Positions 1-64,000 of a DNA stretch of 64,000 nt are shown here, piece after piece (the first letter of the stretch is position 1; every line of letters begins with the position of its first letter). The notes below the pieces were generated by a model that saw only the letters and a list, made by a program, of their open reading frames with translations, did no database searches and was not told where the DNA came from. Origin of the DNA: Gemmatimonadota bacterium (lineage in GTDB: Bacteria > Gemmatimonadota > Gemmatimonadetes > Gemmatimonadales > Gemmatimonadaceae). The translations under genes and the position numbers were made by a program. The stretch lies in contig DAHUXM010000021.1 of the NCBI GenBank assembly GCA_027307165.1, forward strand, positions 248,001 to 312,000, written 5' to 3'.

Positions 1-447
1 GCTTTCGAGCTGTCGCGCATTCCACAGCAAGACCGTCCACCCGCCCGGACGAAGAATGCGCGCGAATTCTGCTCTCGCCAGCTGTGGATCGAACCAGTGG
101 AATGCCTGGCCGGCGGTGACGTAATCGACCGACGCGGTGGGAAGCGTCGTGGCTTCGGCGCGCGCGGGCACGCTGTGAAAGCGCGGATACTCGGCCAGCA
201 GTCGCTCGGCGGCCTCGCGCATCGCGGTGTTCGGCTCGACGCCGAACACGGTGTTGCCATTGCGCAGGAAGAGCTCTGATGAGATGCCGGTACCCGATCC
301 CACGTCGGCGATTTCCGCATGCTCGGAAAGGCCCGTTTCGCGAGCCAGGACGTCGATTACTTCGGCGGGGTAGCCGGGGCGGTAACGGACATAATCGTCC
401 ACGCGATCGGAGAAACGGCGCGTGGGGTCTGGCTGGCTGTCGGACAT
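1..447 (-). CDS. Class I SAM-dependent methyltransferase (partial, C-terminus cut by window edge)
   Basis: I read this on the minus strand from an ATG at 447; 149 codons are present and the 3' end runs off the left edge. After an N-terminal RFSDRVDDY segment comes the SAM-binding motif I, DVGSGTGISS, at about residues 45-54. It is followed by an acidic loop (FGVEPN), then a QAFHWFDP motif and a LRPGGWTVLLWN strand, the usual motif order of small Methyltransf_11 family enzymes. The family transfers methyl from S-adenosylmethionine to small molecules, but nothing here identifies the substrate. It lies about 120 bases beyond the 3' end of rpsT on the same strand, separated by a palindrome, so it is probably transcribed separately or by read-through. 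Confidence 0.8.
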   Translation of the reverse strand, partial: MSDSQPDPTRRFSDRVDDYVRYRPGYPAEVIDVLARETGLSEHAEIADVGSGTGISSELFLRNGNTVFGVEPNTAMREAAERLLAEYPRFHSVPARAEATTLPTASVDYVTAGQAFHWFDPQLARAEFARILRPGGWTVLLWNARQLES

Positions 448-532
448 CGTCAGCTTCGGTGCTCTCCGCTGCGGCGTCTCGCGCTATACGAAAGCTGAAA
501 CTCAGATGGCAAGGCGAGCAGCGTCAACATGG

Positions 533-552
533 ATTCCCGCGTTCGCGGGAAT
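533..552. repeat. REP-like palindrome (ATTCCCGCG-TT-CGCGGGAAT)
   Basis: Perfect 9-base arms (533-541 and 544-552) surround two bases. The flanks, GTC on one side and CCA on the other in minus-strand orientation, match the GTCATTCCCGCG...CGCGGGAATCCA type of extragenic palindrome widespread in bacterial genomes. It lies just beyond the rpsT stop codon, so it could also act as a transcript-end hairpin, although no T-run follows. I noticed no second copy in the window. Confidence 0.55.
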
Positions 553-566
553 GACGACTGGTGGAG

Positions 567-815
567 CTACGCGGTTGCTTTCTTCGCGGCCTTGGCCATG
601 CGGCTCTTGCGGCGCGCAGCGGCGTTCTTGTGGACGAGGCCCTTGCGCGCTGCACGATCGAGCAGCGTGACGGCTTCGGCCATGGCTTCGGATGAAGCGT
701 TTTCGGCTCTCGCCTTCTTGAGGGCGGTACGGAGCGTCGAGCGCTGCGCGCGGTTACGGACCTGCGCGGCACGGGACTTCCGCATATTCTTCTTCGCGGA
801 CGCGATATTCGGCAT
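567..815 (-). CDS. rpsT: 30S ribosomal protein S20
   Basis: The product is an 82-residue, very basic protein beginning MPNIASAKKNMRKS, the classic S20 N-terminus. It continues with the Lys/Arg/Ala-rich helical pattern (RNRAQRSTLRTALKKA and GLVHKNAAARRKSR) that binds 16S rRNA in the 30S body. Length is normal for the family (80-90 residues). It is monocistronic on the minus strand, with a strong promoter at 873-901 and a palindrome just past its stop. The leader between the predicted transcription start and the ATG is about 50 bases. Confidence 0.97.
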   Translation of the reverse strand: MPNIASAKKNMRKSRAAQVRNRAQRSTLRTALKKARAENASSEAMAEAVTLLDRAARKGLVHKNAAARRKSRMAKAAKKATA

Positions 816-872
816 GACGGGGCTGGTTAACTCGATGAAGCGAAAGCGTTTCCGATTCGCGACTAGCCTCGT

Positions 873-901
873 AAATTAGGTCATCCCCATAACCGAGTCA
901 A
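873..901 (-). promoter_or_regulatory. Sigma-70-type promoter of rpsT
   Basis: On the minus strand TTGACT (901-896) and TAATTT (878-873) are separated by exactly 17 bases. This is close to the housekeeping consensus and points to rpsT. The -35 box ends two bases from the TTG start codon of the divergent M50 protease gene, so the two genes share an extremely tight regulatory interval. Confidence 0.75.
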
Positions 902-902
902 G

Positions 903-1586
903 TTGGATAGCGTCACTCAGCTTCTACTAATAGGTCCAGTCCTGCTCTTCTCCATGGTCGCCCATGAGTACGCTCATGGGTGGGTAGCCATGAAGAACGG
1001 CGACCCCACCGCGTACCAGCTAGGCAGGCTCACCTGGAACCCGATCAAGCACATCGATCCGTTCATGACGATCCTGCTGCCGGTCTTCCTGGCCATTTCG
1101 CACGCCCCAATCCTTGGCGGGGCAAAGCCGATCCCGGTCAATCCGCGAAATTACCGTAACTTCAAGCAGGGCGACATCATGGTGTCGCTGGCAGGCGTCA
1201 CCACAAATGTGATCCTGGCCTTCGTTTTCACTGCTGTGGTTCCGCTGCTGTATTTCCCGGGTCGGGCCTTTCCGAACGCCGAGAACGGGTTCGCGATCCT
1301 GCAGCGCATGTTCATCTACGGAATCGAGATCAATCTCATTCTTGCTGCGTTCAACCTGCTTCCCATCCCGCCGCTGGACGGTTCGCACGTGTTCAAATAC
1401 GTGCTGCCGCCGGCGTGGGCGTTGTCCTATGAGCGCATCAGCCGTTTTGGCTTGCTGATCATCTACGCGTTGCTGTTCCTGGGCGGGCCGCTACTCACGT
1501 GGTGGCTGTTTCCCGCCGAGGCGATCACCAACTTCCTCGTTGGGACCGTCGGCGGGTTCATACTGCCGTGGCAGGGCGTGCTGTGA
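903..1586 (+). CDS. Site-2 protease family (M50) intramembrane metalloprotease
   Basis: The 227-residue hydrophobic protein carries the zinc-binding HEYAH (HExxH) at residues 21-25 and the second metal ligand in NLLPIPPLDG (Asp159). This arrangement is typical of small M50 proteases without a PDZ domain, which cleave substrates inside the membrane. Several transmembrane stretches are visible. I take the TTG at 903 as start because the first helix and HEYAH follow at the usual spacing. Its TGA overlaps the scpA ATG, so it heads the scpA-scpB-rluB unit. A second, PDZ-containing M50 protease (RseP) is encoded at 58831. The substrate is unknown. Confidence 0.88.
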   Translation: MDSVTQLLLIGPVLLFSMVAHEYAHGWVAMKNGDPTAYQLGRLTWNPIKHIDPFMTILLPVFLAISHAPILGGAKPIPVNPRNYRNFKQGDIMVSLAGVTTNVILAFVFTAVVPLLYFPGRAFPNAENGFAILQRMFIYGIEINLILAAFNLLPIPPLDGSHVFKYVLPPAWALSYERISRFGLLIIYALLFLGGPLLTWWLFPAEAITNFLVGTVGGFILPWQGVL

Positions 1587-2353
1587 TGACGGCTGTCGAT
1601 GTGCGCGACGGCGAGCGCTCGGCCGGTCAGCCGGAGGACGAGGAACAGCGCGGCTTCATCGTGGAGCTTCCGGAGTTTTCGGGGCCGCTGGATCTGTTGC
1701 TGTCGCTCATTCGCGACGAGCAGGTGGACATCTACGACATTCCGATCGCGCGGATAGCAGAGCAGTTTCTCGCGCGCATTCACGGGATGAGCATCGATGA
1801 TGCGGCGGACTACCTCGAGATGGCCGCGCGTCTGCTTCGCATCAAGGCGCAGATGCTGCTGCCGCGCCCCGAAGGTCTGGAAGCGTGGGAAGATCCGCGC
1901 GCCGAGCTGGTGCGGCGCCTGCTCGAATACCAGCAGGTGCGTGAAGTGGTTGACGTGCTCGAGCGCCTCGGCGACGATCGTCGCAACAGATTCGCTCGCT
2001 CCTACGTTCAGCCGCAGGTCGAACAGATAGATCGTGATGACCGGCCATTCGCGGCGACTCTCGCGGACCTGTTCGCAGCGGTGGATCGCGTGTTGCGTCA
2101 GGCCAAGCGTCCGCTCGTGCACGACGTGATTCCACGCGCGCTGGACGTGGATGGCGCGATCAAGTCCATCAGGGCTGTGATGGCGCTGCGTGCGCGCGCG
2201 AAGTGGGGCGACATCGTGTCGCGCGACGCTGAACCGTGGCAGATACTATCCGTGCTGCTCGCGCTGCTGGAACTGGCGAAGAGTGGCGAGCTGCGCATCG
2301 TGCAGCCGAAACCGTTTGCATCGATGGAGTTGAGTGGTGACACCGTTAGCTAG
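1586..2353 (+). CDS. scpA: Segregation and condensation protein A (ScpA)
   Basis: ScpA is the kleisin subunit that bridges the SMC head domains and binds ScpB to form the condensin complex for chromosome compaction and segregation. The 255-residue product has the kleisin hallmark FSGPLDLLLSLI near residue 32, followed by IYDIPIARIAEQF and a conserved ARLLRIKAQMLLP helix. The C-terminus contains a winged-helix-like segment (LSVLLALLELAKSGEL). I chose the ATG at 1586, which overlaps the upstream TGA in an ATGA, over longer in-frame extensions that would lie inside the protease gene. It overlaps the scpB start by about 20 bases, consistent with co-translation of the complex. Confidence 0.93.
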   Translation: MTAVDVRDGERSAGQPEDEEQRGFIVELPEFSGPLDLLLSLIRDEQVDIYDIPIARIAEQFLARIHGMSIDDAADYLEMAARLLRIKAQMLLPRPEGLEAWEDPRAELVRRLLEYQQVREVVDVLERLGDDRRNRFARSYVQPQVEQIDRDDRPFAATLADLFAAVDRVLRQAKRPLVHDVIPRALDVDGAIKSIRAVMALRARAKWGDIVSRDAEPWQILSVLLALLELAKSGELRIVQPKPFASMELSGDTVS

Positions 2354-2882
2354 ACTGCTGGAGGCCGCGCTGTTCGCAAGCGCCCGTCCGATTCCATCCG
2401 ATTCGCTCAACCAGCTGGATCCGGAATCCACTCCTGCCGCGGTCTCCTCGGCGCTGGATGAAATTCGCGAGCGCTACGACAACGAGGGTCACGGCGTGGA
2501 ACTCGTCGCAGTGAGCGATGGCTGGCAGATACTCACACGTCCGGAATACACCGAGGCAATCGAGCGGGCGCAGCTGGCCGCACGTCCTCAACGGCTGTCC
2601 GGCGCGGCGCTCGAGACGCTCGCGATAGTTGCGTACCGTCAGCCGATCGGCAGAATGGAGATCGAGGATATTCGCGGAGTGGGTGCCGGTGCGATTCTCA
2701 AGTCGCTGCAGGAGCGAGGCCTCGTCGACGTGGTGGGCCGCGGCGAGGGGATGGGCCGTCCGTTGCTGTATGGCACGACTCCGTTGTTTCTCGAACATTT
2801 CGCGTTGCGGCATCTGGGCGAGCTTCCTCGTGCCGATGAGTTGACGGTAGCGCTCCGTCCCGCTCTTTCTCAGGCGTCCTGA
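2334..2882 (+). CDS. scpB: Segregation and condensation protein B (ScpB)
   Basis: ScpB dimers bind ScpA in the SMC-ScpAB condensin. The 182-residue protein begins LARLLEAALFASARP and contains the winged-helix signature LSGAALETLAIVAYRQPIGR followed by IRGVGAGAILKSLQERGLV and GRPLLYGTT, all typical of ScpB. Two adjacent GTG codons (2334 and 2337) are possible starts, both inside the scpA 3' end. Its TGA overlaps the rluB ATG. The scpA-scpB-rluB order is common in many phyla. Confidence 0.93.
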   Translation: MVTPLARLLEAALFASARPIPSDSLNQLDPESTPAAVSSALDEIRERYDNEGHGVELVAVSDGWQILTRPEYTEAIERAQLAARPQRLSGAALETLAIVAYRQPIGRMEIEDIRGVGAGAILKSLQERGLVDVVGRGEGMGRPLLYGTTPLFLEHFALRHLGELPRADELTVALRPALSQAS

Positions 2883-3646
2883 TGGCGGAGGCGATGCGCC
2901 TTCAGCGCGCGCTCGCGCGAGCGGGTATTGCATCACGACGAAAAGCCGAAGAGCTGATCGTGGCGGGTCGCGTAACGGTGAACGGGGCCGTCGCGACGCT
3001 TGGCCAGGTTGTGGATCCGGCCGGAGACAAGATTCTCGTGGATGGGCGTCGCGTCGGTGCTCCGCCGGCAACGGTATGGCTCCTGCTCAACAAGCCGGCC
3101 GGCGTCGTAACCACGGCCAGTGACCCTACGGGAAGGAAAACTGTCTTCGATCTGGTGGCTGATCAGCCGGGACTGACGTACGTCGGCCGGCTGGACTATC
3201 TGACCGAAGGCGCCCTCCTGATGACGACAGATGGCGCGGCCGCTCACGCGCTGACGCATCCCAGCCGCGGAGTGGAACGAACTTACGTGGCAACGGTACG
3301 CGGAGACGCGGTATCCGCGGCACGCGAGGCGATGCGCGGCGTGGAGCTCGAGGACGGTGTTGCGTATCCGATCTCGGTTACGGCCAACCCGATACCGGGC
3401 AGGCGCCACTACGAGTTCGAGATCGTGCTGGCGGAGGGAAAGCATCATGAGGTGCGGCGCTTGTGCGCTGCCCTTGGATTGGAAGTGGAACGACTGGTGC
3501 GTACGAAGTTCGGACCAGTTCGGCTCGGCGCACTACCAAGCGGCGCGAGCCGGCCGCTCAACAAGCGTGAATCCGATTTAATCAGCTCACTCGTCAAACA
3601 GCCACCACATGGAAGACACGGCACTCGTCAACGCGGTAATCAATGA
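2882..3646 (+). CDS. rluB: 23S rRNA pseudouridine synthase, RluB/RsuA family
   Basis: The 254-residue protein has an N-terminal S4 RNA-binding domain (LQRALARAGIASRRKAEELI, residues 7-26) and the RsuA/RluB catalytic motif GRLDYLTEG with the nucleophile Asp105. A LLNKPAG motif and the later HHEVRRLCAALG segment complete the family pattern. These enzymes isomerise one uridine in rRNA; RluB acts on the 23S peptidyl-transferase region, and the genomic link to scpAB favours RluB over RsuA. The last 38 bases overlap the MoxR gene in another frame, so the final dozen residues are a weakly constrained tail. Confidence 0.9.
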   Translation: MAEAMRLQRALARAGIASRRKAEELIVAGRVTVNGAVATLGQVVDPAGDKILVDGRRVGAPPATVWLLLNKPAGVVTTASDPTGRKTVFDLVADQPGLTYVGRLDYLTEGALLMTTDGAAAHALTHPSRGVERTYVATVRGDAVSAAREAMRGVELEDGVAYPISVTANPIPGRRHYEFEIVLAEGKHHEVRRLCAALGLEVERLVRTKFGPVRLGALPSGASRPLNKRESDLISSLVKQPPHGRHGTRQRGNQ

Positions 3647-4562
3647 AGTAGGGAAGCGTGTTGTAGGCCAGAATTACATGGTGGAGCGCCTGCTCGTAGG
3701 ATTGCTCACGGGGGGCCACGTGCTTCTCGAGGGTGTGCCTGGTCTGGCGAAGACGCTCACCGTGCGCACGCTGGCCGAAACAATCAGCACGTCGTTTCAG
3801 CGAATTCAGTTCACGCCGGATCTGCTGCCGGCGGATGTGATCGGCACGCAGGTGTACGATCAGTCGACGGGGCGTTTCTCCGTGAAGCAGGGCCCGATCT
3901 TCGCGAACATAGTCCTGGCGGACGAAATCAATCGTGCGCCAGCCAAGGTGCAGGCTGCGTTGCTCGAAGCGATGCAGGAGAAGCAGGTTACGATCGGCGG
4001 CACGACGTACATGCTGCAGGAGCCGTTTCTCGTGCTGGCCACGCAGAATCCGATCGAGCAGGAAGGAACGTATCCGCTCCCCGAGGCGCAGATCGACCGC
4101 TTCATGCTCAAGCTGTACGTGGGTTATCCGACGCGCGACGAGGAGAAGGAAGTGCTGCGGCGCATGGCAGGCAAGGACGAGATACCTGTGAGGCACGTCG
4201 CGACTCCCGAGGCGGTGCTCGCTGCACGCAAGCGCATCGGCGACCTGTACATGGACGACAGGATCGTCGACTACATCGTCGACATCGTGGAAGCGACTCG
4301 CAATCCGAAGGGTGCGAATCTGCCCGATCTCGCGCCGCTGATCGAGTTCGGAGCGAGTCCGCGCGCAACGCTCGCGCTCGCACAGGGGTCGCGCGCAATT
4401 GCCTTCCTGCGCGATCGCGCGTACGTCACCCCGGACGACGTCAAGGCGATCGCACCGGACGTCCTCAGGCACCGCGTGCTCATTACGTACGAGGCGGAGG
4501 CTGAGGATGTGACGAGCGACAACGTCGTGTCGCGCATTCTCGACACGATACCAACCCCGTAG
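3609..4562 (+). CDS. MoxR-family AAA+ ATPase (bat operon)
   Basis: MoxR ATPases act as chaperone-like factors, usually with neighbouring von Willebrand A (VWA) proteins. The 317-residue product has Walker A GVPGLAKT (42-49), Walker B IVLADEINRA (Asp-Glu 105-106), the sensor segment LATQNPIEQEGTYPLPEAQ and the arginine-finger region DRFMLK. The ATG at 3609 sits within the end of rluB. The following genes (DUF58, a membrane protein, two VWA proteins and a BatD-like protein) form a complete bat-type operon implicated in aerotolerance and envelope stress in other bacteria. That role is extrapolated from better-studied relatives. Confidence 0.93.
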   Translation: MEDTALVNAVINEVGKRVVGQNYMVERLLVGLLTGGHVLLEGVPGLAKTLTVRTLAETISTSFQRIQFTPDLLPADVIGTQVYDQSTGRFSVKQGPIFANIVLADEINRAPAKVQAALLEAMQEKQVTIGGTTYMLQEPFLVLATQNPIEQEGTYPLPEAQIDRFMLKLYVGYPTRDEEKEVLRRMAGKDEIPVRHVATPEAVLAARKRIGDLYMDDRIVDYIVDIVEATRNPKGANLPDLAPLIEFGASPRATLALAQGSRAIAFLRDRAYVTPDDVKAIAPDVLRHRVLITYEAEAEDVTSDNVVSRILDTIPTP

Positions 4563-4566
4563 CAGC

Positions 4567-5514
4567 GTGCTCAACTTCCTGAAGCGTCGCGCAGCGCCGA
4601 AGGAAGCGCCGGCCCAGCGGCAGGTGCGCATCTCGCCCGAGATCCTGAAGCAGGTGAAGCGCGTCGAGCTCAAGACGCGCGGACTCGTCGACGCACTGTT
4701 CTCGGGCGAGTATCGCTCCGTGTTCAAGGGGCAGGGAATGGAGTTCTCGGAAGTGCGCGAGTACATACCCGGCGACGAGGTGCGCACGATCGACTGGAAC
4801 GTCACCGCGCGGATGAACCGGCCTTTCGTCAAGCGCTACATCGAGGAGCGCGAGCTGACCGTGGTGCTGGCGCTCGACATTTCCGGGTCGGAGAGCTTCG
4901 GCACCGTATCGCGCTTCAAGAGCGATGTAATGACGGAGTTCGCGGCCGTCATAGCGATGGCAGCGGTACGCAACAACGATCGTGTAGGGCTCATCTTCTT
5001 CACGGATCGTGTGGAACACGTCGTACCGCCGCGCAAGGGCAAGCGCCACGTGCTGCGAATCGTGCGCGATCTGCTCGCGTTCGTGCCGAAGGGCAAGGCT
5101 ACCGATCTCCGGCCAGCGCTGGAGTACATGCAGCGCACGCTGCGGCAGCACACTGTGATCTTTCTGGTCTCCGACTTTCAGGACGAAGGCTACGAGCACG
5201 CGCTCAAGGTGCTGGGTCGCCGGCATGACATAGTCGCCGTTACGCTGAATGATCCTGCCGAGCAGAGACTTCCGAGTGTCGGGCTGGCGCGCATGCGCGA
5301 TCCCGAGACGGGAGAATTCCTTGAAGTCGACACGAGCGACCGGCGAGTGCGGGCTGCGTATGCAGAGCACATTGCCGCCGAGCTGGCAGGGCGGCGTCGA
5401 GTGCTGCGCAGGTCGGGGGTGGACGAGATCGAACTGAGCACGGACGGTTCCGTGATCGAGCCACTGCTCAAATTCTTTCGCACGCGTGAGACTCGAGCGC
5501 GCTCGTATCGATGA
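4567..5514 (+). CDS. DUF58 domain protein, VWA-like (bat operon)
   Basis: The 315-residue soluble protein shows the DUF58 signature RSVFKGQGMEFSEVREYIPGDEVRTIDWN split over residues about 56-82, then a VWA-like fold beginning with LALDISGSESFG, where the DxSxS metal site reads DISGS. The GTG start at 4567 is four bases after the MoxR stop. The 3' end forms an ATGA overlap with the next gene. In bat operons this protein is thought to partner the MoxR ATPase; no enzymatic activity is established for the family. Confidence 0.9.
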   Translation: MLNFLKRRAAPKEAPAQRQVRISPEILKQVKRVELKTRGLVDALFSGEYRSVFKGQGMEFSEVREYIPGDEVRTIDWNVTARMNRPFVKRYIEERELTVVLALDISGSESFGTVSRFKSDVMTEFAAVIAMAAVRNNDRVGLIFFTDRVEHVVPPRKGKRHVLRIVRDLLAFVPKGKATDLRPALEYMQRTLRQHTVIFLVSDFQDEGYEHALKVLGRRHDIVAVTLNDPAEQRLPSVGLARMRDPETGEFLEVDTSDRRVRAAYAEHIAAELAGRRRVLRRSGVDEIELSTDGSVIEPLLKFFRTRETRARSYR

Positions 5515-6434
5515 CGATACTGGCATTGTTCCTCTGGTTGCTTCAGGCGACGACGCCGGCCAGTCAGCTGCAGGTCGGCACTGCGGTGCGGCCGGAAACG
5601 ACGACTGTGGGACAGCACTTCGTCGCGACGATACGGGTGCGCGTTCCGAACGGGACGCAGGTGATCTTTCCAACGCGACCGGACAGCGGGGCGCACGTCG
5701 ATTCGGCGGGCGCGACGACTCGTACGGAATCGATGGCGGGCGGATTCACCGAAACCACGGTCAACTACGTGCTCGCAGCCTGGGACACCGGTGGCCAGTC
5801 GCTTGGTCTCGACAGCATCGTCGTCATCGGTCCAGGTGGCCAGCGTACGGCCGCATTGAAGAACTTCGCCGTACGCGTTCGTTCGGTCCTCCCTGCGGAT
5901 ACGTCGCTCCGGAAACCAAAGCCGTACCGTCCGGTGATCGCCATCGAGCCCTTCAACTGGATTCCATGGGCGTTGGCAGCCGCAGCGATTGCTCTGATGG
6001 TTCTTCTGTTCTGGCTCTGGCGCCGGTGGCGTCGTCGCGTCGCTCGCGGACTGTCACCGCTCCAGGTTGCGGAGCGCGAGTTCGCACGCATTGATTCACA
6101 GCGACTTATCGAGTCGGGCGAGTCCGAGCGGTACGCTGTCGAGATGGCTCGCGCGATGAGGACGTACCTGGCAGCGACTGTTCCGTCTGCGGCGGAATCA
6201 GCGACTACTCACGAGCTCGCTGATTCACTGCAGCGCTCACCGGTCGTGCCGACACCGCTACTGATCGACGTTCTCGACACGACCGACCTCATCAAGTTCG
6301 CGCGCGAGCGCTCGACCGCCGAGCGTGCACGGGAGATCGGCGTGGCGGCGCGTCGCATCGTCGCCGATGTGAACAACGCGATCGAGGCGGCCAACGCGGC
6401 GAGCGCCGCGACCGCGAAAGCGAAGGCAGCGTGA
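5511..6434 (+). CDS. Membrane protein with BatD-like N-terminus and DUF4381-like C-terminal part (bat operon)
   Basis: The 307-residue product starts with a hydrophobic signal-like segment (ILALFLWLLQA), followed by an extracytoplasmic beta-rich region of about 120 residues (VGQHFVATIRVRVPNGTQVIFP). A transmembrane helix begins around Trp150 (WALAAAAIALMVLLFWLW), and a basic cytoplasmic part with the LSPLQVAEREF and YAVEMARAMRTYL helices follows. That topology and its place between DUF58 and BatA resemble DUF4381-type members of bat operons. It overlaps both neighbours. An Ala/Lys-rich tail ends the protein. Function is inferred only from context. Confidence 0.75.
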   Translation: MTILALFLWLLQATTPASQLQVGTAVRPETTTVGQHFVATIRVRVPNGTQVIFPTRPDSGAHVDSAGATTRTESMAGGFTETTVNYVLAAWDTGGQSLGLDSIVVIGPGGQRTAALKNFAVRVRSVLPADTSLRKPKPYRPVIAIEPFNWIPWALAAAAIALMVLLFWLWRRWRRRVARGLSPLQVAEREFARIDSQRLIESGESERYAVEMARAMRTYLAATVPSAAESATTHELADSLQRSPVVPTPLLIDVLDTTDLIKFARERSTAERAREIGVAARRIVADVNNAIEAANAASAATAKAKAA

Positions 6435-7423
6435 TGCAGATACCGCCGGTTCAGCTGGTCACGCCGCTCGCGCTGCTGTTGCTTCTTGCGCTCCCTGTCT
6501 GGTGGATCGTTCGCGCGCGCAAGCGCCCTCCCGCGATCACGTTCTCGCGCACTTCCACGCTCGCTCGCGGCCCGCATGTGGGCTCTGCAGTCGAGCGCAT
6601 GCTGTTCATCCTCCGTAACGTCGTGCTTGCGGCGCTCGTACTCGCGCTTGCCCGCCCGCGCGGGGTGGGTCATTCCGAGAATGTGACGAGTCAGGGAATC
6701 AACATCGTGCTGGTCATCGATCTTTCCAGCTCGATGCTCGCCGAGGATTTCCAGCCTTCGAACCGGATTGCCGTCGCGAAGGCTACGGTCAAGCGATTCA
6801 TCGCGGGGCGCACGTCGGATCGTATCGGGCTCGTTGCGTTCGCAGCTGAGGCGCTCACTCAGGTCCCGCTCACGACAGACTATCCGGTGGTGATGCAGGC
6901 TGTCGATAATCTGCAGGCGGGTCAGCTGGAAGATGGGACTGCGATCGGCACGGCGATCGCGACCGCTGCGAACCGATTGCGGAACGCGCCGGGAAAATCT
7001 CGCGTGATGATTCTCCTGACCGACGGTGTGAACAACCGTGGCGACATCGATCCATTGACGGCTGCTCGCGCAGCTGCCGCGTACGGCGTCAAGATCTACA
7101 GCATCGGGGTTGGCACGGAAGGGATGGCGCCGGTGCCAGTCGGTCGCGGGCTGTACGGCCTGCGATATGAGAACCAGCCGGTCGAGATCGATGAGGCGTT
7201 GCTGACGCGCATCTCCAGCATGACGGGCGGGCGCTACTTCCGCGCGGTCGATGCGACTGCGCTGCAGAACATCTATTCGCAGATCGATACGCTGGAGCGC
7301 ACGCCGGTTCAATCCACTACTTACGTGCGTTACAGCGAGCTGTTTCGCTGGCCGCTCGGCCTCGCCGTTATCGCGTTGCTCATCGAGCTGGGTGTGGCGG
7401 CGGTGAAGGCGCCACTGCCATGA
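6434..7423 (+). CDS. batA: VWA domain membrane protein BatA
   Basis: The protein starts with one hydrophobic helix (LVTPLALLLLLALPVWWIV) and has a second at about residues 57-70. A von Willebrand A domain follows, with an intact metal-ion-dependent adhesion site, DLSSS beginning at Asp96, and later the TDGVNN motif. A C-terminal helix (WPLGLAVIALLIELGV) returns to the membrane. This is the standard BatA layout, an inner-membrane protein with a periplasmic VWA domain. A GTG lies immediately before the ATG at 6434; I chose the ATG because it overlaps the upstream TGA in a TGATG junction. The stop overlaps the next ATG, indicating coupling with BatB. Confidence 0.88.
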   Translation: MQIPPVQLVTPLALLLLLALPVWWIVRARKRPPAITFSRTSTLARGPHVGSAVERMLFILRNVVLAALVLALARPRGVGHSENVTSQGINIVLVIDLSSSMLAEDFQPSNRIAVAKATVKRFIAGRTSDRIGLVAFAAEALTQVPLTTDYPVVMQAVDNLQAGQLEDGTAIGTAIATAANRLRNAPGKSRVMILLTDGVNNRGDIDPLTAARAAAAYGVKIYSIGVGTEGMAPVPVGRGLYGLRYENQPVEIDEALLTRISSMTGGRYFRAVDATALQNIYSQIDTLERTPVQSTTYVRYSELFRWPLGLAVIALLIELGVAAVKAPLP

Positions 7424-8979
7424 TTCGTTTCCTGGAGTGGCCGTGGGCCGTTGCATTCGCGGTGCTGTTGCCGGTCGCGGGCGTGATCGCATTGATCATC
7501 GGACGCCGCTCTCGCATCCGTCGTTTGGCGCTGCTGGGCACCCGAACGATGCTTGCGCGACTTGCGCCACTTGGCACGCGTCGCGGCCCGTGGCATAACG
7601 TGCGCATCGTCACGTCGCTCGCTCTGCTCGGCGCCGCAGTGTCGGGCCCGCGTTGGGGACAGGAGAGCTCGGTCGTCAGTCGCAGCGGTGCAGACGTCGT
7701 TCTCGCGCTCGACGCGTCGCTGTCGATGACCGCGACTGACGAGCGTCCGTCGCGCCTCGCGAAGATGAAGCAGGTCGTTCGTCAGCTTCGCGCGTTGTCA
7801 CCGGATGACCGATTCGCGATGCTTGCATTTGCCGGCAAATCGTACATCCTCACGCCACTGACGACCGACGACGGCGCTCTTGCGCTGTACCTGGACAACC
7901 TCGATCCAACGGTTGTGGGCGAAGCGGGCACGTCGATGTCGAGCGCACTGCGCCAGGCGACCGCTCTGCTCAGTCTGGGCAAGGGGAACGGCAACAAGGC
8001 TATAGTGTTGATGAGCGACGGCGAGGCGTTCGAGCCGCTGTCGGACGTTGCGGCGGCGGCGAAGCGCGCGAAGGATGCAGGTATAGAGGTCGTGACAGTT
8101 GGATTTGGCACGCCGCAGGGCTCGACCATACCCATTGTCGAGAACGGCGCAACAACGGTGAAGCGCGACGAGAACGGCCAGGTGGTCGTGACACAATATC
8201 ATCCCGAATTTCTGCGTACCGCTGCAGATTCGGCGGGTGGAGTGTTCGTGCCAGCCGAGGCAACGAACAAGGCCGAGGCTGTGAGGTCGGCGATCCAGCG
8301 GCTCAAGACCGAGGCGCATGCAGTTCAGACGGGACGCGATCTCACACCACGGTTCCAGTGGTTCGTCGCACCAGCGTTGCTGCTCCTGTTGCTGGATGCG
8401 CTGCTCGGGCTCCGATCGCGACGGCGTCTTGCCAGCGCGGCGATCATCGCGGCGGGAACGCTCGCGGCGTGTTCACCCAATTCCATGACCGAACTCCTGG
8501 CATACAATCGCGGTACGACGCTGCTTTCGCACGATTCGCTTGCTGCCGCCGTGCCGGTTCTCGATTCTGTCGAGGCGCGACATGGCCCGATGGCCTTCAA
8601 CGCGACGTTCAACGCTGGCTGGGCGTATCTTGTTACGGGAAGGAAGCTGCATGGCGATACGGCCGCTCAGCCTCTGGACAGTGCTCTGGCACATTACAGA
8701 CGGGCGCTGACTCTGACGCCTGACGATCGCGATGCCAAATGGAACTACGAGCTCGCGCTCCGCGTTCACAAGGCGTCCGGCGGTGGGGGCGGAGGAGGAG
8801 GAGGGGGCGGAGGCGGAGGTGCGCAGGCGCCGCAACCGAAGCCAGCCGGAGGTGGTGCGCTGGGATCGCAGCAGGCCGACGCCGTTTTGAACAATGCCGC
8901 ACGCGAGGAGCAGGACGTGCAGGGACGCAAACAGCAGAAGAACGTGCCGCAACCCCCGCCACACGGGAAGGACTGGTGA
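7420..8979 (+). CDS. batB: BatB VWA protein fused to a BatC-like TPR domain
   Basis: Residues 1-340 form a BatB protein: two N-terminal hydrophobic segments, a VWA domain with the site DASLS at Asp98, a second motif MSDGEAFEP, and a C-terminal helix (FVAPALLLLLLDALLG). The chain then continues with RRRLASAAIIAAG and LAAC (Cys351), which looks like a lipoprotein signal with lipobox. TPR-like helices follow (AYNRGTTLL, FNAGWAYL, ALAHYRRALTLTPDDRDAKWNYELAL), then 14 consecutive Gly (454-467) and a Pro/Gln-rich tail, as in BatC. BatC is usually a separate gene, so this is a fusion. Length is 519 residues. It overlaps BatA by four bases and BatD by four. Confidence 0.85.
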   Translation: MIRFLEWPWAVAFAVLLPVAGVIALIIGRRSRIRRLALLGTRTMLARLAPLGTRRGPWHNVRIVTSLALLGAAVSGPRWGQESSVVSRSGADVVLALDASLSMTATDERPSRLAKMKQVVRQLRALSPDDRFAMLAFAGKSYILTPLTTDDGALALYLDNLDPTVVGEAGTSMSSALRQATALLSLGKGNGNKAIVLMSDGEAFEPLSDVAAAAKRAKDAGIEVVTVGFGTPQGSTIPIVENGATTVKRDENGQVVVTQYHPEFLRTAADSAGGVFVPAEATNKAEAVRSAIQRLKTEAHAVQTGRDLTPRFQWFVAPALLLLLLDALLGLRSRRRLASAAIIAAGTLAACSPNSMTELLAYNRGTTLLSHDSLAAAVPVLDSVEARHGPMAFNATFNAGWAYLVTGRKLHGDTAAQPLDSALAHYRRALTLTPDDRDAKWNYELALRVHKASGGGGGGGGGGGGGGAQAPQPKPAGGGALGSQQADAVLNNAAREEQDVQGRKQQKNVPQPPPHGKDW

Positions 8980-9959
8980 TCGTCGCACTGCTGCTCTTCG
9001 CGCAGGTAGGCGTCGTTCAGTTCCAGACGCAGGTCTCGCCGGATACGGTATATGCGGGACAGCAGGTGAACTACGACGCAGTGACGCTCGTGGACGACGT
9101 CGCGCGGCGGCGACTGCGCGCCAACCCCGTCTTCACGCCAGCGGACGTCGCCGGAGTGACGATATATGACTTCCCGTTCGACACCAGTTCCATCTCGACG
9201 GTTACGGTGGATGGCGCGCCGTACCGGCGTTACGCATATCACCGCGCGCTGTTCCCGCTCCTGCCCGGTACATACACGGTGCCGGCCGCGACGCTGCAAT
9301 ACCAGCTTCCCGACGGAGACGATTACTTCAGCCCGCCGCGCACGTATTCGACGATGTCGGCTCCGCAGTCGTTCACAGCCGTCGCGTTGCCCACGTCAGG
9401 AAAGCCTGTTGGTTTCATAGGCGCGGTGGGAGAATTCCGGGATACGCTTCGCACGGATGGATCCAGCCTGCGGGTGGGTGATCCCTTTACGGTCACCATG
9501 CGGTTGTCCGGCGTCGGAAATCTGCGATTGCTTGCGCGTCCCGCTATCGATATCGACTGGGCAACCACAGTTCCCGGCGAGGAGCGTGTTTACTGGGATT
9601 CCGCGGGCACCGTGGTGCGAGGCGCAAAGGAGTTCGACTGGATCGTTACGCCGAAGATCCCCGGAGAGATGGTGTTGCCGGAGGTGCGGTACGATTTCTT
9701 CAATCCCACATCGCGCCGTTACGAATTCGCAACGACGCCGTCGCTGCGCGTCATGGTCGCCGCCGCGACAGGTCCCGTAGCGGACACGACTGCCGTTCCG
9801 CGGGACACGATCGGTGACACGCCATTTCCAGCTCTCGCAAGACTCGCGCGATCAAACGCGCTCGTCATCGCAATCGCCGCAACTGCCATCGCCGTGATTC
9901 TCTTCGGCATCCTGCTCCTGAGCCGACGACACCGCAGCGATCAGGACGACGAAGAGTGA
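8976..9959 (+). CDS. BatD-like oxygen-tolerance protein
   Basis: I start this 327-residue protein at the GTG at 8976, which overlaps the BatB/C TGA. It gives an N-terminal signal segment VALLLFAQVGVVQFQTQ. The extracytoplasmic part contains Ig-like beta repeats seen in BatD, for example SPDTVYAGQQVNYDAV, LRVGDPFTVTMRLSGVGNL and FDWIVTPKIPGEMVLP. One C-terminal transmembrane helix (ALVIAIAATAIAVILFGILLL) ends in a short charged tail. BatD proteins are periplasmic, membrane-anchored members of the Bat complex. This is the last gene of the cluster; 58 bases separate it from mutL, which has its own promoter. Confidence 0.83.
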   Translation: MIVALLLFAQVGVVQFQTQVSPDTVYAGQQVNYDAVTLVDDVARRRLRANPVFTPADVAGVTIYDFPFDTSSISTVTVDGAPYRRYAYHRALFPLLPGTYTVPAATLQYQLPDGDDYFSPPRTYSTMSAPQSFTAVALPTSGKPVGFIGAVGEFRDTLRTDGSSLRVGDPFTVTMRLSGVGNLRLLARPAIDIDWATTVPGEERVYWDSAGTVVRGAKEFDWIVTPKIPGEMVLPEVRYDFFNPTSRRYEFATTPSLRVMVAAATGPVADTTAVPRDTIGDTPFPALARLARSNALVIAIAATAIAVILFGILLLSRRHRSDQDDEE

Positions 9960-9981
9960 CGGAGCGCCGCAGCGCATCTGC

Positions 9982-10010
9982 TTGTAGTTACGTCGTGCCA
10001 CTGCTACGAT
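9982..10010 (+). promoter_or_regulatory. Predicted promoter of mutL, giving a leaderless transcript
   Basis: TTGTAG (9982-9987) and TACGAT (10005-10010) are separated by 17 bases. The GTG start codon of mutL begins eight bases after the last base of the -10 box, exactly where transcription should start. No ribosome-binding site precedes the GTG. This geometry is what leaderless mRNAs show. Confidence 0.5.
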
Positions 10011-10017
10011 CCGAGAC

Positions 10018-11784
10018 GTGCCAGTAATCAGCGTTCTTCCCAGCGCGGTAGCGGACCAGATTGCGGCCGGAGAGGTCGTCGAGCGCCCGGCATCGGTCGT
10101 CAAGGAGCTGGTCGAGAACTCGCTCGATGCCGGGGCAAAGTCGGTGGAGATCACCGTGCAGGAGGGCGGCCGCGCCCTGATTCGCATAAGCGACGATGGG
10201 GCGGGAATGGATGCGGACGACGCGGTCCTCTCTCTCGCTCGGCACGGGACGTCCAAGATTCGCACATCTGCCGATCTCACTGGCGTGCGCACCTTTGGAT
10301 TTCGCGGCGAAGCACTGCCGGCGATCTGTTCTGTCTCGCGTATGGAAATCGAGACTGCCCTGCATGACGGAAGCGGCACGCGCCTCGAAGCAGCCGGTGG
10401 TGCACCTCCCACCGTCACGCCCACGCAACGGCGGCGCGGCACCACCGTTACCGTCACCGATCTGTTCTACAACTCGCCGGCACGCGCCAAATTCCTGCGG
10501 GGAAGTCGCTCCGAGTGGCGCGCGATATCGGAAATCGTCATGACGCTCGCTCTCACGCGTCGCGACATTCGCTTCGAGCTGTTGCACGACGGGCGGCGCT
10601 CTCTCACCGCGCCTCCGGCTTCTTCGTTACGCGTGCGGCTCGGCGCACTCTGGGGTGTTCAGTACGCAGACGGCTTGCTGGACGTGGATGATGTAGCGGG
10701 TCCGATTCACGTGTCCGGCCTTGTCGAGCGTCCGGCGAATGTCGGTACGGCTACGCGGCGCGTGTTCCTTTCGGTCAACGGACGCTCCATCCGGGACGCT
10801 GGAATCGTTCGCGGCGCCGAGGCGGCATACAGATCGACGATTCCAGCGGGAACCAGACCGGCACTGTACCTGGAAGTCGCCGTGCCCGCCGACTCGGTGG
10901 ACGTAAACGTCCATCCCGCCAAGGCCGAGATTCGATTTCAGGATCGCTGGACGGTCGAGCGCGCGGTCGAGCGTGCGGTGCGACGCGCGCTCGGTACGTT
11001 CGATAGCTCCGCGGCGATGGGACGATCTTTCTTCGGCGGAATTACGGCGCCGAATGCGCACGTTCAGGTAATCGAAAGCGAGATCCTCGCGCCGCAGGCG
11101 GAGGACACACCGCTCTTCCATGCCGCCAGTTCATCGGCTGATGCGGCTGATGTAAAGGATTACGAAACCGTAGCGCGCGATATCGCCGGCAATGCCAGCA
11201 CACGCGAAGATGACAACATTCCGCCGCTCACACAGCTGCGCCGTACGTACATCATGTTCGAGCACGAGGACGGCGTCGTGCTCATCGACCAGCATTCGGC
11301 TCACGAACGCGTCCTGTACGAAGAGTTCATGCGTGCGATCGAGACGGGCTCTGCTGATTCGCAGCGACTGCTCCTTCCATTTACCCTGACCTTATCCGCC
11401 GCGGAGCTCGAAGCGTTCGATCTCAATCGTGAATACTTCGACAAGCTGGGCTTCGAGATCGAGCCGTTCGGCGGCAACGCGCTGATCGTACACGCGGTGC
11501 CGCTGCCGCATCCGCGCTTCGACGCCGAGCGCTGCCTTCGTGACACTCTTGCGTCCCTGACTGGCGATCGCACGCCGTCGGCGCACGGCCGTCATGAGAG
11601 ACTGGTTGCGACGATCGCGTGCAAGGCAGCAGTGAAGGGCGGTGATCTGCTCTCGGGAGCGGAGATGCGCGCCCTGTTTGTCGCGCTTCGCGATACGAAT
11701 CTCCCCGCGCACGACGTTCACGGCCGCTCCACCATCGTTCAGCTGGCGTGGAGCGAAGTAGACAGGCGTTTTGGCCGATCGTAG
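10018..11784 (+). CDS. mutL: DNA mismatch repair protein MutL
   Basis: The 588-residue protein has the GHKL ATPase motifs of MutL: VVKELVENSLDAGA (Glu catalytic), DDGAGM, RHGTSKI and TFGFRGEALP in the N-terminal 110 residues, then FYNSPARAKFL and DVNVHPAKAEIRF. The C-terminal dimerisation domain contains DQHSAHERVLYE from Asp424, matching the endonuclease motif DQHA(X)2E(X)4E with Ser for Ala. That suggests a nicking MutL of the methyl-independent type, not the E. coli type. Two zinc-site motifs deviate (ACK for ACR; DVHGRS where CPHGRP is usual). Start is GTG. It overlaps miaA by 14 bases. mutS is not in the window. Confidence 0.96.
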   Translation: MPVISVLPSAVADQIAAGEVVERPASVVKELVENSLDAGAKSVEITVQEGGRALIRISDDGAGMDADDAVLSLARHGTSKIRTSADLTGVRTFGFRGEALPAICSVSRMEIETALHDGSGTRLEAAGGAPPTVTPTQRRRGTTVTVTDLFYNSPARAKFLRGSRSEWRAISEIVMTLALTRRDIRFELLHDGRRSLTAPPASSLRVRLGALWGVQYADGLLDVDDVAGPIHVSGLVERPANVGTATRRVFLSVNGRSIRDAGIVRGAEAAYRSTIPAGTRPALYLEVAVPADSVDVNVHPAKAEIRFQDRWTVERAVERAVRRALGTFDSSAAMGRSFFGGITAPNAHVQVIESEILAPQAEDTPLFHAASSSADAADVKDYETVARDIAGNASTREDDNIPPLTQLRRTYIMFEHEDGVVLIDQHSAHERVLYEEFMRAIETGSADSQRLLLPFTLTLSAAELEAFDLNREYFDKLGFEIEPFGGNALIVHAVPLPHPRFDAERCLRDTLASLTGDRTPSAHGRHERLVATIACKAAVKGGDLLSGAEMRALFVALRDTNLPAHDVHGRSTIVQLAWSEVDRRFGRS

Positions 11785-12421
11785 GATTCGGGTGATCGTC
11801 GGCCCAACCGCTGCGGGGAAGTCCATGCGCGCCATGGAAGCCGCGGCACACGGGGATATCGCCATAATCTCGGCGGATAGTCGCCAGATTTACCGAAAGT
11901 TTGATATCGGTACAGCCAAACCGACTCCTGAAGAGCTCTCCAGCGTCGTACATTTCGGTGTGAACGTCGTCGAGCCGACCGAGCATTACAGCGCGTACCA
12001 GTGGGCGCGCGACGCCGCGCGCTGGATCGGCGAGGCGGAGCGCATGGGAAAGGTGCCCATCATCGTAGGAGGAACAGGGTTCTACGTGAAGTCCCTGTTC
12101 GATCCACCCTACGACGAGCCGCCAGTCGCGGATCTCGACCTCCTTCCCGAATACGAAGTAGTCGATCCTGGTCCCGATCTCCGGAATCACATCGAGACAC
12201 GCGTGGATCAAATGCTGGAGAATGGCTGGCTGGACGAAGTCGCATCGCTCATGCAGCGCGTGCCTGTCGACGCGATAGCGTGGAAGGCATCGGGTTACCG
12301 CGTGATGCGGCGGCATCTCGAAGGCGAGTATTCGCTTGCGGACGCACGCGAGCGCGCGATCATCGAGACACGTCAATACGCGAAACGGCAGCGAACCTGG
12401 TTCAGACACCAACTACCATGA
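11771..12421 (+). CDS. miaA: tRNA dimethylallyltransferase MiaA, internally shortened
   Basis: MiaA transfers dimethylallyl to N6 of A37 in tRNAs reading UNN codons. The P-loop GPTAAGKS (11-18), the substrate motif DSRQIYRKFDIGTAKP, VGGTGFYVKSL and the C-terminal ETRQYAKRQRTWFR are all present. The protein is only 216 residues, against about 300 normally. Between VGGTGFYVKSL and RVDQMLENGWLDEV the usual stretch with NDPxRxxRALEV is missing (about 75-80 residues), and the C-terminal tail is short. The reading frame is continuous, so this is not a frameshift. The TTG start overlaps mutL; the stop overlaps the bshA ATG. Confidence 0.87.
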   Translation: MADRRIRVIVGPTAAGKSMRAMEAAAHGDIAIISADSRQIYRKFDIGTAKPTPEELSSVVHFGVNVVEPTEHYSAYQWARDAARWIGEAERMGKVPIIVGGTGFYVKSLFDPPYDEPPVADLDLLPEYEVVDPGPDLRNHIETRVDQMLENGWLDEVASLMQRVPVDAIAWKASGYRVMRRHLEGEYSLADARERAIIETRQYAKRQRTWFRHQLP

Positions 12422-13563
12422 AGATCGGCATCACGTGTTATCCCACCTACGGTGGATCCGGCGCGGTCGCGACCGAGCTCGGGATCGCGCTCGCGGCGCG
12501 CGGTCATGAAGTTCACTTCATCAGCTACCGCCAGCCATTCCGGCTTCCGTCATTTCTTCCGCGCGTATTCTTTCACGAAGTCCAGGTGGGAGCATACCCA
12601 CTCTTCGAGTACCCGCCGTACGATCTCGCGTTGGCAGTACAGATGCACGAAGTCGTGAAGATGCACGGGGTCGAGCTACTCCACTGCCACTACGCGATCC
12701 CGCATGCCACGAGTGCATGGATCGCACGTGAGATGCTGCGCGCCGAGCACTCCGACGTTGCGGTCGTGACCACGTTGCACGGCACAGACATCACGCTGGT
12801 GGGCCAGGACCCGTCGTTCCACGCGATAACGAAATTCTCGATCGAGAAATCGGATCGTATAACGGCGGTGTCCGACTATCTGCGCGACGAGACGTTCAAC
12901 GCGTTCGATTGCACCGGATGCCGTGTCGCCGTGATTCCCAATTTCGTCGACCCCGCCATTTACGATCGGTCGCTGTACAGCAGATCGGAGCTGCTTCCGT
13001 TCGCTGGCGATCGCAAGGTGCTGATGCACATCTCCAACTTCCGAGCTGTCAAGCGCGTACGCGACATCGTGCGCATCTTCGCGAAGGTTGCTGCGGAGAC
13101 GCCGAGCGTGCTGGTGATGGTGGGTGATGGTCCGGAGCGTCCTGCCGCTGAAGACGAGGTGCGTGCGCTCGGTGTCGGTGATTCCGTATTCTTCCTGGGC
13201 AAGATCGAGACGGTTGCGCCGTTGCTGGCCAGCGCCGACGTCTTTCTGTTGCCGACGTCGAGCGAGTCGTTCGGCTTGAGTGCACTCGAAGCGATGGCAT
13301 CGGGCGTTCCGGTGGTAGGCAGCGACTCCGGCGGACTGCCGGAGGTCGTAACGAACGGCGTGACCGGCCTGCTGTATCCCGTTGGGGATGTAGATTCGAT
13401 GGCCGCGGGAGTGCTGTCGATCGTCACCGATCCGGCCCGGCAGGCGGACATGGGCGCGGCCGGTGCCGACGATGCGCGCAAGCGCTTCGCGCTCGACACC
13501 GTAGTTTCGCAGTACGAAGACCTGTATCGCAGCGCGCTCAAACTACCTTCCGACGCTCACTAA
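12418..13563 (+). CDS. bshA: N-acetyl-alpha-D-glucosaminyl L-malate synthase (BshA)
   Basis: BshA is a GT4 glycosyltransferase that joins UDP-GlcNAc and L-malate in the first step of bacillithiol synthesis. The 381-residue product begins MKIGITCYPTYGGSGAVATE and contains HCHYAIPHATSAW, TTLHGTDITLVGQDPSF and VIPNFVD, segments specific to BshA within GT4, followed by the C-terminal nucleotide-binding ESFGLSALEAMASGVPVV. I chose the ATG at 12418, which forms an ATGA with the miaA stop. No bshB or bshC is visible in this window, so whether bacillithiol or a methylated analogue is made cannot be judged here. A general GT4 role is the alternative. Confidence 0.88.
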   Translation: MKIGITCYPTYGGSGAVATELGIALAARGHEVHFISYRQPFRLPSFLPRVFFHEVQVGAYPLFEYPPYDLALAVQMHEVVKMHGVELLHCHYAIPHATSAWIAREMLRAEHSDVAVVTTLHGTDITLVGQDPSFHAITKFSIEKSDRITAVSDYLRDETFNAFDCTGCRVAVIPNFVDPAIYDRSLYSRSELLPFAGDRKVLMHISNFRAVKRVRDIVRIFAKVAAETPSVLVMVGDGPERPAAEDEVRALGVGDSVFFLGKIETVAPLLASADVFLLPTSSESFGLSALEAMASGVPVVGSDSGGLPEVVTNGVTGLLYPVGDVDSMAAGVLSIVTDPARQADMGAAGADDARKRFALDTVVSQYEDLYRSALKLPSDAH

Positions 13564-13573
13564 TCCCTCCTGG

Positions 13574-14383
13574 ATGCCCACAATATTTCAAGCGCTCGTG
13601 CTCGGTCTTCTTCAGGGATTGGCCGAGTTTCTTCCGATCAGCAGCTCGGCGCACCTGGCCCTCGCACCGTGGCTCTTCAACTGGCCCGATCCCGGACTGT
13701 CATTCGACGTTGCGCTTCACTTCGGAACGCTGATCGCCGTAGTCTGGTACTTCGCTGGCGAGTGGATGTCGCTGTTGCGCGCCGCTGGCCAGATCATTCA
13801 TACGCGGAAGATCGTGACCGTCGAGCAGAAGCGCGCTGCGTTTCTGGTCGTCGCGACGATTCCGGGTGGAATATTCGGTTTGCTGCTGGAGAAGAAAGCG
13901 GAAACCGCGTTCCGGAACCCTGCGCTCATCGCAACGGCGCTGATAGCACTTGGAATCCTCCTGTGGCTCGCGGATCGGCTCGCGCGTTCCGATCGACCGA
14001 TAACGCACATGACCTGGAAGGACGCGATCCTCATTGGTTGCGCGCAGGTTTTCGCGCTCATTCCGGGCGTGTCGCGCTCTGGTTCGACGATCACCGCGGG
14101 TCGTGCTCTTGGTCTGGATAGAAACGGGGCCGCGGCGTTCAGCTTTCTGCTGAGCATGCCGATCATCGCCGCCGCCGTGGTACTGAAGGTGCCGCACGTG
14201 ATCCGAGAAGCGGGAATGAGCCTGCCGCTCCTGGTCGGCGTCGCCGCATCGGCGATCAGCGGCTGGCTCGCGATCTCGGTATTGCTCAAGTACGTGAGCC
14301 GGCATTCCTACGGAGCGTTCGCGCTGTACCGCGTGTTGCTGGGCGCCGCAGTGCTCGCGATCTACTTCGCGCGCGGTGGCTGA
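13574..14383 (+). CDS. uppP: Undecaprenyl-diphosphatase UppP (BacA)
   Basis: UppP dephosphorylates undecaprenyl pyrophosphate to recycle the lipid carrier for peptidoglycan and other envelope polymers, and high levels give bacitracin tolerance. The 269-residue polytopic membrane protein has the two catalytic signatures: LGLLQGLAEFLPISSSAHL near the N-terminus and IPGVSRSGSTITAG in the middle. About seven hydrophobic helices are visible. Length matches the family (about 265-275). It starts ten bases after bshA and overlaps the birA GTG by eight bases. Confidence 0.97.
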   Translation: MPTIFQALVLGLLQGLAEFLPISSSAHLALAPWLFNWPDPGLSFDVALHFGTLIAVVWYFAGEWMSLLRAAGQIIHTRKIVTVEQKRAAFLVVATIPGGIFGLLLEKKAETAFRNPALIATALIALGILLWLADRLARSDRPITHMTWKDAILIGCAQVFALIPGVSRSGSTITAGRALGLDRNGAAAFSFLLSMPIIAAAVVLKVPHVIREAGMSLPLLVGVAASAISGWLAISVLLKYVSRHSYGAFALYRVLLGAAVLAIYFARGG

Positions 14384-15137
14384 CGCTCGCCCGACGCTCA
14401 GGTATGATGGTCTCACAGCGGCCGAGCTTGCGGAGCGTGCGAAAGTGCCTCGCGTCGAATTGTTCGACGTGGTGGGTTCCACAATGGACGAAGCCCATGC
14501 ACTCGCATCCGACGGAGCGCAGGCTGGCACCGTCGTACTGGCGGATTCGCAGTCGTCCGGGCGGGGAAGAAACGGCAAACGCTGGTCATCACCACCCCGA
14601 GGCGTGTGGATGACGCTCATCGAGCGTCCACCCGATCCATCCGCGCTCGATGTTCTGTCACTGCGCATCGGACTTGCTGCGGCACGCGCCCTCGATGCGT
14701 TTGCCGCGGAGCCTGTTCGCGTGAAGTGGCCCAACGACCTTTACGTCGAGAGCGCCAAGCTTGCGGGAGTTCTGGTAGAGGCACGGTGGCGCGGCGACCG
14801 GCTCGATTGGGTCGCCATCGGACTCGGCGTCAACCTGGATCAGCCACCCGATCAGGCCGCGGCCGTCCTCGAACCCGGAACATCACGCGTCGACGTGATC
14901 TGCGCGTTGCTCCCGGAGTTGCGCGGATCGGCGGCGATGTCGGGACCTCTCACGCAGGACGAGATGGATGAGTACGCTGCGCGCGACCTTGCGCGCGGGC
15001 GTGTGTGCACGGAACCCGTGCGCGGTCGCGTAGTGGGAATTGCGCCGACCGGCGAGCTGCTGGTGGAGCTTGCGGATTCCGTCGCGCGCGTACGAACAGG
15101 ATCACTTGTGCTCCAGTCATCGAACGAATCGGATTAA
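14376..15137 (+). CDS. birA: Biotin--[acetyl-CoA-carboxylase] ligase (BirA, no DNA-binding domain)
   Basis: The 253-residue enzyme makes biotinyl-AMP and attaches biotin to the carrier-protein lysine. The catalytic glycine-rich motif SSGRGRNGKRWSSPP is present at about residues 54-68, followed by VKWPNDLYVESAKLAGVLVE and IGLGVNLD. The C-terminal small beta domain (GRVVGIAPTGELLVEL) is also visible. There is no N-terminal helix-turn-helix, so this is the monofunctional type that does not repress biotin genes. A likely target, the biotin carrier at 47142, is in this window. The GTG start lies in the uppP tail; coaX follows after 20 bases. Confidence 0.93.
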   Translation: MADARPTLRYDGLTAAELAERAKVPRVELFDVVGSTMDEAHALASDGAQAGTVVLADSQSSGRGRNGKRWSSPPRGVWMTLIERPPDPSALDVLSLRIGLAAARALDAFAAEPVRVKWPNDLYVESAKLAGVLVEARWRGDRLDWVAIGLGVNLDQPPDQAAAVLEPGTSRVDVICALLPELRGSAAMSGPLTQDEMDEYAARDLARGRVCTEPVRGRVVGIAPTGELLVELADSVARVRTGSLVLQSSNESD

Positions 15138-15157
15138 TCGAGCAACGCGAGCCAATC

Positions 15158-15934
15158 ATGCTTCTCACGATAGATATCGGTAACACCGAGACAACAACCG
15201 GACTGTTCGACGGAGACGTGCTGCGCGCCCACTGGCGGCTCACGACGACCGTGGCGCGCACCGCGGACGAGGTACGAGTGCTCATGTCGCAGCTAGTGGC
15301 TGCGGAAGGTATCTCCGCCGCAAGCGTCACGGGTGTCGCTTTGTGCTCCGTCGTTCCCACGATAACGCAAACCGTCGTCAACGCGTGCGATCTCGCGTTT
15401 CGTGTCACTCCAGTGGTCATCGACTCACGCTCGCGGCTTCCCATCACGCTCGACGTCGACGAGCCATCGACCGTGGGTGCCGACCGCGTGGTGAACACGC
15501 TGGCGGCGAGCCAGATCTACAAGCGGGATTGCATCATCGTCGATATGGGAACCGCGACCACGTACGACTGCGTGAGCGCGAACGGATCGTTCTTCGGCGG
15601 GATCATTCAGCCCGGCGTTCAGACTTCCGCGTTGATGCTCTTCTCCAGGACCGCGATGTTGCCAAGCACGGCGCTTACGACGCCGACGCGCGCGATCGGG
15701 ACGAATACTGCCGACTGCATCCGCGCCGGCGTGGTGTTCGGAGCCGCAGACTCGATAGATGGGCTCATAGGGCGTATCAAGGCGGAGTGGCCCCATCCTG
15801 ATACGCCGTACGTGGTGGCTACCGGCGGCCTGGCGGACACCTTCCGGTCATTCTGTACCGGGTTCAACGAAGTCGACCCCTACCTCACGCTTCAGGGACT
15901 CCGGCTGGCTTTCGCCATCCTTTCGAACGACTGA
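15158..15934 (+). CDS. coaX: Type III pantothenate kinase (CoaX)
   Basis: CoaX phosphorylates pantothenate, the first step of coenzyme A synthesis, without feedback inhibition by CoA. The 258-residue protein begins MLLTIDIGNTETTTGLFDGD (phosphate 1 motif) and has GADRVVNTLAA and DMGTATTYDCV (ASKHA-fold phosphate motif), then GGIIQPGVQ and a late VVATGGLAD. I start at the ATG at 15158, because the DIGNT motif must lie at the N-terminus; longer in-frame starts fall in birA. birA-coaX adjacency is common. It ends the operon; groES has its own promoter. Confidence 0.95.
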   Translation: MLLTIDIGNTETTTGLFDGDVLRAHWRLTTTVARTADEVRVLMSQLVAAEGISAASVTGVALCSVVPTITQTVVNACDLAFRVTPVVIDSRSRLPITLDVDEPSTVGADRVVNTLAASQIYKRDCIIVDMGTATTYDCVSANGSFFGGIIQPGVQTSALMLFSRTAMLPSTALTTPTRAIGTNTADCIRAGVVFGAADSIDGLIGRIKAEWPHPDTPYVVATGGLADTFRSFCTGFNEVDPYLTLQGLRLAFAILSND

Positions 15935-15952
15935 TCGAACGCTAAGCGTCCC

Positions 15953-15980
15953 TTGAAGCCGGCCGCGAACCGGTTAATTT
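15953..15980 (+). promoter_or_regulatory. Predicted groES promoter
   Basis: TTGAAG (15953-15958) and TAATTT (15975-15980) are spaced by 16 bases. The expected transcription start, about 15987, abuts the first base of the CIRCE element, the usual arrangement for HrcA repression. Confidence 0.65.
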
Positions 15981-15987
15981 CCGGCTG

Positions 15988-16014
15988 TTAGCACTCTCGG
16001 TTGATGAGTGCTAA
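15988..16014 (+). promoter_or_regulatory. CIRCE operator (HrcA-binding site) upstream of groES
   Basis: A perfect TTAGCACTC-N9-GAGTGCTAA inverted repeat, identical to the CIRCE consensus. HrcA bound here blocks groESL transcription until heat or unfolded protein removes it. It lies 40 bases upstream of the groES ATG. hrcA itself is not in the window. Confidence 0.97.
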
Positions 16015-16054
16015 CGATTCTCATCAACACTCTACATCACAATAGAGGCGCTCT

Positions 16055-16357
16055 ATGGCAGACAAGACCGCCACCACCGTGAAGCCGCTCGCGGATCGCG
16101 TGGTTATCAAGGCACTCGAAGAGACCGAGCAGATGCGCGGTGGGCTCTTCATCCCCGACACGGCCAAGGAAAAGCCGCAGCAGGGAGAGATCATCGCCGT
16201 CGGCCCAGGCCGCTACGAAGATGGCAAGCTCGTTCCGATGTCGCTCAAGGTTGGCGACAAGGTCCTCTACGGAAAGTACAGCGGCACCGAAGTGACGCTC
16301 AGCGGTGACCAGGTTCTCATCCTCCGCGAGACGGATGTGCTCGCGGTGATCGGCTAA
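16055..16357 (+). CDS. groES: Co-chaperonin GroES
   Basis: GroES caps the GroEL cavity during ATP-driven protein folding. The 100-residue protein contains PLADRVVIKALEETEQMRGGLFIPDTAKEKP (N-terminal strand plus mobile loop, residues about 10-40), then GEIIAVGPG, VGDKVLYGKYSGTEV and the C-terminal ILRETDVLAVIG, all family-typical. A GAGG ribosome-binding site precedes the ATG. It is under CIRCE control and lies 16 bases before groEL. Confidence 0.98.
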   Translation: MADKTATTVKPLADRVVIKALEETEQMRGGLFIPDTAKEKPQQGEIIAVGPGRYEDGKLVPMSLKVGDKVLYGKYSGTEVTLSGDQVLILRETDVLAVIG

Positions 16358-16367
16358 CGGAGACTAG

Positions 16368-18008
<1,641 letters not shown>

Positions 18009-18030
18009 CCGCTCGTCGCAATGTTGTAGC

Positions 18031-18064
18031 AACGGCCCGGGGCGAAAGCTTCGGGCCGTTTTGC
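18031..18064 (+). terminator. Intrinsic terminator of groESL
   Basis: A perfect 9-base stem, AACGGCCCG (18031-18039) and CGGGCCGTT (18052-18060), with a 12-base loop, is followed by TT, so that four T run from the end of the stem. It lies 22 bases after the groEL stop. The opposing Uma2 gene ends just downstream, so it may also serve transcription from the other side. Confidence 0.85.
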
Positions 18065-18096
18065 GTGGAATCGTTGATGCGCCTGGCTTCAATGTC

Positions 18097-18651
18097 TTAC
18101 ATGCGCTCGAACAGTTGCGCGATCTTGTAGCGAAAGCCCGGCAGGACAGCTTCACCATCGAGCGTGTCTGTCTCGTGCAGCATTGCCGGCTCACGTCCGG
18201 GTGCATGGACCGTGATCAAGCGCGTCTTGGGGTCGACGACCCAGACCAGTCGTGTGCCAGCGGCGAAGTACTGGGAGAGCTTGTGCGTCATCGCTGACGC
18301 GCGATTGGACGGCGATAATACTTCAACAGCGAGATCGGGGGCACCGGGGAAGTATTCGTCAAGACTGCGTTCGTGGGGAATTCGTGCCTCGCGGCCGAAC
18401 GCTGCATCGGGAGCGCGCACGGTGTCTGGGTTTCGTGTCAGAATGAATCCCGTCTGCTCGCCGAAAACCATGCCAAGATGGTTTTCCTCGACGTACGCGC
18501 CCAGCACCGCGCCGATCTTCAGCACCAGATGGCCGTGCAACCATCCAGCGGGCGACATCATCATGACCAACTCTCCATCAACGAGTTCGTAGCAATCCGG
18601 GATATCCGGCAGCTCCTCGACGGTATGGAGTCGTTCGGCGGTGTGGCTCAT
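18097..18651 (-). CDS. Uma2-family (DUF820) putative endonuclease, copy A
   Basis: The 184-residue protein has the PD-(D/E)XK arrangement of the Uma2/DUF820 family: VRAPDAAF, then PDLAVEVLSPSN (acidic residues) and a Lys in HKLSQYFAAG, ending with LVWVVDPKTR. The family is abundant in cyanobacteria and other phyla; members are predicted nucleases of unknown biological role. An AGGAGG site lies about six bases before the ATG. It is a close paralogue of the gene at 21888-22451, and the two lie in the same orientation on either side of a PadR-ADOP pair. It could instead be a structural or inactive member; no activity can be proven from sequence. Confidence 0.85.
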   Translation of the reverse strand: MSHTAERLHTVEELPDIPDCYELVDGELVMMMSPAGWLHGHLVLKIGAVLGAYVEENHLGMVFGEQTGFILTRNPDTVRAPDAAFGREARIPHERSLDEYFPGAPDLAVEVLSPSNRASAMTHKLSQYFAAGTRLVWVVDPKTRLITVHAPGREPAMLHETDTLDGEAVLPGFRYKIAQLFERM

Positions 18652-18738
18652 CCAATGCCTCCTGGCGGTAGCGGAATCGCGATGTTGTAGATAAAGATAT
18701 CGTCGATTCCGTTGTCGAGGACGGTAGACGATTGGTCT

Positions 18739-21432
18739 CTATTCGCTCCGGAGTGCGATCACGGGATCTACGCGCGTTGCACGCAACGCTGGAATGAGTG
18801 CGGCTTCAGTACCAACCAACAGTAGAATGACTGACGCGGCGCCGAACGCGACAGTGTCGACTGCGCTTATGCCAAACAGAAAGTTGCTCAGCAAACGAGT
18901 CAGCGCCACGCTCAATCCAATGCCGATGAGCAGACCCAGAACGATCGACGCGATGTTCTCCATGAGTATGAGACTCAGTACTGCACCAACGCGGGCACCG
19001 AGCGCCACGCGAAGTCCAATCTCCTGCGTGCGCTGCGTGACTCCGTACCCAACCACTCCATAGATACCCACGGCGGTTATTGCCAGAGCCAGCAGGCTGA
19101 ACAACCCAAGGACGAACACTCCGAGTCGCTGCGCCAGAACAGTGTGACCGGTCCGATCTGCGAACGTCGAGGCGTCATACACGGGTATTTCCGGAGCCAC
19201 CTCGTGCAACGCCTGCCGGATCTCACCGAGTGCGGCTGAAGGAGAGCCGCTGCTTCTTACCACCATGTCAACGGGCCGGAGTCCGGAGGTGGTGAGATGC
19301 TGGCCGAGCGACCGGTAAACCACTGGCCGTGGGTCTTCGCGAAGCTCGTGATATTTTATATCGCGTACTACGCCGACGATAATTGCCGTGTCCGTGCTGC
19401 CAAAAATGATGCGCCTCCCCAGCGGATCCCTTCCTGGCAGGAATCGACGCGCTGCGGTTTCGTTGATGATCGCAACATGCGGCGCGGCCGGACCGTCTCG
19501 ATCGTTGAACAACCGTCCGCGGAGGAGCGGGATGGAGAACGCCGGCAAGTATTGCGGCGTAATGTCATTGGTCTCAACGCCAGTATGGTCGTCCGCCGGT
19601 GGTGTGTAGCCATCCAGTTGGAATCCCTCGCTGTCGAAGCCTCGATCGAGCGGCAGCGTCGTGCCCCATGCCGCGAACCGGACGTTCGGCATGGCACGCA
19701 GCCGACGCAGCGCGGCGTCGTAGATCTGTCCCGTTCGCGCGCTGTCGCTGCGGATCAGGCCTGCATTGACTGACGCGACAGCAACATGTGCGCCGTCGAA
19801 TCCCGGATCGGTAGCAAGTGCGCGCTGCAAGCTTCGCCCAAACAAGCCGGCGCCGACAAGAAGAACGAGGCTCAACGCTACCTGCGCAATCAGCAGCGTT
19901 CTGCGCAACGTCAAACGTCGACGTCCAGCTCCGGGCGAGCCGTCCTTCAGCGCGGCGGCCATATCGCGCCGCGTGGTCTCCAGCGCTGGTGCAACGCCGA
20001 ATATCGCGCTCGCGACAAGCGCGAGGGCGATCGTGTAGATCATCACGCGCCAGTCGACGTCAACGCCGACCGTGGCGAACGAGAACCCTTCGGGCAGCGT
20101 TACGCGTGACAGTGCGCGCATCGCGGCTTGCGTCGCCACCAGGCCAACGACTGAGGAAGCGAGCGCGAGCACAGCGCTTTCGGTCAGTAACTGCCGGACC
20201 AGGCGGCGTCGTCCAGCGCCCACTGCCATGCGAATCGCGATTTCGCGGCGCCGGCTCATCGCCCGTGCAAGGAGCAGGTTGGAGACGTTGGCGCACGCTA
20301 TGAGAAGCACGATTGCAACCACCACAACCACTATCGCCGTGGCGCGTACGACAGTTCCATGTGCGATTCCGGAGATCACGACTTGGCCCGCCGACACTAC
20401 GTCGTCGCTGGTAATCGTCTTCGCGAGTGTCTGGTAGCCGTCTGGATAGGAAGCGTCCTGATTCACTGCAGATGAATGGAGTGCCGCCGTCGCCTGCTGG
20501 ATCGTCGCATCTGGAGCAAGGCGCCCCACCATGCTCAGCCACGACCAGCCGCGCCCCTCCAGATTCAATCCGTTGAACGACGTTGGCGCCAGCGCCATCC
20601 ATGCGCGGATGGTCACCCACAACTCCTCCGGCGAATCCAACTGCATCCCGTGAAAGTCGTTCGCAGCTATTCCCACGATCGTCACGGGCATGCCGTTGAG
20701 ATCGACTACTCGTCCAATCACATCCACACCATCGCGAAAGAAACGACGCGCGAAGGCCGCACTCACGACTGCGACGGGGGGCGCGCCAGGATCGTCGTCT
20801 CCTGGTGAAAGCACCCGCCCGTGCGATGGACCTACGCCAAGCACGGAGAAGTAATTGCCGCTCACAACTGCTGCCGATACCATCTCCGTACGCTTGCCGT
20901 CTGAAACGGCAGTGTTGCGGTCGCTGAATGCCGCCAGGCCGCTGAGAGCAGAGCTCGAGCGGGCGAAGTCTCGATATGAAGGATACGAGACGTGCGTGTT
21001 ATTGACTGCAACGACGCGCTCCGGTGCAGCGACGCCGGGAAAGGGATGCAACAAGAGCGCGTTCACCAGCCCGAACACCAGACCGTTCGCTCCGATGCCA
21101 AGCGCCAAGGTGAGCACTGCGGCCATCGTGAACCCACGATTTCGCGCCAGCTGCCGGGACGCGAAAACGATGTCGTTCCTCACACTGTACATGAATTCGG
21201 CGAATCGAACGTGCCGTTCTCGTTGATGCCCGATGCGATAGCACAGGTCGCGCACGCTGGCAAGACTCCCGAACCTGCGCAGCGCTTCGGTGTGCGCATC
21301 GTCGGACGCGAGCCCCGCGGCCACATATTCGCCTTCCCGCATCTCGATGTGGAAGCGCAGCTCTTCATCCACATCGTCCTCGACATCCGCCCGCCAGAAC
21401 CGCAGATACCGACGCCATGCTTCGGTCTTCAT
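18739..21432 (-). CDS. ADOP-family ABC transporter permease (MacB/FtsX-type, duplicated)
   Basis: The 897-residue protein has a charged N-terminal prefix of about 80 residues (EDDVDEELRFHIEM), a first helix (AAVLTLALGIGANGLVFGLV) and a MacB-type periplasmic domain. A first FtsX permease unit follows (VVVVAIVLLIACANVSNLLLARAMSRRREIAIR split over residues about 365-400). A second half repeats the plan, with AQVALSLVLLVGAGLFGRSL and a terminal FtsX unit containing YGVTQRTQEIGLRVALGA. Prefix plus two units is characteristic of acidobacterial duplicated orphan permeases. No ABC ATPase gene is adjacent. It starts nine bases after padR, its likely regulator. Substrate is unknown; export of toxic compounds or lipids is plausible. 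Confidence 0.9.
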   Translation of the reverse strand: MKTEAWRRYLRFWRADVEDDVDEELRFHIEMREGEYVAAGLASDDAHTEALRRFGSLASVRDLCYRIGHQRERHVRFAEFMYSVRNDIVFASRQLARNRGFTMAAVLTLALGIGANGLVFGLVNALLLHPFPGVAAPERVVAVNNTHVSYPSYRDFARSSSALSGLAAFSDRNTAVSDGKRTEMVSAAVVSGNYFSVLGVGPSHGRVLSPGDDDPGAPPVAVVSAAFARRFFRDGVDVIGRVVDLNGMPVTIVGIAANDFHGMQLDSPEELWVTIRAWMALAPTSFNGLNLEGRGWSWLSMVGRLAPDATIQQATAALHSSAVNQDASYPDGYQTLAKTITSDDVVSAGQVVISGIAHGTVVRATAIVVVVVAIVLLIACANVSNLLLARAMSRRREIAIRMAVGAGRRRLVRQLLTESAVLALASSVVGLVATQAAMRALSRVTLPEGFSFATVGVDVDWRVMIYTIALALVASAIFGVAPALETTRRDMAAALKDGSPGAGRRRLTLRRTLLIAQVALSLVLLVGAGLFGRSLQRALATDPGFDGAHVAVASVNAGLIRSDSARTGQIYDAALRRLRAMPNVRFAAWGTTLPLDRGFDSEGFQLDGYTPPADDHTGVETNDITPQYLPAFSIPLLRGRLFNDRDGPAAPHVAIINETAARRFLPGRDPLGRRIIFGSTDTAIIVGVVRDIKYHELREDPRPVVYRSLGQHLTTSGLRPVDMVVRSSGSPSAALGEIRQALHEVAPEIPVYDASTFADRTGHTVLAQRLGVFVLGLFSLLALAITAVGIYGVVGYGVTQRTQEIGLRVALGARVGAVLSLILMENIASIVLGLLIGIGLSVALTRLLSNFLFGISAVDTVAFGAASVILLLVGTEAALIPALRATRVDPVIALRSE

Positions 21433-21441
21433 GGCCGCGCT

Positions 21442-21786
21442 CTACGCTGGCTGAGTGGTGGCGCCGAGTACGGAGGCAACGGCCCCTGCGAATCGCGCCC
21501 ATGTGGACGCCTCGACGCGAAGTTGTTTTCGGCCCTTCACCGTCAGACGATAGAATTTTGCGCGGCGGTTGTTTTCCGAAAGGCCCCATTCAGCCTCGAT
21601 CAGCCCGCGCGCTTCGAGTCGGTGCAGGGCGGGGTAGAGTGAGCCCTCCTCGATGCGCAGTACGTCGTCGGTGGTCTGTTGCAGCCACCTCGCGATGGAG
21701 TATCCATGCACCGGAGCCCAACTCACCGCCTTCAGGATCAGAACATCCAGTGTGCCCTGAAACAGATCAACGCTCGGTTTACCCAT
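21442..21786 (-). CDS. PadR-family transcriptional regulator
   Basis: The 114-residue protein is a short (PadR-s2 size) winged-helix regulator: LFQGTLDVLILKAVSW, VHGYSIARWLQQ, then the wing-helix segment IEEGSLYPALHRLEARGLIEAEWG and YRLTVKGRKQL. PadR proteins repress nearby genes, usually transporters, and release DNA on binding a small ligand. It is the first gene of a two-gene unit with the ADOP permease nine bases downstream. A perfect inverted repeat lies between its -10 box and its start codon, suggesting autoregulation. Confidence 0.94.
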   Translation of the reverse strand: MGKPSVDLFQGTLDVLILKAVSWAPVHGYSIARWLQQTTDDVLRIEEGSLYPALHRLEARGLIEAEWGLSENNRRAKFYRLTVKGRKQLRVEASTWARFAGAVASVLGATTQPA

Positions 21787-21792
21787 ACTCTC

Positions 21793-21840
21793 CCCATAGG
21801 TGGCCTATGGGACGTTATCACTTCTTCCCTAGAACGTCAA
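21793..21840 (-). promoter_or_regulatory. padR promoter with abutting palindromic operator
   Basis: On the minus strand TTGACG (21840-21835) and TAACGT (21817-21812) are 17 bases apart. Directly after the -10 box lies CCCATAGG-TGG-CCTATGGG (21811-21793), a perfect inverted repeat covering the transcription start. It runs into the GGGGAG ribosome-binding site of padR. A protein bound here would block transcription of padR and the permease. Confidence 0.75.
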
Positions 21841-21887
21841 TGGGAGCGGAGTCGCATGTCGATCTGGTAATTACGTCGGACCAGGGG

Positions 21888-22451
21888 TCAGGCACGCCGG
21901 AGACGCGCGAACAGTTCCCTGATCGGGAACCGGAACTCCGGTACCACATCTTCCCCATCGAGTTCGCCGTCTTCCTGCAACAGCATGGGCGCCCCGAGCG
22001 GCCTGCAAATGGTCACCGTTCGTTTTCGCGGATCGACGATCCAGACAAGCTGCGTTCCTGCAGCGAAGTATTGGTCGAGCTTTCGCGCCATGGCCGAAAG
22101 GCGATTCGAAGGGGAAAGAACCTCCACAGCCAGATCTGGCGCGCCCTCGAAATATCCCGGTCCCAAACCCTCGGCCGGAACTCGTTCCTCACGAATGAAT
22201 GCTATGTCGGGTGCACGGACCGTATCGGGTTTCCGAGTCAGGATAAAGCCAGTCTGCTCACCGAACACCACGCCAAGGTTCCGCATTTCGACATAGGCGC
22301 CCAACGCAATAGCAAGCTTCATGACTATGTAACCGTGTGGCGGGCCCGCCGGCGACATCATCATCAACAGCTCCCCATCGACGAGTTCGTAGCAATCGGG
22401 AATGTCCGGCAGCTCTTCGATGGTAAAGTGCCTCTCGGCGGTGTGACTCAT
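21888..22451 (-). CDS. Uma2-family (DUF820) putative endonuclease, copy B
   Basis: The 187-residue paralogue of the protein at 18097-18651 shares long identical runs with it (ELPDIPDCYELVDGEL, VFGEQTGFILTR, GAPDLAVEVLSPSNR) and the same predicted active-site acids and Lys (RKLDQYFAAG). The C-terminal 30 residues are more divergent. An AGGAGAG site lies about six bases before the ATG. The upstream DNA also resembles that of copy A over several tens of bases (for example CGCCACGGCCAGGAG against CGCTACCGCCAGGAG), so the duplication included the 5' region. Biological role is unknown. Confidence 0.85.
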   Translation of the reverse strand: MSHTAERHFTIEELPDIPDCYELVDGELLMMMSPAGPPHGYIVMKLAIALGAYVEMRNLGVVFGEQTGFILTRKPDTVRAPDIAFIREERVPAEGLGPGYFEGAPDLAVEVLSPSNRLSAMARKLDQYFAAGTQLVWIVDPRKRTVTICRPLGAPMLLQEDGELDGEDVVPEFRFPIRELFARLRRA

Positions 22452-22535
22452 CGGAACTCTCCTGGCCGTGGCGAATTTGCGATAAGACGTTTGTAAGATA
22501 CTCGTTGAAGCGGCGCCGAGAGCAATAAGCAGTCG

Positions 22536-23348
22536 CTACAACGCCAGCGCCAGTTGCACCGCCGTCGCCCGTCGCACTCCCGGCTCGAACGGTCCAGCTA
22601 CACGATCCTGGCTCGCCGCACTCAATCGTCCCGTGAACTTGGTTCGCGAGATCGCGCTGTTCACGTCACTCAACGCAGTGCGTGGCGTGTTGCACTTTTC
22701 GCTCAGGTGCGCGAGCACTATCTGTCGCAGGTTGCGATGCGCGACTTCGCGCGCAAGTTGTCCGGCACGCCCGTTGCTGAGATGTCCATGGCGCCCCGCG
22801 ATACGCGCGCGAACGGATGCCGGGTATGGTCCCCCATGCAGCATCAACTCGTCGTGGTTCGCTTCGAGAATCAACATGTCCAGATCCCGCATCGCATCGA
22901 TCACGCTCTGACCGGCAACACCGAGATCGTATGCGATACCCGTACGCGCGCCGGTCGAGCGCGATGTCGCGACCAGCACGACCGGCTCGGCGGCATCGTG
23001 CGACGACTTGACCGAAAGGATGTCCAGGTCACCGATCGACAGGCCATCGCCGGCGCGGAACGGAATTGCTCCGCAACCTGCCAGATCGCGACAGGCGGTG
23101 ATGGTGCCGACAGTCGCGTGCGCGGTCCAACCGTACCGCTCACACAACACGCGCACTCCGCGCACGTGGTCCGTGTGCTCGTGCGTAACGAGAACTGCCT
23201 GAATCGATTCCGGCTCTATGTCCACTGAGCGCATGCGCTCGACCAGAATGCTCGGTGCGAAACCCGCATCTATCAACAGGCGGGAGTCACCGGATTCCAG
23301 CAGCACCGCATTGCCCCGGCTTCCGGAGCCGAGCAGCCACATTCTCAT
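22536..23348 (-). CDS. MBL-fold metallo-hydrolase, WalJ/YycJ-like
   Basis: The 270-residue protein begins MRMWLLGSGSRGNAVLLES and contains the metal-binding THEHTDHVRG (HxHxDH), later SHDAAEP, LILEANHDELML and a late LAHLSEKCNTP that supplies another His. This pattern matches WalJ/YycJ-type hydrolases, which in Firmicutes are linked to WalKR signalling and double-strand-break repair; the role here is unproven. An in-frame GTG two codons upstream is an alternative start. It follows the GlmU-like gene after about 60 bases on the same strand and may be the last gene of that unit. Confidence 0.85.
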   Translation of the reverse strand: MRMWLLGSGSRGNAVLLESGDSRLLIDAGFAPSILVERMRSVDIEPESIQAVLVTHEHTDHVRGVRVLCERYGWTAHATVGTITACRDLAGCGAIPFRAGDGLSIGDLDILSVKSSHDAAEPVVLVATSRSTGARTGIAYDLGVAGQSVIDAMRDLDMLILEANHDELMLHGGPYPASVRARIAGRHGHLSNGRAGQLAREVAHRNLRQIVLAHLSEKCNTPRTALSDVNSAISRTKFTGRLSAASQDRVAGPFEPGVRRATAVQLALAL

Positions 23349-23408
23349 CGTCACCGTTACACCCGAGCGACGAAAAAGCGCCGGGAGCAGTACGGTGCGG
23401 ACGGCGTA

Positions 23409-24611
23409 TCAGGAATTGGTCGCCCGTGCATGCACCCGCGCAAGGTGTCGACGCAGCGCGTCGCCGAGCTCAACGCCCCTGCGCTGCATCATGCGTTCCG
23501 CGACAGCGATGAACTTGGATGCATGGAACGTTGCGTACGGTTCCCTCTCGCCCCACGAGAATGGCGCGACGAACTTGGGATGCGTGGCTGCGCCGAAGAC
23601 GTTTGCACCGGCGCCCAGCACGGTGCCCGTGGTGAGCATCGTCCCGATGCCGGTCTTCACATGGTCGCCGAATATGGTGCCGAGGAATTGCTGCCCTGTG
23701 TCGACGATTCCATCGGGAGTCCAGAGATGCACGCTCCCGTACGTGTTCTTCAGATTGCTGGTAGTCGTGCCGGCGCCAAGGTTCACCCATCGGCCCAGGT
23801 ACGAATGCCCGACGAAGCCAGTGTGTCCCTTGTTGGAATGGCCCAGTACGATCGTCGAGCTCATCTCCCCGCGAATCTTGCATTTATCGCCGATCGAGCA
23901 ATTGGCGACGCGATCACCGACGATGGTCGTGTCGGCTCCGATGCAACATGGGCCGACCACCCGTGTGAATGCCGAAATCGTCGCTCCCTTGCGAATCAGG
24001 ATAGGCCCCGCTGTTGCGTCGAATATCACGTACGATTCGATCGACGCGCCGCGCTCGATCGCCACCTGATGAGGTCCCAGGATTCCGGCCGGCTCTGGGG
24101 CCGTATCGATGCCAGCAGCGATGATATGGATGTCTTCCATCAGCTGCGGAGATAATTGCGCGATGAGATCCCAGATCGCGGATATCCAGCGTCCGCGGAG
24201 ACTGGTGACGCGTGAATTTATCGCCAGGGTTTCGAGCGCTTGCGAGCCGTCAGCGAGCGCGGAGGCGGGGAGCGGCTGTGTCAGCCGAACAGCGCAGATG
24301 CGACCGTCGCAGCTCCAGGCCGAATCGGTTCCTCTCAACGTTTCGTCGAGCGCTACGACGAAACGGGAATTCCCGATGATTGCGCCCGCCGGCATAACCG
24401 CGTCGCCGGCGAGGGCTGGCGGCGCATCGCCCTCCTCGAAATCGGCCAGGTGCGCGGCGCTGACGAAGCCGGCGACGTTGCCCACCAGCACCGATGCCCA
24501 GCGTTGTCGTATCAGCTCCGTGCCAGCACGCAGTTCGGAAACCGGGCGCGTGAGCGCGAACGGCTCGAACGTGCGCGCCAGTGCGTCGTCGTAGACGTAG
24601 AGCGTGGTCAT
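23409..24611 (-). CDS. GlmU-like left-handed beta-helix protein (putative sugar nucleotidyltransferase/acetyltransferase)
   Basis: The 400-residue protein has an N-terminal region of about 180 residues resembling the nucleotidyltransferase half of GlmU-family proteins (FEPFALTRPVSELRAGTELIRQRW). It lacks the pyrophosphorylase signature GxGTRMxSxxPK. The C-terminal half is a left-handed beta-helix with hexapeptide repeats (VIFDATAGPILIRKGATISAF, VGPCCIGADTTIVGD), then the NKGHTGFVGHSYLGRWVNLGAGTTTSNLKN segment split across residues about 265-295. The product may transfer an acyl group to a sugar nucleotide, or the N-half may only bind one. Its ATG overlaps the stop of the guanylyltransferase gene, so the two are translated together. 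Confidence 0.78.
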   Translation of the reverse strand: MTTLYVYDDALARTFEPFALTRPVSELRAGTELIRQRWASVLVGNVAGFVSAAHLADFEEGDAPPALAGDAVMPAGAIIGNSRFVVALDETLRGTDSAWSCDGRICAVRLTQPLPASALADGSQALETLAINSRVTSLRGRWISAIWDLIAQLSPQLMEDIHIIAAGIDTAPEPAGILGPHQVAIERGASIESYVIFDATAGPILIRKGATISAFTRVVGPCCIGADTTIVGDRVANCSIGDKCKIRGEMSSTIVLGHSNKGHTGFVGHSYLGRWVNLGAGTTTSNLKNTYGSVHLWTPDGIVDTGQQFLGTIFGDHVKTGIGTMLTTGTVLGAGANVFGAATHPKFVAPFSWGEREPYATFHASKFIAVAERMMQRRGVELGDALRRHLARVHARATNS

Positions 24612-25660
24612 GTGCGAGCCTGAATGCCGGGTGGCAGAGACTCGATGAGGCCCTTGAGATCTACAGAGCGATCGCGCGTCGTGACGAGCGTGAGTCCGTC
24701 ACGTGTGACGACGACGAGATCGGATACGCCAAACAACACCACTGCGTTGCCTTCGGCGTGGACCACGTTGTTGGTCGCGTCGGACACGACCGCGGTCCCG
24801 CTCACGACATTTCCGTGACCGTCCTGCACGCGTACGCGATGCAGTGATGCCCACGTGCCGACATCGTCCCAGCCGAAATCACCGGGAACCACATATACGC
24901 AGTCGCTGCGCTCGAGTACGCCAACGTCGACCGATACGGACTTGACCGACGCGAAGAATCGTGCGAGCGAGTCGGGCTTTCCATCGATCTCGTCGAGAGC
25001 CGGCGCAACTTCGGGAGTGTGCTTTCGCACTTCATCGAGAAAGTCGCCGACGCGCCACACGAAAATGCCCGAGTTCCAGAGACACGAGCTTGCGCATAAC
25101 TCGACCGCGCGCTCACGTGTGGGCTTCTCGATGAAGCGGCGCACTCGACGCGCCGGCGAGCCGGCTACCGCGTCTCCGGGCTCGATGTACCCGAAGCCCG
25201 GATCGGGACGGGTGGGAACTATGCCGACGGTCACCAGTCCGTGCTGTTCGCGCGCAACGCCCACGGCGCGCTCGAGTGTCGCGCGAAATCCCGGTTCGTC
25301 TGCGATCGCCCAGTCCGCGTGCACGCAGATCATCACGGTCTCGGGGCCAGCGCGTCGCGCGATCTCGGCTGCTGCGAATGCGAGCGCCGCAGCCGTTCCG
25401 GCCGGCCGAGGCTCCGGGACGATATTGGCGCGTGACAGCTCCGGAACAGCGGCGCAGATCGGATCGACGAGCGATGCGTTTGTAAGTACGAGAGTGCGCT
25501 CGTGCGGAACCAGGTCGTGCATCCGCTGCAGCGTAGCGACCAGCAACGGTCGCTCGTCAACGAGCGGAAGCAGTTGCTTTGGCCGCTCCGGCGTGCTGAG
25601 GGGCCAGAACCGCGAGCCTATGCCTCCGGCGAGCACGACGCTCCAGGCCGGCTCAGTCAT
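24608..25660 (-). CDS. manC: Mannose-1-phosphate guanylyltransferase
   Basis: The 350-residue enzyme forms GDP-mannose from mannose-1-phosphate and GTP for polysaccharide or glycoconjugate synthesis. The nucleotidyltransferase signature VVLAGGIGSRFWPLSTPERPKQ is at residues about 8-29. RPAGTAAALAFAAAEI, the metal-site HADWAI, and FIEKPTRERA with LWNSGIFVWR follow; these are all conserved in this family. It is the short form without the C-terminal isomerase domain. Its ATG overlaps the TGA of the receiver-domain gene and its TGA overlaps the ATG of the GlmU-like gene, giving a three-gene coupled unit. Confidence 0.9.
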   Translation of the reverse strand: MTEPAWSVVLAGGIGSRFWPLSTPERPKQLLPLVDERPLLVATLQRMHDLVPHERTLVLTNASLVDPICAAVPELSRANIVPEPRPAGTAAALAFAAAEIARRAGPETVMICVHADWAIADEPGFRATLERAVGVAREQHGLVTVGIVPTRPDPGFGYIEPGDAVAGSPARRVRRFIEKPTRERAVELCASSCLWNSGIFVWRVGDFLDEVRKHTPEVAPALDEIDGKPDSLARFFASVKSVSVDVGVLERSDCVYVVPGDFGWDDVGTWASLHRVRVQDGHGNVVSGTAVVSDATNNVVHAEGNAVVLFGVSDLVVVTRDGLTLVTTRDRSVDLKGLIESLPPGIQART

Positions 25661-26067
25661 TCGTCCTCGGCATCCTTGATCCCGGTCAGGCGCGCCACTA
25701 GCGCGTACAATTTCTTCGGACTGAATGGCTTGGTGACGAATGCGTTGGCTCCGCTCGCCAACGCTGCGCGCTCCTGTTCATCCTGGCCCGCCGCTGTGAG
25801 AATGATTGCGGGTATGTCACTGCGCAGCGTACCACGCAGATCCTGCAGTACGTCGAGCCCGGTTCGCTCCGGCATCATGAGATCGAGCACGACCAGGTCG
25901 AACCGCGTGTCGCCTGCGTGAAGCGATTCAATCGCCTCTCGCCCATCGAATGCGAGCGTGACGTCGAACGGTCCCGCCTCGAGCTTCATCTTGATGATGC
26001 GACCAATGTGCGGCTCGTCGTCCGCGACGAGTACTTGCTTGCGCTGCTGTGCGTTTTCTGTTGCCAA
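25657..26067 (-). CDS. Single-domain response regulator (receiver domain)
   Basis: The 136-residue protein is a stand-alone CheY-type receiver with acidic pair Asp16-Asp17, phospho-acceptor Asp62 in VVLDLMMPE, Thr91 in ILTAAG and Lys113 in FVTKPF. There is no output domain. The start is TTG at 26067, with AGGA eight bases upstream. It lies ten bases after a Roadblock gene, and its stop overlaps the start of the mannose-1-phosphate guanylyltransferase gene. No histidine kinase is adjacent. Control of a process by protein-protein contact, such as polysaccharide production or motility, is an inference. Confidence 0.92.
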   Translation of the reverse strand: MATENAQQRKQVLVADDEPHIGRIIKMKLEAGPFDVTLAFDGREAIESLHAGDTRFDLVVLDLMMPERTGLDVLQDLRGTLRSDIPAIILTAAGQDEQERAALASGANAFVTKPFSPKKLYALVARLTGIKDAEDE

Positions 26068-26077
26068 CGAACTGTTC

Positions 26078-26431
26078 CTAGACCAACGCGGCCATTGACG
26101 ACCGGTGTTGTCTGAGGTCGTACAGCAGATCGGCGAGCGCTACGTCAGCGGTCGCGGAGACGAACAGCAGCGCCTGATCGGATAGCCGCAACACGACGCC
26201 GTAGCCGCGCTCGAATTCGAGCACCGCCATGGCGGCCGTTCCGGATCCGGCAGCGTCGCCCAACTGACTGGCTGCGGTGGCCACCGCCGGCACGCGGGCG
26301 GCCAGCGCCTCGGCGTGATTCTGAGCCGTATCGTGCGTCTCGATCAGGAGGCCATCGGCGCCCAGAATCACGACCGCTTCAACCCCCCGGCGGTTCTGGA
26401 TCGCTTCCGTCAACTCGCGTAGTGTCGCCAT
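26078..26431 (-). CDS. Roadblock/LC7 domain protein
   Basis: The 117-residue protein matches the Roadblock/LC7 (MglB-like) fold: ELTEAIQNRRGVEAVVILGADGLLIET split over residues about 6-32, a central helix (EALAARVPAVATAASQLG), MAVLEFERGYGVVLRLSDQALLFVSATADVAL divided over the last strands, and a final helix DLLYDLRQ. Such proteins often regulate small Ras-like GTPases such as MglA in polarity or motility, but no GTPase gene is next to it here. It is the first gene of the minus-strand unit running through the receiver and sugar-nucleotide genes. Confidence 0.85.
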   Translation of the reverse strand: MATLRELTEAIQNRRGVEAVVILGADGLLIETHDTAQNHAEALAARVPAVATAASQLGDAAGSGTAAMAVLEFERGYGVVLRLSDQALLFVSATADVALADLLYDLRQHRSSMAALV

Positions 26432-26533
26432 GCGTTGAAAAGTACCGTCCCGACGGCTATTCTACGAGGCTACGCCACGGGGAATTCTGCTCTCTGGCGG
26501 GTACTTCCATTTCTAACCGCTCCGCTTCAGCGC

Positions 26534-27127
26534 ATGCATCTACGCTATCCCGCCGCGGCGGCCGCGGCCATTGTCGGCCTTGCGCTCGCCACAGGCTGTA
26601 AGGACACGAACATACTTCAGGCGGATCTGCCTGTGGTTACGGATACGCTCGTCGCGTATGCCTTGAGCGGCACCTCTGCCAGCCTTCCGAGCGCACTGTC
26701 ACTGACCGTTCGATCGACTGTTCGAGTGGATGGCACGGGTTCTTTCGACGTGGGATTCGACTTCGACAGCACGGGCCGGGTGGTGGTGAGTCCGGTGCGG
26801 GTGCTGGTGAATCAGCTTTCCGGCGCTCCGCAGGTCGGAATCCAGACGATGTTCACGACTCCGTACGACAGCATCAAGACCGCGCCGGGTGGCTACTACC
26901 GTCCGGATACGGCTATCGTCGTGTCGCCGGGCCAGCCGTTCGTGCTGCTCGTAAACGGCCGGACGACGGCGAGCTCGATCTGTATCTACGATCCTGCGCC
27001 CACCCTCTACGCGAAGGTCGTGATCGACAGCACCAAGCCGACCACCACGCGCGCGATCTACATGCGGGTGACGACCGATCCGAATTGCGGCTACAGATCG
27101 CTGGTGCCCGGCCTTCCATCGAACTGA
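26534..27127 (+). CDS. Hypothetical lipoprotein
   Basis: I do not recognise a family. I start at the ATG at 26534 because it gives a signal peptide (HLRYPAAAAAAIVGLALATGC) with a plausible lipobox ATGC and lipidated Cys at residue 21. An in-frame ATG 99 bases upstream would place a polar segment before it. The mature part of about 175 residues is beta-rich and Thr/Val-rich (VVTDTLVAYALSGTSA, SLTVRSTVRVDGTGSFDV), with two Cys in the second half. It is probably a lipoprotein of the cell envelope. It lies seven bases before serS and may share its transcript. Confidence 0.65.
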   Translation: MHLRYPAAAAAAIVGLALATGCKDTNILQADLPVVTDTLVAYALSGTSASLPSALSLTVRSTVRVDGTGSFDVGFDFDSTGRVVVSPVRVLVNQLSGAPQVGIQTMFTTPYDSIKTAPGGYYRPDTAIVVSPGQPFVLLVNGRTTASSICIYDPAPTLYAKVVIDSTKPTTTRAIYMRVTTDPNCGYRSLVPGLPSN

Positions 27128-27133
27128 CCGCCC

Positions 27134-28408
27134 GTGCACGATTTACATCTGCTTCGTGAGAAACCCGAGACTGTCCGCGACGCGCTGAGCCGTCGCAACA
27201 TGCTGGAGTCGAGCGGCGCGCTCGTGGATCATGCGCTTGCGCTCGACGCCGAGCGCCGATCGATCATCCAGCGTGTCGAGGAGATCAAGGCAAATCGCAA
27301 TGCGGTGACGCAGCAGGTCGCCAAACTGAAGCGCGCGGGTGAGGATGCCGAATCGTTGATCGCCGAAGGCAGAGCGCTCGGCGACGAGATAGACGCGTTG
27401 CAGATGCATCTGACTTCGACGGAAGAAGAATTATCGGCCGTCGTGCTGCAGATTCCGAATGTGCCGCTTGCGGACGTTCCAGCCGGCGGAGAAGAGAACA
27501 ACGCGGTGGTCAGAACGTGGGGAACTCCGCGCGCGCCTGAGGGCGTGCTCCCGCACTGGGAGATCGGTGCGAAGCTCGGGCTGATCGATCTGGAGCGCGG
27601 CGCCAAGATAAGCGGCTCCGGTTTCATCGTGTATCGCGGCGAGGGCGCTCGACTGGTACGCTCACTGATGAACCTCATGCTCGACACGCACACGCGCGAG
27701 CACGGATATCAGGAGACCTGGGTTCCCGCCGTTGTCAATCGCGAGTCGATGACGGGCACGGCGCAGTTCCCCAAGTTCGAGGATGAGCAATACGGGCTGA
27801 GCGACGAGGAGCTGTTTCTCATTCCGACCGCGGAAGTTCCGCTCACCAATCTCTATCGTGACGAGATAATTCCCGAGTCGGACCTGCCGCGGACATTCAC
27901 CGCTTATTCGCCCTGCTTCCGACGCGAGGCAGGCGCGCATGGCAAGGACACGCGCGGTCTGCTTCGCGTGCATCAGTTCGACAAGGTCGAGCTGGTACGG
28001 TATGCGCATCCGGACCGGTCGCTGGAAGAGCACGAGCTGATCACCGCGCACGCAGAGCGGATTCTCCAGTTGCTCGAATTGCCGTACCGGGTGCTGTTGC
28101 TCGCAGCAGGAGACACCGGTTTCGCGAGTGCCAAGACTTACGATCTCGAGGCGTTTTCACCGGGCGTCGGGAAGTGGCTCGAGGTATCGTCGTCCAGCAA
28201 CTTCATGGATTTTCAGGGGCGGCGAGCCAACATTCGCTATCGTCCGACCGCTGGCGGGAAGCCACGTTTCGTTCACACGCTCAACGCATCCGGGCTTGCG
28301 TTTCCGCGCATCATCGCGGCCATTCTCGAGCAGCATCAGAACGCGGACGGAACGGTTCGTGTGCCGGCGGCGCTCGAACCGTATTTCGGCGCGTCGGTGA
28401 TAAAGTAG
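27134..28408 (+). CDS. serS: Seryl-tRNA synthetase
   Basis: The 424-residue class II synthetase has the N-terminal coiled-coil arm (residues about 25-105, RVEEIKANRNAVTQQVAKLKRAGEDAESLI split) that recognises the long variable arm of tRNA-Ser. The catalytic domain contains motif 2, FTAYSPCFRREAGAHGKDTRGLLRVHQFDKVEL (in parts), and motif 3, HTLNASGLAFPRIIAAILE. TAEVPLTN is also present. Length is normal. The start is GTG at 27134. A histidine kinase gene follows after three bases. Confidence 0.98.
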   Translation: MHDLHLLREKPETVRDALSRRNMLESSGALVDHALALDAERRSIIQRVEEIKANRNAVTQQVAKLKRAGEDAESLIAEGRALGDEIDALQMHLTSTEEELSAVVLQIPNVPLADVPAGGEENNAVVRTWGTPRAPEGVLPHWEIGAKLGLIDLERGAKISGSGFIVYRGEGARLVRSLMNLMLDTHTREHGYQETWVPAVVNRESMTGTAQFPKFEDEQYGLSDEELFLIPTAEVPLTNLYRDEIIPESDLPRTFTAYSPCFRREAGAHGKDTRGLLRVHQFDKVELVRYAHPDRSLEEHELITAHAERILQLLELPYRVLLLAAGDTGFASAKTYDLEAFSPGVGKWLEVSSSSNFMDFQGRRANIRYRPTAGGKPRFVHTLNASGLAFPRIIAAILEQHQNADGTVRVPAALEPYFGASVIK

Positions 28409-28411
28409 AGC

Positions 28412-29569
28412 GTGCGCCGCTCCACGCCGCTGTGGGCAGTTGTATTCGGCGTGGTTGCGCTGCTCACGTGGTACGTGTTCTACATGCGAAGTGTGGTGAC
28501 CGACCTGCGCGCCGAGGCGTCGCGCGTGGGCAAGATGTACGCACGCGTGTACGACGCGCTGAGCGATCCCAACACTGACGCGACTACCGCGCTGCAGGAC
28601 CTGTCGGCTCTGATGCGGGAATCCGGCGTGCCGATCATAGTTACGGACGCGCGTGGCTCCGTTACGGCATCCGCGAACTTGCCGAAGGACATTCTGGGGA
28701 GCAACGCACGGATCGCGCAGTACGCACGCGAGCTCGCGCGTGAGAACAAGCCGGTTGTCGAGCCCGGCGTTGGGACAGTGTATTTCGGCAACACGCGACT
28801 CGTGGAAGGGCTTCGCATCATTCCGGCCTTGCAGGCTCTGCTGATCGCAATGTTCCTGACTGCCGGGATATACGCATTGCGAACGCGTGGTCGAGCCGAC
28901 CGGGAGCAGATCTGGGCGGGAATGGCGCGGGAATCAGCGCACCAGCTCGGCACACCGCTTTCGAGCATGAGCGGATGGATCGAGCTGTTGCGCGATCACG
29001 ACTCGGGCGACCCGGTGATGGCGCACGCGCTCGCGCACATGGATGGCGACCTGGAGCGATTGCGACGCGTCGCGTTCCGCTTCGAGCGGATCGGCCGTCC
29101 GCCGCGACGCGAAAAGGTGGACGTGGGGGACGTCGTGGAGCGTGTAGCGACGTACTTTCGTGCCCGCGTGCCAACGCTTGCAAAGGCTGTCACGATACGA
29201 TCGGTGCGCCGCGGCGGATCGCTTGTCGTGGACGGAGATCCGGTTCTGCTCGAATGGGCGATCGAGTCACTGGCCAAGAACGCGATCGACGCACTCGCCG
29301 GACGCGGCGGACGTGTTACACTATCTGTACAGGAACTTCCTGAAGGTCGAGTCCGCATCAGAGTAAAGGACAACGGACCTGGCGTTCCGCGTGAGTTGAG
29401 GAAGCGAATCTTCGACGCTGGATTTTCCACCAAGCAGAAGGGGTGGGGAATCGGGCTATCCCTCGCCAAGCGCATCGTCACCGAAGGACATGACGGCCGG
29501 CTGCTGCTGCAATCCGGCACGCGTGGCGCGACGTTTGACATAATTCTGGATCATGAATCGACAAGTTGA
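28412..29569 (+). CDS. Sensor histidine kinase, membrane-anchored
   Basis: The 385-residue protein has an N-terminal helix (LWAVVFGVVALLTWYVFYM), an extracytoplasmic segment of about 100 residues, and a second helix (ALQALLIAMFLTAGIYAL). The dimerisation motif ARESAHQLGTPLSSM (phospho-acceptor His177) and a HATPase domain follow: N-box SLAKNAIDAL, G1 VKDNGPGVP, and G2 GWGIGLSLAKRIV. The HQLGTPLS box is typical of one histidine-kinase subgroup. The GTG start is three bases after the serS stop, and the 3' end overlaps pcrA by 17 bases. No response regulator lies beside it. Confidence 0.9.
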   Translation: MRRSTPLWAVVFGVVALLTWYVFYMRSVVTDLRAEASRVGKMYARVYDALSDPNTDATTALQDLSALMRESGVPIIVTDARGSVTASANLPKDILGSNARIAQYARELARENKPVVEPGVGTVYFGNTRLVEGLRIIPALQALLIAMFLTAGIYALRTRGRADREQIWAGMARESAHQLGTPLSSMSGWIELLRDHDSGDPVMAHALAHMDGDLERLRRVAFRFERIGRPPRREKVDVGDVVERVATYFRARVPTLAKAVTIRSVRRGGSLVVDGDPVLLEWAIESLAKNAIDALAGRGGRVTLSVQELPEGRVRIRVKDNGPGVPRELRKRIFDAGFSTKQKGWGIGLSLAKRIVTEGHDGRLLLQSGTRGATFDIILDHESTS

Positions 29570-31793
29570 TACCGAGCCCCTCGCCGGACTGAACACGGCC
29601 CAGCGAGAGGCGGTGCTGCATTTTGAAGGACCCATGCTCGTCCTTGCCGGAGCCGGCTCCGGCAAGACGCGCGTACTCACCACGCGCATCGCGCGGCTGG
29701 TCGAGCATCATGGGGTCGATCCGTCACGGATCCTCGCGGTGACGTTCACCAACAAGGCCGCCGGCGAGATGCGCGACCGAATTGCCCGCCTGCTCGGCTA
29801 CGAGCCAAAGGGCATGTGGTGCGGAACGTTCCACGCGATTGGTGCGCGCCTCTTGAGATCCCACGCGGCGGCAGTCGGTCGAGCGCCGAACTTCACGATC
29901 TACGACGAGGATGACAACATCGCCGTCATCAAGCGCGTGATGGAAGGTGCCGGAATCTCGACGAAGGCGTGGTCGGCGAAAGTCATAGCGTCGCTGATTT
30001 CGGATGCAAAGAACGCACTCGTCACTCCTGAGGAGTACGCCTCGCTGGCGCTGGATCCCGTATCGCGCAATGCGTCGGTCGTGTACCGGAATCTCGAGAC
30101 TGCACTCCGGAACGCAAATGCGGTGACATTCGACGATCTGCTGACGCTGCCCGTGGAACTGCTGTCACGGGACGAATCGCTCCGGAGTCGCCTCAGCGAA
30201 CGGTTCCAGTTCATTCTGGTCGACGAGTATCAGGACACCAACCGCGCCCAGTATCGGTTCATCAAGCTGCTGGGTGGTGAGCACTCCAACGTCGTCGTGG
30301 TCGGCGACGACGATCAGTCGATTTACGGATGGCGCGGTGCGGACATCCGGAACATCCTGGACTTCGAGCGAGAGTTCCCTCAAGCGCGTGTAGTGCGCCT
30401 GGAAGAGAATTATCGCTCGACGCCCAATATTCTCGAAGTCGCCAATGCCGCCATCAGCGCCAACGTCGGACGGAAGGGCAAGACGTTGCGGGCTACGCGG
30501 CCGGCCGGGGAGCGCGCGACGGTCACGGCTACGCTCGACGATCGCGACGAAGCAGACTGGGTGGTCGAGGAGATCATGTCGCGCATGTCGTCGGAGAATC
30601 GCACGGCACGCGATTTCGCAATTCTGTACCGCACCAACGCGCAGAGCCGCACTCTGGAAGATGCGCTGCGTAACCATGCGCTGCCGTACAGGCTCGTAGG
30701 AGCGGTCCGGTTCTATGATCGGCGCGAGATTCGCGACCTCATGGCGTATCTCAAGCTCATTGCCAACCCGTCCGACAACGAAGCATTCCGGCGCGCGGTT
30801 GCGGTCCCAAAGCGCGGCCTTGGTGACACCACCGTAGAAACTCTGGCAGGCATCGCGCAGGGAGCGGGTGTGTCGATGCTCCAGGCTGCGTCTGCTCCTG
30901 ATCTGTTGACGGCGTTACGCCCTGGCGCGCGTTCAGGGCTCGCTGGCTTCGCGGAACTGATCGGCCGGTTTCGTGACATGGCGCGCGAGGCGAGTGTGGA
31001 TGAGCTGCTGCGCGACCTCGTCGAGGCTCTGCGCTTTGGCGATTACCTGCGGGCGGACAGTCCGGAACAGGCGCGGGACCGTATCGAGAACGTGACTGCA
31101 CTCATCGATGGCGCGGCAGAGACGGTGATCGACGAAGGCGGCGAGGTCGGACTGACGCCGCTCGATCACTTCCTGCAGCGAGCGATGCTCGTCGCCGGAA
31201 CGGACCAGTTGGATCCATCCGCCGAGGCGGTGACGTTGATGACGATGCACAACGCCAAGGGTCTGGAATATCCTGTCGTGTTCATCACCGGAATGGAGGA
31301 CGGTTTGTTTCCCACGTCGCAGGCCTTCGATGATCCGGCGAAGATGGAAGAGGAGCGACGCCTCTTTTACGTTGGCATAACGCGCGCGGAAGAGAAGCTG
31401 TATCTCACGCACTCCGAGAGCCGGCGCCGGAACGGCGAGATCGTCGGCGCGATTCCATCCCGCTTTCTTCGCGATATTCCGAATGGAATGCTGGAGGAGC
31501 GCGGCACGATACGGGCCAAGACCAGCGGCCGGCACTCATGGGCGGACTCCGTACGGCGCAAAACGCACGAGGTTCCGCAGTGGCGGCAGGCCAAACGCGA
31601 CTGGGAAGCCGAGTCGCAGGACGAGCCCGCGTACATGCGGGGTGAGCGCGTCCGTCACGCGATCTTCGGCACCGGAACGATCGCCGAGATTGGCGGCAAT
31701 GGCCGCGATGTGAAGGCGACGATCACGTTCGACGATGAGGGAGTTGGACTGAAGACCATCAAGCTGGCGTACACCAAGCTCGAGAGAGAGTAA
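29553..31793 (+). CDS. pcrA: ATP-dependent DNA helicase UvrD/PcrA
   Basis: The 746-residue superfamily 1A 3'-5' helicase acts in nucleotide-excision and mismatch repair and displaces RecA or RNA polymerase. Motifs seen: Q-motif LNTAQREAV, Walker A AGAGSGKT (32-39), motif Ia TFTNKAAGEM, motif II LVDEYQDTN, motif III GDDDQSIYGWRGA, motif IV ENYRS, motif V LMTMHNAKGLEYPVVF and motif VI EERRLFYVGITRA. The C-terminus holds the tandem-Tudor-like end typical of PcrA (GERVRHAIFGTGTI). Length is normal. It starts within the kinase gene and ends five bases before gatC. Confidence 0.96.
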   Translation: MNRQVDTEPLAGLNTAQREAVLHFEGPMLVLAGAGSGKTRVLTTRIARLVEHHGVDPSRILAVTFTNKAAGEMRDRIARLLGYEPKGMWCGTFHAIGARLLRSHAAAVGRAPNFTIYDEDDNIAVIKRVMEGAGISTKAWSAKVIASLISDAKNALVTPEEYASLALDPVSRNASVVYRNLETALRNANAVTFDDLLTLPVELLSRDESLRSRLSERFQFILVDEYQDTNRAQYRFIKLLGGEHSNVVVVGDDDQSIYGWRGADIRNILDFEREFPQARVVRLEENYRSTPNILEVANAAISANVGRKGKTLRATRPAGERATVTATLDDRDEADWVVEEIMSRMSSENRTARDFAILYRTNAQSRTLEDALRNHALPYRLVGAVRFYDRREIRDLMAYLKLIANPSDNEAFRRAVAVPKRGLGDTTVETLAGIAQGAGVSMLQAASAPDLLTALRPGARSGLAGFAELIGRFRDMAREASVDELLRDLVEALRFGDYLRADSPEQARDRIENVTALIDGAAETVIDEGGEVGLTPLDHFLQRAMLVAGTDQLDPSAEAVTLMTMHNAKGLEYPVVFITGMEDGLFPTSQAFDDPAKMEEERRLFYVGITRAEEKLYLTHSESRRRNGEIVGAIPSRFLRDIPNGMLEERGTIRAKTSGRHSWADSVRRKTHEVPQWRQAKRDWEAESQDEPAYMRGERVRHAIFGTGTIAEIGGNGRDVKATITFDDEGVGLKTIKLAYTKLERE

Positions 31794-31797
31794 GACA

Positions 31798-32133
31798 ATG
31801 GCGGTAACCGAAACCGACATCCGCAAGATCGCAGACCTCGCGCGACTGTCGCTGGGCGATGAGGAAGTTCCGGCAATGACGGCGCAGCTCAACAGCATTC
31901 TCGCGCACATGGATGTGCTCACGCGAGTGGACACGGCAAGCGGCACGGAGGCCGGATCGGACGCAATTACATCCGCTATCGCGCTGGCCCGCGACGTGAA
32001 GAGTGCGGGTGCTCCTCTACGGGGCGATGCCGTGGCGCCGTTTCCGATGAACGCCACGGCGCCGATGCTGGCGCCCGATTCGGAGGACGGTTTCATTCTC
32101 GTTCCACGTCTTTCGACGCACGAGGACGTGTAG
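31798..32133 (+). CDS. gatC: Asp/Glu-tRNA amidotransferase subunit C
   Basis: GatC tethers GatA to GatB in the amidotransferase that converts Glu-tRNA(Gln) or Asp-tRNA(Asn) to the amide form. The 111-residue protein starts with VTETDIRKIADLARLSLGDEEV, the family hallmark, followed by QLNSILAHMDVLTRVDT and a proline-poor tail ending GFILVPRLSTHED. It is slightly longer than typical (about 95-100). The TAG overlaps the gatA GTG by one base, and gatA-gatB follow with overlaps, so all three subunits are co-translated. This implies the organism makes at least one amide aminoacyl-tRNA indirectly. Confidence 0.95.
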   Translation: MAVTETDIRKIADLARLSLGDEEVPAMTAQLNSILAHMDVLTRVDTASGTEAGSDAITSAIALARDVKSAGAPLRGDAVAPFPMNATAPMLAPDSEDGFILVPRLSTHEDV

Positions 32134-33545
32134 TGCGAAACATCATCGACATGACCAACGACGCGGCGGTGCGCGCAGCCGACCCGCAATTCGGTCGGGA
32201 TGGACTCAATATCGTCGTTGCGACCAACCACGAGTCGTCACTCGCGAACGCGGAACGTGTCGCGCTCGCCTACGGACGCGGCGATGCGATGTCGCTGCCG
32301 GGCATGGCGATCGCTGTCAAGGACAACATCGCGACGCTCGACATGCCGACGACCTGCGGATCCCGGATTCTGTCTGGATACGTGAGTCCATATGAGGCGA
32401 CTGCGATCACCAGGCTTCGCGCGCAGGGCGCCGTCGTCGTGGCGAAGACCAACATGGACGAATTCGCCATGGGGTCTTCGACCGAAACCAGCGCCTACGG
32501 ACCGACGCGCAACCCTGTCGATCCCGCGCGTAGCCCTGGCGGATCATCCGGCGGTTCGGCAGCAGCCGTCGCCGCGGGAATCACCGAGATCGCACTTGGC
32601 TCCGAGACCGGCGGAAGCGTGAGACAACCAGCTGCGTTCTGCGGCGTCGTCGGCGTGAAGCCGACGTATGGTCGCATCAGTCGCTTCGGTCTCGTCGCGT
32701 TCGGCTCGTCGCTCGACCAGATCGGGGTATTCGCTCGCTCGGTGCGCAACGCCGCGATAGCGACGTATGCCATGGCTGGCGGTGATCTCAATGACTCGAC
32801 GTGCGCCGATGTACCAGTACCGACGACGCCGGAGCCCGTAGAGGCCTATCGTGGACGCACGCTGGACGGCGTCACCATCGGCATTCCGACGGAATATTTT
32901 CCGCCCTCGCTCGACGCCGATGTTCGTGCACGTTGCGATGTCGCGATCGAGGTACTCCGGGGCCTCGGCGCGAAGATCGTCGACGTGTCGCTACCGCATA
33001 CGGAGCTCGCGATTCCCGTTTACTACATAATCGCGCCGGCGGAGGCGTCGTCCAATCTCGCGCGTTTCGATGGTGTGCGTTACGGCCCGCGCGCCGCCGA
33101 TGTCTCGGATCTACGTGAGATGTACCAGGCGACCCGCAGCCGCGGATTCGGCGCTGAAGTCAAGCGTCGCATTCTCATCGGCACCTACGTGCTGTCGCAC
33201 GGATACTACGATGCATACTACAAGAAGGCGCAGAGCGTGCGCGCACTGATCACGCGTGATTTCGACGCAGTGTTCGCGTCGGGTGTGGACGCGCTGTTCA
33301 CGCCGACGACGCCGACCCCCGCATTCAAGATCGGAGCCGTGACCGATCCGTACGAGATGTACATGAGCGACATCTTCACTGTCACAGCCAATCTCTCCGG
33401 GATACCGGCCATCTCACTGCCGATTGGCAGGGTTGGCGGGCTTCCCATCGGCGGTCAGATCATGACTCGTCACTTCGATGAGCCCCGCATGTTCCACGTC
33501 GCCGCGGCCCTCGAAGCAGCACTCGGCGGGGAGGCGCACGCATGA
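32133..33545 (+). CDS. gatA: Asp/Glu-tRNA amidotransferase subunit A
   Basis: GatA is the amidase subunit that releases ammonia from glutamine. The 470-residue protein carries the amidase-signature triad: Lys in MAIAVKDNIAT, cis-Ser in RSPGGSSGGSAAAVAAG, and nucleophile Ser in LGSETGGSVRQPAAFCG. The later GVKPTYGRISRFGLVAFGSSLDQIG is split but clearly GatA-specific and distinguishes it from other amidases. The start is GTG at 32133. It overlaps gatB by four bases (ATGA). Confidence 0.97.
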   Translation: MRNIIDMTNDAAVRAADPQFGRDGLNIVVATNHESSLANAERVALAYGRGDAMSLPGMAIAVKDNIATLDMPTTCGSRILSGYVSPYEATAITRLRAQGAVVVAKTNMDEFAMGSSTETSAYGPTRNPVDPARSPGGSSGGSAAAVAAGITEIALGSETGGSVRQPAAFCGVVGVKPTYGRISRFGLVAFGSSLDQIGVFARSVRNAAIATYAMAGGDLNDSTCADVPVPTTPEPVEAYRGRTLDGVTIGIPTEYFPPSLDADVRARCDVAIEVLRGLGAKIVDVSLPHTELAIPVYYIIAPAEASSNLARFDGVRYGPRAADVSDLREMYQATRSRGFGAEVKRRILIGTYVLSHGYYDAYYKKAQSVRALITRDFDAVFASGVDALFTPTTPTPAFKIGAVTDPYEMYMSDIFTVTANLSGIPAISLPIGRVGGLPIGGQIMTRHFDEPRMFHVAAALEAALGGEAHA

Positions 33546-34990
33546 CGGACTGGAGCCAGAAGTACGAGATGGTCGTCGGACTCGAGGTGCACGTGCAGCT
33601 CAAGACGCGATCCAAGATGTTCTGCGGCTGTTCCGCGGATTTCGGAGCGCCGCCGAACGTCAACACCTGTCCGGTCTGTCTTGCGCTGCCGGGAGCGCTG
33701 CCGGTGATCAACGCCGAAGCGGTGCGGCTCGCCTTGCGCGCCGCCATCGCGCTCGACTTCACGATCAATCTGCAGTCTGTCTTCGCGCGAAAGAACTATT
33801 TCTATCCCGATCTGCCGAAAGGCTATCAGATATCCCAATACGATGAGCCGATTGCGGTGCGCGGAACGCTGCGTGTAAGAACACCGGGGGAAACGGCAAC
33901 GCACGACATCGCGATCACGCGCCTTCACATGGAGGAGGATGCGGGCAAGTCCGTTCACGATCGCTATCCGCGCAAGACTGCGATTGACCTCAACAGGGCT
34001 GGAGTTCCGCTGATCGAGATCGTGAGTGAGCCCGACATCCGTTCAGCAGCGGAAGCGGGCGCCTACCTGCGCACGCTCAAGCAGATCCTCGAATATGCCG
34101 GTGTGAGCGACGTGAGCATGGAAGAGGGGAGTCTTCGCGTCGATGCGAACGTGAGCGCGCGTCTCCACGGTGCGACCGAGCTCGGGACGAAGACCGAGGT
34201 CAAGAACGTAAATTCGTTCTCCGCCGTCGAGCGATCGCTTCAGCGCGAATTCGAACGCCAGTGCGCGATGCTGGATCGAGGCGAGGTCGTGCGTCAGGAG
34301 ACGATGATCTGGGATGCATCGCGCGGCACCGTTCGTCCGGCGAGGTCGAAGGAGGAGAGTCACGACTACCGCTACTTTCCCGATCCCGATCTACCGCCGT
34401 TGATTCTGGACCCAGACTACGTCGCCCGACTCCGTCACACGCTGCCGGAGATGCCGCGACAGCTGCGGCAGCGCTTCGCCACAGAGTTTGGTCTCAATGA
34501 CGCGGAGCTGGATGCAGTGACCGCGGAGTCCTCCCTTGCTGCCTACTTCGAGGGTGTGGCACGCGCACACGGCGACGCGAATGCCGCTGCAAAGTGGATG
34601 ATGGGCGAGCTTGCCGCGGCACTCAATGAAACAGGAACCGGCATCCGTGATTTTCCCGTGCGCGCGCCACAGCTCGCTGAGCTGCTGGACATGGTACGCG
34701 ATGGCAAGCTGAGCCACACGGCCGCAAAGGGCGTATTTGCGACCATGCGCAGCAGCGGAAAGTCAGCCCCTGTCGTCGCAGCCGAGATGGCCGTGACTCA
34801 GGTCGGCGACGATTCCCAGATCGAGCAGTGGATCGAGGAAGTGTTCGCCGAATTGCCTGCGGAAACGTCACGATTCCGCGCCGGCGAGAAGAAATTGACC
34901 GGTGTGCTGGTCGGCGCAGTCATGAAGAAGTCGAAGGGACGCGCAGATCCAAAGAAAGTGAACGCGTTGTTGAGCAAGGTCGCGGGGTAG
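33542..34990 (+). CDS. gatB: Asp/Glu-tRNA amidotransferase subunit B
   Basis: GatB binds the mischarged tRNA and activates its side-chain carboxylate for amidation. The 482-residue protein begins YEMVVGLEVHVQLKTRSKMFCGC, contains NTCPVCLALPGALPV (zinc site Cys pair), RKNYFYPDLPKGYQISQYD and VPLIEIVSEPDIRS, and ends in the YqeY-like helical tail domain (AAKGVFATMRSSGKS). All family hallmarks are present and length is normal. It ends the gatCAB unit; the next gene is on the opposite strand, 20 bases on. Confidence 0.98.
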   Translation: MTDWSQKYEMVVGLEVHVQLKTRSKMFCGCSADFGAPPNVNTCPVCLALPGALPVINAEAVRLALRAAIALDFTINLQSVFARKNYFYPDLPKGYQISQYDEPIAVRGTLRVRTPGETATHDIAITRLHMEEDAGKSVHDRYPRKTAIDLNRAGVPLIEIVSEPDIRSAAEAGAYLRTLKQILEYAGVSDVSMEEGSLRVDANVSARLHGATELGTKTEVKNVNSFSAVERSLQREFERQCAMLDRGEVVRQETMIWDASRGTVRPARSKEESHDYRYFPDPDLPPLILDPDYVARLRHTLPEMPRQLRQRFATEFGLNDAELDAVTAESSLAAYFEGVARAHGDANAAAKWMMGELAAALNETGTGIRDFPVRAPQLAELLDMVRDGKLSHTAAKGVFATMRSSGKSAPVVAAEMAVTQVGDDSQIEQWIEEVFAELPAETSRFRAGEKKLTGVLVGAVMKKSKGRADPKKVNALLSKVAG

Positions 34991-35009
34991 GCGCGCCTCC
35001 TACCCTCGG

Positions 35010-35888
35010 TCACTCGGCCGGATAGATGGGTGCGCCGAGCTTCTCGTGATAGGCGAGATCACTCTCCGGTAGTCCGAACTTGCGGTCCGCTTCATCACGG
35101 ATCATGAGTTCGCCGCCGCCGCGCCGTAGCGCGGCGCGGCGCACCTGCTTCGCCTCTCTGAGCGCGACGTCACCTGACGGATCGAGTGCGTACGGAGCGG
35201 ACTCGCTCATTCTGTTGAACAGATCGAGTATGAAGTCATACGACCGCGTCATGTACGCGCCGACTTCCTCGTTTGCGAGATCCCATCGGCTCTTCTCGGA
35301 TATCAACTGAAATGCTCGTTGCCACGAATCCGTATCGGTGACGTATACCATCCCGCGGAAGATTCTGCGGTTGGTATGCGTGCTGAATATCGTTGGACTG
35401 AGGATCCGGTCGAGATGGAAATCTGCGCGCGAATGGTCCAGCAGGATGAGCTCGCGCGCACGGTGCGGTGAGTCACCGCCGAGGTGGGTCTCGAATCGGC
35501 TTTCCCAGTAACTGTGGCCGATGGAAGACGTCGTCGACGTTACCGTGAGCTGCTTCGGCACGAAATAGTTGTGGGCCACGGAGTCGGCCGCGAGATGCGC
35601 AAGATATCCCAGCGCAAACGCCCGCATCCGGCCGTCGCTCGCGAGATCGTGGATTTCATAGCCGACCTTCCACGAATGACAGTGCCGACCCGCTTCGGCG
35701 TACTTCTTGGCGATGCTGGTGTCCGCGGCGATCGATCCATACAGAAAGTCGTACGGAAATGCCTCGAGCAGCTCTGCGATCGTGCCCGGAAGCATGGAGA
35801 GCGAGCGCAGCACGGCATCACCCAGAAACACGTGCGTGCCTGGAGTCCAGGCATGCGCGGTTCTGGGTGTGAGCAGGAGCAGCAGCAC
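35010..35888 (-). CDS. Zinc-dependent phospholipase C-like exported protein
   Basis: The protein has a signal-like stretch (LLLLLLTPRTAHA) and then WTPGTHVFLGDAVL. A Trp at the mature N-terminus is what zinc-dependent phospholipases C use to coordinate zinc. His-rich segments follow (GRHCHSW, LAHLAADSVAHNYF, GHSYWESRFETHL), consistent with PF00882-type metal sites. It may hydrolyse phospholipids or another phosphoester. The start is uncertain: the GTG at 35888 gives 292 residues but no basic n-region, an ATT at 35912 would lengthen the signal, and in-frame ATGs lie only far upstream inside the next gene. It is the last of three minus-strand envelope-type genes. Confidence 0.72.
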   Translation of the reverse strand: MLLLLLTPRTAHAWTPGTHVFLGDAVLRSLSMLPGTIAELLEAFPYDFLYGSIAADTSIAKKYAEAGRHCHSWKVGYEIHDLASDGRMRAFALGYLAHLAADSVAHNYFVPKQLTVTSTTSSIGHSYWESRFETHLGGDSPHRARELILLDHSRADFHLDRILSPTIFSTHTNRRIFRGMVYVTDTDSWQRAFQLISEKSRWDLANEEVGAYMTRSYDFILDLFNRMSESAPYALDPSGDVALREAKQVRRAALRRGGGELMIRDEADRKFGLPESDLAYHEKLGAPIYPAE

Positions 35889-35913
35889 GGTCAGTGCCGC
35901 TGCTCCCCAAATA

Positions 35914-36384
35914 CTAAATGCCCAGCCGCCGGCGCCGGCGGCGAATCGATTTGCGGAGATCCTGCAATTCCCCCGAGACAGTGTCCTCGACTGCAGCCTT
36001 TGCCGCGTCGAAATAATCACGCAACTGTTCGCCGACACCGTCCAGCGATATGTCCTCAGCCATTTCCATCCCGCGGTCGTAACCGCGTCGCACGCCGCGC
36101 GCGGCGTTGCGCGCCATGCCAGCACCCGCGACTCCGGCGAGCGAGGCGAGCTCTGCTCCGCGGCCGGCCAGACCCATCCCTCGTCGCAACGAGCCTCGAC
36201 CCGGCCTGCCCGCGCGGAACAACAGGGTAACACCAATCCCGACGGTGAGTCCGATCAGTGCAGCAGTAAGGAGATCGAGATCTTCCTCATGCGAGACCTC
36301 CGCGCCTCCGCGACGTGGTCCGCGGCCGGAGCGGGGCGTCCGTGCCGCTGTTGTCGGCCGAGCTTCCGTGTCTGTCATCGCCAT
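35914..36384 (-). CDS. YtxH-like membrane-associated protein, hypothetical
   Basis: This 156-residue protein (from the ATG at 36384, GGAGG nine bases upstream) has a disordered Arg-rich N-terminus, one transmembrane helix (LLTAALIGLTVGIGVTLLF), then a glycine/arginine-rich stretch. A C-terminal amphipathic region (LRDYFDAAKAAVEDTVSGELQDLR) ends in a run of Arg. The plan resembles YtxH-domain proteins, which are small membrane-anchored proteins of poorly known role. Its 5' end overlaps the preceding gene by 98 bases in another frame, which is unusually long. ATG 36378 is an alternative start with GAGG at good spacing. Confidence 0.6.
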   Translation of the reverse strand: MAMTDTEARPTTAARTPRSGRGPRRGGAEVSHEEDLDLLTAALIGLTVGIGVTLLFRAGRPGRGSLRRGMGLAGRGAELASLAGVAGAGMARNAARGVRRGYDRGMEMAEDISLDGVGEQLRDYFDAAKAAVEDTVSGELQDLRKSIRRRRRRLGI

Positions 36385-36907
36385 CCTCGAATTCCTCCGT
36401 GTTGTCGAAAACCTGCGCCAGTCCGGTCCGGACACCGTGTACCGTCGCTGCGGTAGACACGAATGCGGATTCGGCCTCGTCCTGTACGACTTCGATCAGC
36501 GCGTTGAACTCGTCGAGCCTCGCCTCGGCTTCCTTCACCGCCTTGAGCAGCCGCGCATTCGCGGCGGCTACCGTCTGCTGGACCTGACGCACGTCTCCCT
36601 TCACGATCGCGACGATCTCTCGCGCATCCTCGGTCACGATACTGGCGCTCCTCACGAGCGGCGCCACATCACCGTAAACGCGATCCAGCAGATCGTTCAC
36701 CTTCTTGTACGTCTTCCTGAAGTTCCACGCTGCCGGAACCAGACCCACCGCAAGCACCAGCAAGGCGATCGTGGTGAGTCCGCTCGCGACCGAGGTGACC
36801 TTTTCGAAGGTGCTCGTCACTGCCGGCACCTGCTTGGTGACGAGCGTGTCAGGAAGAACGTGCGCGACCTGAATCAGCAGCGCGGTTACGTGCGTCATGT
36901 CGTACAT
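36287..36907 (-). CDS. DUF948-like membrane protein, hypothetical
   Basis: The 206-residue protein has a short N-terminal region, one transmembrane helix (GLTTIALLVLAVGLVPAAWNF) and a long amphipathic, probably coiled-coil region (KVNDLLDRVYGDVAPLV, VKGDVRQVQQTVAAANARLLKAVKEAEARLDEF in parts). An acidic to basic low-complexity tail ends it. This plan resembles DUF948 proteins, whose function is unknown. Start codons at 36907 and 36898 are both possible, and neither has a clear ribosome-binding site. It heads a minus-strand group with the YtxH-like and phospholipase-like genes, divergent from murA. Confidence 0.6.
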   Translation of the reverse strand: MYDMTHVTALLIQVAHVLPDTLVTKQVPAVTSTFEKVTSVASGLTTIALLVLAVGLVPAAWNFRKTYKKVNDLLDRVYGDVAPLVRSASIVTEDAREIVAIVKGDVRQVQQTVAAANARLLKAVKEAEARLDEFNALIEVVQDEAESAFVSTAATVHGVRTGLAQVFDNTEEFEDGDDRHGSSADNSGTDAPLRPRTTSRRRGGLA

Positions 36908-37008
36908 AGGCACCGATGGTGCAAGGGAAGGGCCAGTTCTGGTTACCCTGTAAATTGCCACGCGGACGGCCAATCTGGACGTCCCGGCCCTATATTGTCG
37001 CCAATACC

Positions 37009-38310
37009 ATGACCGCTGTCCAATACATCGTAGAGGGCGGGCACCGGCTTTCCGGTAGCATCCGCCCCTCCGGCAACAAGAACGCCGCACTTCCGATCGT
37101 GGCCGCCGCGCTCCTCTCGAGCAAGCCGGTGCGCCTCACGAACGTACCCCGAATACGGGATCTCGAGACGCTGGTCGAGCTGCTGCGATCGGTCGGCGCG
37201 TCGGCTGAGTGGACCGAGCGAAACACGCTCGATATCTCCGCACCGGATCTCCGCCCGGAAGGGCTCGACCCCGCGCTGTGCGTCCGCATCCGTGCCTCGA
37301 TCCTGCTCGCCGCACCGCTGCTGGCGCGCTGCGGCACGGTGACGCTGCCGGCGCCCGGCGGCGACGTGATCGGCCGCCGCCGTCTCGACACGCATTTCCT
37401 CGCCATGTCACAGCTCGGCGTCACCGTGAGGGATGAAGACGGCTATCACATGACCGTCGACCGCATCACCGGCGCGGACGTCTTTCTGGATGAGCCGAGT
37501 GTGACTGGCACGGAGAACGCGCTGATTCTCGCCGCCGCTGCGGAAGGAATCACTGTCCTCCGAAACGCCGCCAGCGAGCCGCACGTTCAGGATCTCGCAC
37601 ACTTCCTGGTCGCACTCGGATCGCGCATCGAAGGAATCGGCACCAACACGATCACCGTGTACGGCGACCGAACGCTCGGCGAGACCGCGATTACGCATCA
37701 GATCGGTCCGGATCATATCGAGGTCGGTTCGTTCATCGGACTCGCGGCCGTCACGCATTCCGAGATTCGGGTCGTCGATGCCGGTGTCGCGCATCTGCGC
37801 TCGACGCTCATGGGATTCGAGCGGCTCGGGATTCGCTGCCGCATCGAAGGCCGGGACCTGATCGTTCCAGCGGATCAGGAGCTCGTGATACACAAGGACT
37901 TCGGCGGACACATCCCCAAGCTCGAAGACCAGCCATGGCCCGCGTTTCCGGCAGACACGATGTCGATCGCAATAGTTGCAGCGACGCAATGCGACGGCGT
38001 GATCCTGATTCACGAGAAGATGTTCGAGTCACGTCTGTTCTTCGTGGACAGATTGATCGGGATGGGTGCGAATATCGTGCTGTGCGATCCGCATCGTTGC
38101 ATAGTGAGCGGACCGAGCGCTCTGCGTGGATCGACCATGGAGTCGCCGGATATCCGCGCCGGCATGGCAATGCTACTTGCCGCGCTATGTGCCCGCGGAA
38201 AGAGCACCATCAACAACGTCACGCAGATAGAGCGCGGCTACGAGCGGATCGATGAGCGCCTCAACGCACTCGGCGCACGCGTCACGCGCGTCGGCGATCG
38301 ACGGCAGTAG
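37009..38310 (+). CDS. murA: UDP-N-acetylglucosamine 1-carboxyvinyltransferase MurA (Cys to Asp active-site variant)
   Basis: MurA transfers enolpyruvate from PEP to UDP-GlcNAc, the first committed step of peptidoglycan synthesis. The 433-residue protein has the substrate-binding RPSGNKNAALP (Lys24, Asn25). At the active-site loop, where most MurA proteins have GGCAIG, it reads GGDVIG, so Asp119 replaces the Cys that fosfomycin alkylates. Such Asp variants are known in Mycobacterium, Chlamydia and Borrelia and remain active while resisting fosfomycin. ITHQIGPDHIEVGSFIG and the late GHIPKLEDQPWPAFPAD segment are also present. I chose ATG 37009, since the upstream in-frame extension has no family match. 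Confidence 0.95.
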   Translation: MTAVQYIVEGGHRLSGSIRPSGNKNAALPIVAAALLSSKPVRLTNVPRIRDLETLVELLRSVGASAEWTERNTLDISAPDLRPEGLDPALCVRIRASILLAAPLLARCGTVTLPAPGGDVIGRRRLDTHFLAMSQLGVTVRDEDGYHMTVDRITGADVFLDEPSVTGTENALILAAAAEGITVLRNAASEPHVQDLAHFLVALGSRIEGIGTNTITVYGDRTLGETAITHQIGPDHIEVGSFIGLAAVTHSEIRVVDAGVAHLRSTLMGFERLGIRCRIEGRDLIVPADQELVIHKDFGGHIPKLEDQPWPAFPADTMSIAIVAATQCDGVILIHEKMFESRLFFVDRLIGMGANIVLCDPHRCIVSGPSALRGSTMESPDIRAGMAMLLAALCARGKSTINNVTQIERGYERIDERLNALGARVTRVGDRRQ

Positions 38311-38318
38311 AGCACGCT

Positions 38319-39014
38319 GTGCAAACTGGAACGATCGAGGAAGTAGCTGAGTTTGCGGAGTTCGGGATCCAGGCCTTCACGACGACCCGCGCAGCTGGCA
38401 CTTTCGGGTTGTCGGGAACGGATCCCGTCGGAGAGGTGATGGGTCGCTGGACGGCGTTGCTGACCGAAATCGGAGCACGCGGAATCTGCGTGGCCCCCCA
38501 GGTCCACGGCGACACGGTTCTGGCACACGCCAATCCGTGGGATGGCTTTCTGAGAACGCGTCCCGCCGACGGCCACGCGACCCAGGAGCGTGGCCTCGCC
38601 CTGGCGGTCACGATCGCCGACTGTGCGCCGGTCTTCCTCGCCCACCCGTCCGGAGCGGTGGCGATAGTCCATTCCGGGTGGCGTGGTACTGAAGCGCGGA
38701 TCATCCACCAGGCGATCCGGGTACTGGGTCGCGCTGGTCTTGCGCCGGACGAGCTGCGTGCCCACATCGGGCCGGCAATTTGCGGTCGTTGCTACGAGGT
38801 GTCCGCGGATGTCAGGGCTCGGCTGACCGGCGAGGCCTCCAACCGGCCCGGCAACGTGGACATCAGATCGCTGATCGCGGAGCAGGCGGCAGAGGCCGGG
38901 ATTGGACGGGTTTCGGTGTCGCCGTCCTGCACCAGATGCGACAACGAATCGTTCTTCTCGCACCGGGCCGGCGACGCCGGTCGCCAGATCGCGGTTATAG
39001 TTGCTAAACAGTAG
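38319..39014 (+). CDS. pgeF: Peptidoglycan editing factor PgeF (YfiH family, multicopper polyphenol-oxidase fold)
   Basis: PgeF hydrolyses L-Ser wrongly placed in UDP-MurNAc peptides, keeping the first peptide residue as L-Ala. The 231-residue protein has the family's metal-site motifs: PQVHGDTVL, TIADCAPVFL, VHSGWRGTEARI and GPAICGRCYEVS, then CTRCDNESFFSHR at the C-terminus. It lies eight bases after murA and probably belongs to the same transcript, a sensible pairing since both act on peptidoglycan precursors. The start is GTG. Its end contains the predicted rpsA promoter. Confidence 0.93.
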   Translation: MQTGTIEEVAEFAEFGIQAFTTTRAAGTFGLSGTDPVGEVMGRWTALLTEIGARGICVAPQVHGDTVLAHANPWDGFLRTRPADGHATQERGLALAVTIADCAPVFLAHPSGAVAIVHSGWRGTEARIIHQAIRVLGRAGLAPDELRAHIGPAICGRCYEVSADVRARLTGEASNRPGNVDIRSLIAEQAAEAGIGRVSVSPSCTRCDNESFFSHRAGDAGRQIAVIVAKQ

Positions 39015-39029
39015 TTTCTGAAATATATT
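39001..39029 (+). promoter_or_regulatory. Predicted rpsA promoter
   Basis: TTGCTA (39001-39006) and TATATT (39024-39029) have a 17-base spacer in an A/T-rich island overlapping the pgeF 3' end. Transcription should start near 39036. GGTTCC-TGT-GGAACC (39034-39048) just after it could form a small hairpin. Confidence 0.6.
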
Positions 39030-39073
39030 TCCAGGTTCCTGTGGAACCGAAGGACCACCCTTTTACCCAGCAA

Positions 39074-40897
39074 ATGCCCGAAACAGAAACCCTAACCGGC
39101 ACGACCGAGCACGCTCTTACCGCGCGGGAAAAGCGCGACATGCAACGTGCGCAGCTGCGGCCGCTTGCCAACCTCCGCCCAGAACTGTACGACGAAGACG
39201 ACTACTCGAGCGACGAGCTCGAGGCCATGATGGCGATGTACAACGGAACCATGGCGTCCATCGAGGAAGGCGAGATCGTAAACGCCAAGGTCCTCGATAT
39301 CCGCGACAACATGGTGATCCTGGACATCGGCTTCAAGTCGGAGGGAACGATCCCTCTCGAAGAGTTCAAGGACATGCCCGAGCTCAAGGCGGGCGATTCC
39401 GTTGAAGTCCTCCTCGAGCACCTCGAGGACATGGAAGGTTCGGTCGTCCTTTCCAAGAAGAAGGCCGACTTCATGCGCGTCTGGGAGCGCATCCGCGTTG
39501 CGTACGAGAGCGATCAGCCGGTGGCGGGAATTCTCACCAAGAAGATCAAGGGCGGTGTCGTCGTCGATCTCATGGGTGTGGACGCCTTCCTGCCAGGCTC
39601 GCAGATCGCGCTTCGCCGCGTTCCGAACGTGGACGAGCTGCTCGGGCAGACTTTCGACTTCAAGATCATCAAGCTCAACAAGCGCCGCCGCAACATCGTC
39701 GTTTCGCGCCGCGTGATTCTCGAGCAGGAGCGCGCAGGCAAGCGCGAGCGCTTGATGAAGGAGCTGCAGAAGGATCAGATCCGAAAGGGCATCGTCAAGA
39801 ACATCACCGACTTCGGTGCGTTCATCGATCTCGGCGGTGTGGACGGACTGCTTCACATCACCGACATGTCGTACGGCCGCGTCACGCATCCGTCCGAGAT
39901 GGTGCACATCGGACAGGAGCTCGAGGTCAAGGTTCTCGACATCGATTGGGAGCGCGAGCGCATCTCGCTCGGCCTCAAGCAGCTCCAGAGCTATCCATGG
40001 CAGGACGTCGCCGACAAGTACCCGGTCGGCACGCGCGTGTCGGGCAAGGTCGTATCGATCACCAACTACGGCGCGTTCATCGAGCTGGAGCCGGGCATCG
40101 AAGGCCTCGTTCACATCAGCGAGATGAGCTGGACGCGCAACGTTCGTCATCCAAGCAAGATCGTTTCGATCGGCGAGACCATCGAGGCAGTGGTGCTCAA
40201 GGTCGATCCGTCGGAAGAGAAGATCTCGCTCGGCATGAAGCAGACCGAGGAAGATCCATGGATGACGCTGCCGCAGCGTTATCCGATCGGCATGCGTCTC
40301 ACGGGCAAGGTTCGCAACCTCACGAGCTTCGGGGCGTTCGTCGAGATCGAGCCTGGCATCGACGGCCTGATTCACGTCTCCGACATGAGCTGGACGCGTC
40401 GCGTGCAGCATCCGTCGGAAGTGATCAAGAAGGGCGATACGGTGGACGTGGTGGTGCTCAACATCGATCCGGAGAACAAGCGCATCTCGCTCGGCCTCAA
40501 GCAGGCTGTGGAGGATCCGTGGCTCCGCATTGGTGAGACCTACCCCGTCGGCACCGAGCTGCGTGGACACGTCGTTCGCCTGATGGACAAGGGCGTCGTG
40601 GTGGACATCGGCAACGACATCGAAGGATTCGTTCCGAACAGCCAGCTCAACTTCGGCAATCCGGTCAACAGTCCGGCCGACATCGTGTACGAAGCGATGA
40701 ATCTGGACCTGCGTGTGTTGGAAGTGGATCCAATCCACCGCCGCATAGTTCTCGCGGTCACTGCAATTCCAGAGGAGCAGCCACCGCGTCCGGCCGAGCC
40801 GAGCAAGGTGATTCCGATGGAGACCGAGGAGTACAGCGTATCGGATTATGCTGCCGAGATTCCGGCGGTTCTTCCGGCAACGTACGACGAAGAGTAA
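39074..40897 (+). CDS. rpsA: 30S ribosomal protein S1
   Basis: S1 unfolds mRNA and delivers it to the 30S subunit. The 607-residue protein has six S1 repeats: VNAKVLDIRDNMVILDIGF, then VVVDLMGVDAFLPGSQ, and four canonical RNA-binding ones (such as TDFGAFIDLGGVDGLLHITDM and SFGAFVEIEPGIDGLIHVSD in parts). It has the full E. coli-like six-domain plan. I prefer ATG 39074 because the predicted transcription start near 39036 leaves almost no leader for the in-frame GTG at 39041, which also sits in a small hairpin. Neither start has a clear Shine-Dalgarno, as in E. coli rpsA. Confidence 0.95.
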   Translation: MPETETLTGTTEHALTAREKRDMQRAQLRPLANLRPELYDEDDYSSDELEAMMAMYNGTMASIEEGEIVNAKVLDIRDNMVILDIGFKSEGTIPLEEFKDMPELKAGDSVEVLLEHLEDMEGSVVLSKKKADFMRVWERIRVAYESDQPVAGILTKKIKGGVVVDLMGVDAFLPGSQIALRRVPNVDELLGQTFDFKIIKLNKRRRNIVVSRRVILEQERAGKRERLMKELQKDQIRKGIVKNITDFGAFIDLGGVDGLLHITDMSYGRVTHPSEMVHIGQELEVKVLDIDWERERISLGLKQLQSYPWQDVADKYPVGTRVSGKVVSITNYGAFIELEPGIEGLVHISEMSWTRNVRHPSKIVSIGETIEAVVLKVDPSEEKISLGMKQTEEDPWMTLPQRYPIGMRLTGKVRNLTSFGAFVEIEPGIDGLIHVSDMSWTRRVQHPSEVIKKGDTVDVVVLNIDPENKRISLGLKQAVEDPWLRIGETYPVGTELRGHVVRLMDKGVVVDIGNDIEGFVPNSQLNFGNPVNSPADIVYEAMNLDLRVLEVDPIHRRIVLAVTAIPEEQPPRPAEPSKVIPMETEEYSVSDYAAEIPAVLPATYDEE

Positions 40898-40900
40898 TTA

Positions 40901-42451
40901 ATGACGATGCGCGATAAGCTCGCGCTTCTGGAGCAACGCCGCGCCGAGTCTGAACTCGGTGGCGGCGTTGCTCGTATAGAGGCACAGCACAGGAAGGGAA
41001 AACTCTCCGCACGCGAACGGATCGATCTGCTGCTCGACGAGGGGTCGTTCACCGAGCTCGACCGGTTCGTCGTTCACCGCAGCACCGACTTCGGGCTGGA
41101 AGAGCAGAAGTACTACGGCGACGGAGTCATCACCGGATGGGGCCGCATCGACGGCCGGCAGGTGTACGTGTTCTCGCAGGACTTCACCGTATTTGGCGGA
41201 TCGCTATCGGAATCGTTCGCCGAGAAGATCGTCAAGGTGATGGATCTCGCGATGCGGAACGGCGCACCGGTGATCGGGCTCAACGATTCGGGCGGCGCGC
41301 GCATTCAGGAAGGCGTGGTGTCGCTCGGCGGCTACGCGGAGATATTTCTGCGCAACACGCTGGCGTCCGGCGTGATTCCGCAGATATCAGCGATTCTGGG
41401 GCCGTGTGCCGGTGGCGCGGTTTACTCTCCCGCGATAACCGACTTCACGTTCATGGTCCGGCACACGTCGTACATGTTCGTGACCGGCCCCAACGTGGTG
41501 AAGACCGTGACGCACGAAGACGTCACGATGGACGAGCTCGGCGGTGCCGACACACACATGATGAAGTCTGGCGTGTCGCACTTCACGTACGACAGCGAGC
41601 CTGAGTGCATCGCCGCCATTCGCGACCTGATGCGGTTCATTCCATCGAACAACATCGACGAGCCGCCGCGTGGTGCGGGCACCGATCCGCGCGACCGGCG
41701 TGACGAAGCGCTGCTCGACATCGTGCCGGACAACGCCAACAAGCCGTACGATATGCACGACGTGCTGCGTCGCATCATCGATGATGGCGAGTTTTACGAA
41801 GTGCAACGCGAATTCGCGGAGAACATCATCTGCGGCTTCGCACACCTGGGCGGGTTCAGCGTCGGAATCGTTGCGAATCAGCCGGCAATGCTGGCCGGCG
41901 TGCTCGACATCAACGCGTCGGTGAAGGCTGCGCGGTTCATTCGATTCTGCGACGCGTTCAACATTCCAGTCGTGACGTTCGTCGACGTGCCGGGTTTTCT
42001 ACCGGGCGTCGGGCAGGAACACGGCGGGATCATCAAGCATGGTGCGAAGTTGCTATTCGCGTATTGCGAGGCGACGGTGCCCAAGCTGACCGTCATCACG
42101 CGCAAGGCCTACGGCGGCGCGTACGACGTGATGAGCTCCAAGCACATCCGCGGCGACTTCAATGTTGCGTGGCCCACGGCGGAGATTGCCGTCATGGGGC
42201 CGAAGGGCGCTGTGGAGATTCTGTTCAGGAAGGACATCGTCGGCAGTTCCGATCCCGTCGCCGCGACGGATAAGAAGATTGCCGAGTACGTGGAGAAGTT
42301 CGCGCATCCGTACGTGGCGGCTGGCCGCGGCTACATCGACGACATCATCGATCCGCGAGATACGAGGCCCGCACTCATCGACGCGCTCGAAAGTATGCGC
42401 GGCAAGCGGGACAAAAATCCGCCGAAGAAGCACGGGAACATACCGCTGTAG
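40901..42451 (+). CDS. pccB: Acyl-CoA (probably propionyl-CoA) carboxylase beta subunit, carboxyltransferase
   Basis: The 516-residue carboxyltransferase moves carboxyl from carboxybiotin to an acyl-CoA. It shows the two crotonase-like halves: [23 protein letters not shown] (N-half oxyanion site, in parts) and [26 protein letters not shown] (C-half). The pocket segment [17 protein letters not shown] has Asp where the propionyl-specific Streptomyces PccB has Asp and acetyl-specific enzymes have Ile, favouring propionyl-CoA. It starts four bases after rpsA. The partner biotin carboxylase and biotin carrier lie at 44384 and 47142, beyond a minus-strand insertion. Confidence 0.93.
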
Positions 42452-42514
42452 TTGCGTGCGCATCCGCGGCCGTTGCGGCGGATGCACACGAAACGCATCA
42501 GCGGGACGCGTCCA

Positions 42515-43684
42515 TCAATAGAAGAACTTCGCGAACGGAATTCTTCCGGACACAGAATCGAGCCCGACTCTTGGTTGGCCGAAGCTCACCGGCCATCGCG
42601 GGTCGATCGCAGGAATGACTGTCTGAAAGTCTCTGGTGCCAATCACGGCGATTTTGATCGTCACGAGTTGCCCACCGCCATCGACGCTACCCAGCGGATC
42701 ACGTATTGCAGGCGCACCCGTCGTCGGTAGTCCGCGGAAGAGTACGACGTGACTACCGAGGAAGGCGAGCGGTGTTTGAATGTGTCCCAGCCAGACCATG
42801 TGAAGCTGACTGTCACCGGGCCACGCGGCCGGAGCCAGAGTATGCTGCGCGAGATTCATGACGAGGAATCCGCCGCACCGCAGCAGCACCGATCGACCGT
42901 CGGACGACACGACAGGATTCGTACCCATGTGAAGCTGGCGAGTCTTGCCTGATTGGATGTCGAGGAGAGATACTACGGGGACGATATCCACTCCCTCGAT
43001 GTATTCGAGGCATTCGGGATTCTTTCCCGTAAGGTCGTCCAGCGTTGTAGGCAGGATGTCGTCCTTGCGAACAGCCGCAACGTATAACAGGCTGTCACCA
43101 TCGGGAAACCACGAAACCCCAATATCCTCGGCGTCAACGGCAACGTGCGACCGATGCTGCGTATCGATGTTCCAGATCGTCAGTTGTTCGACCGGTTCGG
43201 ACTGAGAGACGTCTGGGTCATCACGCAGGCCTTGCATTACGGCGATGTTGCCGCCCTTCGGGGCAATGGTAGGGAAGGCTCCAAAGACACTGTGACGCTT
43301 ACCGGTCGCGGTCGATAACACACGGTTATCCGTCCCGTCCAAATGAATGGTGCTCAGCCTTGCACTACCACCGTCGCTGTTTTCCTGTACGTAGGCAATT
43401 CGCCCGTCTTCATCCGGGCCGCTTACCTGCGTTACGGATACATATTGCGCGTCAATCGGCGGGTGGATGATTGTTTGTTGACGATCCGGAAGCCCTATCG
43501 CGGTGATTTCGGCAGTGAGTCCGTCTGCAGCGCGGCGGTGTCGGGTGACCAAGACACCGTGAATCCGCGGCAGGAGACTGGCCGTTTCGGGTCCTTTGAT
43601 CGTGGGCAACACTGGAGCATCATCGTGCCAACAGGCCACGCATGCGATACATACGAGAGGAACGAGGTATGCTCGGCTCATCAC
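42515..43684 (-). CDS. Beta-propeller-like lipoprotein, hypothetical
   Basis: The 389-residue protein begins YLVPLVCIACVACWHDDAP, a signal peptide with a candidate lipobox (VAC). Repeated TolB/WD40-like segments follow: ISWFPDGDSLL-type blades (GVSWFPDGDSLLYVAAVR, NPVVSSDGRSVLL, FPTIAPKGGNIAV) and GRIAYVQENSDGGSARLST. It probably forms a seven- or six-bladed propeller anchored in the envelope. No catalytic residues can be assigned. It faces the toxin-antitoxin pair and lies between the two halves of the carboxylase locus; it is transcribed towards pccB. Confidence 0.6.
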   Translation of the reverse strand: MMSRAYLVPLVCIACVACWHDDAPVLPTIKGPETASLLPRIHGVLVTRHRRAADGLTAEITAIGLPDRQQTIIHPPIDAQYVSVTQVSGPDEDGRIAYVQENSDGGSARLSTIHLDGTDNRVLSTATGKRHSVFGAFPTIAPKGGNIAVMQGLRDDPDVSQSEPVEQLTIWNIDTQHRSHVAVDAEDIGVSWFPDGDSLLYVAAVRKDDILPTTLDDLTGKNPECLEYIEGVDIVPVVSLLDIQSGKTRQLHMGTNPVVSSDGRSVLLRCGGFLVMNLAQHTLAPAAWPGDSQLHMVWLGHIQTPLAFLGSHVVLFRGLPTTGAPAIRDPLGSVDGGGQLVTIKIAVIGTRDFQTVIPAIDPRWPVSFGQPRVGLDSVSGRIPFAKFFY

Positions 43685-43741
43685 GCCAGAATGTACGTCG
43701 TTCGCGACTCGTCGGCCATCTCGGCCACCCGAGTTGCCTGG

Positions 43742-43999
43742 TCAGCGGTACACGTCGCGTCGGTGTCCGATCTTCACAACCATCACTTGGCGCACCGAAT
43801 CATCTATCCCGTAGATAATTCGGTAGTCTCCTTGCCGAAGGCGATATCGCTCCGCCCCTGAAAGCTTCTCAGATCCGTTCGGACGCGGATTCGTCGCCAG
43901 CGCGCCGACTTTCTTTATAATGCGCTGAAGCTCCTTCCGCGGAACTGCATCGAGCTCCTTCGCCGCAGAGGCTTTGACAACAATGCTATAACTTGCCAC
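43742..43999 (-). CDS. RelE/ParE-family toxin
   Basis: The 85-residue basic protein has the RelE/ParE fold: YSIVVKASAAKELDAVP, KKVGALATNPRPNGSEKLSG, then ERYRLRQGDYRIIYGIDD and a C-terminal VVKIGHRRDVYR, the characteristic end of RelE-type toxins. Such toxins cleave mRNA in the ribosome or inhibit gyrase; which applies here is not decided by sequence. It overlaps the upstream antitoxin by 14 bases, the usual antitoxin-first arrangement. Confidence 0.92.
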   Translation of the reverse strand: MASYSIVVKASAAKELDAVPRKELQRIIKKVGALATNPRPNGSEKLSGAERYRLRQGDYRIIYGIDDSVRQVMVVKIGHRRDVYR

Positions 44000-44216
44000 G
44001 TCGGCGCAAATCTTTCAGCACGTCTTCGAACGCGAGACTGGGCTCGTGCTCGCGAGAGTCGAACGCGGAAAGGTCATCGGCGTCTTCCTGAAGACGCAGG
44101 CGGACGGCGTCGTTGACGAGGTCGGACAGACTCTGGTCGGTCGCGGCTGCTTTGACACGTAGCGCAGTATGGAGATCGGGGTCGAAATAGATCGTTGCAC
44201 GTTTGAGGGCGGCCAT
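43986..44216 (-). CDS. Ribbon-helix-helix antitoxin
   Basis: The 76-residue protein starts ALKRATIYFDPDLHTALRVKAAATDQSLSDLVNDAV (in parts), a ribbon-helix-helix DNA-binding domain that dimerises, followed by an acidic tail (EDADDLSAFDSREHEPSLAFEDVLKDL) able to wrap the toxin. It is the partner of the RelE-like protein and would repress the pair. A perfect 16-base inverted repeat lies ten bases upstream of its ATG. Confidence 0.9.
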   Translation of the reverse strand: MAALKRATIYFDPDLHTALRVKAAATDQSLSDLVNDAVRLRLQEDADDLSAFDSREHEPSLAFEDVLKDLRRRGKL

Positions 44217-44226
44217 AAAGGAAGAT

Positions 44227-44242
44227 TAACGTCAAAACGTTA
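44227..44242 (-). promoter_or_regulatory. Candidate operator of the toxin-antitoxin pair
   Basis: TAACGT-CAAA-ACGTTA is a perfect inverted repeat upstream of the antitoxin start. A second ACGTCA lies at 44245-44250, directly repeating the one inside the element (44229-44234), as expected for a site bound by RHH dimers side by side. The rest of the interval to 44383 has no other clear feature. Confidence 0.5.
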
Positions 44243-44383
44243 TGACGTCAAGATCGCTACGTCCCGCTGCAGGCGTGATCGCATTCCTGCAGCCAACAGA
44301 CGCAGTGCGTACGTAGCATCTATCTAACATCCCAACGGCGATTTAGTGATGACGATGTATGACGCCTCGGTGCATATTTAAGC

Positions 44384-45898
44384 ATGACTCCGCCCATGTT
44401 CGAGTCCGTTCTCATAGCAAATCGCGGCGAGATCGCGCTGCGCGTGATCCGTGGCTGCCGCGAGCTTGGCGTGCGATCGATCGCGGTGTACAGCGACGCG
44501 GATGCAGGTGCGCCCCACGTTCGAGCTGCCGATGCCGCCGTCAACATCGGGCCGGCGCCGTCATCGCAGAGCTATCTGCTCGGCGATCGCATAATCGAGG
44601 CTGCGCTCAGCGAGGGCGCGCAGGCGATCCATCCCGGCTACGGATTCCTGTCCGAGCGCGAATGGTTCGCGCGGGCGGTTCGCGACGCGGGTCTGGTGTT
44701 CATTGGACCGCCGGCTGAAGCAATCGCTGCAATGGGCAGCAAGACCGCGGCGCGTACGCTTGCCGTCGCGCACGGCGTTCCCGTGGTACCGGGCACCACC
44801 GAATCGATCGCCGACGCGGAGCACGCCGGCGAGATAGCGTCAAAGTTCGGTTATCCGGTATTGCTCAAGGCCGCTGCGGGCGGCGGCGGGAAGGGCATGC
44901 GTGTAGTCCGGGAGCCTTCGGAAATCGCCGGCTCGTTTGACGCCGCGCGCCGCGAGGCGAAGAATGCATTCGGCGACGATGCAGTGTATCTCGAGAAGTA
45001 CATCGAGGGTCCACGCCACGTCGAGATCCAGATCATCGGCGACATGCACGGCAACATGGTTCACCTGGGCGAGCGGGAGTGCTCGGTGCAGCGTCGTCAT
45101 CAGAAGATGATCGAGGAAGCGCCGAGCGTTGCGGTGAGTCCGGAGCTCCGCGCCGAGATGGGCGCGACAGCGGTGCGTGCCGCACGTGCGGCGGGTTACG
45201 TGAATGCTGGCACATGCGAGTTTCTGCTCGCGCGCGACGGTAGCTACTACTTTCTGGAGATGAACACCCGGCTCCAGGTCGAGCATCCCGTCACGGAGCT
45301 GGTGACGGGAATCGATCTCGTCCACTGGCAGCTGCGAGTCGCGTCGGGTGAGCCGCTCGGCTTCGCTCAGGAAGACATCTCCCCGAAGGGATGGGCCATG
45401 GAGTGCCGCATAACGAGCGAGGATCCGGCCAACGACTTCCTGCCATCGACGGGGCGCGTCTCGTACCTGCATCTTCCATCGGGCCCCGGTGTGCGCTGGG
45501 ATGGCGGGATCGAGATCGGCAGCGACGTGTCCCTGCATTACGACCCGATGCTCGCGAAGTTGATAGTTCACGCGCCCAACCGCGAGCTTGCGGTCGAGCG
45601 AATGCACCGCGCGCTGTCCGAGCTTGTAATCGGCGGCGTGGAAACTTCGCGTGAATTCCACCTGCGTGTGATGGAAGATTCGGAGTTTCGTGCGGGCGCG
45701 ATCGAGATCCAGTGGCTCGAGCGTCGGCTTGCCTCGCTCACCACCGACGCGGGCACCGAAGATGGTGCAATGCTCGCTGCGTTGGCTGCTGCATTGCTCG
45801 CGGAATCCGAGTCGGGTGTGCGCGGAGCCGCACCGTCGCAGCGGGAGAGCGCTGTGTCCGCGTGGCAACGCGCCGCGCGTCAGGAATCGATCGGTTAA
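44384..45898 (+). CDS. accC: Biotin carboxylase subunit of acyl-CoA carboxylase
   Basis: The enzyme uses ATP and bicarbonate to carboxylate biotin. The 504-residue protein has SVLIANRGEIALRVIR at the N-terminus, IHPGYGFLSE, the ATP-grasp loop KAAAGGGGKGMR, GERECSVQRRHQKMIEEAPS, FLEMNTRLQVEHPVTE and the family-typical C-terminal domain. Unlike fused PccA alpha chains, it ends without a biotin carrier domain; the carrier is the separate gene at 47142, on the far side of an RNA methyltransferase gene. The stop overlaps the next ATG. ATG 44396 is an alternative start. Confidence 0.96.
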   Translation: MTPPMFESVLIANRGEIALRVIRGCRELGVRSIAVYSDADAGAPHVRAADAAVNIGPAPSSQSYLLGDRIIEAALSEGAQAIHPGYGFLSEREWFARAVRDAGLVFIGPPAEAIAAMGSKTAARTLAVAHGVPVVPGTTESIADAEHAGEIASKFGYPVLLKAAAGGGGKGMRVVREPSEIAGSFDAARREAKNAFGDDAVYLEKYIEGPRHVEIQIIGDMHGNMVHLGERECSVQRRHQKMIEEAPSVAVSPELRAEMGATAVRAARAAGYVNAGTCEFLLARDGSYYFLEMNTRLQVEHPVTELVTGIDLVHWQLRVASGEPLGFAQEDISPKGWAMECRITSEDPANDFLPSTGRVSYLHLPSGPGVRWDGGIEIGSDVSLHYDPMLAKLIVHAPNRELAVERMHRALSELVIGGVETSREFHLRVMEDSEFRAGAIEIQWLERRLASLTTDAGTEDGAMLAALAAALLAESESGVRGAAPSQRESAVSAWQRAARQESIG

Positions 45899-47145
45899 TG
45901 TCACGCACCGTAAGCCTCACGATCGATACGATCGCCGCTGGCGGTGATGGTGTCGCCCGTAGCGAGGGGCTTGTCGTGTTCGTTCCGCGCACCGCGCCAG
46001 GTGATGTGATAACCGCGAGCGTGTCCGGGAAGGGTCACTTCGCGCGCGGGTCGCTGCGCGCGATCCTGCGGCCCTCAGCGGTGCGAATAGAGGCGCCGTG
46101 TCCGCATTACACCCGCGATCGCTGCGGCGGCTGCCAGATTCAGCACATTCAGTACTCTGCGCAGCTCGACGCCAAGCAGCGCATCATCGCAGATGCCATG
46201 CGCCGGATCGGCAAGCGCGAAGTCACGCCGCCGGAGGTTGTGCGCAGCACCGAAGAGTGGCGCTATCGGGCCAAGCTGACGCTTGCCATGCGGCGTCGTT
46301 CCGGTGGATGGATCGCCGGATTGCACCCGTATGACGATCCCGGCCGAGTGTTCGCGTTGTCGGATTGTCCGATAACAGACCGCCGCGTCGTCGCTGCGTG
46401 GCGTGAGTTGCTGGAGGCGTCGGAGTTCTTCCCGGACGCAACATCGTTGCGCGGGAGTGTGCGCTGGACCGACGATGGTCCGACGTTCGTGCTGACTGGC
46501 GCCACCCGATGGAGCGATCATGCGCGCTTCTTCGAGGCAGTGCCGACACTCGCCGCCTTGTACTGGGAGCCGGACGACGCGCCGCGAAAGCTGCTCGGAG
46601 ACCGCCGCGTTCGCGCGACACCGGCGGCATCGTTCGCGCAGGTAAACCCCGTCGTTGCTGCAGTGTTGCGCGAATACGTACTCGGCGTCGTGAGGTCTTT
46701 CAACCCGGCGAGCGTGATCGACGCGTACTCGGGATCGGGCGATCTCGCCGTGAATCTTGCAACTACTGGAGTTTCAGTAGTTGCCATCGAGCTCGATCGT
46801 GATGCCGCGCTGTGGGCCGAGCAGCGCCTTGCTCCGCCGTCGCGCTCCATCGTGGGTCGCGTCGAGGAAGTTCTACCGCGTCTGGCAACGGCCGACGTCG
46901 TCGTGGTAAACCCTCCGCGAAGCGGTCTCCATGCCGATGTCGCCGAAGCGATCGTCGAGATGCCGGGGATCCGTGCCATGATCTACATCAGCTGCGACCC
47001 GGCGACACTTGCACGCGACGTTGCGCGCCTGGCCGGTTACTCGATTCAATCAATCAGGGCGTTCGACATGTTCCCACAAACGTCCCACGTCGAGACGGTT
47101 TGTGTGCTGACGCCGGCACATTCGACCAACCTTCCTGCACGATGA
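45898..47145 (+). CDS. RlmD/TrmA-family RNA (uracil-C5) methyltransferase
   Basis: The 415-residue protein has a TRAM domain (SRTVSLTIDTIAAGGDGVAR), a [4Fe-4S] motif CPHYTRDRCGGCQIQH, and a SAM domain with VIDAYSGSGDLAVNL. The catalytic VVVNPPRSG and YISCDPATLARDVARL, whose Cys is the nucleophile, complete the family. Members methylate uracil C5 in 23S rRNA (RlmD U1939, RlmC U747) or tRNA; the FeS motif fits RlmD-type enzymes but does not settle the target. I chose the ATG at 45898 in the TAATG junction. It is embedded between the carboxylase and carrier genes with overlaps at both ends, so its expression is tied to them. Confidence 0.9.
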   Translation: MSRTVSLTIDTIAAGGDGVARSEGLVVFVPRTAPGDVITASVSGKGHFARGSLRAILRPSAVRIEAPCPHYTRDRCGGCQIQHIQYSAQLDAKQRIIADAMRRIGKREVTPPEVVRSTEEWRYRAKLTLAMRRRSGGWIAGLHPYDDPGRVFALSDCPITDRRVVAAWRELLEASEFFPDATSLRGSVRWTDDGPTFVLTGATRWSDHARFFEAVPTLAALYWEPDDAPRKLLGDRRVRATPAASFAQVNPVVAAVLREYVLGVVRSFNPASVIDAYSGSGDLAVNLATTGVSVVAIELDRDAALWAEQRLAPPSRSIVGRVEEVLPRLATADVVVVNPPRSGLHADVAEAIVEMPGIRAMIYISCDPATLARDVARLAGYSIQSIRAFDMFPQTSHVETVCVLTPAHSTNLPAR

Positions 47146-47642
47146 AGTTTCTCGTAGATGTAAATGGCGCGCGCCATTCTGTACTCACCGACAAGAACAC
47201 GGCAACAATCGAAGGCGCGGCGACCGCTGCGACACTCGACGTCGGGAACGGCACTCCGGCCCGAACGCTGCGCATCGGTGATCGCGTCGTGCGAGTGGTC
47301 GTGCACGCGCGCGAGGGCAAGGGCCGCTACGTCCTCGACGTGGACGGTCATCGTTATCACGTCGAGGCGCTGGGTGAGCGCGCACGTGTGATTCAGGAGC
47401 TTGCCGCGCGCTCGGCCCCACCGGCAGGGCCGGCGCCGGTGGTGGCGCCAATGCCAGGGCTTGTCGTGCGAGTCAACGTTGCAGTCGGCGACACCGTGAC
47501 GGCAGGGCAGGGAGTGCTCGTCATGGAAGCGATGAAGATGGAAAACGAGCTGCGTGCGTCTGCGGCCGCGACTGTAAAATCAATTCGCGTGACGCAGGGG
47601 ACCGCGGTAGAAAAGGGAACGGTGTTGATCGAGCTGGAGTGA
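47142..47642 (+). CDS. Biotin carboxyl carrier protein of acyl-CoA carboxylase
   Basis: The 166-residue protein has an N-terminal region rich in beta strands (FLVDVNGARHSVL), a Pro/Ala linker (SAPPAGPAPVVAPMPG) and a biotinyl domain with the modification site VMEAMKMENEL; the biotinylated Lys is residue 132. This carrier swings between biotin carboxylase (44384) and carboxyltransferase (40901) and would be biotinylated by BirA (14376). The ATG forms an ATGA with the upstream stop. It ends the plus-strand run; the next genes are convergent. Confidence 0.94.
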   Translation: MKFLVDVNGARHSVLTDKNTATIEGAATAATLDVGNGTPARTLRIGDRVVRVVVHAREGKGRYVLDVDGHRYHVEALGERARVIQELAARSAPPAGPAPVVAPMPGLVVRVNVAVGDTVTAGQGVLVMEAMKMENELRASAAATVKSIRVTQGTAVEKGTVLIELE

Positions 47643-47650
47643 GCCCGCTG

Positions 47651-48451
47651 TTATCTGGTCCAGATGTAGATCACACCGCATTCCGAATCGGTCAGACTTG
47701 CAGGAGTTTCCGCGCCGTCCTTGTATATCTCGATCGCTGCGATGTCTCTCGGCGAGACTGAATCGAAGCCGCCCGCTGCGGCACTGGTCAAAATATTGCT
47801 CATTACTGCGCCGTCCACCACGACAGTCATTCCCGTTGTGCAGGCGTTCCCATTGATGGTCTGCACACCGCGTCCGCTGCGTACCACTGGCGTGTGACCA
47901 TAATCTTCCACAGAGACCCCGGTGACGTGCCGGAAAATATCGGAAGTGGTACGCGGATGGAAACTCTCGATCTGTGCCGCAGTCAGATACGTTCCAATTC
48001 CCGTGCGCATGCGGTCGGCAACACCCGGCGGTAGATGCACCAGCTCTCCGCTCACGGCCTGGACTGTTACTCGCGACAGCGTAATCGGAAACGGTTCGAC
48101 GACAGCGTCGACCGAGAGGGTTACATTCGGCTCGACAACTACGGATACGGTGGTCGGCATGATGCCGATCCGGCGAAAGCGGATCAGATGCGGACCAGCG
48201 GGGAGGCTGTCGATGCGGAACGCACCGCCGGCGCCGCTGCGTGTCCGAATCAGCGAGTTGTCTATCGCGACGACCTCCACGCCGAGCAGCCATGCTCCGC
48301 TCGTGTCACGCACGCTCCCGTCGATCGCTCCGTAACCTGAAGCGACGCGAGCGCCGTGCAGCGCGTTCTCCTGCGCCGAGACGTCGGTGCGCGGCAGCAC
48401 GGCGGCTACGGCGCCAACGATTACGCCCGCAAGGACAACGTGTATCCGCAT
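47651..48451 (-). CDS. TonB-dependent receptor plug-domain protein without barrel
   Basis: The 266-residue protein has a signal peptide (IHVVLAGVIVGAVAAVL ... VSA), a carboxypeptidase-regulatory-like beta domain (GAIDGSVRDTSGAWLLGVEVVAIDN, in parts) and a TonB plug domain (ERITTSDIFRHVTGVSVE-like segment, residues about 160-250), with TINGNACTTGMTVVVDGAVMS. It stops at SECGVIYIWTR with no beta-barrel. Two Cys pair plausibly across the plug. Ends of this CGxxxIWT type recur, in my recollection, in plug-only proteins of Gemmatimonadota. I chose ATG 48451, with GGAG ten bases upstream, over an upstream TTG. Role is unknown. Confidence 0.75.
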   Translation of the reverse strand: MRIHVVLAGVIVGAVAAVLPRTDVSAQENALHGARVASGYGAIDGSVRDTSGAWLLGVEVVAIDNSLIRTRSGAGGAFRIDSLPAGPHLIRFRRIGIMPTTVSVVVEPNVTLSVDAVVEPFPITLSRVTVQAVSGELVHLPPGVADRMRTGIGTYLTAAQIESFHPRTTSDIFRHVTGVSVEDYGHTPVVRSGRGVQTINGNACTTGMTVVVDGAVMSNILTSAAAGGFDSVSPRDIAAIEIYKDGAETPASLTDSECGVIYIWTR

Positions 48452-48475
48452 CGCAGGCAAGCTCCATCGGGAGAA

Positions 48476-48502
48476 TCACGAGCCGCGACTCGCGGCTCGT
48501 GA
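48476..48502 (-). terminator. Hairpin between SGNH and plug genes (likely terminator)
   Basis: TCACGAGCCGCGA and its exact reverse complement flank a single base, giving a stem of at least 11 pairs around a five-base loop. In minus-strand direction, TT follows the stem, then CTCCC. It lies between the SGNH gene stop and the plug gene start, so it may terminate or attenuate read-through. Confidence 0.6.
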
Positions 48503-48574
48503 GGATAATCTACGGCACCAAACGCATGCCGGCAGCGCGAGCGGGCGTGCACGAGCCGTACGTGTGATTCCCCC

Positions 48575-49816
48575 CTACGGACCACCAGCTGCTATCGAGG
48601 TGCCGTACTTGGTATTGATCGCCGCCACGAGCGCCGCGGTAATCTGACGGTTCGCAACGAAGGTCGGATGGATTCCATCCAGCGAGATGCACGCGCCGAA
48701 CGGTGCCGTGGCATTCGCCAGATCGGGAACGATGTTGATGCAACCTGTGCCAGGCGTCTTGAGCGTTGCGAGCAGCGGATTGGGATCGTAGTAAGCCCAT
48801 CCGTTCGCCGCGGCGGCAGCCTGGATCGTTGCGTTGTAACCGGCGACAGTCGCCGTGAGGTTCGCCTGCTCGGTGCTATCGACGATGAAGATGTCGCCAA
48901 CCAGCGTTCCCGGAATGGAATTCTTCGCGCAACCAATTACAGGTGGATGGGCTCCGGAACGTATTTGCGCCAGAATCTCGATCGAGACGAGCGCCTGATT
49001 TCCGGGTGCGCTGAGACAGTTGGGAAGAATCGTCGTCGGTGCACCGGCGAACTGATCGAAACCGGCCTTGAACGCAGGATTCTGCAGCGCGGCGACGGGA
49101 AAGAGTGCGGGAACTGCCGTCACGTTGACCACGCCGAGCAGAATCCCACCTTTCAGCGTGGGAATCGCATTGAGGCCGTTCACCATCGCCGTGTAGTTGG
49201 TCTTGAACCCGGCCTGTGAGGTGACCCCCGCCGAGACTCCTGCCGTCGGCACGAGGATGCCGGAGAGCGCCGCGCCGAGCACGTCGTTGTTTCCGATCCA
49301 TGCGGAGACGAAGGTTGGACTGGCGTCAGCGGCCTTCGCCACCTGCGTCTTTCCGCCGAGGATCAGCGTGGTCAGCGTGTTGGACTCCGCCGTGCTGACG
49401 CTGAACGGGTCGAGCGACGTCGCACCGGGAACTGCAACGCTGTTGAGCGCGACCGCAGTGTTCGGTGTGCGCAGAGAGCATGTAGTTGCCGTGCCGCTGG
49501 CCAGTCTCGCTTGCGTCTGAAAGTTGACGATTGGCGGCGGACATCCCGCGCCCGCAAGCGACGCGTAGACGTATCGTGTCTTCATGGCCTGTGCGAGCAG
49601 CGACGGGTAGCTCAGCCTCTGCGTGCTGTCGTTGATGCCGCCGGATTGGTAACCTGCCGTGAGGCTGTTGCCGAGCGCGACGTAACTGGTGAACAGCGCG
49701 TTCGCAGCAACGTTGGGTGGGACTACTGCCGTTGGCCCGTTGTCCGCGCATGCTGACGTAAGCGTGAGTATGACGGCGCTCGCAACCGCGCCGATTGTAT
49801 TCCTTGAGCGAATCAT
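48575..49816 (-). CDS. SGNH/GDSL-type hydrolase lipoprotein
   Basis: The 413-residue protein begins with a signal peptide (AVASAVILTLTSAC) with lipidation Cys at residue 23. The nucleophile-Ser block reads VALGNSLTAG (Ser51), block III has WIGNNDVLG with its Asn, and the catalytic Asp-His dyad is LDGIHPTF near the C-terminus. The family hydrolyses acyl esters of lipids or carbohydrates. The gene lies just downstream of a FadL-type porin gene on the same strand, which suggests use of lipid substrates. Substrate unknown. Confidence 0.87.
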   Translation of the reverse strand: MIRSRNTIGAVASAVILTLTSACADNGPTAVVPPNVAANALFTSYVALGNSLTAGYQSGGINDSTQRLSYPSLLAQAMKTRYVYASLAGAGCPPPIVNFQTQARLASGTATTCSLRTPNTAVALNSVAVPGATSLDPFSVSTAESNTLTTLILGGKTQVAKAADASPTFVSAWIGNNDVLGAALSGILVPTAGVSAGVTSQAGFKTNYTAMVNGLNAIPTLKGGILLGVVNVTAVPALFPVAALQNPAFKAGFDQFAGAPTTILPNCLSAPGNQALVSIEILAQIRSGAHPPVIGCAKNSIPGTLVGDIFIVDSTEQANLTATVAGYNATIQAAAAANGWAYYDPNPLLATLKTPGTGCINIVPDLANATAPFGACISLDGIHPTFVANRQITAALVAAINTKYGTSIAAGGP

Positions 49817-49830
49817 TGGATTCTGCGCGG

Positions 49831-51237
49831 TTAGAAGGTGATGTTGAGAGCGGCAGATATCACGTCCGCCTTCAGTGCGTACGCGCCGGTATTCGGGGCG
49901 AAAGTGAGCGGCACCGTGGAGCCGGGAGGTGCCACCGGATTTTCCACGATCCTGCCGCGTCGTCCGGGTGTGTTCACGTGCAGGTATCCGATGTCGAGCT
50001 TGTACACGCTAGTGACAGGTATCGCGACGCCCGCGGAGAAGTTGCGCCGATTCATGTCGGGCAGGAGCGGCGTAACGGTCACGTCCGGCGCTGGCGTATC
50101 TGCGTAGCTGTAGCCCAGGCGCCCGGTCCAGGTTCCGATCACGTGCTCGGCGCCGAAGCGGTAGCTCCAGGAATCCTTGTACCCTTCGTACAGCGTTCGA
50201 CTGCTACCGCTGGCCGGTCCGTCGAACGTAATCGGTAGCGTGTTGAAAGCGGACCACCCGAGCCGCGCCACATCGACCGAGAGTGTCGTCCGCGCGAAAC
50301 CGGTGTAGCCGACGCCACCCTGCAGTTGCCATGGGTGCTTGATGGTCGATGAAGCGCTCTGAGCGACGAGCGGGCCGCCGGGCGAGAATTGAGCGCCGAG
50401 CAACGCGTCGAGCGGAACCGGCGTGCCGGTGGGACTCACTGGGTTCCCCTGCGGCAGGACGAGTCCCGTTGCCGTCTGCGAGAACTTCGCCGTCGCGTGG
50501 TCGTAATTGAAGGTGAGCTCGGAGAGATAACGCGCGCCCAACGACCACGCTCCGTACTTGCCGTGCACGCCCAGGTTGTAGCCCAGAGCTGTGGCGGTTC
50601 CGTGAACCTGTGCGCGCGCGAACTCGGTCTCGTAGGCGATGCCGAGTTGGTTGAAGGTGATGCCTGCTGCGGCGGGTTGCTGAGAGAGGTCGATCGCCTG
50701 AGTGAGATCGACGGAGGAATGTCCGAACACGGGTCCACCGCCGACCGACCAGTTCGGAGTCACCTGGTAGGCAAAGTTTGGCTGGATGTATACCGACTGG
50801 AGTGCGGCGCGAAGGGCCGAGAACCGGCCGGGAAAATTATCGTTCCACTGGGAGGTCAGTCCGTAGGGCACGTACACCCCGAGCCCGACGGACCCCTTCC
50901 CGAATCGCATTGCTCCGAACAGGGCCGGGGGAAGAGCGGGACTGATATCGCTGGGGTAGCTCCGGCCAGTGCTGTCCTGGCGAAAGGAGCCTTTCACTAT
51001 GATTGCACTTGCGCCCACGCTGATCGATTTGCCGGGGAGTTCGGCGGCGGCCGCCGGGTTCCAGAAGATCGTCGAGGCGTCGGGGCATGGGGTGCCGGTC
51101 GCGGCGAATGCGCGGGAGACGGCGCAGGTTCCGACCTCGTTGAGGCCGAAGCCCTGGGCCCGCGCCGACGATGGCCACAATGTTACGGCGGCTAGCAGGC
51201 AGACTGCTAGCCGAGCCAACGATGGGGAGGTTCTCAT
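49831..51237 (-). CDS. OmpP1/FadL/TodX-family outer membrane porin
   Basis: The 468-residue protein has a signal peptide ending in SSARAQ, then the FadL N-terminal hatch GFGLNEVGTCAVSRAFA and TIFWNPAAAAELPG, the family's most conserved motif. A long beta-barrel of alternating hydrophobic strands ends in aromatic ALNITF, the expected C-terminal barrel signal. FadL-type channels bring in long-chain fatty acids or aromatic hydrophobic compounds. It precedes the SGNH lipoprotein by 15 bases and is divergent from rplM. Confidence 0.9.
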   Translation of the reverse strand: MRTSPSLARLAVCLLAAVTLWPSSARAQGFGLNEVGTCAVSRAFAATGTPCPDASTIFWNPAAAAELPGKSISVGASAIIVKGSFRQDSTGRSYPSDISPALPPALFGAMRFGKGSVGLGVYVPYGLTSQWNDNFPGRFSALRAALQSVYIQPNFAYQVTPNWSVGGGPVFGHSSVDLTQAIDLSQQPAAAGITFNQLGIAYETEFARAQVHGTATALGYNLGVHGKYGAWSLGARYLSELTFNYDHATAKFSQTATGLVLPQGNPVSPTGTPVPLDALLGAQFSPGGPLVAQSASSTIKHPWQLQGGVGYTGFARTTLSVDVARLGWSAFNTLPITFDGPASGSSRTLYEGYKDSWSYRFGAEHVIGTWTGRLGYSYADTPAPDVTVTPLLPDMNRRNFSAGVAIPVTSVYKLDIGYLHVNTPGRRGRIVENPVAPPGSTVPLTFAPNTGAYALKADVISAALNITF

Positions 51238-51401
51238 CCGTTGTACCGATTAGATCGTCATCCGGGCACCCAGACCAGTCGGTCGGGGACACGTCTTCCC
51301 GGGGCGACAGCACGTTACAACCGCTCGGCGCGGTGCGCCAGCAAAATATTGCGGAGGATATGCCGACGAGCGCCGGATCCTGGCGCGGCGGGGCGGGCCG
51401 A

Positions 51402-51430
51402 TTGACTAACGCCCGTGGGGTTGGTAACTT
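51402..51430 (+). promoter_or_regulatory. Promoter of rplM-rpsI
   Basis: TTGACT (51402-51407) and TAACTT (51425-51430) have a 17-base spacer, a strong sigma-70-type match to the housekeeping pattern also seen before rpsT. It leaves a leader of about 31 bases before the rplM ATG. Confidence 0.75.
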
Positions 51431-51448
51431 AGAAGGCTGTCGCATTTC

Positions 51449-51460
51449 GTAATCGATTAC
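51449..51460. other. 12-base perfect palindrome in the rplM leader
   Basis: GTAATCGATTAC lies 8 bases before the rplM ATG, inside the predicted leader. It could be a protein-binding site or a weak RNA hairpin; no classic Shine-Dalgarno is visible there. Confidence 0.35.
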
Positions 51461-51468
51461 CTCCCCAA

Positions 51469-51909
51469 ATGAAGACTTTCTCCTCCACCCCGACTGATAT
51501 AGTCCACGATTGGTACATCGTGGATGCGGAAGGCATGGTGCTCGGACGGCTGGCCACAGAAGTGGCGCGCGTCATCCGTGGCAAGCACAAGCCTACGTTT
51601 ACCCCACACATGGATGGGGGCGACCACGTAATCGTGATCAACGCCTCGAAGGTGAAGGTCACGGGTCGCAAGGCGGAGCAGAAGCGTTACTTCCGCCACA
51701 CCGGCTACATGGGCCACGAGCGTTTCACGACGTTCGAGGACATGCTTGGCAAGCATCCGGAGCGCGTCATCGAGCACGCGGTCAATGGCATGCTTCCCAA
51801 GACGGCGCTCGCACGTACGCACATGCGCACAAAGCTGCGCGTTTACCCGGGTGCCAATCACCCGCACAAGGCTCAGCAGCCCAAGCCGCTCACCATCACC
51901 ACCAAGTAA
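51469..51909 (+). CDS. rplM: 50S ribosomal protein L13
   Basis: The 146-residue protein has the L13 pattern: WYIVDAEGMVLGRLATEVARVIRGKHKPTFTPH (in parts), GDHVIVINASKVKVTG, KRYFRHTGYMGH, and the C-terminal KTALARTHMRTKLRVYPGANHPHKAQQP (in parts). L13 binds 23S rRNA and in E. coli represses its own operon. rpsI follows after two bases, the standard rplM-rpsI pair. It has a promoter at 51402. Length is normal. Confidence 0.98.
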   Translation: MKTFSSTPTDIVHDWYIVDAEGMVLGRLATEVARVIRGKHKPTFTPHMDGGDHVIVINASKVKVTGRKAEQKRYFRHTGYMGHERFTTFEDMLGKHPERVIEHAVNGMLPKTALARTHMRTKLRVYPGANHPHKAQQPKPLTITTK

Positions 51910-51911
51910 GC

Positions 51912-52307
51912 ATGCCTGTCGACGGAACAACGCACACGATCGGTCGCCGCAAGGAAGCGGTCTGCCGCGTCTACATTAAGGCTGGCTCGGGCAAGTGGCT
52001 CGTGAACGGCCGCACGCTCGGCGATTACTTCCCGCGTCCTGCGCACGTTTCGACCATCCAGCAGCCGTTCACGGCGACCGACATGCTCGGCCGCTATGAC
52101 GTGACCGCCAACATCGACGGCGGCGGACTGTCGGGTCAGGCAGGGGCGCTGCGCCTCGCGATCGCTCGCGCTCTGGTGAAGGAAGACGAGACGCTCAAGC
52201 CAAAGCTGCGCAGTCTCGGCTTCCTTACTCGCGACGCACGCGTCGTCGAGCGCAAGAAGCCAGGCCGTCCGAAGGCGCGCAAGCGGTTCCAGTTCTCCAA
52301 GCGTTAA
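51912..52307 (+). CDS. rpsI: 30S ribosomal protein S9
   Basis: The 131-residue protein has the S9 sequence GRRKEAVCRVYIKAGSGKWLVNGR and LSGQAGALRLAIARAL, and ends with KARKRFQFSKR, the conserved C-terminal tail that reaches the P-site tRNA. I start at the ATG at 51912, two bases after the rplM stop. A 236-base leader region follows before rpsB. Confidence 0.98.
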   Translation: MPVDGTTHTIGRRKEAVCRVYIKAGSGKWLVNGRTLGDYFPRPAHVSTIQQPFTATDMLGRYDVTANIDGGGLSGQAGALRLAIARALVKEDETLKPKLRSLGFLTRDARVVERKKPGRPKARKRFQFSKR

Positions 52308-52543
52308 ACCCGTTGGGGTCAGCCTCAGTGCCGACCCGGGCGGTGCAGGTATTCAGTTTGTTGTTTTTCGGTTTTCGTTTTTCGTAGTACCGGCACGGGG
52401 TAGTCGGGGCGGCGCATGCGCCGCCCATACGTCGCGCCAAACCACCACTCATCCTCCCCGAGCTTCGACGGGTGCCGGCTTCGGCCGGTCGTCGCGGCGC
52501 TGACGGGAGGAGACGACACCAACCAACCTAAGGAATCAGCAGA
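52308..52543 (+). other. rpsI-rpsB intergenic leader with palindrome and UUCG hairpin
   Basis: This gap has a T-rich tract (52357-52384, with repeated TTTTTCG-like units), a perfect 20-base palindrome GGGCGGCG-CATG-CGCCGCCC (52407-52426) and, before rpsB, the hairpin CCGGC-TTCG-GCCGG around the stable TTCG tetraloop. It then has the AAGGA site before the rpsB ATG. It probably holds the end of the rplM-rpsI transcript and a structured rpsB leader. No ORF in it is credible. Confidence 0.5.
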
Positions 52544-53473
52544 ATGTCCCAGCCAAACCTCGAGCAGCTGCTCGAAGCCGGCGTTCACTTCGGCCACCAG
52601 ACGCGCCGTTGGAACCCGAAGATGCGCAGATTCATCTTCGCCGAGCGCAACGGCATCCATATCATCGATCTCCAGAAGACCCTGCGCCAGCTCGAGCTCG
52701 CGCAGAAGCTCGTGCGCGAAGTCGTCGCGCGCGGCGACCAGGTCCTCTTCGTCTGTACCAAGCGCCAGCTCGTTCCGATCGTAAAGTCGGAAGCAGAGCG
52801 TTGCGGTGCGATGTTCGTGACCGAGCGCTGGCTCGGTGGTCTGCTCACCAACTTCCAGACCGCCAAGAAGCAGCTCCGCAAGCTCAAGGACCTCGACGCT
52901 GGAATCGAGGGTGGCGGCGACTTCGCGAACTACACGAAGAAAGAGCAGCTCATGATGACGCGCCAGCGCGACAAGCTCGCGAAGAATCTGTCCGGCATCA
53001 AGTCGATGACGCGTCTTCCGGGGCTCATGTACGTCATCGATTCCAAGAAGGAGCGCATCGCGGTCGCTGAAGCCAACAAGCTCGGCATCCCGATCGTCGC
53101 ACTGGTCGATACGAATGCGGATCCGGATCTCATCACGGTCCCGGTCGCGAGCAACGACGACGCGATTCGCGCGGTCGAGCTCATGACGTCGGCGATTGCC
53201 GATGCAATCATCGACGCCCGTCGTGAAGCACCAGTTCGTACCGAAGTCGAGGAGTCCGAGTCGTACACGTACAGCTCCGATCGCGGCGCCGAGCCCGAGG
53301 CGGGCGATGAGCGTCGTCGTCGCCGCCGGCCGCGCCGTCGTCGCGCCAATCAGGAAGCGATCGCTGCGCGCCTCAAGGGCGTGCCGGGAGCAGAAGGCGA
53401 GGCCGCTCCGTCGGATGGCGGTGGCGATAGCGGCGACGCCAGCGACAGTGGCGCGGAGCCGGCCGCGGAGTGA
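52544..53473 (+). CDS. rpsB: 30S ribosomal protein S2
   Basis: The 309-residue protein has the S2 hallmark LEAGVHFGHQTRRWNPKMRRFIF (in parts), then LFVCTKRQ, FVTERWLGGLLTNFQT and PIVALVDTNADPDLI. It is longer than the E. coli S2 (about 240 residues): the last 75 or so residues are an extension with an Arg-rich run (ERRRRRRPRRRRANQ) followed by an acidic/Gly/Ser tail. S2 binds on the back of the 30S subunit and recruits S1, whose gene is also in this window. rpsB starts the classic rpsB-tsf-pyrH-frr order. Confidence 0.97.
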   Translation: MSQPNLEQLLEAGVHFGHQTRRWNPKMRRFIFAERNGIHIIDLQKTLRQLELAQKLVREVVARGDQVLFVCTKRQLVPIVKSEAERCGAMFVTERWLGGLLTNFQTAKKQLRKLKDLDAGIEGGGDFANYTKKEQLMMTRQRDKLAKNLSGIKSMTRLPGLMYVIDSKKERIAVAEANKLGIPIVALVDTNADPDLITVPVASNDDAIRAVELMTSAIADAIIDARREAPVRTEVEESESYTYSSDRGAEPEAGDERRRRRRPRRRRANQEAIAARLKGVPGAEGEAAPSDGGGDSGDASDSGAEPAAE

Positions 53474-53491
53474 CTGCGACCGACCAATCTT

Positions 53492-53523
53492 GAACGCCGC
53501 CGCGGATCACCGCGGCGGCGTTC
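53492..53523 (+). terminator. Hairpin between rpsB and tsf (terminator or attenuator)
   Basis: A perfect 14-base stem, GAACGCCGCCGCGG and its reverse complement, surrounds ATCA. It is followed by GTTTG, with too few T for a strong terminator, so partial read-through into tsf is likely. It sits 19 bases after the rpsB stop. Confidence 0.65.
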
Positions 53524-53562
53524 GTTTGACTGACACAGACAATAACCAACCGAAGGCCAACG

Positions 53563-54156
53563 ATGTATACAGCTAAAGACGTGCAGACCCTGCGGCAGCG
53601 CACCGGCGCGGGCATGATGGAATGCAAGAGGGCGCTCGAGGAGATGGGCGGAGATATGGAGAAGGCGGTCGACCATCTTCGCAAGAAGGGAATCGCCAAG
53701 GCCGAGAAGCGCACCGGCAAGCAGACGAGCGAGGGACTGATCTCCAGCTACATTCACCACAACGGCAAGGTGGGCGTTATGGTGGAGATCAATTGCGAGA
53801 CAGACTTCGTCGCCCGCACCGACGATTTCAAGGAGCTCGGGCGTGAGATTGCCCTGCACATCGCCAGTGCTGCCCCGGTGGCAGTCGACAAGAGCGGCGT
53901 GTCGCAGGAGCTGGTCGACCGTGAACGCGCTATCTTCGAGGAGCAGGCCAAGGCGAGCGGCAAGCCGGACGCGATCATTCAGAAGATGGTGGAGGGCAAG
54001 GTCGAGTCGTACTACAAGGAAGTTGCGCTTGTGTCGCAACCGTACGTACGCGAGCCAAAGAAGACGATCGGCGATCTGATCAAGGAAGCGTCGGCCAAGC
54101 TCGGCGAAAACATTCAGGTTCGTCGTTTCACACGATACCAACTGGGCGAGGAGTAA
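53563..54156 (+). CDS. tsf: Elongation factor Ts (short form)
   Basis: EF-Ts exchanges GDP on EF-Tu. The 197-residue protein has the N-terminal UBA domain (VQTLRQRTGAGMMECKRALEE), then AEKRTGKQTSEGLISSYIHHNGKVGVMVEINCETDFVARTDDF (in parts) and a single core domain. It is the short, Thermus-like form, against about 280 residues in E. coli. AAGG precedes the ATG. pyrH follows within seven bases, so tsf and pyrH are probably co-transcribed after the rpsB hairpin. Confidence 0.97.
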   Translation: MYTAKDVQTLRQRTGAGMMECKRALEEMGGDMEKAVDHLRKKGIAKAEKRTGKQTSEGLISSYIHHNGKVGVMVEINCETDFVARTDDFKELGREIALHIASAAPVAVDKSGVSQELVDRERAIFEEQAKASGKPDAIIQKMVEGKVESYYKEVALVSQPYVREPKKTIGDLIKEASAKLGENIQVRRFTRYQLGEE

Positions 54157-54162
54157 AGACGA

Positions 54163-54876
54163 TTGTCCGATCCCAAGCTACGCCGCATTCTACTCAAGCT
54201 CTCCGGTGAAGCGCTCGCCGGTGACAAGGGCTTTGGTTTTGATTTTGATGTGATCTCCGGCTATGCCAACGAGATCAAGAATGTGGTCGACGCTGGGGTC
54301 GGCGTCGGTCTCGTCATCGGCGGCGGAAACATCGTTCGCGGTGCGCAGATCTCGCGCATGGGAATGGACCGGGTCGCCGCCGATTACATGGGAATGCTCG
54401 GCACCGTCGTCAATTCACTCGCGATGCAGGACGTGCTGGAGCGCATCGGGGTGGACACGCGGGTGATGACGGCGATCCGCATGGAAGAGATCGCCGAGCC
54501 GTACATTCGCCGTCGCGCGCTGCGCCACTTCGAGAAGGGGCGCGCGGTGATCTTCGCAGCCGGCACGGGCAATCCTTATTTTTCGACCGATACGGCGGCG
54601 GCGCTAAGGGCGATTCAGATGCGTGCCGACGTCATCATCAAGGCGACGAGTGTGGACGGCGTTTATTCGGCCGATCCCAAGCGCGATCCGAATGCGGTGC
54701 TGTACGAGACGATTTCGTACAACGACGTGATGCAGCGCGAGCTGGGAGTCATGGACCAGACGGCCGTTACATTGTGCAAGGAAAACAGCCTACCGCTCAT
54801 CGTTCTGAACATCAACCATCCCGGGGCGGTCATGAAGGCCGTTTGCGGAGAACCAGTGGGGACGCGCGTATCATGA
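54163..54876 (+). CDS. pyrH: UMP kinase
   Basis: PyrH phosphorylates UMP to UDP and is allosterically regulated by GTP and UTP. The 237-residue protein begins [21 protein letters not shown], with [37 protein letters not shown] (in parts) and [15 protein letters not shown], all family motifs of the amino-acid-kinase fold. The start is TTG at 54163, with GGAG in the end of tsf. It forms an ATGA overlap with frr. Confidence 0.97.
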
Positions 54877-55427
54877 CGACGATTCCGCAGATTGCAAAGG
54901 ATTCACGCGCCGCGATGGACAAGGCGATCGAGAACTCGAAGCGCGAGTTCAGCTCGATCCGGTCCGGCAAGGCGTCGCCCAACATGCTCGACAGCATCCG
55001 CGTCGACGTGTACGGCCAGCAGATGCAGCTCAATCAGGTCGCGAGTGTCGCATCACCCGATCCGCGCTCACTTCTCGTCACTCCATACGACAAGGGTCAG
55101 CTCAAGGCCATCGAGAAGGCGATCCGGGAATCGGATCTGGGACTCGATCCGAGCACGCAGGGCGGCCTCATCCGGGTTCCGCTTCCATCGATGAACGAGC
55201 AGCGTCGAAAGGATCTCGTCAAGGTGGTGCACAAGCTCGCCGAGGACGGCCGCATCGGCATCCGTCACGCGCGCACCGATGGCCGCGAAAAGCTCAAGAA
55301 GCTCGACAAGGTATCCGAGGACGAAGTGAAGGCGGCGGAGAGAGATCTCCAGAAGGCGCACGACGAGCACATGGCACAGCTGGAGTCGCTGCTCAAGGCG
55401 AAAGAAGCGGAAATCATGGAAGTCTGA
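54873..55427 (+). CDS. frr: Ribosome recycling factor
   Basis: RRF with EF-G splits the post-termination ribosome. The 184-residue protein has the tRNA-mimic helices: [34 protein letters not shown] (in parts), [18 protein letters not shown], and LTKERRKDLVK-like [24 protein letters not shown], ending in a long helix. I chose the ATG at 54873 overlapping the pyrH stop. cdsA follows after eight bases, without the uppS gene often found between them. Confidence 0.97.
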
Positions 55428-55435
55428 CGCAGGTC

Positions 55436-56290
55436 GTGTCAGAACTTTCCAGACGCATTCTCTTCGCGGTAATCGCCGCGCCTGCCGGGATAGCCATCGT
55501 CTATCTCGGCGGACCATTCCTCGCCACTCTGCTCTCGGTAATTGCAGCGCTCGGCGCGTGGGAATTCTGTCGCATCGCCCGTGCGTCGGGTGCGCAGCCA
55601 TTCGACGCGGCCGCGATCGTCGGCGCGGCAGCGATCCCGTTGCTGGTTTACGGCGTGCAGCTCCGCCTTCTCGCGCCGACGTGGACCCACGCCGTCGTCG
55701 CTGGGCTCGCCGTGTTTGCCGCGACGATCTTCAGACGCGGAATCGGCGGGCGACCGCTGCTCGCCGCTGCCACGACGGTGTTCTGCGTCGCGTATCTCGG
55801 ACTCGTCGCGTACGTGTTCGATCTGCGATACGATGATTACATAATCGACGCGCGCGGCGGAACCGCGCTCGCCATGTTTCCGATTCTGCTGACATGGGCG
55901 ACGGACGTCGGTGCGTACGCGTTCGGCCGATTGCTTGGCTCGCACAAGCTGATGCCGTCGGTCAGCCCCGGCAAGACGATCGAGGGGGCGTTCGGCGGAT
56001 TGGTTCTCGCTGTCCTGATCGCGTTATTGTACGTGAGCTACGTGCTGCATCCCATGGCACAACTGTCTCTGCGCCCTCTCGCCATCGTCGTGTTTGCGGT
56101 ATGCATAAGTGCTGTCGCACAGGTCGGCGATCTTGCAGAGTCGCTGATAAAGCGCGAGGCGGGCATCAAGGACAGTTCGGCGCTGATTCCGGGACACGGC
56201 GGCGTGCTGGATCGTTTCGACAGCCTGCTGTTCGTTCTTCCCGTTGCGGTGCTGCTGTTGCGCGCAATGCTCATTCCGGCGCCAGTGTGA
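55436..56290 (+). CDS. cdsA: Phosphatidate cytidylyltransferase
   Basis: CdsA makes CDP-diacylglycerol, the precursor of all major phospholipids. The 284-residue polytopic membrane protein has about eight helices and the C-terminal signature with ESLIKREAGIKDSSALIPGHGGVLDRFDSLLF (in parts), where the Lys-Asp and PGHGG-DR-D residues are catalytic. SPGKTIEGAFGG is also present. The GTG start at 55436 is eight bases after frr. The TGA overlaps the dxr GTG by three bases. Confidence 0.95.
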   Translation: MSELSRRILFAVIAAPAGIAIVYLGGPFLATLLSVIAALGAWEFCRIARASGAQPFDAAAIVGAAAIPLLVYGVQLRLLAPTWTHAVVAGLAVFAATIFRRGIGGRPLLAAATTVFCVAYLGLVAYVFDLRYDDYIIDARGGTALAMFPILLTWATDVGAYAFGRLLGSHKLMPSVSPGKTIEGAFGGLVLAVLIALLYVSYVLHPMAQLSLRPLAIVVFAVCISAVAQVGDLAESLIKREAGIKDSSALIPGHGGVLDRFDSLLFVLPVAVLLLRAMLIPAPV

Positions 56291-57417
56291 GACCGCGCGG
56301 GATCGCGATACTCGGCTCGACTGGCTCGATAGGTACGGCCACGCTCCGGGTAATCGCGCGGCACGCGGATGAGTTTCGCGTCGTTGCGCTTACTGCGTTC
56401 GGCAACGCAACATTGCTTGGCGAACAGGCGGACTCGACCGATCCGCGGTATGTCGGAATCGTCACGCCAGGCGGCGACGCGGATCGCGCATGGGCTACCG
56501 GTGCCGAATGCCTGATCGAAGCAGCCACGCGTCCGGACGTGGACGTGGTGGTGAATGCAGTCGTCGGCGCCGCGGGCTTGCAGGCGACGCTCGCTGCCCT
56601 GCGCGCGGGCAAGCGCGTCGCGCTTGCGAACAAGGAATCGCTCGTGATCGGCGGTGAGTTCGTGCTACGCGCGTGCCACGAGGGGGGCGGCGAGATCGTT
56701 CCGGTGGACAGCGAGCACAGCGCGATCATGCAGTGCATCGGTGCGCGGCCGGAGAGCGAGATCAGCCGCCTCATTCTCACGGCGTCCGGGGGGCCGTTCC
56801 GCGAATGGGACGCTGAGCGCATCGCGCAGGCAACTGTGCAGGATGCGCTGAATCATCCGACATGGACGATGGGTCGGAAGATCACCGTGGACAGCGCGAC
56901 GCTCGCGAACAAGGCGCTGGAAGTGATCGAAGCCCATTATCTGTTCGACGTGCCGTACGACCGTATAGACGTTGTGGTTCATCCACAGAGCATCATACAT
57001 TCGTTTGTCGAATTTGTGGATGGGAGTGTGCTCGCGCAGCTCGGATTCCCGACCATGGAGCTGCCGATCCTGTACGCGTTGACGCATCCAGGCCGTGTTG
57101 CCGACGCGCCGGCGCGCCGGTTCGATCCGGCGGCTGCATCGCCGCTCACATTCGAGCCCGTCGATGTCGAACGGTTTCCATCGCTCGCGCTGGGCATTCA
57201 GGCGGGACGCAGTGGCGGAGTGGCGCCCGCGGTATTCAACGGCGCCAACGAGCAGGCTGTTTGCCTCTTCCTGGCTGGTGCCATCGGCTTTCCGGACGTT
57301 CCGCGAGCGATTGAATCCGCGCTTGCCGCCCTGTCCGGCCTTCCCGCCGAGTCGATCGACGACGTCGCAGCCGCGGACGGCGCCGCAAGGGCGCACGTGG
57401 TGGAGCTTTTCCGCTAG
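56287..57417 (+). CDS. dxr: 1-deoxy-D-xylulose 5-phosphate reductoisomerase
   Basis: DXR converts DXP to MEP, the committed step of the MEP isoprenoid pathway, and is the fosmidomycin target. The 376-residue protein has the NADPH motif ILGSTGSIGTATL, ALANKESLVIGGE, the metal and substrate segment VPVDSEHSAIMQCIG, TASGGPFR, MGRKITVDSATLANKALEVIEAHYLF (in parts) and VHPQSIIHSFVEF. I use GTG 56287, which overlaps the cdsA TGA, since the upstream in-frame extension falls inside cdsA. It is followed by a histidine kinase gene and not directly by rseP. Confidence 0.97.
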   Translation: MRPRGIAILGSTGSIGTATLRVIARHADEFRVVALTAFGNATLLGEQADSTDPRYVGIVTPGGDADRAWATGAECLIEAATRPDVDVVVNAVVGAAGLQATLAALRAGKRVALANKESLVIGGEFVLRACHEGGGEIVPVDSEHSAIMQCIGARPESEISRLILTASGGPFREWDAERIAQATVQDALNHPTWTMGRKITVDSATLANKALEVIEAHYLFDVPYDRIDVVVHPQSIIHSFVEFVDGSVLAQLGFPTMELPILYALTHPGRVADAPARRFDPAAASPLTFEPVDVERFPSLALGIQAGRSGGVAPAVFNGANEQAVCLFLAGAIGFPDVPRAIESALAALSGLPAESIDDVAAADGAARAHVVELFR

Positions 57418-57522
57418 TGTGGGCGGCCCCGGGTCCCGGTTCTGATGTATGTTTGTTGTAGGGCGGCTACTCTGCGCGGTGAGCTTCCGCGACGCGACGA
57501 ATACGGTGACGGTTGAAAAAAC

Positions 57523-58728
57523 GTGACTCTGACTGAAGACTGTCCGCTCGCAGAGGTCCTTGCATTGCGTCTCCGTGAGTCGCGCGACGAGCTGACGGCG
57601 CGCTGGCTCGATCGCATCGCGGCGCGCGTGTCGGTCGATGCGAATCGGATATTTCCATCCGCCGATCTCCTGGATCATGTCCCCGTTCTGATCGACGGAA
57701 TAGCGGGTTACGTCGCCAATTCCTCATCCATCGTCTCCGCCGACATGTCAGTTGTGGACAAGGCGCGAGAGCTTGGCGGGCTGCGTCACACGCAGGGCTT
57801 CGATCAGTACGAGATTCTCAAGGAGTTCGAGATCCTTGGTGGAATCCTGTTGACGTTCGTTGGCGAGGTGGCCGGCCGGAGCGAAGTGAAGTGCACCAAC
57901 GACGAGCTGATGGCCTGTGCACAGCGCGTCTACCATGCCGTTTGCCTGATCCAGGAGGCGACGTCGACGCAATTTCTGCAGTTGGTCACCGACCGGGTTG
58001 CGGAGCGCGAAGAACGGCTGCGTGCATTCAATCGTGCGCTGACGCATGAGTTTCGGAATCGCATCGGCGCGTGTCTCGGTGCGGGACAGATTCTGCAGAT
58101 ATCCGATATTGACCAGGAAAAGCGCGCCGAGCTCGCCGCGGTGGTCGTCCGCAACGTACGCGGCATGCAGGGAATCCTCGACAATCTGCTGGAGCTCACG
58201 CGCGTTGGCGCGGACGCCCGGCAACACAGGCACGTGCGGCTGCCGGGCGCTGCAGCCGAGGTAGGCAGAGAGTTGCGTGAGATGGCGGCGGCGCAGGGGA
58301 TAACGCTACGCTTCAGCGAAGATCTTCCAGACGTCGAAGTTGCCGCAGCGGCGATCGAGTTGTGTCTCACCAATCTCGTCTCGAACGCCATCAAGTACAG
58401 CGATCCGTCGGAGCCTCATCCGTGGATCGAAGTGCGAGGCGCGCTCGAAACGGCGGACGACGGCGAGACCGAGGTCGTCGTGGAGGTTGTGGACAACGGG
58501 CTTGGTGTGCCCGAAGCCGAGCGTGACCGGCTGTTCGAACGGTTCTATCGGGCAAGTCACGGTGAGCGGGAGATAGAGGGCACCGGCCTGGGCCTCAGCA
58601 TCGTGCGTGAGACGGTGAAGTCGCTCGGGGGGCGCGTCTGGGCTCGTTTCCCCGGAAAAGGATCGGTGTTTGCCTTCTCGCTTCCCTGGCGTCGGCAAGA
58701 GGATGCGGCGGCTCTCGCCGCGGAATGA
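57523..58728 (+). CDS. Cytosolic histidine kinase with RsbRD-like N-terminal region
   Basis: The 401-residue protein has no transmembrane segment. Its N-terminal 160 residues are helical and resemble RsbRD-type stress-sensor domains (LRESRDELTARWLDRI, LDHVPVLIDGIAGYV). The dimerisation box has LTHEFRNRIGA with His175, then a HATPase domain with N-box LTNLVSNAIKY, VDNGLGVPEAERDRLFERFYRA and GTGLGLSIVRE. The GTG start is 105 bases after dxr. It separates dxr from rseP, which are usually adjacent. No response regulator is beside it; the target is unknown. Confidence 0.87.
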   Translation: MTLTEDCPLAEVLALRLRESRDELTARWLDRIAARVSVDANRIFPSADLLDHVPVLIDGIAGYVANSSSIVSADMSVVDKARELGGLRHTQGFDQYEILKEFEILGGILLTFVGEVAGRSEVKCTNDELMACAQRVYHAVCLIQEATSTQFLQLVTDRVAEREERLRAFNRALTHEFRNRIGACLGAGQILQISDIDQEKRAELAAVVVRNVRGMQGILDNLLELTRVGADARQHRHVRLPGAAAEVGRELREMAAAQGITLRFSEDLPDVEVAAAAIELCLTNLVSNAIKYSDPSEPHPWIEVRGALETADDGETEVVVEVVDNGLGVPEAERDRLFERFYRASHGEREIEGTGLGLSIVRETVKSLGGRVWARFPGKGSVFAFSLPWRRQEDAAALAAE

Positions 58729-58830
58729 TCCGCGCCCAGCGGACGCCAGCGCGGCGCTAAATTACAGCCGTACGGATCCCGCACATACGGACGGCCATCG
58801 GGGCTGACCGAATCCATTTCATCCCCAGTC

Positions 58831-59985
58831 ATGCTAGTCTGGCTCGCACCTGTATTTGTCCTGGGAATCGTGGTTTTTGTCCACGAATTCGGCCATTTTC
58901 TTGCCGCGAAAGCGTTCGGCGTCTATGCGCCGCGGTTCTCGATCGGCTTCGGCCCCGCCATCGCGAAGAAACGCTTCGGCGAGACGGAGTACCGGATCGG
59001 GATTCTGCCCATCGGTGGATACGTTCGGATGGCCTCGCGGCTGGACGAGACGAGCGCCGTGCTGGAAGGCGGTGGGGAGCTGGTCGCTGACGCCGACAAC
59101 CTGGATCCCGACGAGATGATCCCGTTCGGCTCCAAGCCGGTGCCCGAGGATCGCTGGTTCGAGTCCAAGTCGCTCCCGGCGAGGTTGATCATAATGCTCG
59201 CCGGCGTGACGATGAACGTGGTTCTGGGTTGGGCGATAAACGTCGCGCTCGTAAAGACTTACGAGCACGCGGCGACAAGTCGCCTGAGCCTCGTTGTGGC
59301 CGATAAACCAGCCGCCATCGCCGGTTTTCAGAAGGGCGACAGCATCGTCGCGGTGAACGGGGCGCCGATCGGCGGATGGGATGATTTCGTCGCGGTCATC
59401 AAGCGTTCCAGCGGGACGCCGGTAGCGGTGAAGGTGCTGCGCGGCACGACGCCGCTGTCACTGAGCGTAACGCCTGTCTCCGATACGGTCACGGATCCGA
59501 GTACCGGAACCGTGAGCCGGGAAGGACGCATCGGCGTTGCGGCGGGCCAGAGCGACGAGACCGTCGGGATCGGACGGGCGGTGGTGGATGGCAGCCAGGC
59601 GACGCTCGACATGGGCACTCTGGTCTTCACGTCGTTGCGCAGGATCGCGACGCGTCAGACCTCGGTGTCGGAGCTGGGCGGGCCGATCCTGATCGCGCAA
59701 TCGTCGGTTCAGGCGGCAAAGCAGGGTGGCTCCGTGCTGTTCTACCTGATAGCGCTGCTGAGCGTGAACCTGGCGGTATTCAACCTGCTGCCGGTCCCGA
59801 TTCTGGATGGCGGTCAGATCGTGGTTCAGGTCGTCGAGGCGGCCCGCGGGCAGCCGCTGAGCGACAGGGCGCGTGAGAACGTGGCTCGTGTGGGGCTGGC
59901 GCTCATTCTGGCGCTGTTCGTAATGGTGACCTTCAACGACATCAAGCGGCTGGTCGTCGGGGTCGTTGCGGGGCACGCCGGGTAA
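58831..59985 (+). CDS. rseP: RseP-type site-2 protease (M50 with PDZ domain)
   Basis: The 384-residue integral membrane protease has the HExxH site HEFGH (18-22) in its first helix, GFGPAIAKKR and PIGGYVRM, one PDZ domain (residues about 150-215, IAGFQKGDSIVAVNGAPIGGW) and the third motif NLLPVPILDGGQ. RseP cleaves anti-sigma factors such as RseA and remnant signal peptides in the inner membrane. It is at the expected position after cdsA-dxr, but a histidine kinase gene intervenes. Length is shorter than in E. coli (450), with a single PDZ domain. Confidence 0.94.
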   Translation: MLVWLAPVFVLGIVVFVHEFGHFLAAKAFGVYAPRFSIGFGPAIAKKRFGETEYRIGILPIGGYVRMASRLDETSAVLEGGGELVADADNLDPDEMIPFGSKPVPEDRWFESKSLPARLIIMLAGVTMNVVLGWAINVALVKTYEHAATSRLSLVVADKPAAIAGFQKGDSIVAVNGAPIGGWDDFVAVIKRSSGTPVAVKVLRGTTPLSLSVTPVSDTVTDPSTGTVSREGRIGVAAGQSDETVGIGRAVVDGSQATLDMGTLVFTSLRRIATRQTSVSELGGPILIAQSSVQAAKQGGSVLFYLIALLSVNLAVFNLLPVPILDGGQIVVQVVEAARGQPLSDRARENVARVGLALILALFVMVTFNDIKRLVVGVVAGHAG

Positions 59986-60090
59986 GGACTCCTGGCCTAC
60001 CGTCCCACTCCCAAACAGCTTAGTTTTAAAGGCTTACCGCGAAATTAGAAGACCCGACGCGCAGACCGCGCGACACGCACACCCTGTTAC

Positions 60091-60351
60091 ATGGCTTTCG
60101 ACAAGACTCCGACAATCGAGAAATACCGCGCGAGCGAGACCGATACCGGTTCCTCACGCGTCCAGGTGGCCGTCCTGACCGACCGGATCAACTACCTGAA
60201 CGAGCACTTCAAGACCCACAAGAAGGATCACCACAGCCGTCGTGGGCTACTGAAGATGGTTGGCCGGCGTCGCCGGCTTCTCGACTACATGAAGCGGACC
60301 GAAGTTGAGGGGTATCGCCAGCTCATCGCCGAGCTCGGGCTCCGTTACTAA
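60091..60351 (+). CDS. rpsO: 30S ribosomal protein S15
   Basis: The 86-residue protein has the S15 pattern: [56 protein letters not shown] (in parts). It is two or three residues shorter than the usual 88-89 because the final basic residues are missing. S15 binds the 16S central domain and represses its own translation in E. coli. pnp follows after a hairpin, as in many bacteria. Confidence 0.97.
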
Positions 60352-60369
60352 CACGAAAGTTGAACGGGA

Positions 60370-60419
60370 AAACGCGCGTCGTGAGGATGACATCGTAGTC
60401 ATCCATCATGCGCGCGTTT
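60370..60419 (+). ncRNA. rpsO-pnp intergenic hairpin (processing site)
   Basis: Nested inverted repeats: outer AAACGCGCG (60370-60378) with CGCGCGTTT (60411-60419), and inner GGATGAC (60385-60391) with GTCATCC (60398-60404), separated by a small internal loop. This long, interrupted stem is typical of the RNase III-cleaved rpsO-pnp intergenic RNA that lets PNPase control its own mRNA. Confidence 0.65.
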
Positions 60420-60473
60420 CGTGTTCCGACACCTGTGCAGGTGTGGAATGAAAACTGAGAGAAAATCAGAGAG

Positions 60474-62693
60474 ATGATGAAACGAATTGAAAGGCAGTTT
60501 GCCGGCCGTACCCTGAGCATCGAGACGGGACGCATGGCAAAACAGGCAGCGGGCTCCGCGCTTGTGCAGTTTGGCGACACGATGGTTCTCGTCGCCGTCA
60601 CGGTGAGCGACAAGGAAAGCACGCTCCCATTCTTCCCCCTCACGGTCGAATACCGCGACAAGGCTTACGCCGCGGGCAAGATTCCCGGCGGCTTCATCAA
60701 GCGCGAGGGACGTCCGCAGGACACAGAGATCCTTTCGGCGCGTATCATCGACCGGTCCATCCGGCCGCTGTTCCCCGAAGGCTTCAAGAACGAGACCCAG
60801 GTCTTCGTCTCCGTCATCTCGGCCGATCAGGAAAACGACGCCGACGTGCTGGCACTGGTCGCGACATCGTTTGCGCTCAACGCTTCCAAGATTCCGTTCG
60901 CTGGCCCGATCGCGGCCGTTCGGGTCGGACGCGTGCAGGGCAAGTGGGTTCTCAACCCGACGTTCCTGCAGCTGCAACACAGCGAGATGGACATCGTAGT
61001 CGCTGGCTCGCAGGAGTCGATCGTCATGGTCGAGGGCGGCGCGATCGAAGTCGGTGAAGATGACATCCTCGGCGCCCTGACCATCGCGCACAAGGGGATC
61101 AACGAGCTGGTCGCGATGCAGGAAGAGCTGCTCGCCGACACTCGTCAGCCCAAGATGACCTGGACCAAAGCCGAGCCGCCAGCCGAGCTGACCGCTGCAG
61201 TCAACAAGCTTGCGCAGGGCAAGATCGCCGACGCGATCAACCAGGCCGACAAGCACACGCGCATCGAAGCGGTGGAAGCGGTCAAGAAGGCCGCGGTCGA
61301 GCAGTTGCTCGCAGACTTCCCGGACAACGCGAAGGACATCGCGCATCTCGTGGGCGACCTCGAGTACAACGCGCTCCGCTCCCAGGTGCTCGACACGAAG
61401 CATCGCGTCGACGGCCGTACGACCACCGAAGTGCGCAAGATCACGATCGACACGCACGTGCTTCCGCGCGCACATGGCTCCGCGCTTTTCACGCGCGGAC
61501 AGACGCAGGCGCTCGTCTCCGTAACACTTGGTACGGCGAACGACGTGCAGCGTCTCGATTCGATCGACGAATCGGGTGAGACTACCAAGTCGTTCATGCT
61601 GCACTACAACTTCCCACCGTTCTCGACTGGCGAAGTTCGCCCGATTCGTGGCACCAGCCGTCGCGAGATCGGGCACGGCAATCTGGCCGAGCGCGCGCTG
61701 CACGCAGTGCTGCCGCCGTTCGACGAATTCCCGTACACCATTCGCATCGTCTCCGACGTGCTCGAGTCCAACGGATCGTCGTCGATGGCGACGGTCTGCG
61801 GCGGCTCGCTGTCGCTGTTCGACGCTGGCGTTCCGATTCGCTCGCCAGTTGCCGGCGTCGCGATGGGCCTCATCAAGGAAGGCAAGCGCTACGCGATTCT
61901 CACCGACATCCTCGGGACCGAAGATCACCTGGGCGACATGGACTTCAAGGTCGCTGGCACCGAGAAGGGAATCACGTCGATCCAGATGGACATCAAGATC
62001 CAGGGACTGGATCTCAAGATCATGCACGAGGCGATGGCGCAGGCCCGGATCGGCCGTCTGCACATCCTCGGCGAGATGAACAAGGCGCTGCCGGAGGTTC
62101 GTCCAGAGCTGTCGGAGTACGCGCCACGCATCGTCACGGTCAACATCAACCCCGAGAAGATCGGTGAGCTGATCGGGCCCAAGGGCAAGACGATCCGGGG
62201 CATTCAGGAAGAGACTGGTGCCGAGATCAGTGTCGATGACAGCGGCATGGTGACCATCGCCGCCGTTGGTGGCGAGGCGATGGAGCGCGCCCGGCAGATG
62301 GTTCAGGCGATCACCGCCGAGCCCGAGATCGGCGCCACGTACGAAGGCACGGTCAAGAGCACTACCGCGTTTGGTGCGTTCGTCGAGATCATGCCGGGCA
62401 CGGAGGGACTCGTCCACATCTCCGAGCTCAAGCACGGCCGCACCGAGAAGACCGAAGACGTCGTCAACAAGGGCGATCGTGTTCGCGTGAAGGTGCTCGA
62501 TCGCGATGAGCGTGGTCGTCTGCGTCTTTCGATGAAGGCGCTCGAAGCCGCGCCGGAAGGTGGTTCGTCAACCGAACGTGCTCCGCGCAGCGAATCTTCT
62601 GCACCAGCCGAAGGTGAAGAGAATCAGGAGAGCGGTGAGCGCAGTGAGCGCCCGCGGCGGCCGCGCAGCAGTGGGCGTGGGCGCAGGGATTAG
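60474..62693 (+). CDS. pnp: Polyribonucleotide nucleotidyltransferase (PNPase)
   Basis: PNPase degrades RNA 3' to 5' with phosphate. The 739-residue protein has two RNase PH domains (first about 15-230, second about 320-545, with FPPFSTGEVRPIRGTSRREIGHGNLAERAL in parts, and GGSLSLFDAGVPI), then a KH domain (IGELIGPKGKTIRGIQEETGAEISV, in parts) and an S1 domain (TTAFGAFVEIMPGTEGLVHISEL). The C-terminal 60 residues are an Arg/Gly/Ser/Glu-rich tail. The last 23 bases overlap the M16 peptidase gene. Confidence 0.98.
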   Translation: MMKRIERQFAGRTLSIETGRMAKQAAGSALVQFGDTMVLVAVTVSDKESTLPFFPLTVEYRDKAYAAGKIPGGFIKREGRPQDTEILSARIIDRSIRPLFPEGFKNETQVFVSVISADQENDADVLALVATSFALNASKIPFAGPIAAVRVGRVQGKWVLNPTFLQLQHSEMDIVVAGSQESIVMVEGGAIEVGEDDILGALTIAHKGINELVAMQEELLADTRQPKMTWTKAEPPAELTAAVNKLAQGKIADAINQADKHTRIEAVEAVKKAAVEQLLADFPDNAKDIAHLVGDLEYNALRSQVLDTKHRVDGRTTTEVRKITIDTHVLPRAHGSALFTRGQTQALVSVTLGTANDVQRLDSIDESGETTKSFMLHYNFPPFSTGEVRPIRGTSRREIGHGNLAERALHAVLPPFDEFPYTIRIVSDVLESNGSSSMATVCGGSLSLFDAGVPIRSPVAGVAMGLIKEGKRYAILTDILGTEDHLGDMDFKVAGTEKGITSIQMDIKIQGLDLKIMHEAMAQARIGRLHILGEMNKALPEVRPELSEYAPRIVTVNINPEKIGELIGPKGKTIRGIQEETGAEISVDDSGMVTIAAVGGEAMERARQMVQAITAEPEIGATYEGTVKSTTAFGAFVEIMPGTEGLVHISELKHGRTEKTEDVVNKGDRVRVKVLDRDERGRLRLSMKALEAAPEGGSSTERAPRSESSAPAEGEENQESGERSERPRRPRSSGRGRRD

Positions 62694-63948
62694 CAGTACC
62701 GGGGCGGACGTCCAGCGGACGGTTCTCCCGAACGGACTGACCGTGCTCTCGGACAATGTTCCGGGAGTGCGGTCGGTTGCCTTCGGGGCGTGGGTACGCG
62801 CCGCAACGTTGCACGAGCGTGCGGAGAAGATGGGAATCTCGCACATGCTCGAGCATATGGTATTCAAGGGCACCAAGCGGCGTAGTGCGAAGGACATCAG
62901 TCTTGCGCTGGAGACGCTGGGCGGCTCGCTGGACGCATATACGGCGCGCGAGCACACGTCGTATCAGGCTCGGGTGCTGGACGAGCATATACGTGACGCA
63001 GCGGACGTGATCGGTGATCTCGTCTTCAATCCCGTGTTTCGTGCTGCCGACCTCAAGCTCGAACGCAAGGTCGTGATCGAGGAGATCGCCATGGTGGACG
63101 ACACGCCAGACGATCTCGTGTTCGAGGTGCACAACGAAAAACTGTTCGGTGACAACGGCTACGGTTACCGCATTCTCGGAACGCGCGAGACCGTCGGCTC
63201 GTTCACGATCGGCGATCTGGACGAGCTGCACGCAGCTGCCTACAGGCCGGGGAACGTTGTGGTCGCGGCAGCGGGATCGATTGACCACGACCAGCTGCTG
63301 AACATTCTGGGTGAGACAGGCTGGCTGGACGTTCCCGCGGGGAGTATCGATTTCGCCGCGCCACCGCCGGTGTTTCAGTCACCCTCGTATACGCACGTCG
63401 AGCGGGCCGGTGCACAGACGCAACTGGTTTTTGGCAGCGAGGCGCCTGCGCACGGCGACGAGCGCAGATATGCGTTCTGTCTCATCAGCATGTTGCTGGG
63501 TGGCGGGATGAGCTCGCGACTGTTCCAGCATGTGCGCGAGGAGTTGGGACTGGCGTACGCCGTGCATACTTTCTCGTCGTTCTATTCGCGCGCGGGGATG
63601 CACGGGGTGTATGTTGGTACGTCACCAGAATCGGCTGACGAGGCCGCGGGCGCGGTAATCGCGGAGCTTGCGCGTATCGCGATCGATGGTGTTCCGGCGG
63701 ATGAGCTCGTCGCCGCCAAACAGCAGTTGAAGGGTCAGATTACACTCTCGCTCGAGACACCGAGTGCGCGCATGTACCGCGCGGCCGGCCTCGAGCTGTA
63801 TGAAGAACCGTTCCGCTCACTCGACGAGATGTTGTCGCTGGTAGATGCGATCGATGAGCAGACGGTATCGGAAGTTTGCTCTTCGTGTTTTCAGCCGTCC
63901 GGACAGACAGTAGTCAGCCTCGGACCTGCACCTCTAACAATTCTGTAA
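62671..63948 (+). CDS. M16-family zinc peptidase (pitrilysin-like)
   Basis: The 425-residue protease carries HxxEH (HMLEH, 58-62), the inverted zinc motif, and the downstream acidic ligand in KVVIEEIAMVDDTPDD. LVFGSEAP and GGGMSSRLFQHVREELGLAYAV belong to the C-terminal half. This layout matches bacterial PqqL/YmxG-type M16B peptidases, which degrade peptides or process exported proteins. I take GTG 62671 as start (an alternative GTG is 62677); both lie inside the end of pnp. The pnp-M16 order is common in many phyla. Confidence 0.92.
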   Translation: MGVGAGISSTGADVQRTVLPNGLTVLSDNVPGVRSVAFGAWVRAATLHERAEKMGISHMLEHMVFKGTKRRSAKDISLALETLGGSLDAYTAREHTSYQARVLDEHIRDAADVIGDLVFNPVFRAADLKLERKVVIEEIAMVDDTPDDLVFEVHNEKLFGDNGYGYRILGTRETVGSFTIGDLDELHAAAYRPGNVVVAAAGSIDHDQLLNILGETGWLDVPAGSIDFAAPPPVFQSPSYTHVERAGAQTQLVFGSEAPAHGDERRYAFCLISMLLGGGMSSRLFQHVREELGLAYAVHTFSSFYSRAGMHGVYVGTSPESADEAAGAVIAELARIAIDGVPADELVAAKQQLKGQITLSLETPSARMYRAAGLELYEEPFRSLDEMLSLVDAIDEQTVSEVCSSCFQPSGQTVVSLGPAPLTIL

Positions 63949-63955
63949 TACGGCC

Positions 63956-64000
63956 ATGAAGATCGGAGTCCCGAAGGAAATAAAGACTAACGAGAACCGC
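63956..64000 (+). CDS. ald: Alanine dehydrogenase (partial, N-terminus only)
   Basis: Fifteen codons are visible from ATG 63956: MKIGVPKEIKTNENR. This is the characteristic start of alanine dehydrogenase/transhydrogenase family proteins. Ald interconverts L-alanine and pyruvate with NAD. It begins eight bases after the M16 stop. The rest lies beyond the window. Confidence 0.8.
   Translation, partial: MKIGVPKEIKTNENR

Follow-up and report, generated by a model that had tools for sequence, protein, structure and literature searches.

The manC-glmU-MBL operon is an ancient core unit in Gemmatimonadota, and a signalling cassette at its head, made up of a Roadblock/LC7 protein (Robl) and a single-domain receiver, is optional in many lineages. 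What is new here is the conserved manC-glmU context of an orphan Robl; the portion of the 2014 survey of Wuichet and Sogaard-Andersen available to us (PMC4316618), which treats orphan MglB homologues that likewise lie away from MglA, describes no such linkage in its text. In the open-licence literature, nothing was found that pairs roadblock with mannose-1-phosphate guanylyltransferase; Gemmatimonadota plus roadblock led only to work on resistance co-selection, and Gemmatimonas plus MglA only to work on Defluviicoccus.

The locus was examined in a 64,000-nucleotide stretch of a Gemmatimonadota genome, referred to as the window. Five genes follow one another on its minus strand. The first encodes Robl (26078..26431; 117 aa; PF03259, E = 7.5e-14, 51.7 bits) and the second the receiver (25657..26067; 136 aa, TTG start; PF00072, 1.1e-23, 83.9 bits). 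They are followed by a single-domain mannose-1-phosphate guanylyltransferase, ManC (24608..25660; PF00483, 6.4e-32, and PF22640), whose closest solved relatives in a sequence search, 2x5s (3.2e-55) and 2cu2, are both single-domain enzymes of the same activity. Next come an alternative bifunctional GlmU for UDP-GlcNAc synthesis (23409..24611; TIGR03991 over its cut-off) and an MBL-fold metallohydrolase (22536..23354; PF00753/PF12706). The first-pass annotation had placed the first four of these genes correctly, as coordinates and Pfam/TIGR family matches agree, and the ATGA overlaps that it claimed are present on the minus strand at 25657-25660 (receiver/manC) and 24608-24611 (manC/glmU). The Robl and receiver frames do not overlap; they are 10 bp apart, and by eye an AGGA Shine-Dalgarno-like motif begins within the Robl stop codon. 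The MBL gene is co-directional with glmU, starts 54 bp downstream of it, and is the last gene of the conserved unit.

Upstream of Robl, a divergent intergenic region of 102 bp (26432..26533) presumably holds the operon promoter, where a scan for sigma-70-like promoters returned a single site, on the opposite strand and at chance level. A terminator scan found 5 terminator-like sites against 2.5 expected, with none on the coding strand between the operon genes; of the two minus-strand sites, one is internal to the MBL gene and the other is at the end of that gene. No riboswitch or other known RNA reached gathering scores across 22000-29000. The tight gene spacing would speak against separate transcription of the Robl and receiver genes, an eventuality raised by the first-pass annotation. 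On the plus strand, outside the operon, lie a conserved lipoprotein gene (26534..27127; present in 111 loci), a gene which, by its sequence, we take to be serS (27134..28408; syntenic in 110 loci), and a sensor histidine kinase (HK) gene (28412..29569; PF02518) of a divergent serS-HK-pcrA cluster. A PDB search with the AF2 model of the lipoprotein (pLDDT 89) gave nothing below E 0.02.

We compared 120 loci from 119 genomes, assigned to Gemmatimonadota through their named relatives, leaving out two genomes (G001 and G003) that had no alternative-glmU match over the cut-off and whose locus was not fetched. The order robl-receiver-manC was found in 48 loci from dozens of genera, a recurrence far beyond chance, so that the arrangement is not peculiar to one strain. 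Robl preceded manC-glmU without a receiver in 20 loci, the receiver was present without Robl in 18, manC-glmU had neither signalling gene in 29, and glmU stood alone in 5. Wherever both signalling genes occurred, their order was kept (48/48) and the spacing was tight. Receiver and manC were spaced at −4 in 26 of 65 loci, manC and glmU in 65 of 112; the MBL gene followed glmU in 97 loci, with a 4-bp overlap in 39. Since loci with either, both or neither of the signalling genes exist, Robl and the receiver count as additions, separable from each other, to a conserved housekeeping operon. An obligate pair is thereby rejected, one being found without the other in 38 of the 86 loci with Robl, a receiver or both, and the single switch unit first proposed is not supported. 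Beyond the phylum, no Robl match was seen near manC in the best 80 of at least 573 confirmed manC loci, a sample that covered relatives of manC and no more than 4 kb of sequence on either side; alternative glmU was present in only four of these 80, titled Gemmatimonadetes, Longimicrobiales or Gemmatimonadales.

The Robl at the glmU operon is of the short orphan kind, and its sequence places it nearest to CvnB and Asgard Robl proteins. Profile scores were 67.6 bits for Asgard Robl, 62.6 for CvnB5 (3leq), 45.5 for the mycobacterial conservon Robl Rv3364c, 23.7 for MglB and 23.1 for MglC. The PDB matches of its AF2 model (pLDDT 93) comprised Asgard Robl, CvnB-type, MglB and MglC structures, and the comparison with MglC (7ct3) gave Z 12.5 with 23% identity over 106 aligned residues. 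The first-pass annotation had read Robl as part of an MglB/CheY-like switch. This is not supported, and Robl was rejected as an MglB: it scored 17.8 bits with NF052242, whose cut-off is 200, although this is a Thermus-type model to which the genome's evident MglB itself scores only 77.4 bits. That MglB, of 170 aa, scores 122 bits with M. xanthus MglB and is encoded on another contig next to mglA, the distant MglA-type GTPase gene that the first-pass annotation had suggested looking for. In 68 sequences, Robl measured 115-122 aa and had neither the N- nor the C-terminal extension of MglB.

Among known systems, the MglC-MglB-RomR module of Myxococcus xanthus offers a short Robl without extensions, a receiver protein, and MglA/MglB encoded elsewhere (PMC10329633, PMC7949163), MglC too being without the extensions that MglB has at both termini (PMC7949163). 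However, the Robl described here is no closer in sequence to MglC than to MglB, and its gene adjoins sugar-nucleotide genes. At the positions that would, by their numbering, correspond to the FDI motif with which MglC binds MglB, D26 is conserved, L28 stands for I and F25 is absent; an acidic residue followed by Gly at this turn is general for the Robl fold (PMC7949163) and so not diagnostic. By eye, in an alignment, the genome's MglB keeps only R115 of the MglC-binding patch K14/R115/K120. CvnB of the actinobacterial conservons is also a short single Robl, but conservons are HK-like/Robl/DUF/GTPase operons (PMC13343842), whereas the present operon has neither a GTPase nor a DUF gene.

The receiver is predicted to be phosphorylatable, as its acidic pocket, phospho-Asp, Thr/Ser and Lys are all conserved. 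At the locus, D17, D62 and K113 were each present in 66/66 sequences, and T91 in 64/66. The domain match spans residues 12-124 and only 12 residues follow it; it thus has no counterpart of the C-terminal helix by which RomR contacts MglC, and the protein was rejected as a RomR.

Robl tracks MglB across genomes. Among 131 genomes, 77 had both, 44 neither, five Robl only and five MglB only; this table is not a random sample, because 18 of the genomes were added for missing Robl or MglB, or as relatives of such genomes. In a sample of 346 genomes, an MglB match was found in 191 of 195 Robl-positive and 21 of 151 Robl-negative genomes. MglA was present in all 82 Robl-positive tree genomes. Eight Gemmatimonadaceae-level genomes (family f1) of three genera have cleanly lost Robl and kept the receiver, and none of the eight had an MglB match. 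The tree genomes with Robl and no MglB1 were G030, G315, G188, G217 and G243, and five showed the reverse. After correction for the tree, seven independent pairs were divided into 4.2 in the same direction, 0 opposite and 2.8 without difference (median p 0.125), so that the corrected association is suggestive and not significant. The presence lists of MglA and MglB for this test were compiled by hand. The 131-genome table leaves out G245 and G328, in which the contig stops within the operon; G257, where manC was not found, and G336, whose manC is truncated where its contig stops, were not scored as Robl losses, and G065, with Robl on another contig, was scored as present in the Robl-MglB tests. 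The window's Robl as sole query misses divergent homologues, and G188 and G244 were positive by profile (72 and 58 bits).

The explanation we prefer, tentatively and at somewhat under an even chance, is that Robl is an MglC-like accessory which, together with the phosphorylatable receiver, serves the MglA/MglB GTPase switch and is co-expressed with envelope-precursor genes. It builds on what was observed: which genes are present and in what order, their overlaps and optionality, the conserved active site, and the co-distribution with MglB/MglA. The manC, alternative glmU and MBL core would supply GDP-mannose and UDP-GlcNAc as general envelope precursors. The short orphan Robl would be an accessory to the switch encoded elsewhere in the genome, possibly modulating MglB or serving as its adaptor by analogy with Myxococcus MglC, and the receiver may feed the signal of a kinase into this switch as well. 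Through co-transcription, the amounts of the switch parts would be tied to envelope-precursor synthesis, that is, to growth. We infer that the operon is co-transcribed, that Robl binds MglB/MglA or the receiver, and that polarity or precursor supply may be affected.

A rather less probable but still quite possible account is that the linkage is incidental, Robl and the receiver sharing a promoter in a rearrangement-poor housekeeping block and acting on motility polarity or something else, not on sugar nucleotides. The block also keeps serS, pcrA, HK and the lipoprotein gene across the class, and as it is frozen as a whole, linkage by itself proves little. Moreover, manC-glmU is unchanged where Robl, the receiver or both are missing. 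Against this, Robl stood at the operon head in all 68 fetched Robl-bearing loci, the receiver profile matches in the fetched loci were likewise all at manC-glmU bar one weak distant match, and the overlapping or abutting receiver-manC frames (38 of 65 loci) are typical of selected co-translation.

It is unlikely that the HK of the divergent cluster drives the receiver, the two forming a two-component system split over the divergent promoter. The block conserves both genes, with less than 2.5 kb between them, but HK presence does not track the receiver, and a role of the HK as its obligate partner was not supported: of 104 complete loci, 11 have no HK, yet 7 of these 11 retain the receiver, and 38 of 93 HK-bearing loci have no receiver.

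Less likely again is direct control of ManC and GlmU by a Robl-receiver switch that sets the place or time of extracellular-polysaccharide production, as the first-pass annotation had suggested from the physical linkage and the ATGA overlaps. Besides the separability of the two signalling genes, the enzymes are housekeeping copies. GlmU matches TIGR03991 over its full length (324.3 bits, cut-off 225.3, residues 5-388) with no evident difference from that family, itself classed as a hypothetical equivalog. In none of 121 genomes did canonical GlmU pass its cut-off; in nearly all, the alternative form was the sole GlmU-type enzyme over cut-off, and it is apparently the sole GlmU of nearly the whole phylum. 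For ManC, the window's genome gave a single match. These results do not point to a role in extracellular polysaccharide. Housekeeping genes (serS, pcrA, gatAB, rpsA, mutL) surround the operon, no exopolysaccharide genes were found in it or in the adjoining region, and one glycosyltransferase is 10 kb off in the mutL-bacA region; the reading as an exopolysaccharide cluster was dropped. Most improbable, by a little, is an MglA polarity switch wired to envelope growth, in which Robl and the receiver would place or tune ManC and GlmU where and when the switch dictates.

The 2014 survey counted 328 orphan MglB-homologue genes in 1,611 genomes, none of the orphan Robl genes being characterised at that time according to its available text, and reported Group 1 MglA in Gemmatimonadetes (PMC4316618). 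The present results show one orphan Robl family at a constant place in the genome through much of a phylum, where it rises and falls with MglB. Because this Robl is fixed at the operon and tracks MglB, it connects a bacterial Ras-like switch with the supply of cell-envelope precursors in a way that is concrete and can be tested.

In the window, which spans C25:248001-312000 of genome G000, the gene for a 117-aa Roadblock/LC7 protein (Robl; 26431-26078, minus strand) heads an operon and is followed on the same strand by genes for a 136-aa receiver (26067-25657), ManC (25660-24608), an alternative, TIGR03991-type GlmU (24611-23409) and an MBL-fold hydrolase (mbl; 23354-22536). The robl-receiver gap is 10 bp, and the receiver/manC and manC/glmU junctions are ATGA overlaps. 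Running in the opposite direction are genes for a lipoprotein, a putative SerS, a histidine kinase and a putative PcrA, SerS and PcrA being assigned from sequence. The short lipoprotein (26534-27127, plus strand), located between the operon and serS, is class-wide (111 loci), and its AlphaFold2 model was confident (pLDDT 89), with no PDB match at E <0.02. On the 3' side of the conserved block come genes for a Uma2-family protein (21888-22451, minus strand) and, after it, for a PadR regulator together with a MacB-type permease (18739-21786, minus strand).

Loci spanning about 7 kb on each side of the alternative glmU were fetched across a phylum sample (120 loci from 119 genomes, one giving two) and screened with profiles made from the proteins of the window, gene starts being set by script at the start codon closest to the profile start. 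The order robl-receiver-manC-glmU was found in 46 of the 120 loci, robl-receiver-manC-mbl without glmU in 2, robl-manC-glmU in 20, receiver-manC-glmU in 17 and receiver-glmU in 1. Another 29 held manC-glmU without Robl or receiver (among them G065, whose Robl is on another contig, and G118, whose locus is cut by a contig end), and 5, from another class, held glmU alone. Since manC and glmU persist without Robl, receiver or both, the signalling genes are optional additions to manC-glmU. Robl was 5' of the receiver in all 48 loci holding both, within 100 bp in 47. Spacing was at most 30 bp for receiver-manC in 62 of 65 loci (−4 in 26), for manC-glmU in 105 of 112 (−4 in 65) and for glmU-mbl in 81 of 97 (−4 in 39). 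The first-pass annotation had coupled Robl and receiver to these enzymes; the recurrence of robl-receiver-manC in 48 of 120 loci shows that the order is not unique to one strain, and the conserved order and tight spacing argue, on sequence grounds, against separate transcription of Robl and receiver. That the linkage to sugar-nucleotide genes is incidental is a possible if somewhat doubtful reading. Two loci (L241 of G188, L245 of G244) held a divergent Robl, detected by profile at 72 and 58 bits and missed by single-sequence search; G188 is also without MglB. Parts of the block occur in four loci recorded as Gemmatimonadetes, Longimicrobiales and Gemmatimonadales. No Robl match was found in 80 manC loci sampled outside the phylum (the best 80 of at least 573, flanks up to 4 kb), and no description of the combination of Robl, receiver and sugar-nucleotide gene was found in the open-licence literature. 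Known parts, an orphan Robl and a receiver, are placed here in a setting that is conserved and, it appears, undescribed so far.

The alternative GlmU was above cut-off in 116 of 121 genomes, and canonical GlmU (TIGR01173) in 0 of 121 (9 of 14 control genomes). The alternative GlmU was under cut-off or absent in G001, G003, G030, G064 and G092; that of G092 scored 192.8 bits and its contig ends near the site. In G030 and G064, both of genus g10, manC adjoins mbl with a 4-bp overlap and no glmU between (loci L158 and L157), and canonical GlmU was not found above cut-off either. Because manC lies directly against mbl, glmU is really lost in these two genomes, which weakens the label 'essential' for this gene. 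The window's genome, G000, has one ManC match, many relatives of its family have two, and the operon's neighbourhood, ten kilobases and beyond, consists of housekeeping genes. From the apparently sole type of GlmU, the single ManC and these surroundings, ManC and GlmU are read as a probable general envelope-precursor supply and not an exopolysaccharide cluster, so that the extracellular-polysaccharide role first proposed is not indicated. A polarity switch wired to these precursor enzymes is highly improbable.

An AlphaFold2 model of the window's Robl (P0004), made with 27 aligned relatives, reached pLDDT 93 and pTM 0.86; its Foldseek and VIA-align matches include Asgard Robl, Streptomyces Robl, MglB, LAMTOR2 and MglC. 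By profile, the nearest solved structures were an Asgard Robl (67.6 bits), CvnB5 (62.6), a second Asgard Robl (51.5) and Rv3364c (45.5), MglB (23.7) and MglC (23.1) being equally far. PF03259 has exactly two matches in G000, both above cut-off: P0004 and P0009, the latter matching M. xanthus MglB at 122 bits. An MglA-type GTPase, which the first pass had proposed to look for at a distance, was found on another contig directly after P0009, in a putative dnaX-recR-mglB-mglA order. Since the MglB-type P0009 is the one adjoining the GTPase, P0004 is an orphan Robl as defined in PMC4316618. A second MglA-type GTPase (52-66% identical) is often found just 3' of one or two more Robl genes in many genomes (e.g. 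G048:C229:10787-12050).

Robl, MglB and MglA were present in 69, 77 and 91 of 121 genomes, respectively. Among 346 genomes, Robl was found in 195 and MglB in 212, and comparison of the two tables gave an MglB match in 191 of the 195 genomes with Robl versus 21 of the 151 without it. In a 131-genome tree, 77 had both and 44 neither; five had Robl only (G030, G315, G188, G217, G243) and five MglB only (G083, G006, G018, G050 and G118, whose contig is cut near manC). MglA was present in all 82 Robl-positive tree genomes and also in 23 Robl-negative ones. Independent pairs on this tree agreed for MglB in 4.2 and opposed in 0.0 of 7 (median p 0.125), and among the first 113 genomes in 3.5 and 0.0 of 6 (p 0.125); after tree correction the association is suggestive and underpowered. 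Eight genomes from three genera of the window's family, f1 (G027, G170, G248, G290; G172; G046, G094, G112), have cleanly lost Robl but retain the receiver. As none of the eight has an MglB match while six keep an MglA match, the losses favour MglB over MglA as the partner of Robl. The receiver followed MglA more loosely (both 78, neither 22, MglA only 27, receiver only 4 on the 131-genome tree). G046, G094, G112 and G188 carry full-length MglA (78-81% identical) with no MglB match, and are natural MglA-without-MglB lineages.

D17, D62 and K113 occur in all 66 receiver relatives at the locus and T91 in 64 of them, which makes phosphorylation of the receiver plausible. The divergent histidine kinase is not its obligate partner. 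The receiver has neither an output domain nor a RomR-like C-terminal helix.

In M. xanthus, according to PMC10329633, PMC12719032 and PMC7949163, the short Robl MglC links MglB to RomR, a protein with a receiver domain, and contributes to setting the GAP activity at the rear pole. A short Robl, a receiver, MglB and MglA are likewise all present in G000, and by analogy they invite comparison with an MglC-type circuit. However, the window's Robl is no nearer in sequence to MglC than to MglB, its receiver is without the MglC-binding helix of RomR, and P0009 keeps, in an alignment judged by eye, only R115 of the three MglC-binding residues of M. xanthus MglB. We lean, tentatively, toward the reading that the short Robl would serve as an accessory to MglB, as MglC does in M. 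xanthus.
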